This document shows, piece by piece, positions 1-37,745 of a stretch of DNA of 37,745 bases. The DNA is from a virus. The position numbers were made by a program, and so were the translations under genes. The first letter of the stretch is position 1; every line of letters begins with the position of its first letter. The notes under the pieces are model-generated. The model ran no database searches and was not told the origin of the DNA. It saw only the letters and a program-made list of their open reading frames with translations. The stretch spans positions 1 to 37,745 of IMG/VR virus record IMGVR_UViG_3300045116_000254. One strand, given 5' to 3'.

Positions 1-1391
1 CTCGACTGTTTTGCAAGCCTCTCCCGTCGTTTTTTTACATACATTCTGACGCGATCGTCATAGGTGTACGGCACGAATGGGGCGTCTGGATCCTGCTTGG
101 ATTGGATCGGTCGGGACATCAAAAAGTACCTCAAACAGTCATAGGTGTCGTCGCCACAATAAGGATCCGTGTCAGTTGAATCAACCTTAAGCACGTCTTC
201 CGGCCTGTGCGGATCGTGGACCAACCTGGGCAGGCACGCAATAAGTTGCTTGCACCTCGGATGAATCATCAACCTCGGACCTTTCTCAGTGACACGCAAA
301 TAATCCCTGACCTGTCTCGCCCCCTGGACCCTATCAGTGTTGGCTTTGACGAGATAAACACGACGATTCTCTGGATCCATCAGAGAGAATTGTTCGGCAA
401 GTGTGGGGCCACCATCACGGCCACGAGCCCAGCAATCAGCCCCTCCGATAGCTGTGTTGTGTTGGATCCTGATCGACTCGGGCCACGAGTGAATCACCTT
501 GCTCTGCTCCTCTGGATACATCTCGCGCTCGACAAGCTCTCTCAAAACATACACACCACCACGTTCATCGGTGACAAACAACAGCCAGACAGCGGGATGC
601 CAGTGCCCTGGATCGTGTGACCAGAACGCTTGCCAGTGTTTCTCTGGCTGCCAATCGAGAGGAAGAACGTGTGTTGAGACAGAGAACTCAGAAAAGAACT
701 GACCGGCAAACACAGACCAATCACCATCAAGGTAGGCTCGTCGCAGAACCTCGTTCGGCTCTGACTCCAACCGGTGTACGTAATCAGGGTCGTGCTCCAG
801 GATCAGAGGGTTGTCGTAAACCATGGAGGCAATGAAATAAAAGTCTGAAGGAATCTCTCTATCACGGTACCGTCTATCGACGAACAATCTCTTTAGCCAT
901 CCGTGTCCGATTCCGCCAGGGTTTCCTGTCAGGAGACACGTCGCCTGTATCCCAGACACGGCAGATCGGTTGGATCCACGCAATGTCCAGAACCAGCCCT
1001 CCTCCCACTGCCCAGCCTCATCGATTAGGAGCAAGTGAAACTCTCGGCCCTGGTATCGGAGCACGTCATCCTCGCCCTCGCAGTAACAGAACTCGATTGA
1101 TGATCCGTTTGGCAAGTTGATGATGTTCTCTGATTTGCTGTAGTATTGATCGAGCCACGGATGTTCTGTGAGCAGTGGTCGGACGTGGTTTGCGCGGAGC
1201 TCTGGATAGGTGCGCCTGAACAATCCAACCTTGAGTCCTGGCGTTTCCATCGCGCGATAAAGAGCAATCGCACGCAGGCCAAAAGACTTCCCACCTCCGC
1301 GGGCCCCACCAAAAAATACAACTGGCCACTGGTAGGACGCTGCCAAAAACTCTGACTGCTTTTCGGTTAGTTTGATCCTGATCTCATTCAT
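1..1391 (-). CDS. terL: Terminase large subunit (partial at window edge)
   Basis: DNA-packaging motor ATPase and nuclease. Starting at the ATG at 1391, the frame stays open to base 1 (about 463 codons), so the 3' end is cut by the window. A Walker A-type loop GGARGGGKS lies at residues 28-36. A Walker B LLLIDEAG with catalytic Asp/Glu lies near 124-125, followed by the coupling segment LTGNPGG. The C-terminal nuclease half has candidate acidic residues in SHDPG and GGADCWA, and a typical late segment YDCLRYFLMSRP close to the window edge. The start overlaps the end of the small-subunit gene (ATGAATGA), which indicates translational coupling. Joining to base 37745 would add seven codons and then TGA, giving about 470 residues, a normal size for the family. 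Family assignment is secure; the exact C-terminus is inference. Confidence 0.93.
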   Translation of the reverse strand, partial: MNEIRIKLTEKQSEFLAASYQWPVVFFGGARGGGKSFGLRAIALYRAMETPGLKVGLFRRTYPELRANHVRPLLTEHPWLDQYYSKSENIINLPNGSSIEFCYCEGEDDVLRYQGREFHLLLIDEAGQWEEGWFWTLRGSNRSAVSGIQATCLLTGNPGGIGHGWLKRLFVDRRYRDREIPSDFYFIASMVYDNPLILEHDPDYVHRLESEPNEVLRRAYLDGDWSVFAGQFFSEFSVSTHVLPLDWQPEKHWQAFWSHDPGHWHPAVWLLFVTDERGGVYVLRELVEREMYPEEQSKVIHSWPESIRIQHNTAIGGADCWARGRDGGPTLAEQFSLMDPENRRVYLVKANTDRVQGARQVRDYLRVTEKGPRLMIHPRCKQLIACLPRLVHDPHRPEDVLKVDSTDTDPYCGDDTYDCLRYFLMSRPIQSKQDPDAPFVPYTYDDRVRMYVKKRRERLAKQS

Positions 1392-1803
1392 TCGGTTTCT
1401 TTACCGTGGTGAGATTCTCGACAATGACTTTCATCGTGTTGCCATCCGCATCAGTATGTGCGAGCTTGTCGCCGTACGCCTTAGGATGCAGTTTGCAGGC
1501 TAGCCACTTGAGAGCATCAACCTTAACCTTAACCGCACCGTAATTTCTATTGTCGCAATTATCAATCTCAGCTTGTATTCTGTCAGAGTATTGGTTTGCT
1601 TGTTCAATTCTCGCGCGAGCATACTGTGCGTCGCGCTCGGGCGTGCAATGAGCGGCTTGCAACAGCATGTTGATCGCATAGCCAATCTCAGAGCCTATCT
1701 GCCGGAGAGACTTACCATTGACGAGCTCGGCGCAAATCGATTCAAACATTTCGTCCGTGATGTCTTTGTATGATTTTTTTTGACGCGTCGTGTCTTGTTC
1801 CAT
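1384..1803 (-). CDS. terS: Terminase small subunit
   Basis: Recognises phage DNA for packaging and hands it to the large subunit. The 139-residue protein has an N-terminal helix-turn-helix segment (GKSLRQIGSEIG, about residues 29-40). It ends in the pattern typical of Sf6/P22-like small terminases, WLACKLHPKAYGDK, followed by a short charged tail. It directly precedes and overlaps terL. The ATG at 1803 has no visible Shine-Dalgarno sequence and sits about 9 bases after a good -10 element (TACAAT), so the message may be leaderless. This looks like the first gene of the late, virion-forming unit. Confidence 0.85.
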   Translation of the reverse strand: MEQDTTRQKKSYKDITDEMFESICAELVNGKSLRQIGSEIGYAINMLLQAAHCTPERDAQYARARIEQANQYSDRIQAEIDNCDNRNYGAVKVKVDALKWLACKLHPKAYGDKLAHTDADGNTMKVIVENLTTVKKPNE

Positions 1804-1811
1804 ACGTAACT

Positions 1812-1840
1812 ATTGTAAAACAAAAGCGTAATATAAGCAA
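1812..1840 (-). promoter_or_regulatory. Promoter for terS/late unit
   Basis: Reading the minus strand, TTGCTT (1840-1835), a 17-base spacer and TACAAT (1817-1812) form a good sigma70-type promoter. The expected transcript start (about 1805) falls within a few bases of the terS ATG at 1803. It lies back-to-back with the plus-strand promoter at 1849-1877. Confidence 0.6.
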
Positions 1841-1848
1841 CATAGCAA

Positions 1849-1877
1849 TTGACAGAACCCTATCGTTAGCCTATAAG
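1849..1877 (+). promoter_or_regulatory. Promoter for nuclease-helicase unit
   Basis: TTGACA (1849-1854), 17-base spacer, TATAAG (1872-1877): a near-consensus sigma70 promoter. The transcript start is expected at about 1884, which is the A of the first in-frame ATG of the following gene, so the transcript would have no leader. It is the strongest promoter match seen in the window. Confidence 0.7.
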
Positions 1878-1883
1878 AGTATC

Positions 1884-2291
1884 ATGACAGACCAAATCGT
1901 TTCAGAAAAATCAAAGGCAGCATCGTTGTTGGGAAGAATCAAGAGTCTTAAGAAGACAATATCATCCAGAAAAAACGGCAAAGATCAGAAGCCTCATCTC
2001 ATGAAAACAAAATACTTTGTGTCAATATTTCCTCACAAGCTCGTCGATAATAATTGGCATAAGAAATTTCCTATGAAGATAGATGGCAAACATACGACGT
2101 ACAATCCTGACTATCGTTGTGATGAGTTGGATTGTTGGATTGAGCTGTGCACGTCTAAACCAAACATGTCTGAACAAGGATGCAAATGGGCCGAAATGAT
2201 AAGGCAAGGGCACAAGCTCAGAGTGTTTTGGTGGGAGGGTAACGAGATAACAGATGAAGTAGTAAGTCGTTACACGAGGGAGAAAGAATGA
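1884..2291 (+). CDS. Small PD-(D/E)XK/VSR-like nuclease candidate
   Basis: Start chosen at ATG 1884, immediately after a TTGACA-17-TATAAG promoter; the open frame extends upstream to 1770, but that part overlaps the promoter. The product has 135 residues. The first 40 residues are basic. The core reads TTYNPDYRCD, then WIELC, then an Arg/Lys-rich region and LRVFWWEG. This order (Pro-Asp strand, hydrophobic strand with Glu87, later helix) is that of small phage endonucleases and VSR/VRR-NUC-like folds, where the template has binding by P75-D76 and E87. The usual E-x-K is E-L-C here, with Lys92 three residues later, so activity is uncertain. The stop overlaps the helicase start by ATGA, implying coupled expression and a shared job. 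Function is inferred. Confidence 0.5.
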   Translation: MTDQIVSEKSKAASLLGRIKSLKKTISSRKNGKDQKPHLMKTKYFVSIFPHKLVDNNWHKKFPMKIDGKHTTYNPDYRCDELDCWIELCTSKPNMSEQGCKWAEMIRQGHKLRVFWWEGNEITDEVVSRYTREKE

Positions 2292-3970
2292 TCATCGAAC
2301 TACACGGGAACAGGGTTGTTGCTTTCAACTCATACTCTCATCGCATCTTGTTGAAGAGTCTCGGGTGGCGTTGGGATCCGGCGGCAAAGACATGGTGGAC
2401 AGACAATCCTGACAGAGTGAAGAACAACGAACTGCTTTCAATGTGCCCTCAGTCTGTGAAGAAATGGGTTGGTGAGGCAGAGGTTAGGAGATCTGAGTCG
2501 GTCAAAGATTCTCTTGCAACTGACGCAGACATATCAATCCCGTGTCCATACGGCCTGTCATACCTACCTTATCAGAAGGCGGGGATTGCCTACGCACTCG
2601 GACGTTCGGCCACGCTGATCGGTGACGAGATGGGTTTGGGGAAAACGATCCAGGCAATAGGGTTGATCAACGCTGATCAGTCGATCCAAACCGTTTTGAT
2701 TGTGTGCCCTGCTTCGCTTAAGTTGAACTGGAAGCGGGAGTTGGAAAAGTGGTTGACAAGAAAGATGTTGACTGAAGTCATTGACTCAAAGACTGGGTGG
2801 ATGAAGGCGCAGATTGCAATCATCAACTACGACATTTTGCATAAATATAGAGACGAGATTTGTGTGTCTGCTTGGGATCTGTTGGTATGCGACGAATCCC
2901 ACTATTTGAAGAACCCAAAAACAAACAGAACAAAGCTTGTCTTGGGATACAAGACTCCGAAGCGGGAAGGGTATGTCTCGCCCATACCGTGTAAGCGCAA
3001 AGTGTTTTTGACAGGAACAGCGATTTGCAACAAGCCGATAGAGTTGTGGCCTACAGTAAGGGCGATGGATCCACATGGTCTCGGGCTGAACTGGAAGAAA
3101 TATGTTGAGCGATACTGTGGTGGGCATGTGATCTGCATTGGGAAGGACGAATTTGGTGGTGACAAAATGGCATGGGACACAAACGGGGCGTCAAACCTCG
3201 GAGAGCTTCAAACAAAGCTGCGCGAGAAGTTCATGATAAGGCGTCAAAAATCTGACGTTCTGATAGATCTTCCTCCGAAGCGCAGGCAGATCATTGAGTT
3301 GCCAGTCAACGATTTCAATCGACCGTTCGTCAAGGCAGAGTTGGCAGAGTACGAGAAGAGGGAATCGCTGATCGAAGACTTGAAGGCGCAGGTGGAGGCT
3401 CTTAAGGATGGTGATCCAGAGGAGTACAACAGGGCAGCAACACAGTTGAAAGAAGCACGGCAAGTGATGTTCAACGAGATGGCAAAGGTCCGGCACGATA
3501 CGGCAGTGGCCAAGGTCCCGTCGCTGATCGAGTACTTAGTTGATTTGTTGGACAATGACGACGACAAAAAAATTGTGTTTTTCGCGCATCACCATGATGT
3601 TATTGATAAAGTCCGCGACAAATTCAAAGACATTTCTACTGTGCTGACAGGGCAAACAAAGAAGGAAGACAGACAGGCGGCGGTTGATAGTTTCCAGTCA
3701 GATCCAAAGTGTAAACTATTCATCGGGTCGATCACTGCGGCCGGCGTCGGGATCACTTTGACAGCTAGCAGCCACGTTGTTTTCGGAGAACTGGACTGGG
3801 TGCCTGGAAACATGACCCAGGCAGAGGACCGGTGTCACAGGATTGGACAGAAAGATAGCGTGTTGGTTCAGCACATCGTGCTTGACGGCAGCCTCGACGC
3901 CAAGATGGCAAAGCGCTTGATTGAAAAACAACACGTGATTGAGGCTACTCTAAACGGAGGTGGACAATGA
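2288..3970 (+). CDS. SNF2-family (SMARCAL1-like) DNA helicase/translocase
   Basis: ATP-dependent DNA translocase of superfamily 2, 560 residues. The N-terminal segment (about 20-45, LLKSLGWRWDPAAKTWW) resembles the HARP-like element of annealing helicases. RecA lobe 1 has motif I GDEMGLGKT (112-120), motif Ia CPASLKLNW, motif II DESH (202-205) and motif III LTGTAICN (241-248). A charged, probably helical linker spans about 345-400. Lobe 2 ends with motif VI QAEDRCHRIGQ (511-521), diagnostic of SNF2. All catalytic motifs are intact. It is translationally coupled (ATGA) to the nuclease-like gene before and the membrane-protein gene after. Related phage proteins are thought to work in replication-fork or recombination steps; a role in counter-defence or defence is possible but not shown by sequence. 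Confidence 0.92.
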   Translation: MIIELHGNRVVAFNSYSHRILLKSLGWRWDPAAKTWWTDNPDRVKNNELLSMCPQSVKKWVGEAEVRRSESVKDSLATDADISIPCPYGLSYLPYQKAGIAYALGRSATLIGDEMGLGKTIQAIGLINADQSIQTVLIVCPASLKLNWKRELEKWLTRKMLTEVIDSKTGWMKAQIAIINYDILHKYRDEICVSAWDLLVCDESHYLKNPKTNRTKLVLGYKTPKREGYVSPIPCKRKVFLTGTAICNKPIELWPTVRAMDPHGLGLNWKKYVERYCGGHVICIGKDEFGGDKMAWDTNGASNLGELQTKLREKFMIRRQKSDVLIDLPPKRRQIIELPVNDFNRPFVKAELAEYEKRESLIEDLKAQVEALKDGDPEEYNRAATQLKEARQVMFNEMAKVRHDTAVAKVPSLIEYLVDLLDNDDDKKIVFFAHHHDVIDKVRDKFKDISTVLTGQTKKEDRQAAVDSFQSDPKCKLFIGSITAAGVGITLTASSHVVFGELDWVPGNMTQAEDRCHRIGQKDSVLVQHIVLDGSLDAKMAKRLIEKQHVIEATLNGGGQ

Positions 3971-4161
3971 CAATGGATCGACTGATGCAAATCATGATAA
4001 CGGTGGCAATCGTGGCAATAATTCTCATGTTGTCACTGATAGTCAACGACAGTGTAGTCAGGAATATTCCGGCGCAAACGAATCTATACCACAAGTGTTT
4101 CGAAGACGGACAATTCCAGGCAAGTGATTGGTGCTGCGAGAAACTGAATGTCACCAAGTGA
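3967..4161 (+). CDS. Small single-pass membrane protein
   Basis: 64 residues. The ATG overlaps the helicase stop (ATGA). Residues about 8-26 form one hydrophobic span (ITVAIVAIILMLSLIV) followed by a polar C-terminal tail with three cysteines (one in YHKCFE, two in WCCEK). Either N-in or N-out topology is possible. No family recognised. It is the last gene of the plus-strand unit, and its stop codon abuts the stop of the convergent minus-strand gene with no base between them. Confidence 0.6.
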   Translation: MTMDRLMQIMITVAIVAIILMLSLIVNDSVVRNIPAQTNLYHKCFEDGQFQASDWCCEKLNVTK

Positions 4162-4311
4162 TCATTTCTTTTTCTTAGGCATCTTGTACTTTGACTTACC
4201 GGCCTTGTCCATTGCTATGGCGTAGGCTTGTCTTGCTGGTCGTCCACTTCGGATGAGTTCTGCTGTGTTTGAGTTGATAATCTGTCGTGAGGTTCCGGAT
4301 TTAAGTGGCAT
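4162..4311 (-). CDS. Small basic phage protein (PLKSG...AGKSK type)
   Basis: A 49-residue gene that is easily missed by length filters. It starts MPLKSGTSRQII and contains RPARQAYAIAMDKAGKSKYK, ending in a lysine run. This matches the recurring phage small-protein pattern 'PLKSG...I..N...L...G.P.kQAvAIA..KAGKSK', whose function is unknown to me. It overlaps the 3' end of the preceding gene (4215-4571) in another frame. It is the last gene of the DNA-metabolism unit. The strong family-like pattern, rather than length, supports it as real. Confidence 0.75.
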   Translation of the reverse strand: MPLKSGTSRQIINSNTAELIRSGRPARQAYAIAMDKAGKSKYKMPKKKK

Positions 4312-4571
4312 GTCATTTGGTCCCATAGCTGCCGGATCTCGACTCCGTTCTTGTTACCGAAGTCTTGATTATAGATCCAGTCTGCTAGTTGACCAGGGGC
4401 TCTGAGGTCTTGCTCAATGATTGCCACGACCAAAGCCTCAAGCCGTTGTGATCCTGAAAACAATACGCGCTCACCTGAGTAAGCCGTTAGTGCGTTTCCG
4501 ACTGCGTCGCATGTCACATGATGATTGTAAATCTCGATGATGGCGTTGTAAAACATACCGTATTTGATCAT
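4215..4571 (-). CDS. Hypothetical protein
   Basis: 118 residues. The ATG follows directly on the stop of the RusA-like gene (TAAATG), with GGGGGAG as ribosome binding site. The body is mixed alpha/beta (IIEIYNHHVTCDAV, LEALVVAIIEQDLRA). The C-terminal 30 residues are Gln/Ser/Thr-rich and probably disordered. No family recognised; position suggests an accessory role in replication or recombination. Confidence 0.65.
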   Translation of the reverse strand: MIKYGMFYNAIIEIYNHHVTCDAVGNALTAYSGERVLFSGSQRLEALVVAIIEQDLRAPGQLADWIYNQDFGNKNGVEIRQLWDQMTCHLNPEPHDRLSTQTQQNSSEVDDQQDKPTP

Positions 4572-4967
4572 TTACTCCCCCTTTTTGAACGAAATAAGCA
4601 CACCTTTTTCATCCTTGTTAACACGGAATGAATCACTGAACCCGAGGACATTTCCCCACCCATCACCTTGCATGAATCCGCCATAGACAAGGGCATCCAG
4701 GATAATCTTGCGGCCTCCGGCAGCGATGTTGTCTGGATCCCTTCGCTTGTCTGGCTCGCACCAAATGAAATCAATATTGACCGGAACAGTGATTGTCTCG
4801 AAGCGCTTTGATTTGGCCAGGGCAATTACCGCGCCCTCGTAATCAGCCTTGAGCTTGTGGTATTTGTGTTTGCCCCATTGTCCCTTACACGTTGTCACAA
4901 CTTCGTTGAGCCCTGGGAAAGTGAACGGGATCCACAGCGTTCTAATTTCGTGTAGCTCTTGATTCAT
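4572..4967 (-). CDS. rusA: RusA-like Holliday-junction resolvase
   Basis: 131 residues, the usual RusA length. It resolves four-way DNA junctions arising in recombination and replication so that DNA can be packaged. The signature lies in the middle: KRRDPDNIAAGGRKIILDAL followed by a short segment GGFMQGDGW, with the conserved acidic residues of DPDN and the later Asp expected to bind Mg2+. The N-terminal strand IPFTFPGLNE is also as in the family. It belongs to the minus-strand DNA-metabolism unit with a Cas4/RecB-like nuclease and a putative annealing protein upstream. Confidence 0.87.
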   Translation of the reverse strand: MNQELHEIRTLWIPFTFPGLNEVVTTCKGQWGKHKYHKLKADYEGAVIALAKSKRFETITVPVNIDFIWCEPDKRRDPDNIAAGGRKIILDALVYGGFMQGDGWGNVLGFSDSFRVNKDEKGVLISFKKGE

Positions 4968-5205
4968 CTGGCTCCTGGGATGTTAGGTTTGTGCCGGCAA
5001 CAAGTGATTCGATTGCGTCGTTGCGCGAGAAATCAAACGTGCGGCTGATCATCATTGTGCATTGCTTGTCGCCCTTCTCTATTTTACCAACCAGGATTCC
5101 ACTGATCTCTTGTTTTTCAAGAAAGTCAATGACGGCATTAAACGTGTTTTGCAACTTCCGTTGGTATTTCTCTCCACATTGGTGTTTCGTCGTCTGGTCT
5201 GACAT
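4942..5205 (-). CDS. Hypothetical protein
   Basis: 87 residues with ribosome binding site GGTGGTGAG before ATG 5205. The 3' end overlaps the RusA-like gene by 26 bases. Central alpha/beta pattern (AVIDFLEKQEISGILVGKI); polar C-terminus. No family recognised. Confidence 0.6.
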   Translation of the reverse strand: MSDQTTKHQCGEKYQRKLQNTFNAVIDFLEKQEISGILVGKIEKGDKQCTMMISRTFDFSRNDAIESLVAGTNLTSQEPDESRATRN

Positions 5206-5423
5206 ATCTCACCACCTTGTCTGTGAACCTCGCCACGATTGTTATATAGTTTGAAATCAAAATTTCTTCAATTGACGGTTCTTGCACGGAGACTTCTTCG
5301 AGAGGATCCCCGTCGAGGATGAGAGTGTCAATTGTAAGATACATCTTTTCACCCTGCTCGCGCGTTATCGCGATGGATTCGAGCCGGCCACCGAAGTTGT
5401 CCTCGATTGACCATGACTTTCAT
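5138..5423 (-). CDS. Hypothetical protein, apparent one-base frameshift
   Basis: The plain open frame runs only from ATG 5344 to 5138 (68 residues, MYLTIDTLILDGDP...). The same frame upstream is open to 5420 and reads like protein (IEDNFGGRLESIAITREQGEK), but it has no start codon. An ATG at 5423, overlapping the stop of the preceding gene (ATGA), starts MKVMV and then goes out of frame, stopping after 24 codons. Skipping one A in the bases around 5407-5409 would join them to MKVMV-IEDNFGGRL..., a coherent 94-residue protein. So this is either a sequencing/assembly indel, a mutated gene, or a +1 programmed shift. No family recognised; the middle is acidic and beta-rich. Confidence 0.55.
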
Positions 5424-5851
5424 TTTTCAATCTCCTCAAGTGCTTGTTTGGCTATCTCAAAACCTTCGCCATCCATTGTTGTAAAATTTAACCGTGGGCC
5501 TCCAATGTATTCTTCACCCCAAGAAGAATTTGACGCATATTTTTCCAACACCTCTTTTGCGAGCTTAAGTTTCTTAAGTTTTGAGATGAGGGAGGAGATG
5601 TAATTCCAGTAGCGATCAACCTGCTGTCTATCGGAGTTTTTTTCTTCCTCAGAAAGATCAGAATAATTAGTGTTTATTTGTCTTTCCCAATGATTATAGT
5701 CGTCCATAAACATTATCATGTAATTACGTTTATCCTCCGCTGGCCTGAGTTTTGAATGTAAATATTTTTGCCAGTCGGCCCATCTTTCATGTTCAATCTC
5801 TGCAAGTTTTTCGTATAACTCTTTTTCTATTTCTTCGATTGTGTAGCTCAT
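5420..5851 (-). CDS. Conserved hypothetical phage protein (HERWADW family)
   Basis: 143 residues from ATG 5851, chosen because GAAAGGATATT gives a good ribosome binding site there. The frame is open further up to 5935, but that part lies in a strongly structured element. The N-terminal half has the pattern ELYEKLAEIEHERWADWQKY, then NYSDLSEEEKNSDR, common to phage proteins of unknown function whose homologues pair a His/Glu/Arg/Trp helix with a Ser-Asp-Arg helix. The rest is helical and charged. The stop overlaps the next start (ATGA). Confidence 0.75.
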   Translation of the reverse strand: MSYTIEEIEKELYEKLAEIEHERWADWQKYLHSKLRPAEDKRNYMIMFMDDYNHWERQINTNYSDLSEEEKNSDRQQVDRYWNYISSLISKLKKLKLAKEVLEKYASNSSWGEEYIGGPRLNFTTMDGEGFEIAKQALEEIEK

Positions 5852-5864
5852 AATATCCTTTCTC

Positions 5865-5978
5865 ACACCCTCATCGGGAGCGGCAGGATTGGATACCTGC
5901 AAGCATGTATTGTGGCCACAAGGAACATGCACCATTACGATGGCGAGTTTAATTTCTCCACGCTCCCGATCAAGGTGT
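5865..5978 (-). ncRNA. Cloverleaf-like structured RNA element
   Basis: On the minus strand, 5978-5961 pairs with 5882-5865 over 18 positions (one G-G mismatch, one G-U). Inside lie four hairpins in order: GAG/CTC (5958-5945), GCCAT/ATGGT (5944-5931), GCATGT/ACATGC (5930-5903) enclosing the palindrome TTGTGGCCACAA, and GCAGG/CCTGC (5900-5883). The last abuts the closing stem directly, two bases (TG) separate the closing stem from the first hairpin, and the last loop (TATCCAAT) recalls a T-arm. This is tRNA-like spacing, but no hairpin has a normal 5-bp/7-base anticodon arm, so it is not a standard tRNA. It sits between two genes, in the leader of the 5420-5851 gene. Confidence 0.5.
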
Positions 5979-5982
5979 TAAT
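5958..5982 (-). repeat. Intergenic direct repeat, copy 1
   Basis: Minus-strand AACACCTTGATCGGGAGCG followed by TGGAGA. Nearly the same string follows the next upstream gene at 6272-6300. This copy forms the 5' arm of the cloverleaf-like element. Confidence 0.55.
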
Positions 5983-6229
5983 TTAACCGTAAAACATAAA
6001 AACCGTTATCGTCTGTTTTTCTGACAGAAAAAACTTTTTCTGATCTTTTTTGTCTAAAGTAAGACCCCATATAAGTTGATGGGGGTGTTTTGATGGTCCA
6101 TTCATTTTTTTCAATAAACAGGGCCTCTCCAATTTCCAACATAGAAATTTCTCTGATGATGGGAGATTTGATGATTCTTCTTGGCAAGAATTCCAACATA
6201 GAAACTTCTTCCTTTGTAAGTCTTTTCAT
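5978..6229 (-). CDS. Hypothetical protein (YF...K.F.VR...YVLR type)
   Basis: 83 residues from ATG 6229, chosen over the ATG at 6241 because GAGGAGTAAT directly precedes it. The order EISMLEIGEALFI, EWTIKTPPSTYMGSYFRQ, KVFSVRKTDDNGFYVLR resembles a recurring small phage protein with an 'EIGEA.FI ... K.P......R....KF.VR...D...V.R' layout, function unknown. It is probably a small beta-rich fold. The stop leads directly into the structured element. Confidence 0.65.
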   Translation of the reverse strand: MKRLTKEEVSMLEFLPRRIIKSPIIREISMLEIGEALFIEKNEWTIKTPPSTYMGSYFRQKRSEKVFSVRKTDDNGFYVLRLN

Positions 6230-6271
6230 ATTACTCCTCATCTTTTTCTATTAACATTTGTTTCTTTCTTT

Positions 6272-6300
6272 CCACGCCGCGCTTCCGATCAAGGTGTTAT
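6272..6300 (-). repeat. Intergenic direct repeat, copy 2
   Basis: Minus-strand AACACCTTGATCGGAAGCG, then CGGCG and TGGAAAG; same order as at 5958-5982 with a small insertion. It has no pairing partner nearby, so it looks like a partial copy of the 5' arm of the structured element. It lies in the gap after the gene at 6304-6591. Confidence 0.5.
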
Positions 6301-6303
6301 TTT

Positions 6304-6591
6304 TCATTCTTTTAATGATGTTTGTTCGTGAGTTGTCGGCCCTTCTGTTTTAGTTTCATCAACCTCGAAACAAACATAATAACTTTTTCCGCAAAGATCA
6401 CGAAATTCAGCCTTTTCTTCAACCCACACGTGATAACCAGACAGGGCAAGAGACTCTACCATTTTAACTCTCAGGTCGTAACACCACGCTCGTGCTGCTG
6501 GACCCCATAATATACTTGTTTCTGGAGAATATTCTTTTGCCTCGTCTAAAAACTTTTTAAGAGTGTTAACAATTTTATTTATCTCTCTCAT
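6304..6591 (-). CDS. Hypothetical protein
   Basis: 95 residues; ATG 6591 preceded by GAGGGAAAA and overlapping the stop of the upstream gene. Helical N-terminus, then WGPAARAWCYDLRVKMVESLALSGYHVWVEEK and a beta-strand YYVCFEVDE. The C-terminus is polar. No family recognised. Confidence 0.6.
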   Translation of the reverse strand: MREINKIVNTLKKFLDEAKEYSPETSILWGPAARAWCYDLRVKMVESLALSGYHVWVEEKAEFRDLCGKSYYVCFEVDETKTEGPTTHEQTSLKE

Positions 6592-6857
6592 TTTTCCCTC
6601 TCTTTCAACATGGCGTCAGCAACTTCATAAGATAATAGGGCAATTTTTTTGTCCCAACTTTCTGATTTTTTATATTTTTCAAAAAGATCACCATGAAAAT
6701 TTAAACTAGAAAAGAATCCAAGCAATGCTTGGCCCGCAAACCAATCGCGCAATGACATGCCTGCAAATGATTCTCTTGGAACAATATCCCCAATTGAATT
6801 TGTATCATACCAAATAAACGGAAATGCAGGCCCACCATCGTTTTTTTGTTCTGTCAT
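6588..6857 (-). CDS. Conserved phage protein (DGGPAFP / GMSLRDWFAGQAL)
   Basis: 89 residues. It has the two hallmarks of a very common phage protein family of unknown function: DGGPAFPF near the N-terminus and GMSLRDWFAGQAL in the middle, followed by a helical C-terminus with YEVADAMLKERE. Ribosome binding site AGGTGAAAA before ATG 6857; the stop overlaps the next start. Confidence 0.8.
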   Translation of the reverse strand: MTEQKNDGGPAFPFIWYDTNSIGDIVPRESFAGMSLRDWFAGQALLGFFSSLNFHGDLFEKYKKSESWDKKIALLSYEVADAMLKEREK

Positions 6858-7225
6858 TTTTCACCTTCTTTGTCTGAAAAAATGTCTTTTTCTTCGTTGA
6901 ATACAACTTGACCATTTCTTATCGGCCAACCTTCTGAAACACAGAAAAATCTCGCATCATTGTGTGCATTTGGTTTTAGTATTTTTCTTAAATACAGAGG
7001 ACAAAGGATTGTGTTTTCTGTCCACTTTCCAAATCTTACTAATTCCAGTTCTTCTAAATTTAATTTTGTAAAATCAATTTTTTTAAGGTGTTCCTGTGTC
7101 TTTTCGTATGCCTCGCGTATTTCTTTCATCGAAAATTCATCGTCCCAATCGTACTCAACACATTTTGAAACGGTACAATACACAAAAGAAAACAGATCGA
7201 TTATTTCTTGTAATTCAGTTTTCAT
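6854..7225 (-). CDS. Conserved hypothetical phage protein
   Basis: 123 residues. N-terminal helices, then LEELELVRFGKWTENTILCPLYLRKILKPN and a C-terminal VSEGWPIRNG. The pattern 'L..L.FGKW.....LCPLYL...L......C..G' recurs in small phage proteins of unknown function. Ribosome binding site GAAGGTG before ATG 7225; overlaps both neighbours by ATGA-type junctions. Confidence 0.65.
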   Translation of the reverse strand: MKTELQEIIDLFSFVYCTVSKCVEYDWDDEFSMKEIREAYEKTQEHLKKIDFTKLNLEELELVRFGKWTENTILCPLYLRKILKPNAHNDARFFCVSEGWPIRNGQVVFNEEKDIFSDKEGEK

Positions 7226-7518
7226 TCCACACCTTCTTTCACGTAGCCGAGGGATGTGATGGTTTTTATGGATTCTTTATACGCTATAAAGCAATCTGGT
7301 TCTAATAACATTTCTCTTGGAGTATAAGAAAGTTCTCGATCAACAAGCTCTTCGTACTGATGGATCATATTTAAAAAATGCTCCACCAGCGGCTTGATCT
7401 CGGTGTCGATGATGCTTTGTGCAATCGCATCAACACATACTTGGCCAAGATCAGTGACAAGAGTAATATCTTTTGCAATTCTTTCTTTCACCTTTGAGTA
7501 GTCAATCACCTTATCCAT
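7222..7518 (-). CDS. Hypothetical protein
   Basis: 98 residues from ATG 7518, which overlaps the end of the upstream gene and has AAAGAGAAAGG before it. The protein is mostly helical (IDYSKVKERIAKDI, IKPLVEHFLNMIHQYEELVDREL). No family recognised. An ATG-like start 15 bases further up is possible but would place the ribosome binding site inside the gene. Confidence 0.55.
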   Translation of the reverse strand: MDKVIDYSKVKERIAKDITLVTDLGQVCVDAIAQSIIDTEIKPLVEHFLNMIHQYEELVDRELSYTPREMLLEPDCFIAYKESIKTITSLGYVKEGVE

Positions 7519-7760
7519 CCTTTCTCTTTGCACTGGTTGATCCAGTGTTTCATTTCCATTGTCATATCATCAAAAACTTTTTTATACTCATAAGTCCTTG
7601 TAGATGATGAGCCCATGAACTCCAACAAGTCATAAGCCTCTATCATTATTCTTTTTGCATCTTGCATCCACACGAGAGGATCGTTAAGGTTGTCGTGTTT
7701 TAACCGACATACATTGCAAGGTTTGTCTGTAAGAAGTTTATCGCAATAACATTTTTCCAT
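7506..7760 (-). CDS. Small Cys-rich protein
   Basis: 84 residues from ATG 7760, chosen because GGGAGGAAACAA precedes it. The N-terminus has CYCDKLLTDKPCNVC: four cysteines in a CxC...CxxC arrangement that could bind one zinc ion. The rest is helical (MQDAKRIMIEAYDLLEFM, MTMEMKHWINQC). No family recognised. Confidence 0.55.
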   Translation of the reverse strand: MEKCYCDKLLTDKPCNVCRLKHDNLNDPLVWMQDAKRIMIEAYDLLEFMGSSSTRTYEYKKVFDDMTMEMKHWINQCKEKGWIR

Positions 7761-7773
7761 TTGTTTCCTCCCA

Positions 7774-8070
7774 TTACCTGACAGCATAAAGATTTATTGC
7801 AAATTTTATCTTTTCATTACAATGAGGACAAAGCGAAACAATACTTTTATTAATCATGTTTCCGTCGAATATTACTAACCGAAAATAATCCAAAAGCTCT
7901 TTGTAAGATTTTATTCCAAAATTTCTTGCAGATCTAGGATTGAGCTTACACGACAACAGTGCCAGTTTTATTTCTTCTTCTTTTTTGAACCCCAGATTGA
8001 CAAGTACGTTCTCTGTGCGTGTGGTGAATTTTCCCAAAAAGTCATAATCAATTATTTTGGTTGTTTTCAT
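7774..8070 (-). CDS. RNA polymerase alpha C-terminal-domain-like protein
   Basis: 98 residues from ATG 8070 (GAAAGG upstream; a TTG at 8076 is an alternative). Residues 15-63 follow the helix-hairpin-helix pattern of the bacterial RpoA C-terminal domain: FTTRTENVLVNLGF matches 'LSVRTxNCLKNxGI', and RNFGIKSYKELLDYF matches 'RNFGKKSLxEIxExL'. The last 30 residues add a CPHC pair. In RpoA this domain binds UP-element DNA and activators. A free-standing copy in a phage could bind DNA or compete at host promoters; this is inference. It lies directly downstream of the DnaB-like helicase gene and overlaps it. Confidence 0.6.
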   Translation of the reverse strand: MKTTKIIDYDFLGKFTTRTENVLVNLGFKKEEEIKLALLSCKLNPRSARNFGIKSYKELLDYFRLVIFDGNMINKSIVSLCPHCNEKIKFAINLYAVR

Positions 8071-8072
8071 TT

Positions 8073-9341
8073 TCAATACCTTTCTTTTATCGTCATGGTT
8101 TTGCCGTTGAAGTCCAATTCAACGACGCCACACATGCCGTTACGCGACTTTGCGATTATACACTCAATCGCATTGTTCGCGGTTGGTTTGTAATACGACT
8201 CCCTATAAAGAAGCATCACCATGTCGGCCTTAGCCTCGATGTCACCGCTCTCCTTCAGGTCAGACATGACTGGTCTTGGCGGGTTCCTTGATTCTACCCC
8301 TCGATTGATCTGACTCACAATCAACAGTGGAATAGAAAGTTTTTTGATTGTGTTCTTCATTGTGCCAAGGGCTTCGCTTATTGCAAGGTGGCGGTTCTGT
8401 CCCTTATCAGAAACCTCTTGCATGTGATCAACGATTGCCAGGTCAACCTTTTTCTTCGAGTGGATGCGGGCAATGTTGGTTGAAACCTGAGCCCCAGTGA
8501 GGCCAGGTGTGTCGATGATGGTAAGTGGAAGTTTTGAAATCTCATCTGTTGACTGCAATATCAGGCCCCATTCGTGTTCCTTTATATCACCAGTCATGAT
8601 TGAATGAAGAGGGATCTGTGTGATCCGCGAGATCATGCGTTTGTATATGTTCTTCTTTGTCTCTTCCAGGGCGTTGATGAGAACATGGCCGCCACACTTT
8701 GCCACGTTGTATGCTATATTCATTGCCATCATTGACTTTCCGATGCTTGGTCGTGCTGCGACAACATAGACCTCACCAGGACACAGGCCGTAGGTTTTGT
8801 GATTCAACCCTGCATACCCCCAAGACAGACCCATCAATTTGTTTTCGCTTTCGTAAAGACGCTCGACGTCTTTGAAAACGTCGGTCAGCACAGAATTGTC
8901 ATCTATCACGTCTTCAAGTTCAGCTTGTCTATCAAGCTCCTCATCGATCTTTTGTTTGACGAGAACAGGGTCGGCGCTCCCAACTGACTTGACAACATCA
9001 ACAACTATGTTCTTCTTATTAAAAGCCCTGAGTTCCTTCAGATAAGTAGGCATACCATTTGGATGATATGCGTACATGTTGCGCCCGTCTGTGATGATGT
9101 TAATAATTTCAAATGCTGACGGATGAAGTCTTGCATGTAGCAGCAACAGATCGTTTGGGCGCATGCCTTCTCTCTCAAGCTCTGACATTGTTTCAAAAAT
9201 CTGTTTGTTCCACGGATTTTGAAAATCGTCAGGGCGGATCTTTGCGCGGCCAAAAGCGTCATCATTCTCCATGATGCACTGAAGGATGCCTCGTTCGAGA
9301 GAAATTCTTTGGGCTTCGATTTGATCAGTTGTTGTCGCCAT
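8073..9341 (-). CDS. dnaB: DnaB-like replicative helicase
   Basis: 422-residue hexameric 5'-3' helicase of the replication fork. The N-terminal DnaB domain covers about 10-105 (SLERGILQCIMENDDAF start), then a linker and the RecA-like core: Walker A ARPSIGKS (196-203), Walker B LAIVDHMQ (301-308), the sensor-like SQINRGVESR, and MSDLKESGDIEAKADMVMLLYRE, the DnaB signature. DnaB proteins usually have GKT and D(Y/H)LQ; GKS and DHMQ here are conservative changes. It follows an O-like replication protein gene that may load it. This implies origin-dependent replication with a host polymerase. Confidence 0.92.
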   Translation of the reverse strand: MATTTDQIEAQRISLERGILQCIMENDDAFGRAKIRPDDFQNPWNKQIFETMSELEREGMRPNDLLLLHARLHPSAFEIINIITDGRNMYAYHPNGMPTYLKELRAFNKKNIVVDVVKSVGSADPVLVKQKIDEELDRQAELEDVIDDNSVLTDVFKDVERLYESENKLMGLSWGYAGLNHKTYGLCPGEVYVVAARPSIGKSMMAMNIAYNVAKCGGHVLINALEETKKNIYKRMISRITQIPLHSIMTGDIKEHEWGLILQSTDEISKLPLTIIDTPGLTGAQVSTNIARIHSKKKVDLAIVDHMQEVSDKGQNRHLAISEALGTMKNTIKKLSIPLLIVSQINRGVESRNPPRPVMSDLKESGDIEAKADMVMLLYRESYYKPTANNAIECIIAKSRNGMCGVVELDFNGKTMTIKERY

Positions 9342-9537
9342 CTAATTTTCTCCGGACAATTTGACACTCTTTCACTTTCCTAAATGATCCACCATCGGAA
9401 ATGAAATACATTGAACCGTCAGAGAAAACGGCAATAGCTTTTCCGTTCTGGTCTTCTTTGATTTTTGGGGGCGTGCCCGCACGAGAACGCTTCCACGCGA
9501 GCTTGTTTGCTCTTTGAATTTCTTTGTAGTTTGTCAT
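9325..9537 (-). CDS. Hypothetical protein
   Basis: 70 residues; AAAGGTGAAAC before ATG 9537. Basic N-terminus (ANKLAWKRSRAG), then a beta-hairpin-like GKAIAVFSDGSMYFISDGGSF. The 3' end overlaps the helicase start. No family recognised; position between the two replication genes suggests a related role. Confidence 0.6.
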   Translation of the reverse strand: MTNYKEIQRANKLAWKRSRAGTPPKIKEDQNGKAIAVFSDGSMYFISDGGSFRKVKECQIVRRKLDGDNN

Positions 9538-9553
9538 GTTTCACCTTTTCATT

Positions 9554-10186
9554 TTATGTGATCTGTCCGTTTCGTATAGCCTCCATGCGCTGCTCTTCCA
9601 TTGTCTTTTGTTTTGGCTCACCATTTTTGCTGGACTTGGCCTTGATCTCAATAGCCTTGTTCATCCAGTTGAACACGAGCTGACGAGTTCTCTTTTTTCC
9701 GGCTCCCTTGTCGGTGGTAAGCCAGGTGTCCATCTTAGACAACTCAAGGTCGAAGTCTATCTCTGCATAAGCCTTATTCTTTTTGATCTCTGCAAGCCAT
9801 TCGCTTGTAACTGGTTTTGATTTTTTATCAAAAGAATCGTCGGAAGCGCTCTGCCTCTTCTCTTTTTCTAACTCTTCTCTTCTCTCCTCTGGAATAGAGA
9901 AAGGCTTGTCGCTTGCTATTATACTGCAAGCAATCTCATTGAGAAGTCGATCAACCTTGCTAGCATCATCTATGCGCAACTTGTAAGCAAGCTCTTCCGA
10001 ACTCGGCAAAATTCCATTGATGTCTTCAGATCCTATAAGCCAGACGTTTATTAAGAATCTAAACGCAGCGTCGCTCAACTTTCCAATCTGGTAATCTTCA
10101 AGTGTGTCATGATAAAGTTTGATCCACGGCGGGCGTCTTGTGTGGTAGTGCTGAAATTTTTCCCAGTTTTTTATTCTGTAGTACAT
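9554..10186 (-). CDS. O-like replication initiation / helicase-loading protein
   Basis: 210 residues. The N-terminus MYYRIKNWEKFQHYHTRRPPWIKL is the typical beginning of phage replication proteins related to DnaD/DnaT and lambda-O-type winged helix proteins. The winged-helix body runs to about 90 (LSDAAFRFLINVWLIGSE, LPSSEELAYKLRI). A charged linker follows, then a C-terminal region (AYAEIDFDLELSKMDTWLTT...RTRQLVFNWMNKA) that in homologues is linked to helicase recruitment. Gene order, directly before DnaB, supports that role. The start overlaps the HTH gene end and has GGGGGG upstream. Confidence 0.78.
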   Translation of the reverse strand: MYYRIKNWEKFQHYHTRRPPWIKLYHDTLEDYQIGKLSDAAFRFLINVWLIGSEDINGILPSSEELAYKLRIDDASKVDRLLNEIACSIIASDKPFSIPEERREELEKEKRQSASDDSFDKKSKPVTSEWLAEIKKNKAYAEIDFDLELSKMDTWLTTDKGAGKKRTRQLVFNWMNKAIEIKAKSSKNGEPKQKTMEEQRMEAIRNGQIT

Positions 10187-10371
10187 GACTGCCCCCCATC
10201 GTTTAAGCGATTCGTTTTGATAAAAAGAGACAGGTCGGCCTCTGTCACTCTGATTCGTCTCGCGCTTAACTTGCGGGCCTTGAGGCGTCCGGCCCTTATG
10301 AGCCGGTACACCCCATCCCTGCTTATGCCGAGCATGTTGGCAACCTGTTTTGCATTGTAGATGTCTTGCAT
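10171..10371 (-). CDS. Small HTH DNA-binding protein (excisionase/MerR-like)
   Basis: 66 residues from ATG 10371; AAAGGGG at the proper distance decides this start. NAKQVANMLGISRDGVYRLIRAGRL followed by LSARRIRVTEADLSLFI is the helix-turn-helix of the excisionase (HTH_17) family: winged recognition helix, then the beta-hairpin with Arg-rich 'RRIRV'. There is no integrase in the window, so it is probably a regulator or origin-binding protein and not a true excisionase. It overlaps the nuclease gene before it (stop inside its ribosome binding site). Confidence 0.75.
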   Translation of the reverse strand: MQDIYNAKQVANMLGISRDGVYRLIRAGRLKARKLSARRIRVTEADLSLFIKTNRLNDGGQSCTTE

Positions 10372-10373
10372 GT

Positions 10374-11381
10374 TTACCCCTTTGAGTCTGACATTATGGT
10401 TTGGTAATACGCGTCGTTTGATTTTGGCTCCCATTTCTCGGGAGTTTTTTCTTCACCTTTTACGTTAATGATTTCCTTTTTCAAATAAGAAGACTTGACT
10501 TCGTCCCATGTTTTTGGGACCTTATTTGTCTTCTCGACTTTCTTGATTTTCACAATGAAGTCACCACACATGAACTCGCCAGCACCCAAGTTGTCTTTCA
10601 AGGAATTAAGTTCCTTGTCTATGTCGTCATACTCGCGTTTGTAAGGATCAAGAACTTCGCGGCGCTCAAGTTTTTCAACCCACTCTTCTCCGATCATTTT
10701 GATTTCTTGGCCATACTTCAACTCTGGAAGACAGACGTGTCTAAACGGACACTTCGAGCAAACCTCGTATTCATCGCATCTTGCTGGTGGTTCTTTTTCT
10801 CTGATACTTGCATAAATAACCCGAGCCTTGTCGATTAAGCCGATGATCATGGCCTCATCACGATCAATCCAGATGTCCGTTGGTTCCCCAGTATCTTTGT
10901 TTTTGAAGCACAAGAAAGAAGTCTTGGCATTCAGAAAGTACATGTACATCTGCATCTGCGCCGGATAGTTTCGAAGATGAATGTGCTTTGAGTTTACCAG
11001 GTCATCAACAGTCTTGACGTGAATATGAGAATTGACTGACTTGACATCGACTGGAATCTCCTCGCCCTCGTGCAGAATCACGGCATCGACGTGTCCGGTT
11101 ATCAATGGGTCGTCTAACTGAAATGCCTGCTGAGACTTGACGACCTTGTACATCGACATAAGTTGTTTTAACATGTCTTGCTCGTGAAGTTCGCCCTCGT
11201 CAAAGATTGACTGCAAAAGGTAGTCGTGCACAGGACGTTTGCGCCAATCGACAATTGAGTGATAGTGATAGCGCAAACAAGGGTGTCCAATTGATGATGC
11301 CCGCAAATTGTTGTTTGGCAAGACCTTGATGTTCGCAACCTTTGTCTCAATCCATTTTTCGTGGAGATCAAACCGTTTCAT
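10374..11381 (-). CDS. Cas4/RecB-like PD-(D/E)XK exonuclease with Fe-S cluster
   Basis: 335 residues. Nuclease motifs: GHVDAVI with Asp99, PVDVKS with Asp112 and Lys114, and the helix YPAQMQMYMYF with Gln142, as in the RecB/AddB/Cas4 family. Cysteines at about 35 and 208, 211, 217 (CSKCPFRHVC) fit the four-Cys iron-sulphur cluster that pins N- and C-terminal parts in AddB and Cas4. The C-terminal 90 residues are charged. It is next but one to a putative annealing protein, as in phage exonuclease/annealing recombination pairs. Assignment to the superfamily is secure; polarity and substrate are not visible. Confidence 0.85.
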   Translation of the reverse strand: MKRFDLHEKWIETKVANIKVLPNNNLRASSIGHPCLRYHYHSIVDWRKRPVHDYLLQSIFDEGELHEQDMLKQLMSMYKVVKSQQAFQLDDPLITGHVDAVILHEGEEIPVDVKSVNSHIHVKTVDDLVNSKHIHLRNYPAQMQMYMYFLNAKTSFLCFKNKDTGEPTDIWIDRDEAMIIGLIDKARVIYASIREKEPPARCDEYEVCSKCPFRHVCLPELKYGQEIKMIGEEWVEKLERREVLDPYKREYDDIDKELNSLKDNLGAGEFMCGDFIVKIKKVEKTNKVPKTWDEVKSSYLKKEIINVKGEEKTPEKWEPKSNDAYYQTIMSDSKG

Positions 11382-11577
11382 TTTTCACCTCCTCTTTTTC
11401 TTTTTCGGCAACCCTGAGTGTTATCCGGTAGGAAATTTCTCCAAGTCCTTCCCAAAATTGGACTGAGTGTTCTTTCCCGTTGATGACAAAGGCGTCGCTG
11501 AAATTTTCAACTATGTTTTTTGTAATGTTTTCAAACACAAGGTTTGTTGTATTTCTTGTTCTTTGGTCAAACTTCAT
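11368..11577 (-). CDS. Hypothetical protein
   Basis: 69 residues between the annealing-type protein and the nuclease; GGGAGGTGCAC before ATG 11577, and the end overlaps the nuclease start. N-terminal helix, then beta-rich segments (EHSVQFWEGLGEISYRITLRV) and a Lys/Glu tail. No family recognised. Confidence 0.6.
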   Translation of the reverse strand: MKFDQRTRNTTNLVFENITKNIVENFSDAFVINGKEHSVQFWEGLGEISYRITLRVAEKEKEEVKNETV

Positions 11578-12440
11578 TGTGCACCTCCCGCTTTGATAAT
11601 TTGTTCAGCATCGTCATATTCTTTTTCGAGTGCCGACAACATTACAGGATTGAACTTTCCGTTGTACATCCCTTCTTTTTTTCCGGCCCGCATTCCAAGA
11701 CTTTCTAGGAACGGAGCCCCGAAGTGCGATCCAACCTGTGCTGAAATCCATTCAGATCCGTCATTGGCGGTCCACTTCCAGTAAGGTTTTTTTGCATCAG
11801 ATTGTGGAGTGCTTTGTGTCTGTGTATGAGGAGGTGTTGCAACAGCTCCCTGCTTTTTGTATGACACTTGATTGGATCCTTCTTGTCGAATCCCATATTT
11901 TGCCAACTCTTCCCATGTTAAATTACGGATCCCAAGCAACCGAGTGATGGCGTTTACGGTGAAGTTTGTGTAGGACTTCTTCATGATGTTTGCCATGTCA
12001 ACGTCTTCAAGCGCTTTGAGTTCACCACGTGCGCGTCCAAAGAACTTGTCACGGCTTGAACATGTTCCGATTGCAGTGATCTCGCCCTGTCCAAACGAAG
12101 CACGCCCTGTTGTTTTGATTACGTAGTACGTTCCTTTTGCGTCTGTGTAGTCTTCTTTGACTTGATTTATGTCTGAGATTACCACACCAAAACGCATGGC
12201 AACACGCTCGGCCCCTGACGATTGCAGGTACGGTTTCCCGTCCTGATTCACCCAATCTTTCGGGGTAGTTGCTGATATGGCTACCTGAAGAACCTTCTTG
12301 AAAAGCGCTTCACGACGCTCAAAATTTGCCAGTGCATGATCGTAGTCTTGACTGACAACCATTTGGCTGTCTTGAACCACAGCAGGAAGCTGTGGCGAAT
12401 TGACTTCTTGAACGAAGTCTGGTAGTTCAGAATTGTTCAT
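11574..12440 (-). CDS. Putative single-strand annealing / recombination protein
   Basis: 288 residues, first gene of the DNA-metabolism unit (AAGGAG before ATG 12440). Core pattern: DWVNQDGKPYLQSSGAERVAMRFGV, then beta-strands (GTYYVIKTTGRA), IGTCSSRDKFF, and VNAITRLLGIRNLTWEELAKYGI. This is a widespread phage family that I know mainly as hypothetical or recombination-associated. The beta-sheet core, the later helix, the Gln/Pro-rich disordered linker (about 195-215) and the nearby Cas4-like exonuclease fit a Rad52/ERF-like annealing protein. The C-terminus (KWTANDGSEWISAQVGSHFG) may be a separate small domain. Function is inference; a structure comparison would decide it. Confidence 0.6.
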   Translation of the reverse strand: MNNSELPDFVQEVNSPQLPAVVQDSQMVVSQDYDHALANFERREALFKKVLQVAISATTPKDWVNQDGKPYLQSSGAERVAMRFGVVISDINQVKEDYTDAKGTYYVIKTTGRASFGQGEITAIGTCSSRDKFFGRARGELKALEDVDMANIMKKSYTNFTVNAITRLLGIRNLTWEELAKYGIRQEGSNQVSYKKQGAVATPPHTQTQSTPQSDAKKPYWKWTANDGSEWISAQVGSHFGAPFLESLGMRAGKKEGMYNGKFNPVMLSALEKEYDDAEQIIKAGGAQ

Positions 12441-12467
12441 AAGGCTCCTTTGAATTTGAAAGTTACT

Positions 12468-12497
12468 GCCGAGGTCCCAACAACCTCGGCTTTTTTT
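12468..12497 (+). terminator. Intrinsic terminator, plus-strand orientation
   Basis: GCCGAGGT (12468-12475), 7-base loop, ACCTCGGC (12483-12490), then seven T (12491-12497). A textbook intrinsic terminator for plus-strand transcripts, though no plus-strand gene lies upstream within reach. On the minus strand the same stem lies in the leader of the 12440 gene without a U-run after it. Confidence 0.75.
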
Positions 12498-12553
12498 ATC
12501 TCAAAAAACAAAGAGCTTTGCAAACAAAATCTTATTATATTCTATAACATCTG

Positions 12554-12581
12554 ATTATATCTGAACAATGTTTCATGTGAA
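12554..12581 (-). promoter_or_regulatory. Promoter of the DNA-metabolism unit
   Basis: Minus strand: TTCACA (12581-12576), 16-base spacer, TATAAT (12559-12554); five of six and six of six consensus bases. The start is expected near 12547. The -35 lies inside the palindrome at 12569-12584, so binding there would block the promoter. Confidence 0.6.
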
Positions 12582-12584
12582 ATG
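12569..12584. promoter_or_regulatory. parS-like palindrome / probable operator
   Basis: TGTTTCATGTGAAATG matches the bacterial parS consensus TGTTTCACGTGAAACA at 13 of 16 positions, with perfect inner arms TTTCA/TGAAA. No ParA or ParB gene is in the window. Overlap with a promoter -35 favours a repressor operator; binding by host ParB or Noc is a second possibility. Confidence 0.5.
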
Positions 12585-12848
12585 TTACTGTTTTTGGTAG
12601 GCGTCTTGAAGGGTGTCAATATACTCAATAATATCAACCTTTTGCTCGCTGTTTATTTTTTCAAGTTTGATAATTTTTCCTTCAGATTCAACAATGACGT
12701 GAATTTGCTGGCGTAAAACGGTTACAATCTCAGGTTCGGGTGGAAGTTGTGGTTTGTAAAAAACTGTCTTGAGGCGTGTTGTTGCGCAGCTACTTGTTAT
12801 CGTTATCAGGAGTATTAACAGCGCGAAGGATCTTGCGAGCCTTGTCAT
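12585..12848 (-). CDS. Outer-membrane lipoprotein spanin (Rz1-like)
   Basis: 87 residues. N-terminal signal with two Arg, a hydrophobic stretch (FALLILLITI) and a lipobox TSSC with Cys21, so the mature protein is lipid-anchored in the outer membrane. Next come LPPEPE, a Pro-rich linker as in o-spanins, and a helical C-terminus. Its first 59 bases overlap the end of the i-spanin gene in another frame, the usual overlapping Rz/Rz1 arrangement. With the i-spanin it would fuse inner and outer membranes at lysis. Its signal peptide and gene arrangement carry the call, since spanins share little sequence. Confidence 0.75.
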   Translation of the reverse strand: MTRLARSFALLILLITITSSCATTRLKTVFYKPQLPPEPEIVTVLRQQIHVIVESEGKIIKLEKINSEQKVDIIEYIDTLQDAYQKQ

Positions 12849-13065
12849 AAATTTTGCCCCTTTCTGTGCGAGCCGCAGAAGCCTGTGCTGTGTCTTTCAC
12901 AATTGCCTTCTGTGCGTCGATCTCAGCGTCGGCGGCCTGTTTGTCGTCCTTGTTCTTTTGATCGCCCCTGCCCTTAAAATAGACCATGAAAAAGCTTAAA
13001 ATTCCAAGACAGACTATTGTGATTACCTTCCAAAACTTACCCAGGATTGCTGAGACTGTTATCAT
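12790..13065 (-). CDS. Inner-membrane spanin (Rz-like)
   Basis: 91 residues. One transmembrane segment near residues 13-30 (VITIVCLGILSFFMVYF), then a highly charged, Ala/Lys/Asp/Glu-rich helix (33-80) that probably forms a coiled coil in the periplasm. GCGAGG before ATG 13065. The 3' end overlaps the lipoprotein gene by 59 bases. Topology and gene order identify it as the partner of the o-spanin. Confidence 0.75.
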   Translation of the reverse strand: MITVSAILGKFWKVITIVCLGILSFFMVYFKGRGDQKNKDDKQAADAEIDAQKAIVKDTAQASAARTERGKIYDKARKILRAVNTPDNDNK

Positions 13066-13300
13066 TTGTGACCTCGCTCTCTATTTCAACCCCTGTGACC
13101 GATGCCTTGATTCTTTTTCTGGCGTAGATTGCTACCCAGAAAGCATGAAAAGCGATGCACTGCCAAACGACGGCATCTCTTGTCACGAGGTTCGTCAATG
13201 TCAGCATAACAGAAACAACAACCAAAATAAAGGTCAACACAACGGCTGATAGTGTCAAACTTTTTCGTCCTGTTTTGTAGTCTTTGAGATAGAGTCCCAT
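13037..13300 (-). CDS. Putative holin, two transmembrane segments
   Basis: 87 residues; GGAAGG before ATG 13300. After a basic N-terminus (YLKDYKTGRK) there are two hydrophobic segments, LSAVVLTFILVVVSVMLTL and VVWQCIAFHAFWVAIYA, separated by a short loop, then a basic and acidic tail. Size, topology and position between endolysin and spanins suggest the holin that releases endolysin. Holins have no conserved sequence, so this rests on context. Confidence 0.6.
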   Translation of the reverse strand: MGLYLKDYKTGRKSLTLSAVVLTFILVVVSVMLTLTNLVTRDAVVWQCIAFHAFWVAIYARKRIKASVTGVEIESEVTNDNSLSNPG

Positions 13301-13674
13301 AGTCCTTCCAAATTCTTTTGTTGAATGATGAGGAGAGCGTCTCCAACCTTCATCCCTATTGGATATTCAAAGTGTGGATGATCCCACCCCCAATCACCGC
13401 CCCATTTTAGGCCAAGAGCTTTTCCGATCTCTCCGAGCTTTTTCCAATCATGCTCTTTTTTCCACGACCAGTTGTCGTTGTCGATGAAAACGATGTCTGC
13501 GGCAAGGCCATAGTTGTGCCAACTGTGCCATGCTTGGGCCTTTGTTGTTCCCTTCCTGAACAACTCATCCTGCCGGCTGGGACTCCTCCACGCTTCAAAT
13601 ATCCCGACATTTAACCCTGCCTCTCTGGCACGCTTTACCAGTTCTAAAAACCTCTCCCAAGCACCAGGGAACAT
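13255..13674 (-). CDS. Endolysin, M15 (VanY-like) peptidase
   Basis: 139 residues from ATG 13674, which directly follows the upstream stop (TAAAATG); the frame is open to a TTG at 13698. It cuts peptide cross-links of peptidoglycan at lysis. Zinc ligands of the M15 family are visible: SWHNYGLAADI (His53, Asp60) and WDHPHFEY (His101, with Asp98 as catalytic neighbour), plus FEAWRSPSRQDELF, the usual Arg/Gln segment. No signal peptide, so it needs the holin. The C-terminal 35 residues are an extension beyond the catalytic domain. Confidence 0.9.
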   Translation of the reverse strand: MFPGAWERFLELVKRAREAGLNVGIFEAWRSPSRQDELFRKGTTKAQAWHSWHNYGLAADIVFIDNDNWSWKKEHDWKKLGEIGKALGLKWGGDWGWDHPHFEYPIGMKVGDALLIIQQKNLEGLWDSISKTTKQDEKV

Positions 13675-13675
13675 T

Positions 13676-13990
13676 TTATTTTCTGTTGCTTCTTTCAAGT
13701 ATTGTCTCCAGTTTTACCACGCTCGACTTGATCTCATCCACTGTCACCTGAACCTTGTCGATCTTAGTCTCGGTGGCTGTTTGAAGTTTTTCGATTTTCG
13801 TATCCGTGTAGTCTCTGTTAACGAGAATTGCCGTAAAGTGCGCGGCCACAATGGCAACGATGATTGCTCCTACTTGAATCATCAGCGACAAACCAAACCT
13901 TTGCGGACAATGATTTTCAGGACGGCATGGTCCGTTATTCGTTGTTTCAATTTCATCGTCAATATCAATCGGCTTGGCTCGAACTCTCAT
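13676..13990 (-). CDS. Membrane-anchored coiled-coil protein of lysis cassette
   Basis: 104 residues from ATG 13990, set by GGAGGTTGAC upstream. N-terminal 35 residues polar with two Cys; one transmembrane segment (LSLMIQVGAIIVAIVAAHFTAILV, about 35-58); then a helix with heptad-like spacing (TDTKIEKLQTATETKIDKVQVTVDEIKSSVVKLETIL). It could be a holin partner or second holin. The start overlaps the end of the giant virion protein gene by 26 bases. No family recognised with certainty. Confidence 0.6.
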   Translation of the reverse strand: MRVRAKPIDIDDEIETTNNGPCRPENHCPQRFGLSLMIQVGAIIVAIVAAHFTAILVNRDYTDTKIEKLQTATETKIDKVQVTVDEIKSSVVKLETILERSNRK

Positions 13991-16900
13991 TGTCAACCTC
14001 CATTGTCTTAACTTCCTTCATGGCTTCAAGAGCCATGTCAGACGCGCCATCAAAGTCTTTCTGGTCGAGAAGATCTTTGATCATACCATAGTAAACTTTC
14101 AATATTTCATACTTCGCTGGGTCGAAACCATATTTTTTCTCTATCGCTTCTATTTGGGTCTGTTGTTCATCACCAAAAACACCAGTCTTTTTTGCCTTGT
14201 TCATGATTGAGCGAACTGTGTTTTTTATCGATTGCTGATCTTCCCATTCTTTGAAAAAGTCATCGAGCGCCTGGCCGGATCTGTTCTTTCTAGCAAACCA
14301 TCGACCGATGACAGGAAGATCTGCCGCTTCTTTTTCTCTTTCTTTGAACCCGTATTTCGTCATAGGAGTCACAAATTTCGACATGCCAGTAATGCTTGTC
14401 CCAAGTCCTCCAGTGTAGCCGTAAACGAGTTGGTTGAGATAGATGGGGCTTACTCCCATTTGTGTTGCGATTTCGATGATGAGCGGATCTGTGAACTCAT
14501 TGATCTGAACCTCTGGCTTGAGCGTTTTCATGTACTCATTCATCAATGGTCTGTCTCTAAAAAATGATTTGTTTGCCCAAACCTCAACCGCTGGTCCAGC
14601 AAATGCAGGCAAGAATGGCGGAATAATTGATTGACGGAAGTATTGTTCCGCATACGAATCAATGATCGATGGATCCTGCTGGTCGATAGAGTCAAGGATT
14701 CCGACAAGAAGTGACCCGAACAAAAACCCGAGTTCGTCCTGCGGCAGCGGGAACTTTACAATTTTGTCACCAATCTTGACATTGGCAAAACCAACTCGCT
14801 CCCACCACGGCATTTGTCTATACTGTTTGTCTTTTCTCACTGACAAGTATGCTGCCAGCGTCGGGAGTGTGATGCCGACAAGTGCAGCCATGACAGCCTT
14901 TTTCCGTCTTTTTGGATCTTTGAAATTGTCGTAAAATTTCTTTTTGCCAAGTGCCCAAGCGTTGTGAAACGGGATAAATCGATTTAGAAACTTTGAGACA
15001 ACGCCGCCTTTTCTAAAATTCAGCGTGACCTCGGCGGCAGCATTTGCCTTTGCAATAGCGAGGTCTTCTGCCGTGTATTCTGGGCGTTCCTTTGGCAACT
15101 GTTCGCCGACAACCTTAAACTCTCCGAGCCTTGTTGCTGTCTCTGAAATTGAGAAAACAGATTTAACAAAATCAATCGGATGACGGACGATCAACATGGC
15201 TTTCGATAGTGGCCCGTTGGCAAGAATTTGATCTTGGATGTGTTTAAGACTTTGCTGGTCTTCCCTGACCTGATTGAACAATTCACCACCAGTGTCTCGC
15301 CACTGCTGATATTCAGGAGAGTTTTTGGCAATCAACTTATAGGCTCCAAGATGACGAACAAGTGCCATTGGAGACGGATACTTTGAGTTCACCATCGAAG
15401 TGATTGCGTCACGGAAAGCGTTGACGATGGTCCAGCTAAACTTCAACCCAGTGGCACCCAATACGATTGTCTTTTTTGGAATTTCAAGAATCTTAAAAAA
15501 CACATTCAACACAGGACCAAACTCTGGAACGTCAAGATTGGCCAATGTCTTATAGAGCCAGGGATCAATTTCAAAGTAGCGATTTTGCCCATCGATTCTC
15601 TTGATGACGATAGGATCGTTGCCACGGTAAGCAAGCAGGTTAGAGAAATATGTGACGACGTTGTCGAGCCCAGACGCTTTGCCCTCCTCGTCAACAATTT
15701 CAAAACCAAATTGTTTTTTGAGGGCTTCATTCAGCTTCTCAATCGAGACATGATTTGGAACCTGGATCGCGTCGATCTCGCGCACCCACCACTTCCCTTC
15801 TGGTGACTTCATGGCAAGATCAACCAGGGCATTTCCAACGCGAGTTCTGTCGGCGATGGCAATCATGTTCTTCACCATTGAAACGGCCTGCTGCAAGAAA
15901 TGCTGGACCTTTCTTGCGCTGCCTTCCTCTGTCATTTTCTTCACCGCAGATCCAGGCATAATGTAAGAGCCCTTGCCAAACCCAGATCCGATTGTCTCAT
16001 CGTAAATCCGCTTCAACGGAAGATAAAAATCAATGGATTTTAAGATTATTTCAGCGTCTTTCTCTGTGAGGCCACCTGATCTCACAACATAATGGACAAG
16101 GTTTTGATACCAGTTGGACATCGCATCAGTAGTTTCCTGATAATATGGAACGTCCTTGTATTTGTTGTAAACGTACTGAGCGTCCTGCTGTGAAATGCCT
16201 GGGTTTCGCCCCTGGTCGAGTCTGGCCAAAGCAATCTTTGAATAAGCAAACCGAAGGAACTGATCGAAGTTTTTGGACACAGGGGCCAAAATTTCTTTCA
16301 GGCTTGGACCAATGCGTTTCCCTGAAAAATCAACTTGGCCATGAATAAGCCAAGCTATTGCCCTGGCATCAGATCCAAGAGAATACATTTTAAGCTCGTA
16401 AGGATCATGCGACGGAGAAACATGGAAGTTGACCCCAGAGATCATGTCGTTAACGGCTTTTTTGAGTATCGCATCAGAATCAAACAGGGCCTCTTCGGTC
16501 CTCAGCTTAAACCGTTGCCACTTAGACAAGTGTGTCCCCTTCGGCTCCTCTCCGATCTTCCCCATCTGGCCGGCAACACGAGATTCGGCGCCCTGGCCTG
16601 TGAAACGAGAAGTGATGTTCAAGGTCTGCTGAACTCGTTTGTTGACCTCGGGATATTGTTTCAGCCACGCTGTGAAATCTCTGTAAAAATTTGGAGCGAG
16701 CTCTTGAGCCCTCTGGTTGTTCATGAAGTAATGACGCATGAACTCGGCAAACCCTTCTTTGATGTTGTCTTTTTCCAGGTTGTAATCAAGCGGGAGAATT
16801 TCGTTTTTGTGTTTTTTATACAGTGTCCTTATGGCAGATTGATTGTCAAACCAGTGAGCAATTTCGTGCGTCGCGGTTGGAACGTCGTTGGCAACAGCTA

Positions 16901-19433
16901 CTCGGATCACACCTGACCTCGGATAGAACAACCCTGCGCGTTCCATCTTTTGAGTTTTTGTCCGAAACCTTCCGTACTTGACAGGAGCGTTCCAAATAGC
17001 AGCCATCTGCTGAACGGCATCCACCCCACCGAGAGGCTCTGTCCTTGCATACGATGGTTGAGGTTCCATGCTGATGTTTGAATCACGCTGGTAAAGCCCT
17101 GCCGCAGTCCCTCCGGCAATAGCGCCCTGAGGTTTTTCTGGTGTCTTGCTTTCTCTCCACCGGACCTCTGCGTCAATGTCGCCACCAAGCCTCGACTTGA
17201 TGTATTTGTTCTGGTGGGATCCTGCCCAGTCCCTCAAGCTCAACACATCATCATCGCCAAGTTTTGAAATGATTGACTTATAATAATCCAAACCTCTTTC
17301 GAGACCGCCCTGTTTCGTGATTTGACTTTCGATCAATTCTTTCAGCGATTCCAGTTCTGATTTGATTCCGGCAACCTCTTGGATCCGTTGCGGATCCGCA
17401 TCAATGCTTCCGATCTTCCCAAACTTTGCCTTGTCCATTACCACAGGACTCACAACACCAACCGTTTTTCCTCCAGAGGTGAAAAAAGCAATACCTGAGT
17501 TTGGCGCAACACTGACTTCGGCGTCAGGATGAAATGTTAAAATGTTATCAACCTGATTAATGTCGTATGAGAAATGGTGCTGCAAGTCTGTCGTTGCCGC
17601 GTGAACAAGAGGTGAAGCGGATATCCCGTTGTAATATTCGCCAGCGAACTTGGCGGGCACAGCTTCATTTGGGAGAGTAATAATTTTTTTGAGACTTTCA
17701 CTTTTCTCATCTGGCAGAGGAGAGACATTCTTGTTTTTTATTGCAGACTTTGGAAGCTGGATAACATAACCGCCATTTGTGAAGACGCCAAGTTTGTCTG
17801 AATAAAAAGACATTTTTGATTTTTTGTTCCAGGGATTGCGCGTCTGAACTGCCGTGACATTTTTTGGTTTGTAGGCGTTATAATAGACAACACCTTCTCC
17901 TTGCGGCCTCACGCTCGGAAATCTCTTTGTTGTTTTGGAAGGTCCGTGCTGCGGCAATTTATTTGTCGGCCAGTTTTTATCGACCACGGCCTTGAAGTTC
18001 TGAAGTTTTGGCATCGAATAGGGGATCCTGAACTCCCCGTCCCCTGGCACTTTGAACAAAACAGTTTGCGGAGTCAGGTTCTCTTTCGGAGCGTCTGTCA
18101 TTGCGTCCTTGATGCTGTCAGACAAAAAGGCTTGCTGTTGTTTTGCCGTAACCTTTGACGCATCGCCCACCTGCTCTGAATACTGTTTCACAATATCTAC
18201 GCCTCCATCAACATCTGGAACTGCCTTTTGTTTTGGCAGCGCGGGTGGAGGTGTAGGTGGAAGCTGAGCAGTCGTCTCGTCGGCAACAGGAGTGAGCTGA
18301 ACCACTGGTTTTGTTGGCTCCGGGATCGGTTGAGGCTTTGCAATTTCCGTTGTCAATTCAGGCTGAGGAACTGGCTCTGGCTGAGGGGCCACTGGCTTTG
18401 GCTCAATCTTTTGCGTGGTCTCTGCAAGCAACGCGGGAGGTGTTGGTTTTTTGTTCTCTGCTGCTTTCCTGACGTTCTTGATGATGTCGTTAAACAGATA
18501 TTTGACTTTTGAAACGATACCAGACTTTGAAACGTATTGCTGATCTATGACTCCGCCAGTATTAGGATCGCGTTTTATCCATACATCGCCACCTGTTCTT
18601 GGCATTGTTCCATAATACTCAAACCCCTCATTCTGAAGAGTTTTAATTTTCGCGTCCCTGGCTGTCATTTCAGCAAGAGAGCTTTTGACGGATGAAGAAA
18701 TCTTTGGAGCCACACTTCTGACTCCTTTAATTGCGTATGGCGTGGCCAACATTGCAGCAAGGGTTGCAGCTTCTCCAGCCTTCGTCATATCTTTCTCAAG
18801 AATTGCTTCGGTTCCTTTTTTCCCAACCTGATATCCCATAACCGGAGGAACGACAACCGAGGACACTTGTGGCATGGACGCCATTAAAGCAATCTGCTGA
18901 ATAGCGGCAGGGCTGGACAGGCTTTCGACTGTGTTTTTTATTCCCCGAGTGAACTTGCTAAGTTTTGTTTTGTCTTCAGTCTTATCGAACTGAATCATTG
19001 GCTTGTTAAACTCTTTAATTTGCTCGGGCGTCATCACCGGAGGTCTGATTTGTCCATATTGCATCACACCAAGACCAACTGACTGTGGCATGTTATATGA
19101 TGGTGTCGGTTGTTCTTCTGTTCTCTGGAATTGTTTTGGAACCTTTTTGACTGGTGTGTAAATTGGACCTTTGTGTGTAATCCAGTCATAAGATTTTTTG
19201 GCAACACCCTTGACAGCCTCAATCCCTTTGTCGAGAAGAGACGGCTCCTCTGTTGCTTGTGTTATTTGTTTGTTTTCAAAACCAAAAACAGACTCAAGAT
19301 TTTGTTTTGATTTGTTTGTCTTCAATGAAGGGAATGAAGGGTTTGGTTTAATTACTTCTTTCTTGTCTTCAGGCTCAACAACTGGAGTCCCAAAAAAATC
19401 AGCCTCAAGATTTTGTATGGTTTGAGAGGTCAT
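13965..19433 (-). CDS. Giant polyvalent internal virion protein with zincin motif
   Basis: About 1822 residues from ATG 19433 (a GTG at 19448 is alternative); the largest gene here. Residues 1-120 are disordered, 330-420 Pro/Gln-rich. HEIAH at about 856-860 with EGFAEF at 893-898 gives the HExxH...E arrangement of zinc metallopeptidases. The last 700 residues (FRDAITSMVNSK, KFLNRFIPFHNAWALGKKKFYDNFKDP, ANKSFFRDRPL) resemble LPD38-type domains of large polyvalent phage proteins. Such proteins are packaged in the virion and ejected with the DNA, where their domains act on envelope or host factors. Several hydrophobic segments may help cross membranes. Its place between Gln/Ala-rich virion genes and the lysis cassette fits an ejection protein. 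Confidence 0.75.
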   Translation of the reverse strand: MTSQTIQNLEADFFGTPVVEPEDKKEVIKPNPSFPSLKTNKSKQNLESVFGFENKQITQATEEPSLLDKGIEAVKGVAKKSYDWITHKGPIYTPVKKVPKQFQRTEEQPTPSYNMPQSVGLGVMQYGQIRPPVMTPEQIKEFNKPMIQFDKTEDKTKLSKFTRGIKNTVESLSSPAAIQQIALMASMPQVSSVVVPPVMGYQVGKKGTEAILEKDMTKAGEAATLAAMLATPYAIKGVRSVAPKISSSVKSSLAEMTARDAKIKTLQNEGFEYYGTMPRTGGDVWIKRDPNTGGVIDQQYVSKSGIVSKVKYLFNDIIKNVRKAAENKKPTPPALLAETTQKIEPKPVAPQPEPVPQPELTTEIAKPQPIPEPTKPVVQLTPVADETTAQLPPTPPPALPKQKAVPDVDGGVDIVKQYSEQVGDASKVTAKQQQAFLSDSIKDAMTDAPKENLTPQTVLFKVPGDGEFRIPYSMPKLQNFKAVVDKNWPTNKLPQHGPSKTTKRFPSVRPQGEGVVYYNAYKPKNVTAVQTRNPWNKKSKMSFYSDKLGVFTNGGYVIQLPKSAIKNKNVSPLPDEKSESLKKIITLPNEAVPAKFAGEYYNGISASPLVHAATTDLQHHFSYDINQVDNILTFHPDAEVSVAPNSGIAFFTSGGKTVGVVSPVVMDKAKFGKIGSIDADPQRIQEVAGIKSELESLKELIESQITKQGGLERGLDYYKSIISKLGDDDVLSLRDWAGSHQNKYIKSRLGGDIDAEVRWRESKTPEKPQGAIAGGTAAGLYQRDSNISMEPQPSYARTEPLGGVDAVQQMAAIWNAPVKYGRFRTKTQKMERAGLFYPRSGVIRVAVANDVPTATHEIAHWFDNQSAIRTLYKKHKNEILPLDYNLEKDNIKEGFAEFMRHYFMNNQRAQELAPNFYRDFTAWLKQYPEVNKRVQQTLNITSRFTGQGAESRVAGQMGKIGEEPKGTHLSKWQRFKLRTEEALFDSDAILKKAVNDMISGVNFHVSPSHDPYELKMYSLGSDARAIAWLIHGQVDFSGKRIGPSLKEILAPVSKNFDQFLRFAYSKIALARLDQGRNPGISQQDAQYVYNKYKDVPYYQETTDAMSNWYQNLVHYVVRSGGLTEKDAEIILKSIDFYLPLKRIYDETIGSGFGKGSYIMPGSAVKKMTEEGSARKVQHFLQQAVSMVKNMIAIADRTRVGNALVDLAMKSPEGKWWVREIDAIQVPNHVSIEKLNEALKKQFGFEIVDEEGKASGLDNVVTYFSNLLAYRGNDPIVIKRIDGQNRYFEIDPWLYKTLANLDVPEFGPVLNVFFKILEIPKKTIVLGATGLKFSWTIVNAFRDAITSMVNSKYPSPMALVRHLGAYKLIAKNSPEYQQWRDTGGELFNQVREDQQSLKHIQDQILANGPLSKAMLIVRHPIDFVKSVFSISETATRLGEFKVVGEQLPKERPEYTAEDLAIAKANAAAEVTLNFRKGGVVSKFLNRFIPFHNAWALGKKKFYDNFKDPKRRKKAVMAALVGITLPTLAAYLSVRKDKQYRQMPWWERVGFANVKIGDKIVKFPLPQDELGFLFGSLLVGILDSIDQQDPSIIDSYAEQYFRQSIIPPFLPAFAGPAVEVWANKSFFRDRPLMNEYMKTLKPEVQINEFTDPLIIEIATQMGVSPIYLNQLVYGYTGGLGTSITGMSKFVTPMTKYGFKEREKEAADLPVIGRWFARKNRSGQALDDFFKEWEDQQSIKNTVRSIMNKAKKTGVFGDEQQTQIEAIEKKYGFDPAKYEILKVYYGMIKDLLDQKDFDGASDMALEAMKEVKTMEVDNESSSQAD

Positions 19434-19434
19434 T

Positions 19435-19875
19435 TTATTTTGCGCCACTTGAACGAATTTTTTTTACTCTCGTTTGTTCTTCATATTTCTGATCAAGTGG
19501 TAATGAATTATACCACGTCTCATATTGTGATGCCTCTTCATCACTTATAGTGCCTTGACCAAACTTCGTTCCATAATTTCTCATCCTTGATGTGTATTGC
19601 CACTGTGATTCTGGTGTTGGAGCGTTTGGTCTCCAAACAGGATCAATCTCTTCTTGAGTTGGATCATATTTGGCTTTGCCAGCCGATTTTGACGAAATAA
19701 ATAATGCTCTATCGGCAGGTGATAGAGTCTTTAATTTTTCATAATCTCTGATTTCGGTTGTGCTTTCAGGAAACAACATTGCCTCTGCTTGTTTTTTCTT
19801 TGTGCCACCATATTCTCCAAGCCCTTCACCAACACCTTTAAGCAATGATCCTGCAATTACTTTTTTCCAGTTCAT
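19435..19875 (-). CDS. Internal virion protein candidate
   Basis: 146 residues; GGGGGC before ATG 19875. N-terminal amphipathic KKVIAGSLLKGVGEGLGEYGG, then a helix-rich, charged body with Trp/Tyr (WQYTSRMRNYGTKFG). No family recognised. It lies between the Gln-rich protein and the giant ejection protein and probably belongs to the same DNA-ejection set. Confidence 0.6.
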   Translation of the reverse strand: MNWKKVIAGSLLKGVGEGLGEYGGTKKKQAEAMLFPESTTEIRDYEKLKTLSPADRALFISSKSAGKAKYDPTQEEIDPVWRPNAPTPESQWQYTSRMRNYGTKFGQGTISDEEASQYETWYNSLPLDQKYEEQTRVKKIRSSGAK

Positions 19876-21248
19876 GTTGCCCCCATTGTCTGTGCCGTTT
19901 TAGGCATAGCGTACTGAGACTTTGCAGTCTTGTAAGCGTTTTGATATTTTGGAACGTAAGACGTTTTCTGTGCTTGCTGACTCGTTGCCTGCTTTGCTGA
20001 TGCAAGTTGTTGTTGATTCATTGCAGGTTGCCGAGCATTAGAAAATCCCTCACTCGACCCAAGCGTCTTGGCTGGCATTGAATACTTTTGTTGATACATC
20101 GTCTTTGTCGCTGGTTGTGTTCTGGTTGAGGCATTAGCACCATAGTATTGTGGCTGATAACTCGACTGTTGGTATTCTGGTGTTTGCTGATATGCCATCA
20201 CGTCTTCTTGGACATCCTCTGGCAAGTTTGTCATGTAGGTGCCAGCCTGAGACGCGAGACCAGTCGCGGCCTGTTGACCTTGCAACAAGGCATTCAGATA
20301 ATCATATTGACCGGCTTGGTTTGCTTCCCATTCCTGGGCCTGCAATGACGTAAGGTCCTGAGCCTGCCCATACTTCGATTGATATTCTTTTTCAGCCTCG
20401 GCTGCCTGCTGTTCCTGAAGCCATGTTTGGAGACCAGTATCGTACTGAGATTTTGAAACATCCTGCTGATAGGCATACTGACCCTCTGCCGCCTTCGCCG
20501 CTTCAATATCTTTTGCGTACTGAGCCGCGGCCTGTCGTTCTCCTGCCTGTGATGCAAGGGCCTGTTGTTCAAGCCCCTCTTGGGCGGTTGATCTGGTAAG
20601 TCCAAGTTCCTGTTCTTTCTGTTCAAGTCCAAGTTTTGACTGGGCTTCCTGATAACCTATGTCACGGTTAGCGGATGCAATGGCTTTGTTCTCTTCGATG
20701 CCAAGATTGGCAAGAAGAGCAGCGGCCTGTTCTGGCCTTGTCTGATTTCTGGCAACTTCATCCTCAATCTGTTGGCGAAGTCCTGCGTATTGGGCACGAA
20801 TGCCTTCTGCCGAAGCAGTCTTTTGAGCACCGTAAATATCCTCGGCAATAGGCGAAACTTCTTTTATTGCTTCGATTTCAGGCGCTCCAAAGTCTGTTCG
20901 TTCCATTGCAAGCTGATCATAGCCAGTGAACTTTTGATACTGAGGGAGTTCGGCTCCTTCTGGTATTTGCCAATCATAACCTTGATACGTGCCAACATCC
21001 TCAATTCGTTGCCCAAGTCCTGTCAGTTGTTCTGGTGGCTTCAACGCACCATAGTATTGATCAAGGGCCTGTGTTGCCCCTTCAAACGATCCTTGAATAT
21101 CAGGTGCCCACGTTGTGTCTTTCGCTGTTGTAGGCGGTTTGTAAACCTGTCCTGTGTTGGCATCTAACCACTGATTTGTTTTAGGATCATAGATCAAAGA
21201 TCCTTGTGGTGCTTGTTGCTGTTGTCCAAACTTGTTTTGGTAAGCCAT
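19872..21248 (-). CDS. Gln/Ala/Tyr-rich internal virion protein
   Basis: 458 residues from ATG 21248, chosen for TGAGGTTAAT directly upstream. Very rich in Gln, Ala and Tyr. A long central helical part (about 140-300, e.g. ARNQTRPEQAAALLANLG, QAAAQYAKDIEAAKAAEGQYA) may form coiled coils. The C-terminal 100 residues are low-complexity Gln/Tyr/Pro/Lys. No enzyme motif. Composition and place just before the giant polyvalent protein are those of ejected podovirus core proteins. Confidence 0.65.
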   Translation of the reverse strand: MAYQNKFGQQQQAPQGSLIYDPKTNQWLDANTGQVYKPPTTAKDTTWAPDIQGSFEGATQALDQYYGALKPPEQLTGLGQRIEDVGTYQGYDWQIPEGAELPQYQKFTGYDQLAMERTDFGAPEIEAIKEVSPIAEDIYGAQKTASAEGIRAQYAGLRQQIEDEVARNQTRPEQAAALLANLGIEENKAIASANRDIGYQEAQSKLGLEQKEQELGLTRSTAQEGLEQQALASQAGERQAAAQYAKDIEAAKAAEGQYAYQQDVSKSQYDTGLQTWLQEQQAAEAEKEYQSKYGQAQDLTSLQAQEWEANQAGQYDYLNALLQGQQAATGLASQAGTYMTNLPEDVQEDVMAYQQTPEYQQSSYQPQYYGANASTRTQPATKTMYQQKYSMPAKTLGSSEGFSNARQPAMNQQQLASAKQATSQQAQKTSYVPKYQNAYKTAKSQYAMPKTAQTMGAT

Positions 21249-21255
21249 ATTAACC

Positions 21256-21489
21256 TCATACATTCTGACCGCTTTTAAGCATCTGCATCACAGTATTCAT
21301 GTCATAACGGTTTCGTGGCATGCTTCCACCAATTATCTGTTGAGATTTTGATGGAGGAGTAACGGCGTTTTGAAAAGATGATTGAGGAGGCAATTGACCA
21401 AGCCCTGAAGGCAATGATGATCTAACACCTCCAACTGGTACCGACTGTGCCTGTGTTTTTGGTTCTGGAATGTCAGGTGATTTTCCCAT
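21256..21489 (-). CDS. Small Pro/Ser/Gln-rich virion-region protein
   Basis: 77 residues; GAGAGGTTAAT before ATG 21489, nearly the same leader as the next gene. Mostly disordered (Pro, Ser, Gln), with a short C-terminal helix (MNTVMQMLKSG). No family recognised; probably an internal or minor virion component. Confidence 0.55.
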   Translation of the reverse strand: MGKSPDIPEPKTQAQSVPVGGVRSSLPSGLGQLPPQSSFQNAVTPPSKSQQIIGGSMPRNRYDMNTVMQMLKSGQNV

Positions 21490-21490
21490 A

Positions 21491-21790
21491 TTAACCTCTC
21501 CCTCTTAAAAGTTGTGCGGCAATGGATGTTCTCGGAATATCAGATCCAAGATTTTGACGCCCTGAAAATTGTCCGGCTCCGACTCTTGTACTTCCAACAT
21601 TTCCAACACCAGGACTTGAATATCCGGCTTTTTGTCTGGCCGCTTTTTCTTCTGGTGTCAACATAGCCGCACCAATCCCTCCTAAAGCTGAAGCCGCACC
21701 TGTGATAGCCGCTGCTGTGGCCGCTGAAGCCGCTGCTGATTTTCCTGCGCCTGCACCTGCCGCCGCTGCGCCTGCTGCTGCTGGTAACAT
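21491..21790 (-). CDS. Ala/Gly-rich small virion protein
   Basis: 99 residues. Residues 3-43 are almost only Ala, Gly and Ser, followed by LGGIGAAML, giving a glycine-zipper-like hydrophobic segment, then a polar tail (TPEEKAARQKAGYSSPG). GAGGTGATTT before ATG 21790. Such Ala/Gly segments occur in phage internal proteins that insert in membranes during DNA ejection. No family recognised. Confidence 0.6.
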   Translation of the reverse strand: MLPAAAGAAAAGAGAGKSAAASAATAAAITGAASALGGIGAAMLTPEEKAARQKAGYSSPGVGNVGSTRVGAGQFSGRQNLGSDIPRTSIAAQLLRGRG

Positions 21791-21793
21791 AAA

Positions 21794-22330
21794 TCACCTC
21801 CACACGTTCTGAAGACGTTTTTGCAAATCTTCTTTGAACGCACAAAATCTTAAAATGTTCACGCGTTTTCCTTCAAACAATGCCTCGTTGAATAGTGTGC
21901 CCTCAAGCACAAATCCGTTTTTTGACAATTCTGTCTCAACTCGGTCATTCACAACGAGAGTTTCGCAAATCACCTTCTCAATTCCAAGAGAATTGATCAC
22001 AAAATCAAGGATGATGGCTGTTGCCGACATAGCGTGTTTCATTTTTCGAAACTCTGGTTTTATCATCACTCCAATGCTGGCAACCCTGGCCTTCCACTTT
22101 ATGTTGTAAACCATCGCCAGTCCAACCTCGACTTGGCTGTTGTCGTCATAGACGACGAACATGTGTGCGTTTCCAAGATTGGCAAGAGACACAAAATCTT
22201 CATGGCGCATGACAGGCCCGAAGTCATAAAAGAATGTAGCGTTTTCGTGGTCGTAGTAACACTCTTTTGCAAAGTCTGCGTCTTTTGCTTCGTAAAGTCT
22301 GAGAAAGGTTGTCGCCGTTTTTTTAAGCAT
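21794..22330 (-). CDS. GNAT-family acetyltransferase
   Basis: 178 residues from ATG 22330 (GGAACCGGAAAAG upstream; an ATG at 22357 lies inside the previous gene). GNAT fold order is visible: N-terminal ATTFLRLYEAKDADF, strand HMFVVYDDNSQVEVGLAMVY, strand VASIGVMIKPEFRKMKHAMSA with an acetyl-CoA loop-like segment, helix, then KVICETLVVNDRVETELSKNGFVLEG, ending in NILRF. The acceptor is unknown. Its position inside the tail/internal-protein cluster is shared with several podoviruses and suggests virion-protein or host-factor modification. Confidence 0.78.
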   Translation of the reverse strand: MLKKTATTFLRLYEAKDADFAKECYYDHENATFFYDFGPVMRHEDFVSLANLGNAHMFVVYDDNSQVEVGLAMVYNIKWKARVASIGVMIKPEFRKMKHAMSATAIILDFVINSLGIEKVICETLVVNDRVETELSKNGFVLEGTLFNEALFEGKRVNILRFCAFKEDLQKRLQNVWR

Positions 22331-22607
22331 CTTTTCCGGTTCCTTTAGACAAAGCATGTGCTTTGCGTCTTATGTCAACAACTTTGGAAAATCTTTTGTC
22401 AAATCTTATCGATAAAATATTTGCCAATGGAAAATTCAACCACTCATTGTCACCTGTAAGGATTTCAAAAACCTTTGTTTCTGTGACAAAGTATCTCTCG
22501 GCAACTTCAAACTCCTCTTTTTTTCCAGTAACAAATTCAATGGTAACTCCAAAATGATCTGGAAGAGCTTGGTCGTCTTTTTTGATGAATGGTTTGACGC
22601 TGTTCAT
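22323..22607 (-). CDS. Hypothetical tail-region protein
   Basis: 94 residues from ATG 22607, which overlaps the fibre gene stop (ATGA) with GAGGGTTTT as binding site. A longer frame upstream lies antisense-like over the fibre gene and is not needed. Beta-rich middle (FGVTIEFVTGKKEEFEVAERYFVTETKVFEILTG, NFPLANILSIRFDKRF) and a basic tail. Beta-sheet pattern suggests a small barrel. No family recognised. Confidence 0.65.
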   Translation of the reverse strand: MNSVKPFIKKDDQALPDHFGVTIEFVTGKKEEFEVAERYFVTETKVFEILTGDNEWLNFPLANILSIRFDKRFSKVVDIRRKAHALSKGTGKDA

Positions 22608-23581
22608 AAAACCCTCATGATAAAGCGCACACGAATTGATCGCGGCTGAATAGATTGCGTTGCTGAAAGCTGTGAGTCTGATGCTGTTGGTGTTGAACCA
22701 AGAGAAGTAACACCGCCAGATTTTCCGCAAACTCCTGTGCCTGATATTCCTGTTGATGCTGTTCCGCCTGACGCTGTTAAGCCTATGGCCCCTAATGCAC
22801 CAGTATAAGCATCTTCTGGATTAGCCATCGTAGATGAGCAAATTGTTGCTGCAAGATTTGATCCAGACGCTCTAGTAAGAACGCCATATTGATATTGTAT
22901 ATTAAACCAGCCACTCAAACCATTAAACATTAAATTTCTTGCCGTTCCATTATCAGATGCCGTAGCTACTACAAATCGCAAATTTCCCGGACCGTGCGTA
23001 TGACTCGGGCCTGTATGAGTATGACTTGGTCCAGTAAATGCCAACGTGTCAGCATGCCCATGAGCAATGTCTGTGCTGTGAGTGTGATTTAAAGCAATCT
23101 GGTGACTTGTGTTTCCAACAGCCGCCGTTGCCCATGCTGCTGTTCCAATATCGCCCCCACCTTCTGTCCCAAATCCAACCAGATACCTGTTTGAAAGATC
23201 TGGTTTTGTAGAGCCAACAAGAGGGCTAGACGCAGAAGCAACAAGACCTCCGTCGCAGTATTCCCAGTTGTCTGTGTCAAACGTCAAAGGAGACCCGCCA
23301 GGTCCGGCGGAACCGAAATCGTAAAAAGGAATGATTGTACCGATTGGAACAAGAGCTCCTTCAACATGAGATCCACTTGCTGTAGGGACATCAATGGCGC
23401 TGATCTGATTCGCGCCAGTTCCCCAGTTCAAATCGCTTTCGTTGATACTAGCAGAAGCAATGTTTGACGAATCAATGTTTCCTGCAAGAGTACTATACAA
23501 GGCGTCAAAATCAGCGTTGACTTCAATGGCATCGGCAGCAGTACCGTTTGCGAATGTAAATGGTTTGCTTGGTATTGTCAT
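22604..23581 (-). CDS. Tail fibre with collar-type domain
   Basis: 325 residues. N-terminal part begins with AIEVNADFDALYSTLAGNIDSSNI, common in phage fibre attachment ends. The middle (GTIIPFYDFGSAGPGG, WEYCDGG, PDLSNRYLVG) is the phage tail collar domain, which reads 'P.G.I....W..CdG......P.L..rFl.G'. His-x-His motifs (LNHTHSTDIAHGHAD, PSHTHTGPSHTHGP) are the metal-binding repeats found in short tail fibres, and the end IQPRSIRVRFIM is also typical. Likely host-receptor binding. Confidence 0.8.
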   Translation of the reverse strand: MTIPSKPFTFANGTAADAIEVNADFDALYSTLAGNIDSSNIASASINESDLNWGTGANQISAIDVPTASGSHVEGALVPIGTIIPFYDFGSAGPGGSPLTFDTDNWEYCDGGLVASASSPLVGSTKPDLSNRYLVGFGTEGGGDIGTAAWATAAVGNTSHQIALNHTHSTDIAHGHADTLAFTGPSHTHTGPSHTHGPGNLRFVVATASDNGTARNLMFNGLSGWFNIQYQYGVLTRASGSNLAATICSSTMANPEDAYTGALGAIGLTASGGTASTGISGTGVCGKSGGVTSLGSTPTASDSQLSATQSIQPRSIRVRFIMRVL

Positions 23582-23584
23582 AAA

Positions 23585-25717
23585 TCACTTGTTCCTATCA
23601 TGCAAAACCTGAAAGACCGCTCCGTGACCATCCCAATAAATTGGTTGGGCAGCATACTGCGATCTGTATCTTATCGAATAATAATGAAATTTTCCAGAAA
23701 AACGTAATCTTTTCAGGTTTGACGTTGAAGACCCCCAAATTGCCGTTCCCCAAATCATTGTTCCCCACACAGACGATGTCGCCGCAATCTGAATTGGATT
23801 GGTGTGTTCAAATCCTGACAAAAAATCCCTGCGCCATGACACGTCAATGTCATAGTCGCCAAGTTGACGTAAATAAGGAACAATCCAACGCATTCTCTTC
23901 CATCTATTTTCATTCCCTTCGCTGTTCCAATATTCATCAGCATAGTGATCGATTGCCGCAACAGCATAATCGCAGCCGACTGACGGCGTTCCTGTCCAGT
24001 TTGGAGCAACAGTCAATGTGTTTGCTGTGTTTGAAACAATTCTACGCCTTTGATGTCCTGCACTTCCACTCAAAAGCTCAACAACACAACCAACAAAAGC
24101 GTTAACGGTCCACGCGAGTGGTCCAACCTTTGAATTGTCAGTCAAAGTATTGAGACCAAAACTTGAAGCTGTTCCGTTCAGATCATCAGGTCCACCTAGT
24201 GCCCCATCAGCAATTCCGACATCCCATCGCCAAACCTTTCCGTAACCATCTCCAAATATGACTTCTTGATCTCCTGCACTTCCTCGCATTTTGGTGACAG
24301 AATAAATATCTGTATTAACATATTGAGGCATCCATTGGCCTGTCATAAAATCAAAAGCCAAAACTTTTGACGACACGTCTGGAGTGTTTGGAAATACAGT
24401 GTAAATCAATGTTTGCGCATCTTTTACAATGCTAAACATGCGCACGTAGCTTGTTGCTGCCCAGTTGATTGCAGCCTCTTCGTCGGCAATGTCACCACCA
24501 ATAAACGTATCACGCAAGTCTTCTGCATCATATTCGGTTGGAGAAAGTTTGTAATGACCATCGGGGGAAAGCCTGTAAATGTTTCCATCGACATCTGCGC
24601 ATGAGGCATACCTGTCGCAAGTCCCTCTCCCGTTTAACCGTCTTGGGTTTGTTGATGCTGGATCCCCGTCGATTATCCAGACAGAATTTTTTTTATGGAC
24701 AACAATCGAGTTCCCGTTCTTTTCAACACGAATGATTCGATAACCATCCTTGTTTCCAAACGTGTGATAGTTTGCTGTAGGAAAAGCGTGGGAACAATTC
24801 TTCCTCGAATAAATCATCAATGTAGGATCTGTCTCTGACACCATCAATATCCTGTTGTTAAACTCAAGAATGATTTTTGAATTTGCGGGCGCAGTGTTTC
24901 CAACATCGATTGCGCCAGTGTCGTAATAGACGTTGACTGTGCCTACTGGATTGCTCGCATCAACCCATGTTGTACCAACGTATGTAGCATAGACAAGTTC
25001 GGCGATTCTGGTCCACTCAGTCTCTTGGGCAACACCTGCGTCGTTTTCAATCCAACGACGATAGACGCGATAATGAGTCGCTGTCTCTCCAGCCGCTACT
25101 GCCGGAAAGTTTCCAAGAGTAACATCATTGACACCAGCAGCACCAACGTCAATAACGCATCCCGTCACTGCGGTTAGCGGAGAGTAAGGCTCGCTTTCAG
25201 CGGACCTGGCAGAATCCCAAAATGTGATCATGTAGGAATAATGACCATCCATTGTCGATGCGGGATTTGCATGAATTGCCAGTCCGATATGGGCCGATGG
25301 ATTTGTAAGAGAAATTTTTGAGAACGATGTCCCGTTGTAGTCAAAACTATCTGCTCCATTCACCCCGAGGCATCTGTCTTTGAAATTGCAAAAAGCCCAG
25401 TCAGTATCCACGGCGCACCCAGTTTTAACCGAAGTAACGGCAGCTCCGTTCCACTGATAGATCACCGTATTCGCATAAGCCATGATCAACTGCGTTCCAG
25501 ACATTTGCAGATATTCGTGAAGTTGTCTGCATTCATCGTTGATAGGAAGAGCAAATAGAGGACGATAACCACCACGCATGTACTTCCCACCCTTCTTGTC
25601 GAGGTACATGTTTTGAGCCGCAATCAAAGATCCAATAGGCATCTTGGTCAAAGCTGTCCCTTGTTTCACTCCAAGATTACCGTTAAAGATTGGATCGAAA
25701 TTGCGTGTCTTTGTCAT
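23585..25717 (-). CDS. Tail nozzle / tubular protein B-like
   Basis: 710 residues, beta-rich throughout, without Cys-based or enzymatic motifs. Starts GVKQGTALTKMPIGSLIAAQNMYLDKKGGKYMRGGYRPL, typical of podovirus tail tube nozzle proteins. Repeated Trp/Tyr/Asp-Gly strands (VWIIDGDPA, IYRLSPDGHYKL, GKVWRWDVG) fit a beta-propeller. The end has WKRMRWIVPYLRQLGDYDIDVSWRRDF and two near-identical WGT.IWG elements. It would form the distal part of the short tail together with the adaptor at 29702. Family call rests on overall pattern and gene order. Confidence 0.65.
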   Translation of the reverse strand: MTKTRNFDPIFNGNLGVKQGTALTKMPIGSLIAAQNMYLDKKGGKYMRGGYRPLFALPINDECRQLHEYLQMSGTQLIMAYANTVIYQWNGAAVTSVKTGCAVDTDWAFCNFKDRCLGVNGADSFDYNGTSFSKISLTNPSAHIGLAIHANPASTMDGHYSYMITFWDSARSAESEPYSPLTAVTGCVIDVGAAGVNDVTLGNFPAVAAGETATHYRVYRRWIENDAGVAQETEWTRIAELVYATYVGTTWVDASNPVGTVNVYYDTGAIDVGNTAPANSKIILEFNNRILMVSETDPTLMIYSRKNCSHAFPTANYHTFGNKDGYRIIRVEKNGNSIVVHKKNSVWIIDGDPASTNPRRLNGRGTCDRYASCADVDGNIYRLSPDGHYKLSPTEYDAEDLRDTFIGGDIADEEAAINWAATSYVRMFSIVKDAQTLIYTVFPNTPDVSSKVLAFDFMTGQWMPQYVNTDIYSVTKMRGSAGDQEVIFGDGYGKVWRWDVGIADGALGGPDDLNGTASSFGLNTLTDNSKVGPLAWTVNAFVGCVVELLSGSAGHQRRRIVSNTANTLTVAPNWTGTPSVGCDYAVAAIDHYADEYWNSEGNENRWKRMRWIVPYLRQLGDYDIDVSWRRDFLSGFEHTNPIQIAATSSVWGTMIWGTAIWGSSTSNLKRLRFSGKFHYYSIRYRSQYAAQPIYWDGHGAVFQVLHDRNK

Positions 25718-25720
25718 CTT

Positions 25721-25957
25721 TTACCGCCATCGATTTAACTGATTGCCAAACTCGTTAACACTTTCCTGAACAACACGAGCAAGACATTCGCAAACATACT
25801 TTTCGTCAAACGAGCACTTGTCACCTTCACACGAAATCTCTCCACGACTTTCTTCGTTGCACAAACAATCATAAGTTTTGCCATCTACAGTTACAACATC
25901 GTAATGCTGTTTTTGAGGCGTTACACAAGAGGCCAAAAATAATAAAAGTCCATTCAT
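25721..25957 (-). CDS. Small Cys-rich lipoprotein candidate
   Basis: 78 residues. Starts MNGLLLFLASC: a very short hydrophobic signal with lipobox LASC and Cys11 as lipid site, though without the usual basic N-terminus. Six more cysteines (31, 33, 43, 48, 56, 58) suggest disulphides in the periplasm or on the surface. ATGA overlap with the 42-residue gene before it. Small phage lipoproteins of this kind sometimes block receptors against superinfection; here this is only a possibility. Confidence 0.55.
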   Translation of the reverse strand: MNGLLLFLASCVTPQKQHYDVVTVDGKTYDCLCNEESRGEISCEGDKCSFDEKYVCECLARVVQESVNEFGNQLNRWR

Positions 25958-26082
25958 AAGATCTCCTGATTGTTCTTTGATTTATAAGCATCAAACTTTT
26001 CAAATGATGTTAATCTTGACTCAACAACAGCTAAATTTTTGATAGCTTCATAGGTGTTAATAGATAAATTATTTTCATCCAT
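25954..26082 (-). CDS. Very small helical protein
   Basis: A 42-residue gene below usual length filters: it starts MDENNLSINTYEAIKN and continues with a helix containing NLAVVESRLTSFEKFDAYK. Stop and the next gene's start overlap as ATGA, which supports expression. No clear Shine-Dalgarno sequence, but it follows 11 bases after the upstream stop. The helix with heptad spacing recalls small haemolysin/holin-associated proteins. No family recognised. Confidence 0.55.
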   Translation of the reverse strand: MDENNLSINTYEAIKNLAVVESRLTSFEKFDAYKSKNNQEIL

Positions 26083-26093
26083 ATTAAATATAT

Positions 26094-26993
26094 TTACGAG
26101 TTACCAAACAATAAAGCATCGTTAACAGCGGCTGTTGATGCGCTCAAACAATACCCATAAACACCACTCACAGTCGAAACAACTTGCCTGCTCAATGCGT
26201 TTTTGTATGCGTATCTCTGTCTCAGTTTTCCAGCACAGTAATACGGAGCCACTCTCGACGTATAGCTCAAAGGAGTAGCAAACATTTTGCCATCTGCATC
26301 AAAATTTGCAGACGTACTTCCTGTTGTGACCGCATCCATTCTTAATGTATCGCTAAATATTGTTGGTGAATCAGGTCTGAAACAACCAGCATGGTATGAA
26401 TTGTTTGTAGCTGTAAACGAATAAGATGAGCCTGTTGATGACAAAAAGCTAGTACTCATGTTTGCTGTTCCGCCAACAATCATTCCGTAAGTTCTCCCGC
26501 TAGGTTCAGCTCTCAACCCACACGAATCAAAGATAGCACCGAACTCAATGTGGAACGTCTGATTGAGAGAACTATCGTAACCGATAATCAATAGAATTTC
26601 GTCAGACTCAACGATCCAGACATTCTCGATAACACCAGTTTTCATCCCGAGCCAATACGCTGAAAACCTGTTAGCGCCGTAAGGTGTGGCCGATTTGTAA
26701 GAGCCTAACGTACCACCATCTGGCGCAATCCCTACCCAGATACCAGCGGCACTAGCGGCAAAAGAACCGTATCCCGTTGTGGGATTGTCACAAATAACAG
26801 CCCTAAAATTAGGAATAGCAGAACCTGCCTTAGGCCCAATTTCGACAAACACAGCACCAGAGCTTTTCACTTCCCAATACGTTGAAGTCGCCAATGCTGT
26901 CTGAATAGCAGTGATCACTTGCTGATCAGTCGGCGTTACTGATCCAGTTGAAACCAAAGAACCCTGACTCCATGTTAATGTTGGAAGTGTCAT
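26094..26993 (-). CDS. Tail/virion surface protein, unknown family
   Basis: 299 residues, Ser/Thr/Gly-rich and beta-strand-rich, no signal peptide. N-terminal segment TWSQGSLVSTGSVTPTDQQVITAIQTALATSTYWEVKSSG resembles attachment regions of phage adhesins; later regions (GAIFDSCGLRAEPSGRTYGM, NSYHAGCFRPDS) contain isolated Cys. Located between the tailspike and the nozzle gene, so a fibre or spike component is likely. GAGGACAT before ATG 26993. Confidence 0.6.
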   Translation of the reverse strand: MTLPTLTWSQGSLVSTGSVTPTDQQVITAIQTALATSTYWEVKSSGAVFVEIGPKAGSAIPNFRAVICDNPTTGYGSFAASAAGIWVGIAPDGGTLGSYKSATPYGANRFSAYWLGMKTGVIENVWIVESDEILLIIGYDSSLNQTFHIEFGAIFDSCGLRAEPSGRTYGMIVGGTANMSTSFLSSTGSSYSFTATNNSYHAGCFRPDSPTIFSDTLRMDAVTTGSTSANFDADGKMFATPLSYTSRVAPYYCAGKLRQRYAYKNALSRQVVSTVSGVYGYCLSASTAAVNDALLFGNS

Positions 26994-27247
26994 ATGTCCT
27001 CACATTCTGTGAATTGTTCATTCATTTTTAGTTCAGCATACGCTTGTTGAAAAACATTCTCCGATGATGCTAAGTCATAGATGAATGGAAAACTAATTGT
27101 TTCACAAGGAATACCATCGTGATCCCTTTCCTCTTTTGATTCATAAACAAAGCCAAAAACCTCTGCTGGCTTGCTATCTCCTTGCACCAAAACTTTTTTC
27201 AAATTTACATACCGATGTTGTCCGTTATATTTACATTCTATTCCCAT
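26990..27247 (-). CDS. Hypothetical small protein of tail cluster
   Basis: 85 residues from ATG 27247, set by GAGGTGTCT upstream. Beta-rich (GIECKYNGQHRYVNLKKVLVQG, AEVFGFVYESKEERD), two Cys, acidic end. Overlaps the following gene by ATGA. No family recognised. Confidence 0.55.
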   Translation of the reverse strand: MGIECKYNGQHRYVNLKKVLVQGDSKPAEVFGFVYESKEERDHDGIPCETISFPFIYDLASSENVFQQAYAELKMNEQFTECEDI

Positions 27248-27258
27248 AGACACCTCAT

Positions 27259-27396
27259 TCATATTGGCAAAAAGACATTCACTCCTGTAAATATAAAACT
27301 TTCACAGAAAAAAATATCTTCGACATAAATATCACTCTCACCAGCAGGGCCGATGATAACTCCAGCTGGGATATTCGAGTATGAAAACAGAGCCAT
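27259..27396 (-). CDS. Very small protein downstream of tailspike
   Basis: A 45-residue gene below usual length filters, with a strong ribosome binding site (TAGGAGATTT before ATG 27396). Starts MALFSYSNIPAGVIIGPAG, ends in a hydrophobic segment CESFIFTGVNVFLPI; one Cys. Predicted beta-rich. It starts 8 bases after the tailspike stop, so it is probably co-translated. No family recognised. Confidence 0.6.
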   Translation of the reverse strand: MALFSYSNIPAGVIIGPAGESDIYVEDIFFCESFIFTGVNVFLPI

Positions 27397-27403
27397 AAAT
27401 CTC

Positions 27404-28990
27404 CTATCCTATTACTGACCAAGCTGAGCCGATAGATTCTAGCGTGACAGTTCCCCAATTCGCGGCAATCACAGCACCAGCGGGATTGCCGTCAATCGGC
27501 TCTGCGGCTTGACCAACGATCGAAATGTTGTTTATCAAAGCTCCACCGCTTCCATCTTTGATCGTAATTCTCTTTCCAACTCTTGCCGCTGATTCGGTTG
27601 GCAAAGTAATAAGCCTCGGTGCCGCTGTATTTGTCACAACAATAGTTTCAGTGTTGACGCCAGCTAAAAGATCACCAGCAGTCTGCTCTTGCTTCACAAT
27701 TCCATTATGACATTTGCTGTTAAGGTAGATATGTGAACCATTGTCAAGATCAATGTAACCTTCGTTTGTTCCGTCCACAGAACAGGTATTAGTTCCAAGT
27801 GCTGTTGTAACCTGTGAAGCTGAAGGTATATAATGAATCCCTCCCGCTCGTTCATCAATCAAAAAATTTCCAGAAATACTTCCATACATTTCTGGCCAGT
27901 AGCAAAGCGATTGTCCTTTGCCTGACAAAGGAAGACCTGTTGCCGGATCAGTGTCGACATACCAGCCGCTCTTGATGCCTTCTGTACAACCAAGCCAATC
28001 AATAAAAGCATATTCAGACCAATCTGGTTGAAACGCAGAACCAAGATGACGAATCCCATTGGCGAAGTTCATCAAACACAGTTCATCTTCAAACCGTGTT
28101 GTTGCAAGATTTCGAATAAACACACAAGAATTTGCAACGTTCTTTCCATTTAAAGTAGAACCCTTCCTAAATTTCATTGAAGCGTTTTCAAAACATACCA
28201 AGAGATAAGGTAGCGTTGTTGATTCTTCTATGTATGTTGTTTGAAAATCAACAAACGAGCCTGTTGATATAGATATACAACCTATCTTGCCAGTGTTTCT
28301 TGTAAAATATGCTGTTGAATGCCTAAAGACAACAATGCCAGAAATATTCCAGTTTGCGTTGATAAACTCAACTTTACACGCATCAAACTGGCAAGAAATT
28401 CCTGTTGTGTATGGAGAAGTAAAAACAGTTTGGTCTGTAACGAAAACAAGAGTATTTCCATTTACAATTGGAGTTGCAAAACCATTTATTTTACCACATG
28501 ATATTGTAAGAGTATTAGCCGAATTTGCTTTTACTATTGCGTATTGATTATTCCATGCATCAGAAGAAAATCTTACTTTTTTACCAACATGTTCATTAAT
28601 GACCCACGCCGCTCCAGTAATCTGCAAGACGATTCGCCCAGTTTTTGAAAATGATACAACATTCGCCACAGTCATTGAAGCAGATTCAACAGGGTTGGCA
28701 CATTTAAATACAGCAACAGGATTTGATTGTCCAGTTGCGACTTGTGGTGAGGATTCAAGAACAATTCGTCTTGGCAAATCAAAAGAACCAGAACCAATAT
28801 CAAGAACTCTGGCATATTGGGCATCAATCGGAATTTCTTTCAACGCTCTCTGGATTGTTAAAAAGGCTGTCGCTGAGGTTTTGCCATCATCCGCATCGTT
28901 TCCAGACGTTCTGATAAAAATGGTTTCTTCAGAAGTGTCAAGCTCATCCTCTTCGTAACGATAGTCGTAATTTGAAAAAACTTGAGACAT
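27404..28990 (-). CDS. Tailspike, beta-helix (pectate-lyase-like)
   Basis: 528 residues; AAGGAG before ATG 28990. After a 30-residue acidic N-terminus comes IFIRTSGNDADDGKTSATAFLTIQRALKEIP, the standard beginning of right-handed beta-helix spikes ('G.D...G.....A..TIQ.A'). The middle is a long run of short strands with Asn/Val/Gly. The last 80 residues (TIVVTNTAAPRLITLP, RITIKDGSGGA, WGTVTLESIGSAWSVIG) form a C-terminal beta-sandwich-like trimerisation end. Such proteins bind and often cut surface polysaccharide. The catalytic site is not visible, so lyase versus hydrolase is open. Confidence 0.75.
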   Translation of the reverse strand: MSQVFSNYDYRYEEDELDTSEETIFIRTSGNDADDGKTSATAFLTIQRALKEIPIDAQYARVLDIGSGSFDLPRRIVLESSPQVATGQSNPVAVFKCANPVESASMTVANVVSFSKTGRIVLQITGAAWVINEHVGKKVRFSSDAWNNQYAIVKANSANTLTISCGKINGFATPIVNGNTLVFVTDQTVFTSPYTTGISCQFDACKVEFINANWNISGIVVFRHSTAYFTRNTGKIGCISISTGSFVDFQTTYIEESTTLPYLLVCFENASMKFRKGSTLNGKNVANSCVFIRNLATTRFEDELCLMNFANGIRHLGSAFQPDWSEYAFIDWLGCTEGIKSGWYVDTDPATGLPLSGKGQSLCYWPEMYGSISGNFLIDERAGGIHYIPSASQVTTALGTNTCSVDGTNEGYIDLDNGSHIYLNSKCHNGIVKQEQTAGDLLAGVNTETIVVTNTAAPRLITLPTESAARVGKRITIKDGSGGALINNISIVGQAAEPIDGNPAGAVIAANWGTVTLESIGSAWSVIG

Positions 28991-28999
28991 AAAAACTCC

Positions 29000-29374
29000 T
29001 TATCCAAAGTATTCAGCACTGCTCAAAATCACAGTTGAGCCAGGGGCTCCAGTTCCATCAACATTCGTTGATGCGTTGTACTTGCATCCTTTGGTAAAGC
29101 AGGCTGGGGGATCATAATCGACGAAAGACATTCCATTTATTGGGATGGGTATCTGTCTTGTTATTGGCGTAACACCTGGAGTAACGACAGTGGCCGATTC
29201 AACATCCCACATGTTGAAATAAACAATCGTTGCGCATGGATTGTTAATCAATGCTTTGTAAAGATTCATTGGCCTATCAAGCATCGTCTCAACTGAATTT
29301 GTTACAGTAGAATCACGAAACGCAATTGTGCCACCGTAAATACCTTGCCCTTGTGGTGAGTATACTTTGTTCAT
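29000..29374 (-). CDS. Conserved virion structural protein
   Basis: 124 residues; GAGAGGTAAA before ATG 29374. Beta-rich, with YGGTIAFRDSTVTNSVETML, ATIVYFNMWDVESATVV, and FVDYDPPACFTKGCKYNAS (two Cys). Looks like a small capsid decoration or head-tail stabilising protein. The family is unknown to me; the order between adaptor and tailspike supports a connector or neck role. Confidence 0.55.
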   Translation of the reverse strand: MNKVYSPQGQGIYGGTIAFRDSTVTNSVETMLDRPMNLYKALINNPCATIVYFNMWDVESATVVTPGVTPITRQIPIPINGMSFVDYDPPACFTKGCKYNASTNVDGTGAPGSTVILSSAEYFG

Positions 29375-29700
29375 TTTTTACCTCTCTTTTTTGTAATAAC
29401 GACCTCTTCATCATCGATTGAACCCTCAGGATCAACTGTCTCCTCATCTTCAGAACCGTCGTCGATGTCAATTTCTTCATCAACAGGATTGCTTACTGGC
29501 TCTGAAATTGGCTCTGTTTTTGCCAGGTATTCTTCAAGCTGTGATTCGAGAATAACATGATGAGGCCAAGTCTTTAGAAAAACTGGCACAAGGTAATCAG
29601 GAAATTCTTTCACCTCACCGGCCTTGATCTCGTAACGCCACACACCTTGATTGATGTGTATGTCCATTTCTGTCACGTTTTTAAGTTTTATGTTTTCCAT
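29371..29700 (-). CDS. Acidic structural protein
   Basis: 109 residues from ATG 29700 (GGGAGTAAA upstream). N-terminal beta-rich part (ENIKLKNVTEMDIHINQGVWRYEIKAGEVKEFPDYLVPVFL) resembles a small neck-type domain. The second half is very acidic (EEIDIDDGSEDEETVDPEG) and ends in KKRGKK. Overlaps the next gene. No family recognised. Confidence 0.6.
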   Translation of the reverse strand: MENIKLKNVTEMDIHINQGVWRYEIKAGEVKEFPDYLVPVFLKTWPHHVILESQLEEYLAKTEPISEPVSNPVDEEIDIDDGSEDEETVDPEGSIDDEEVVITKKRGKK

Positions 29701-29701
29701 T

Positions 29702-30643
29702 TTACTCCCAGTTTGTCTGTCTAACTCGGTGAGCCCCATGTTTGCCTCGCTGCTTAACATCGAGTTCGTATCGAGCTTTGACAGTCGAATAAAGTTGAGC
29801 CACAACTGACGGATCGTCTTCTGTCTTGATCCCCTTGAGGCGGATCACTGATCCCAAAGCGAGTAATTCTTGATAGTCCTTGATGATCGGACTCACTATA
29901 CAATAAATACTCGTGGAATCTGGACTTGTTGCCCAAGAAGAATCGACGGTTGCTGTCTTGGTTGAGCCAACATATTTTTCAACCCACTTGATCTGACCAG
30001 CTCCGGTCCCGCTGATAATTTCGACGAGCATGCCTTTGTAGTAATTATCAAGCACCATGACCTTGCCAAGCATTTGAGGATCGGTTGACAATCCAAACTG
30101 AATCCAATCACTCCCGCCTGCCTGCGCAGTCGATCGGTGCAATTCAGGAGCCGTAGGAGAATAAAACAGCCGGCATTTGTAAGCTGAACCAAGATAAGTA
30201 GAGTCGAAAAAATTGATTTTGTTATCAGCCAGATAATATCCGGCATTTGTCAGCAGCGTGTCAGAATTTGCCCTGGCATACATGTAACCACGGTCATTCA
30301 ATCCTTGCGGGCTCAACTCAACAATCGTTGCAGAGCCTTCGTTCACGACATAAAAAGGGAATGTTCCAGTGATTGAACCGGAATCGATCATCTCAACCCT
30401 TCGGGGATTTACGCAATCAATGGGAAGGTGATAGGCAAACTTGGTTGTCTTCGTGTCAAAGACGTGCTCACGAAGAAACCAGTCTTTATTTGCGCCTCGC
30501 TCGATCGTGAACAGGTGTTCGTTTTCTTTGTTGGCCCCTAAGAGGATCTCTGTGTCAGAATAATCTCCAGAGCCAGAAGCATAGTCAGCGCTTGATTCGT
30601 CCAGATATGACCTTGCGAGTTCAATGATTTCGTTCGTGTTCAT
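29702..30643 (-). CDS. Head-to-tail adaptor protein
   Basis: 313 residues. Begins EIIELARSYLDESSADY...YSDTEILLGANKENEHLF, the helical opening of podovirus adaptor/connector proteins, with TTKFAYHLPIDCVNPRRVEMI next. The middle is beta-rich with inserts (GKVMVLDNYYKGMLVEIISGTG). The C-terminus returns to helix (YQELLALGSVIRLKGIK, VVAQLYSTVKARYEL). It likely binds the portal ring. Stop within the next gene's ribosome binding site. Confidence 0.6.
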   Translation of the reverse strand: MNTNEIIELARSYLDESSADYASGSGDYSDTEILLGANKENEHLFTIERGANKDWFLREHVFDTKTTKFAYHLPIDCVNPRRVEMIDSGSITGTFPFYVVNEGSATIVELSPQGLNDRGYMYARANSDTLLTNAGYYLADNKINFFDSTYLGSAYKCRLFYSPTAPELHRSTAQAGGSDWIQFGLSTDPQMLGKVMVLDNYYKGMLVEIISGTGAGQIKWVEKYVGSTKTATVDSSWATSPDSTSIYCIVSPIIKDYQELLALGSVIRLKGIKTEDDPSVVAQLYSTVKARYELDVKQRGKHGAHRVRQTNWE

Positions 30644-31038
30644 CGATCTGGCACCTCATCAACAAATTGTTTCCCGACAAGTTTTGTATGAGGATTCTCT
30701 CCGTGTTTTACTTTCAAATCAGACCAGTATTTTTTGTAGCCAATGCTGGCGCTGAACTTATCGTTTTTCAATTTGGTCAAAAAATCTTTGGCAAACCTGT
30801 GCAATGGATTGCGTTGCAATTTCAATTCAAAATCATGAACCTTTTTTTTTGCATCATCAAGGTTCATGGTTCCATGACCTGCAAAACAAGCACGACAAAG
30901 CCCAACCCTCATCAAGCTGATGGAGTTCTTCATCTTGAAATAGACATCAAATTCACCACTCAAGACGTCTTTTTTGTATCGCTCAACTCCGCAGATGGGG
31001 CAGCAGAATTGGCTGACGGGAGACCTGGGTTTTGCCAT
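30640..31038 (-). CDS. Zinc-ribbon-like protein in head cluster
   Basis: 132 residues. N-terminus has CCPICGVERY and later GLCRACFAGHG, two CxxC knuckles that could hold a structural zinc ion. The rest is a basic helical body (AKKKVHDFELKLQ, AKDFLTKLKNDK). Overlaps the previous gene by 79 bases in another frame, as both ends show good coding patterns. No family recognised; it may bind DNA or protein during head assembly. Confidence 0.6.
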   Translation of the reverse strand: MAKPRSPVSQFCCPICGVERYKKDVLSGEFDVYFKMKNSISLMRVGLCRACFAGHGTMNLDDAKKKVHDFELKLQRNPLHRFAKDFLTKLKNDKFSASIGYKKYWSDLKVKHGENPHTKLVGKQFVDEVPDR

Positions 31039-31514
31039 AAACTTTTTTCCATCGGTTGATCAGAACCATAATCAAACAATTTGATCACAGGCTTCCTGAT
31101 GTCTTCGCCCATTGCAAGGCCAATGTCTTCCATTGTCGCCCTGTCACTTTTTTCTTTGAGGTCTTCACATTTCTCAATGTTTTCTAAAAAGTCTTTGTTT
31201 TCATTCCAAGTGTCGCCTCTTTTCAAGGCACCAATAATCCAGTCACCAAGAGTTTCAAAAGTTCCCAAATTTGGATCGTCTTTGCACTCCCAAACTCTTG
31301 TCCAGTTGTTTGATCGATTGTCTCCAATGTACCTGATCACATGCCATTTCAATGTTGGCATGTAAAACTTCAGGTCGAGCAGATCGTCATGAAGTTCATC
31401 TCTCATCCTCGTCACCAACCAAGCAGGAGGCGTTCTCTCTGCATATCTTTGTCGGTACGGGATGCCAACCCAATTAAACTTTGACGGATCCTGGACAACA
31501 TCAATTAAACCCAT
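30960..31514 (-). CDS. Conserved head-region structural protein
   Basis: 184 residues; AGGAGTGTT before ATG 31514. N-terminal region FNWVGIPYRQRYAERTPPAWLVTRMRDELHDDLLDLKFYMPTLKWHVIRY is a strongly conserved-looking alpha/beta segment; a Trp-rich segment and a disordered Ser/Ala-rich tail follow. The first gene after the major capsid protein, so likely a capsid-associated or completion protein. Family unknown to me. Confidence 0.6.
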   Translation of the reverse strand: MGLIDVVQDPSKFNWVGIPYRQRYAERTPPAWLVTRMRDELHDDLLDLKFYMPTLKWHVIRYIGDNRSNNWTRVWECKDDPNLGTFETLGDWIIGALKRGDTWNENKDFLENIEKCEDLKEKSDRATMEDIGLAMGEDIRKPVIKLFDYGSDQPMEKSLWQNPGLPSANSAAPSAELSDTKKTS

Positions 31515-31529
31515 AACACTCCTGAGGAA

Positions 31530-31561
31530 GATCGGGGGGAGGGGTTGCCTCCCCCACGATC
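31530..31561. other. Strong GC stem-loop after the capsid gene
   Basis: GATCGGGGGGAGG (31530-31542) pairs with 31548-31561 with one bulge, 5-base loop; no T-run on either strand. It lies between the major capsid gene and the next gene. It may protect capsid mRNA or set its level relative to downstream genes. Confidence 0.65.
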
Positions 31562-31579
31562 AATTCCAAATCACACCGA

Positions 31580-32773
31580 TCAAGGTGTAATACCGATCAA
31601 CTTACCGTTGTGCCGACGAGCATCGGTTGCAAACTCCATGTCGCAAACCAATGTGGCCTCATAGGCTTCTTGAGCCCCGACACCAGTTTGACGGGCAAGC
31701 ACTGCACCGTCTTCCTGCATCCAATCAAAGTCAGCCATGCGGTAAATCCCCAACGTCTTCAAGGTCAAGAAGTACATTCTTGTTGTTGAGGGTGTCCGCT
31801 GTGAGTGACGATCGACTGTGAACGGAATGCCGTTGAAGTCAAGATAGTCAAAGCCGCCTTTTAGTCTTCCAACCTGTGGGGGCGTGTAACGCTTCAGGTT
31901 GACAAGCAATCTGGCATAGGCCCGACGTGCAGAGAAATGACCGATAATACAATCGACCTTTCCGCCCTTGTCTTCAATTGCGTCCTGAATTTCCTGCATG
32001 CGGTCTTCGGTCAACGGGGTTGGAGAACTGTCGTTTCCGTAAACATTCCCAGCCCAGAAAGCCTGGCCAGCAGTTGCAGGGTTTAGGTTTTGAAGAGCAC
32101 CGGTGTTGTTTGTGATCAGATTCAATCCGTTCAACTCGTAACCACTAATGACACCAGAGATTGTGATAGGATCGTTGGTGGTCCATGTGGCCGGAGCCGT
32201 CAGGGTGATCTGGGTTTCAGAATCAACACTTTGAATCACGCAACCAGTCGAAGAGCCACCACCACCGGCGTTGAAGTCGATGATCATGTCTTCTTCCAGA
32301 TATTGTGAACTGACAACTGGTACGGTCGCCGATGTGGCGCCTGTTCCTGCCAGTGTTAGTGTTCCAGTCGTGTCACAGTACATCTGGCGGTTGACGTCGT
32401 TTTTCACGTCGTCTGTACAGCCAACGGTTTCAGACTGAATCACTTTCAAAAAAGCACCCTTGTTCGACTTTGTGGCACGAATGGTTTTACCAGATAACTG
32501 GATACGACCATAAATGTCTTTTGTCGCAAAGGTTGCCTTTTTGTACTTCTGGTTGCCAGCGTTTGGCAATGTCCCTGTGCCAGATGTACCACGAGCACCT
32601 AAGCCCCAGTTGCGTCCTTTTCTCAAAGGGAGAACCACGTTTTCGCCTTCGACTTCCTTGCTCGATTTTTTTACGTTAGCAAGCAAGACGGTAGCGTTGT
32701 TGAGTTGGTCACGGATAGGACCAATGTAATACTGTTTCAATACAGCAGTAATTTCTGCCATTGTAGTAGTCAT
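31580..32773 (-). CDS. Major capsid protein
   Basis: 397 residues forming the icosahedral shell, probably with the HK97 fold. Starts MTTTMAEITAVLKQYYIGPIRDQLNN; E-loop-like LPLRKGRNWGLGARG; an inserted beta-domain (about 140-215, GTGATSATVPVVSS, DSETQITLTAPATW). The end has GGFDYLDFNGIPFTVDRHSQRTPSTTRMYFLTLKTLGIYRM, the usual C-terminal P/A-domain pattern 'Y..FNGIPI..D.......iyfl....'. Preceded by the scaffold and portal genes, in canonical order. The stop codon lies inside ACACCTTGATCGG, a 13-mer seen at two other gene ends. Confidence 0.88.
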   Translation of the reverse strand: MTTTMAEITAVLKQYYIGPIRDQLNNATVLLANVKKSSKEVEGENVVLPLRKGRNWGLGARGTSGTGTLPNAGNQKYKKATFATKDIYGRIQLSGKTIRATKSNKGAFLKVIQSETVGCTDDVKNDVNRQMYCDTTGTLTLAGTGATSATVPVVSSQYLEEDMIIDFNAGGGGSSTGCVIQSVDSETQITLTAPATWTTNDPITISGVISGYELNGLNLITNNTGALQNLNPATAGQAFWAGNVYGNDSSPTPLTEDRMQEIQDAIEDKGGKVDCIIGHFSARRAYARLLVNLKRYTPPQVGRLKGGFDYLDFNGIPFTVDRHSQRTPSTTRMYFLTLKTLGIYRMADFDWMQEDGAVLARQTGVGAQEAYEATLVCDMEFATDARRHNGKLIGITP

Positions 32774-32776
32774 AGA

Positions 32777-33826
32777 TTATCCAAACTGTAATCGTCCAGC
32801 GGCATAGTCTTCCAATGCCTGTTCTGTGGCGCCTTCAAACGAAGTTGAGGGCTTTCGCATGATAGGCACTGAATTTCCTTTGGCCTGCGCGGACTTGGTT
32901 TGTTTGTGTACCTCGCCAATGGTTTTCTGGTACTCTTTGATTTTACCGTCATTTTCTTCTTTGACGGACTGAGCTATCTGTTCGACCGTTCTATCAGTCT
33001 GGTCGGACACGATACCGACCAAGATGTCTTTCTTGGTCACACCAGGAAACTTTTTCATCGCGGCGTCAATCTCTGTGTTGAGTTCGGCTTTTGCCTTCTC
33101 TGCTGCCTGACGTTTTTGAAAGTCTACGCGGGCCTTTTCGTAGTTTGAAACAAAACCTTCGAGAGGTTTTAATTTCTTTTCAAACTCGTCAAAGCGTTTG
33201 GCATAAGGATCGGCTTTCCAATCCTTCTGCACTTTTCCGCCAGCCTGTTCATAGTCAGTCAAAAAAGTATTCCAAGCCTCTGGGTCAACACCATTCGACT
33301 CAAGCGCATGGTTTAAGATTTCGTGCGGATGAAAAGCATTCAAGACATGCTCATCACCAAACACTTGTCTCAACCCGCTAGGGTCGTTGAGAATCTGGTC
33401 GCGTGTGGCGAGGATGCCAAGTGCCTCGTCTCTGATTGGCTTGAGTTCTTGGGTTTTTCGCGTGTAGTCTGCCTGCCGCAAATAACCCTTTTGAATTTCC
33501 TGAAACGCCTCGTTGGTTAATTTGTCGCCAGCTCGTATCTTGTGCGAGCCAACTTCAAATTCCGGCCCAGGCGTCGTCGTTTCAGGCTGAACGCTCTTGC
33601 CTTGATCAGGCTTTGGCGAAACCGAGTCTTTTGAGACTTCCGCAGGTTTTTCTGAATCGCTCGTCGCTTCTTCCGCATCCTCATCCTTTGTCTCGCCTTC
33701 CCGCTTTTCGTAGTCATCGAGGTAGGCCGAGGACGCATCTTCAAACGCCGAAGACGAATCAGTATCCGTGGATTGGTCTGCCGTCGGTTGTTCTGTTGCT
33801 TGTGTTGTCACTTCTTCTTCGCCCAT
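32777..33826 (-). CDS. Scaffolding protein
   Basis: 349 residues. N-terminal 110 residues are acidic Glu/Asp/Ser/Thr-rich and disordered. The rest is helical with coiled-coil character (IQKGYLRQADYTRKTQELKPIRDEALG; FEKKLKPLEGFVSNYEKARVDFQKRQAAEKAKAELN). C-terminus charged. The segment 'GYLRQADYTRKTQEL' is common in podovirus scaffolds. Position between portal and capsid genes is the standard scaffold site. It shapes the procapsid and leaves before or during packaging. Confidence 0.8.
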   Translation of the reverse strand: MGEEEVTTQATEQPTADQSTDTDSSSAFEDASSAYLDDYEKREGETKDEDAEEATSDSEKPAEVSKDSVSPKPDQGKSVQPETTTPGPEFEVGSHKIRAGDKLTNEAFQEIQKGYLRQADYTRKTQELKPIRDEALGILATRDQILNDPSGLRQVFGDEHVLNAFHPHEILNHALESNGVDPEAWNTFLTDYEQAGGKVQKDWKADPYAKRFDEFEKKLKPLEGFVSNYEKARVDFQKRQAAEKAKAELNTEIDAAMKKFPGVTKKDILVGIVSDQTDRTVEQIAQSVKEENDGKIKEYQKTIGEVHKQTKSAQAKGNSVPIMRKPSTSFEGATEQALEDYAAGRLQFG

Positions 33827-33850
33827 AGTTTTATTCCAGTCGTCAATCGC

Positions 33851-35971
33851 CTAACCTGTGGGGCCTGGCATAGGCATCGGCGGATTGGCCGCCGGTGGAA
33901 TACCAGGTGATGGCTGTGCAGGTATCCCCCCAGGAGGAGGGGTCTGCGCCGCAGGTGAGGCAACTTCGGGTGCTGGTCCTTTCATTTTTTGCTCGTGAAG
34001 TTCACAATGCAAATCTATTCCGCGCCGCTGTGTTACTGTCATCTTGCGATAGCGCGGTGTTTTCCTGAACTTGTTGTGACAGTTCAAATGAACAAGATGA
34101 TCATCAAAATCATAAACTGTCTGCGTGAACAACGGCATCTTTGTTTTTGGATCAAGTTCACGTACCAAGTTTTCAGGTTTCCAAGTACAAAAGTTTTCGT
34201 TCTCTCTCGAAGCGTTTGCCGCATCTTGATTGTATGTTTCAAAAACCTCGGCAACACTTCCAAACTCAAGAAGTTTCAAAACTCGTTTCTTTGTTTCGGG
34301 ATCTGCCTGTTCTCCAAGCAATCCCTGTTCGTACATCTCCATCAGGTTTTCCTGCATGAGCCGCTTATGCGCGCCGATTATGTTTTCGCTCTGAACCCTG
34401 ACGTCTTTGTTCATCGACTGAATTTCAGATTTTCTAAGAACAACATTTTCAACATCGTTGATCGATTCGCCAATCAACCGAAGCGTACGGTCTTCAGTCT
34501 GATACCGTTCGTAAAACTTCAGAATCAAAACACCCATGCGCTCGAACGCGCGATACACTTTTATTTTCGTAGGAGCCAGGCGTGTATCATCTTGTTCTTG
34601 AAGAGCGATGATTGCCTTGCCAGACTTGACACCTGGAGGGGCTTGCCCTCTTGTGACTTCGTGTTGGCCGCTCACATCTTCAAACGCTTTGTCGTAAAAA
34701 TTCAGAAGGTTGATGACGTGGCTTGGCATTGTTGCAGGATTCAACTGCGACGGTTCAAACCCTGGGTTGTAATAAAAAATTTCTGTGCCAGAATCATCGT
34801 AGGCATCTTCCTCAAGCTCGGCACCACGAGGAACTTTGAGTTTTACATTTCCATGATTGTTTGCGTTCTCAACGATCTGCGATATTGTGCGGTTAAATCC
34901 TTTTTGAATTGGGCTCACATCCTCAACAGTTCCGGATCCCCAGAACGAACCAGACATGGCGACATCATCGATCTTGATGATGGGATAAGTCACACCGTCA
35001 TCGAGAGGAAGGTCTTGGCTCTCAACAATCTTGTCGCCAATCATGATCAGATATTTGCCTTTAGGATAATCAAGATCCTGGCGTTCATAGAAATAAACCA
35101 CTTCGCACATGTCTTCGTTTTGAACGTCCTCACCAGCAAATGCCTCGCTGACTCCTCCAACCATCGACATCAGCCGACGTTGAAGATAAGCTCGGTCGCT
35201 TGTATCCTTTGAAGCCTTGATGTCATCTTTGAACTCTGGCCATCTAAACTTCGCGTCTTTGACGCGCATGCCTTTGCGAATTGCAATCCATCCTGAGTCT
35301 TCTACAGTTGGAGAAATCTGGTCGTTGACAATGTCAAACGAGGAGACAATGTCGATACCAACATCGCCAACCGTAATCTCTTCGGTAATTTTTTGACCGT
35401 TTGCATCGAGTAAATATCCGTCTTGATCAACCTGGTAGAGTTTTGGATCAATCTCTTCCTTGCCATCCCATTGTTTGTAGACAGGAACCTTTGGGCCCTT
35501 GGTCGGATCCCAGTAAACATGGAAGAATCCAGATCCGCAGTCGATTGACCAACCACCACCATCAATCATCTTTTCAACCATGCGTTCTTCTTGCCACACA
35601 TATCCCAACAACTTAGTGCCTTTTCGTGCCAATTCTTTGTCTTCTTCCTCTTCTCCACCAGGAACACATTCAAGTTTCGGAATGTCTTTGACGATCTTTG
35701 CAAGTCTGGTTTGATGAATACCCTTGATCTTGTTGATGCTGATACGAACGCGCTCTTGAATTTCAGGTGGGGCTATAATGACCTTGTTGCCAGCTTCTAG
35801 TTGAACCCATTGAAGCCCGCGCCTCATGGCGATATTCAAAAAAAACTGCCGATGAAAAGCCTGCAACACATTGTCAGAATTTTTTATTTTCTTTTTGATG
35901 TCGGCGACTATCGCTTCTTCTGTGACCGGACCAGACGAGGCTGTGGTGATTTGTAGTTCATCACTTCTCAT
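33851..35971 (-). CDS. Portal protein (P22-like)
   Basis: 706 residues from ATG 35971 (AAGGGTAAGGGAA upstream; the frame is open to 36034), close to the size of P22-type portals. It forms the dodecameric DNA channel. Core segments: MRRGLQWVQLE, RISINKIKGIHQTRLAKIVKDIPKLECVPGG, RKGTKLLGYVWQEERM, and the DSGWIAIRKGMRVKDAKFRWPEF and SGSFWGSGTVEDVSPIQKGFNRTISQIVENANNHG motifs, all as in phage portals. HEVTRGQAPPGVKSGKAIIALQEQDDTRL is the conserved portal wing-stem region. The last 60 residues are Pro/Ala/Gly-rich and probably disordered. Confidence 0.9.
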   Translation of the reverse strand: MRSDELQITTASSGPVTEEAIVADIKKKIKNSDNVLQAFHRQFFLNIAMRRGLQWVQLEAGNKVIIAPPEIQERVRISINKIKGIHQTRLAKIVKDIPKLECVPGGEEEEDKELARKGTKLLGYVWQEERMVEKMIDGGGWSIDCGSGFFHVYWDPTKGPKVPVYKQWDGKEEIDPKLYQVDQDGYLLDANGQKITEEITVGDVGIDIVSSFDIVNDQISPTVEDSGWIAIRKGMRVKDAKFRWPEFKDDIKASKDTSDRAYLQRRLMSMVGGVSEAFAGEDVQNEDMCEVVYFYERQDLDYPKGKYLIMIGDKIVESQDLPLDDGVTYPIIKIDDVAMSGSFWGSGTVEDVSPIQKGFNRTISQIVENANNHGNVKLKVPRGAELEEDAYDDSGTEIFYYNPGFEPSQLNPATMPSHVINLLNFYDKAFEDVSGQHEVTRGQAPPGVKSGKAIIALQEQDDTRLAPTKIKVYRAFERMGVLILKFYERYQTEDRTLRLIGESINDVENVVLRKSEIQSMNKDVRVQSENIIGAHKRLMQENLMEMYEQGLLGEQADPETKKRVLKLLEFGSVAEVFETYNQDAANASRENENFCTWKPENLVRELDPKTKMPLFTQTVYDFDDHLVHLNCHNKFRKTPRYRKMTVTQRRGIDLHCELHEQKMKGPAPEVASPAAQTPPPGGIPAQPSPGIPPAANPPMPMPGPTG

Positions 35972-36248
35972 TTCCCTTACCCTTTCCCCTGAGACCGAGG
36001 ATAAATACCATCGACTTCTTGCTGGCATCATCAAAATCTTTTGTCTCGTTCGCCTTTTCTTCGTCCTCCATGTTTTTCAGCATGGACTTCCTGTTCATCT
36101 CGTCGAGTTTGTCTTCGGTGTTGGACTCTTCAGAACCTTCTGCCCCATCTTCAGATTCAGACTCATGATCCTTCGTGTCTTCCACAATTTTTTTTTGGGT
36201 GTCTTCGTCTAGTGTTTTGAATGTTTCTTCGGAAACGTAGTATCCCAT
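35961..36248 (-). CDS. Small acidic protein before portal
   Basis: 95 residues with an excellent ribosome binding site (AAGGAGGTAACC before ATG 36248). N-terminus SEETFKTLDEDTQKKIVEDTKDH, then an acidic Glu/Ser stretch and a helix; ends basic (RGKGKGNEK). It overlaps the portal start by 11 bases. No family recognised; possibly a portal or capsid assembly helper. Confidence 0.6.
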   Translation of the reverse strand: MGYYVSEETFKTLDEDTQKKIVEDTKDHESESEDGAEGSEESNTEDKLDEMNRKSMLKNMEDEEKANETKDFDDASKKSMVFILGLRGKGKGNEK

Positions 36249-36276
36249 TGGTTACCTCCTTAGGGGGTGCGAGGCC

Positions 36277-36296
36277 CCGAGCACAAAAATGCTCGG
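36277..36296. other. Hairpin between HxH protein and acidic protein genes
   Basis: CCGAGCA (36277-36283), 6-base loop, TGCTCGG (36290-36296); flanking GC-rich bases can extend it. It has no T-run on the minus strand. It lies in the gap of 72 bases before the AAGGAGGTAACC site, so it may be a transcript-level or processing element. Confidence 0.5.
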
Positions 36297-36320
36297 AACC
36301 CCGCTTAGCCTTATGAATAA

Positions 36321-37439
36321 TCAGTTTCCGATTGCAACAAAACTTGCAGTTATCGCTGACAGGTCGGTCAGGTTAGGCACCTCTGTTGCAGCAGCACCAG
36401 CAGTTGAAGCCGTTGATCCAGAGAGTGCGTGTGTGTGGGGGGCCCCAGCAGCAGTCGTTCCGGTTGTTGCATGTGCGTGGCCACCGAGAGGAGTCCCAGT
36501 AAAGATTTGAGCATCAGCATAACCAATTTGCACAGAAGTTACAACCGTTGTCGAAGCGTGGCCGCCAAGAACTCTGTTGTCGTTGTGAATGGCACCACCA
36601 ACACCACCAGCATCGAGGAAAACCAGCTTGGCATTGTCTGCACCGTTGTCGTCGTAGTACAGAGCCTTCATGCCTGCTGTTGGAGCATCCAACACTTTTA
36701 GGAAAATCGTTCCGGCACTCATTCTCAACGCGACATGTTTGTGACCAGCAACACCAGCACCTGTAAAATCAGCTTTGAGTTTGTCGCCGTCAGCTTCATC
36801 AATGAAAATCTGAACCCCTGTTGGTGTTGCGTTGTGCTCAACCCAAGCGTAGGCTCGCTGTGCTGCGTCGTTGTAGTACGAGCCGTTGTTCTGACTTGAA
36901 AAGGTTGTGTCTGCCGTGGCAACCTGATTGCTCTCGAAGCGAGCCATGCCACCGAGCCAACCTGGCATCACGACTGCGTGCAGTGTTCTGTTGTTACCGC
37001 CATCTGTCGGGTCGGCTGCGTGTGTCAAAGCCCAAGCAGGAAGAGTTAGTGCGTTGTTGTCACAGCTAGCCAGAAGACCGTTTGCAACGCTTGCGCCATT
37101 TGTTCCAGCAGGAGTCCCACCGCTCACGTTAGTAGTATTTTGTGCTGTGATTGGATGAGCGTGTGTGCTTTCGTTTCCAGCCGCCAATGTGCCAACAGGA
37201 TGGCTATGCGTCGTTCCGCCCTGATAGCAAATTAGCTTTTGATTTGCTTCATCGAAAGCGTATTCAAGGCCACCTTCAGATTCGATGATCTCAAAATTTT
37301 TCAACAAACTTAATCCGATCTTGTGATGATCGACAGCAAGACCGCTAGTCGCATACACGCCGATATTGACTCTGCCACGGATCTCTTTGTCTTCGCCAAC
37401 AGGAACAGGAGCGCTGAGCTCAGAAAATGTCAATGCCAT
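36321..37439 (-). CDS. His-x-His-rich virion surface protein
   Basis: 372 residues; CTGAGGTAATTT before ATG 37439. Beta-rich, Gly/Ala/Thr-rich. HxH motifs recur (TTHSHP, THAHP, GHKHV, GGHAHAT, PHTHAL), the metal-binding repeats of phage fibre tips. Middle WVEHNATPTGVQIFIDEADGDKLKAD. No Cys-rich or enzyme motif. It is unusual in that a fibre-like protein sits between terminase and portal; it may be a head fibre or a decoration protein. Family unknown. Confidence 0.6.
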   Translation of the reverse strand: MALTFSELSAPVPVGEDKEIRGRVNIGVYATSGLAVDHHKIGLSLLKNFEIIESEGGLEYAFDEANQKLICYQGGTTHSHPVGTLAAGNESTHAHPITAQNTTNVSGGTPAGTNGASVANGLLASCDNNALTLPAWALTHAADPTDGGNNRTLHAVVMPGWLGGMARFESNQVATADTTFSSQNNGSYYNDAAQRAYAWVEHNATPTGVQIFIDEADGDKLKADFTGAGVAGHKHVALRMSAGTIFLKVLDAPTAGMKALYYDDNGADNAKLVFLDAGGVGGAIHNDNRVLGGHASTTVVTSVQIGYADAQIFTGTPLGGHAHATTGTTAAGAPHTHALSGSTASTAGAAATEVPNLTDLSAITASFVAIGN

Positions 37440-37447
37440 AAATTACC

Positions 37448-37693
37448 TCAGTAAGTTGAGCCAAGGACGGGATCAGCGACAGGCTTCTTTGCCGTAACCT
37501 TGTTTGGTTCAACGGTATTGCGCTTATCGACCGCCCGCTGGCTGTGATAGGAAAATTCTGCAAACGAGTTGGACATGATTTTGCTAGTGAGTTCTGCAAC
37601 AAGTTTTGAATGTTCTTTACGTTCGAGAAATACGAACGCGAGAAGTGCAACGACGACAAGAAATAAAATCCCAATCGCAAAAAGAATGGCCAT
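37448..37693 (-). CDS. Small single-pass membrane protein
   Basis: 81 residues. Starts MAILFAIGILFLVVVALLAFVFLERKEHSK: one N-terminal transmembrane segment, then a charged helix and a disordered Lys/Pro tail. The start lies about 30 bases after the terL stop predicted on joining the window ends. No clear Shine-Dalgarno site. No family recognised; resembles i-spanin or accessory membrane proteins but is far from the lysis genes. Confidence 0.55.
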   Translation of the reverse strand: MAILFAIGILFLVVVALLAFVFLERKEHSKLVAELTSKIMSNSFAEFSYHSQRAVDKRNTVEPNKVTAKKPVADPVLGSTY

Positions 37694-37745
37694 GACTGAT
37701 CATGGCACAAAATAAAATTTTTCTCAAAGTGAAAAAAATGGGTGT

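Follow-up and report, generated by a model that had tools for sequence, protein, structure and literature searches.

Organization of the three-gene locus

The analysed stretch of DNA, termed the window in the following, is a 37,745-base virus record in which three overlapping genes are encoded on the plus strand, next to divergently oriented terminase genes. The features considered here are:

1849-1877, plus strand: promoter TTGACA-N17-TATAAG, 11/12 consensus positions, 6 nt before the gene 1 ATG
1884-2291, plus strand: gene 1, an orphan open reading frame (ORF) of 135 aa
2288-2291, plus strand: ATGA overlap of genes 1 and 2, read from the sequence
2288-3970, plus strand: gene 2, 560 aa, SNF2-family DNA translocase/helicase
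3967-3970, plus strand: ATGA overlap of genes 2 and 3, read from the sequence
3967-4161, plus strand: gene 3, 64 aa, one N-terminal hydrophobic helix
1384-1803, minus strand: terminase small subunit (PF20901, E 9e-20), the divergent neighbour
From ~1391 off the left end, minus strand: terminase large subunit, cut by the window start and named from sequence
4572-4967: RusA resolvase
8073-9341: DnaB helicase
10171-10434: weak excisionase-like HTH
10374-11381: Cas4/RecB-like exonuclease
12554-12581, minus strand: second sigma-70-like promoter, TTCACA-16-TATAAT, 11/12, directly before the replication block ending at 4162

A preliminary description of this DNA had proposed three plus-strand ORFs with two ATGA junctions, and the coordinates match the sequence. 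Codon usage is in favour of genes 1 and 2, with in-frame scores of +0.10 and +0.14 per codon and negative scores in the other five frames in both cases; the score of gene 3 is weak (-0.02), and a GGAGG ribosome site precedes its ATG. Purine-rich ribosome sites are located ahead of genes 2 and 3. A start further upstream, which would extend gene 1 to the ORF 1770-2291, was discarded, as the added codons score -0.06 and the ORF would cover the promoter and the terminase start. GC skew is positive over approximately 1.8-4.5 kb only and near or below zero elsewhere, and thus the strand switch is real. Taken together, the unit is a real and cleanly built operon with an ordinary centre, and its unusual parts are the two orphan small genes.

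Genome context

The IMG/VR contig IMGVR_UViG_3300045117_000222 is 100% identical to the window in their overlap and bridges the window ends across approximately 492 bases missing there. Since this identical contig joins the end of the window to its start, the genome is circularly permuted and approximately 38.2 kb long, with no plus-strand block other than the trio. The earlier statement that the remaining genes are located on the minus strand applies to almost the entire circle.

The genome also encodes portal, scaffold, and major head proteins. The nearest relatives of the head protein show 28-33% identity and belong to Arthrobacter and Microbacterium phages and an uncultured podovirus. A search for sister phages via the terminase returned the identical contig only. 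The structural-gene relatives ctEqG8, Jasmine, and Shocker carry distant helicases, and the helicase neighbours differ in ctEqG8 and Jasmine. No clear lysogeny genes were found apart from the weak excisionase-like HTH.

Three further minus-strand genes were recorded. A basic ORF of 54 aa (4162-4326, MPLKSG...IRSGRPARQAYAIAMDKAGKSK) ends tail to tail with gene 3, the two stop codons abutting in TGATCA (4159-4164). A GNAT-type acetyltransferase gene (21794-22357; PF13302, E 1e-9) is located amid virion genes, and a protein of 1,827 aa (13965-19448) matches unnamed phage families only (phrog_9854 and phrog_14770).

Promoter and divergent transcription starts

The near-consensus promoter previously noted for the trio was found again as the 11/12 site at 1849-1877. 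The window has two sites of this quality in all, against approximately 0.5 expected by chance and 0-1 in each of 15 Markov shuffles. No Shine-Dalgarno sequence was found before the ATG of gene 1. Because the -10 element ends 6 nt before this ATG and a Shine-Dalgarno sequence is missing, transcription is predicted from the sequence to begin at the ATG, i.e. to be leaderless.

The start of the terminase small subunit gene is similarly equipped, with a -10-like TACAAT 8 nt before the ATG and no Shine-Dalgarno sequence, and among the 51 starts examined no other is preceded at 6-8 nt by a -10 element with 5/6 matches. The region 1804-1883 is the sole region of transcription divergence, and both of its starts look leaderless. 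This divergent start pair, common to the trio and the terminase operon, is a modest point of interest.

Gene 2 encodes an SNF2-family helicase

Gene 2 had been called a full SNF2 helicase, and this designation is well founded. The protein matches PF00176 (110.6 bits, E 1e-31, cut-off 24.9), the helicase-C domain PF00271 (59.2 bits, E 6e-16, cut-off 23.5), and phrog_62 (E 3e-108 over residues 87-557). All motifs are intact, namely GDEMGLGKT (112-120), DESH (202-205), LTGT (241-244), GVGITLT (486-492), and QAEDRCHRIGQ (511-521). With both domains above the curated cut-offs and with intact Walker A, DExH, and motif VI, the protein belongs to the SNF2 family (PF00176). Among solved structures, the Snf2/Rad54-family helicase 1z63 gave the best match (E 1e-28). 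Relatives were found in 1,318 phage records with a best identity of approximately 40%, and the helicases of the best IMG/VR loci are 43-54% identical to gene 2. Such phage relatives typically sit in replication/recombination regions. Gene 2 shares all ATPase motifs with the SNF2 phage helicases of phrog_62 and differs from them in its neighbours, but in nothing essential.

The additional label “SMARCAL1-like” was not retained, as no HARP domain model occurs among the Pfam matches of gene 2 at E up to 1. The N-terminal part of approximately 80 aa (GWRWD..KTWWT) shows a weak match to DUF5710 (E 0.033).

Gene 3 encodes a putative small membrane protein

The product of gene 3 contains a single hydrophobic stretch (residues 9-27, mean hydropathy 2.81), in agreement with the one-pass membrane protein described before, and three cysteines in its C-terminal half. 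No relatives were found, and there is no family match in Pfam, PHROGs, PADLOC, or NCBIfam.

Gene 1 is an orphan with a nuclease-like motif

Gene 1 has no family match in Pfam, PHROGs, NCBIfam, or PADLOC and no credible match in the PDB. Homologue searches in IMG/VR, GTDB genomes, phages, and plasmids returned the identical contig only, and the same holds for 44 whole phage/virus records and all ORFs of the fetched helicase loci. Two IMG/VR loci (L002 and L003) were rejected as candidate relatives, since the similarity covers 26 residues inside a 736-aa gene within a run of virion-looking genes and is attributed to chance.

By eye, the protein contains N-P-D-Y (P75, D76), followed by W85-I86-E87-L88-C89 and then Q98. 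The active site of VRR-Nuc nucleases is PD-Xn-(D/E)-X-K, with a conserved glutamine contacting the lysine (PMC4103454). Gene 1 provides P75, D76, and E87, and C89 occupies the lysine position, so the complete active site is not present. In a MAFFT alignment with VRR-Nuc proteins, P75/D76, E87, and Q98 are in register and the lysine is replaced by cysteine. The pattern of PD followed by two hydrophobic residues and E occurred in 0.14% of gene 1 shuffles, and in 0.018% with the glutamine added, both values coming from a post-hoc test. A VRR-Nuc HMM scored -0.1 bit on gene 1, which was equalled or surpassed by 297 of 1,933 shuffles and is not significant. In Pfam, PF08774 (VRR-Nuc) was not hit up to E 1 by the full protein or up to E 10 by the trimmed one. 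HH-suite yielded no useful alignment of the single gene 1 sequence with the VRR-Nuc alignment. AlphaFold2 models computed without an alignment for the full and the trimmed protein were of low confidence (pLDDT 51.7 and 60.9), and Foldseek found no match at E 0.001; models of this quality speak neither for nor against the nuclease fold.

The earlier term “nuclease-like” is thus justified insofar as the PD...E...Q string resembles PD-(D/E)XK, but it finds no family, profile, or structural support, and the catalytic lysine is absent. A similar partial likeness exists to the DUF1064 / endonuclease I-like phage resolvases (loci L041 and L045), in which P-D-(F/Y) is followed by a hydrophobic-acidic motif as in gene 1; unlike these, gene 1 lacks a Pfam DUF1064 match and the Lys-Gly. 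In our judgement the chance that gene 1 has a PD-(D/E)XK fold is about one half, and that of a working nuclease is lower. Nuclease activity is doubtful because the catalytic lysine is a cysteine.

Recurrence of the trio and of its parts

The neighbourhood of gene 2 was compared with approximately 65 non-redundant related helicase loci. None of them contains the gene 1 protein. The immediate upstream neighbours of the related helicases (n=41) are nearly all different; three are of PD-(D/E)XK type (L005, VRR-like; L040, PD..ExK; L045, DUF1064) and one is a RusA (L008). When 50 virus records carrying related helicases were searched with VRR_NUC, two hits came up, both below threshold, and one of these was adjacent to the helicase. 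A gene for a predicted membrane protein follows the helicase in 3 of 38 loci, compared with a background of 4.3% (14 of 322 small genes overall). In locus L005, a nuclease, the helicase, and a membrane ORF of 49 aa occur in this order, with an overlap of 4 nt between helicase and membrane ORF; its proteins do not match genes 1 and 3 in phmmer.

A co-occurrence check had been proposed in the preliminary description, and its outcome goes against a three-gene system, as the trio recurs nowhere among the loci and databases searched: gene 1 has no relative there but the identical contig, the upstream neighbours are diverse, and membrane-protein genes are at background. There is no sign of a conserved three-gene system. 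Loci L040 (~2195-2215) and L045 (~2871-2887) share the palindrome TTGCGCACGTGCGC just before the SNF2 gene, which looks operator-like.

The pair of a small nuclease and an SNF2 helicase, on the other hand, is already known in phages. With a staphylococcal phage VRR-Nuc protein as query, the SNF2 helicase was found directly downstream in 54 of 56 IMG/VR loci. In Listeria phage LWP01 the nuclease precedes an SNF2 helicase with overlapping genes, and in Paracoccus phage Pyei1 an annotated “endonuclease” lies upstream of the helicase with an overlap of 4 nt. Among the nine core genes of Candidatus Heliusviridae, a VRR-Nuc nuclease and an SNF2-like helicase carry the consecutive numbers 4-5, just before the terminase (PMC9226167). 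Standalone VRR-Nuc proteins of prokaryotes form dimers and cleave Holliday (four-way) junctions (PMC4103454).

As in the Heliusviridae, staphylococcal, and Listeria phages, the locus described here has a small protein gene overlapping the downstream SNF2 gene near the terminase. Gene 1 shares with VRR-Nuc proteins the motif PD, E, and a Q nine residues beyond the lysine position, but has no profile match and carries a cysteine at the catalytic lysine. In contrast to the known pair, the trio runs opposite to the terminase genes, and gene 2 belongs to another branch than the staphylococcal and Listeria helicases (approximately 23-27% identity), with an extra N-terminal domain.

Proposed function and alternative explanations

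The data show the gene structure, the SNF2 identity, the promoter match, and the lack of conservation, and from these observations we infer the timing, partnership, and function of the unit. Its likeliest role is the handling of branched phage DNA, not defence, because of the known nuclease and SNF2 pairs and the junction-cutting VRR-Nuc proteins. In detail, we propose a phage operon for the processing of DNA branches, probably early, in which the nuclease-like partner may have decayed and the membrane protein is specific to the lineage; we consider this reading about evenly balanced between right and wrong.

Host RNA polymerase would use the near-consensus promoter and initiate at the first base of the gene 1 start codon, giving a putatively leaderless transcript. 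Expression is probably early, as judged only from the promoter class. Genes 2 and 3 would be translated next via translational coupling. The SNF2 protein would translocate along double-strand DNA and most likely remodel phage DNA that is branched or stalled, alongside the DnaB helicase, the Cas4/RecB-like exonuclease, and the RusA resolvase that this genome also encodes. Gene 1 is most likely descended from, or a mimic of, the small PD-(D/E)XK resolvase-type nucleases often located directly upstream of phage SNF2 genes. Its product would be a DNA-binding or nicking partner of the SNF2 protein, with catalysis doubtful without the lysine. Gene 3 would add a lineage-specific small membrane protein on the same transcript. 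The branch-processing reading is favoured by the intact SNF2 motifs, the ubiquity of such helicases in phages, the recurrence of small nucleases directly ahead of SNF2 genes, the junction cleavage by VRR-Nuc proteins, the rarity of the PD...hhE pattern in shuffles, and the second 11/12 promoter (12581), which heads the replication block. Speaking against it are the VRR-Nuc profile score of gene 1, its lack of any family or PDB match, structure models too poor for a judgement, the rarity of a nuclease neighbour among the close relatives of gene 2, and the RusA resolvase already present at 4572-4967.

The strongest alternative, which we regard as somewhat improbable, is that gene 1 is unrelated to nucleases and that its product, a small protein specific to the phage with a DNA-binding, regulatory, or anti-host role, has no more than the transcript in common with the SNF2 protein, which alone would act on DNA. 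This would explain why no homologue or fold match of any kind was obtained, why the catalytic lysine is missing, and why the VRR profile score does not exceed that of shuffles. Against it stand the PD...hhE...Q spacing, which is rare by chance, the MAFFT register with VRR-Nuc proteins, and the slot directly upstream of the SNF2 gene, where small nucleases recur.

A “moron”-type cassette for defence or superinfection exclusion, in which helicase and partner attack competing phage DNA at the membrane, is unlikely. The trio has its own strand and promoter, the genes flanking the helicase are orphans, one of them for a membrane protein, and the helicase core resembles the ZorD, DpdE, and DrmD models. 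These matches, however, reflect the common SNF2 core: ZorD scored 118.8 bits with a cut-off of 1500, and the PADLOC and NCBIfam scores for Zorya, DISARM, and Dpd are far below the full-length cut-offs. Moreover, neither ZorA/B/C nor DISARM or Dpd partners were seen among the trio or the annotated genes of the window. ZorD shares the SWI2/SNF2 motor core with gene 2, but has approximately 1,000 aa and a nuclease domain and needs ZorA/B/C. The trio is not recurrent, such helicases are standard in phage replication regions, and, beyond the weak excisionase-like HTH, clear lysogeny genes are lacking. Of the two functions suggested previously, defence against competing phage DNA is therefore unsupported, with matches to the motor core only, and action at the phage's own replication forks is the better reading.

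A far more specific version of the branch-processing reading is quite improbable in our view. Here, gene 1 would be a Lys-to-Cys PD-(D/E)XK protein serving as a non-cutting or cysteine-dependent junction adaptor for the SNF2 motor, tethered to the membrane via gene 3 and expressed early from a leaderless mRNA, with a likewise leaderless packaging transcript running in the other direction. Finally, it is very improbable that the SNF2 protein is a RapA-like transcription factor that recycles or remodels host RNA polymerase when early gives way to late expression at the divergent promoter region: the annotation RapA does occur in some phage relatives (Sphingobium phage Lacusarx), but the NCBIfam RapA model scored 54.9 bits with a cut-off of 576, and the approximately 80 N-terminal aa of gene 2 are too short for the RapA N-terminal domains.

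Under the branch-processing reading, a reverse-strand cassette that looks unusual is for the most part a well-known phage block consisting of an SNF2 motor and a small partner. Should gene 1 have the nuclease fold, the locus would offer a natural example of a resolvase-type protein that has lost its catalytic lysine but not its position beside the motor. Such a case, if true, would help to ask what nuclease-motor pairs do in phage replication.
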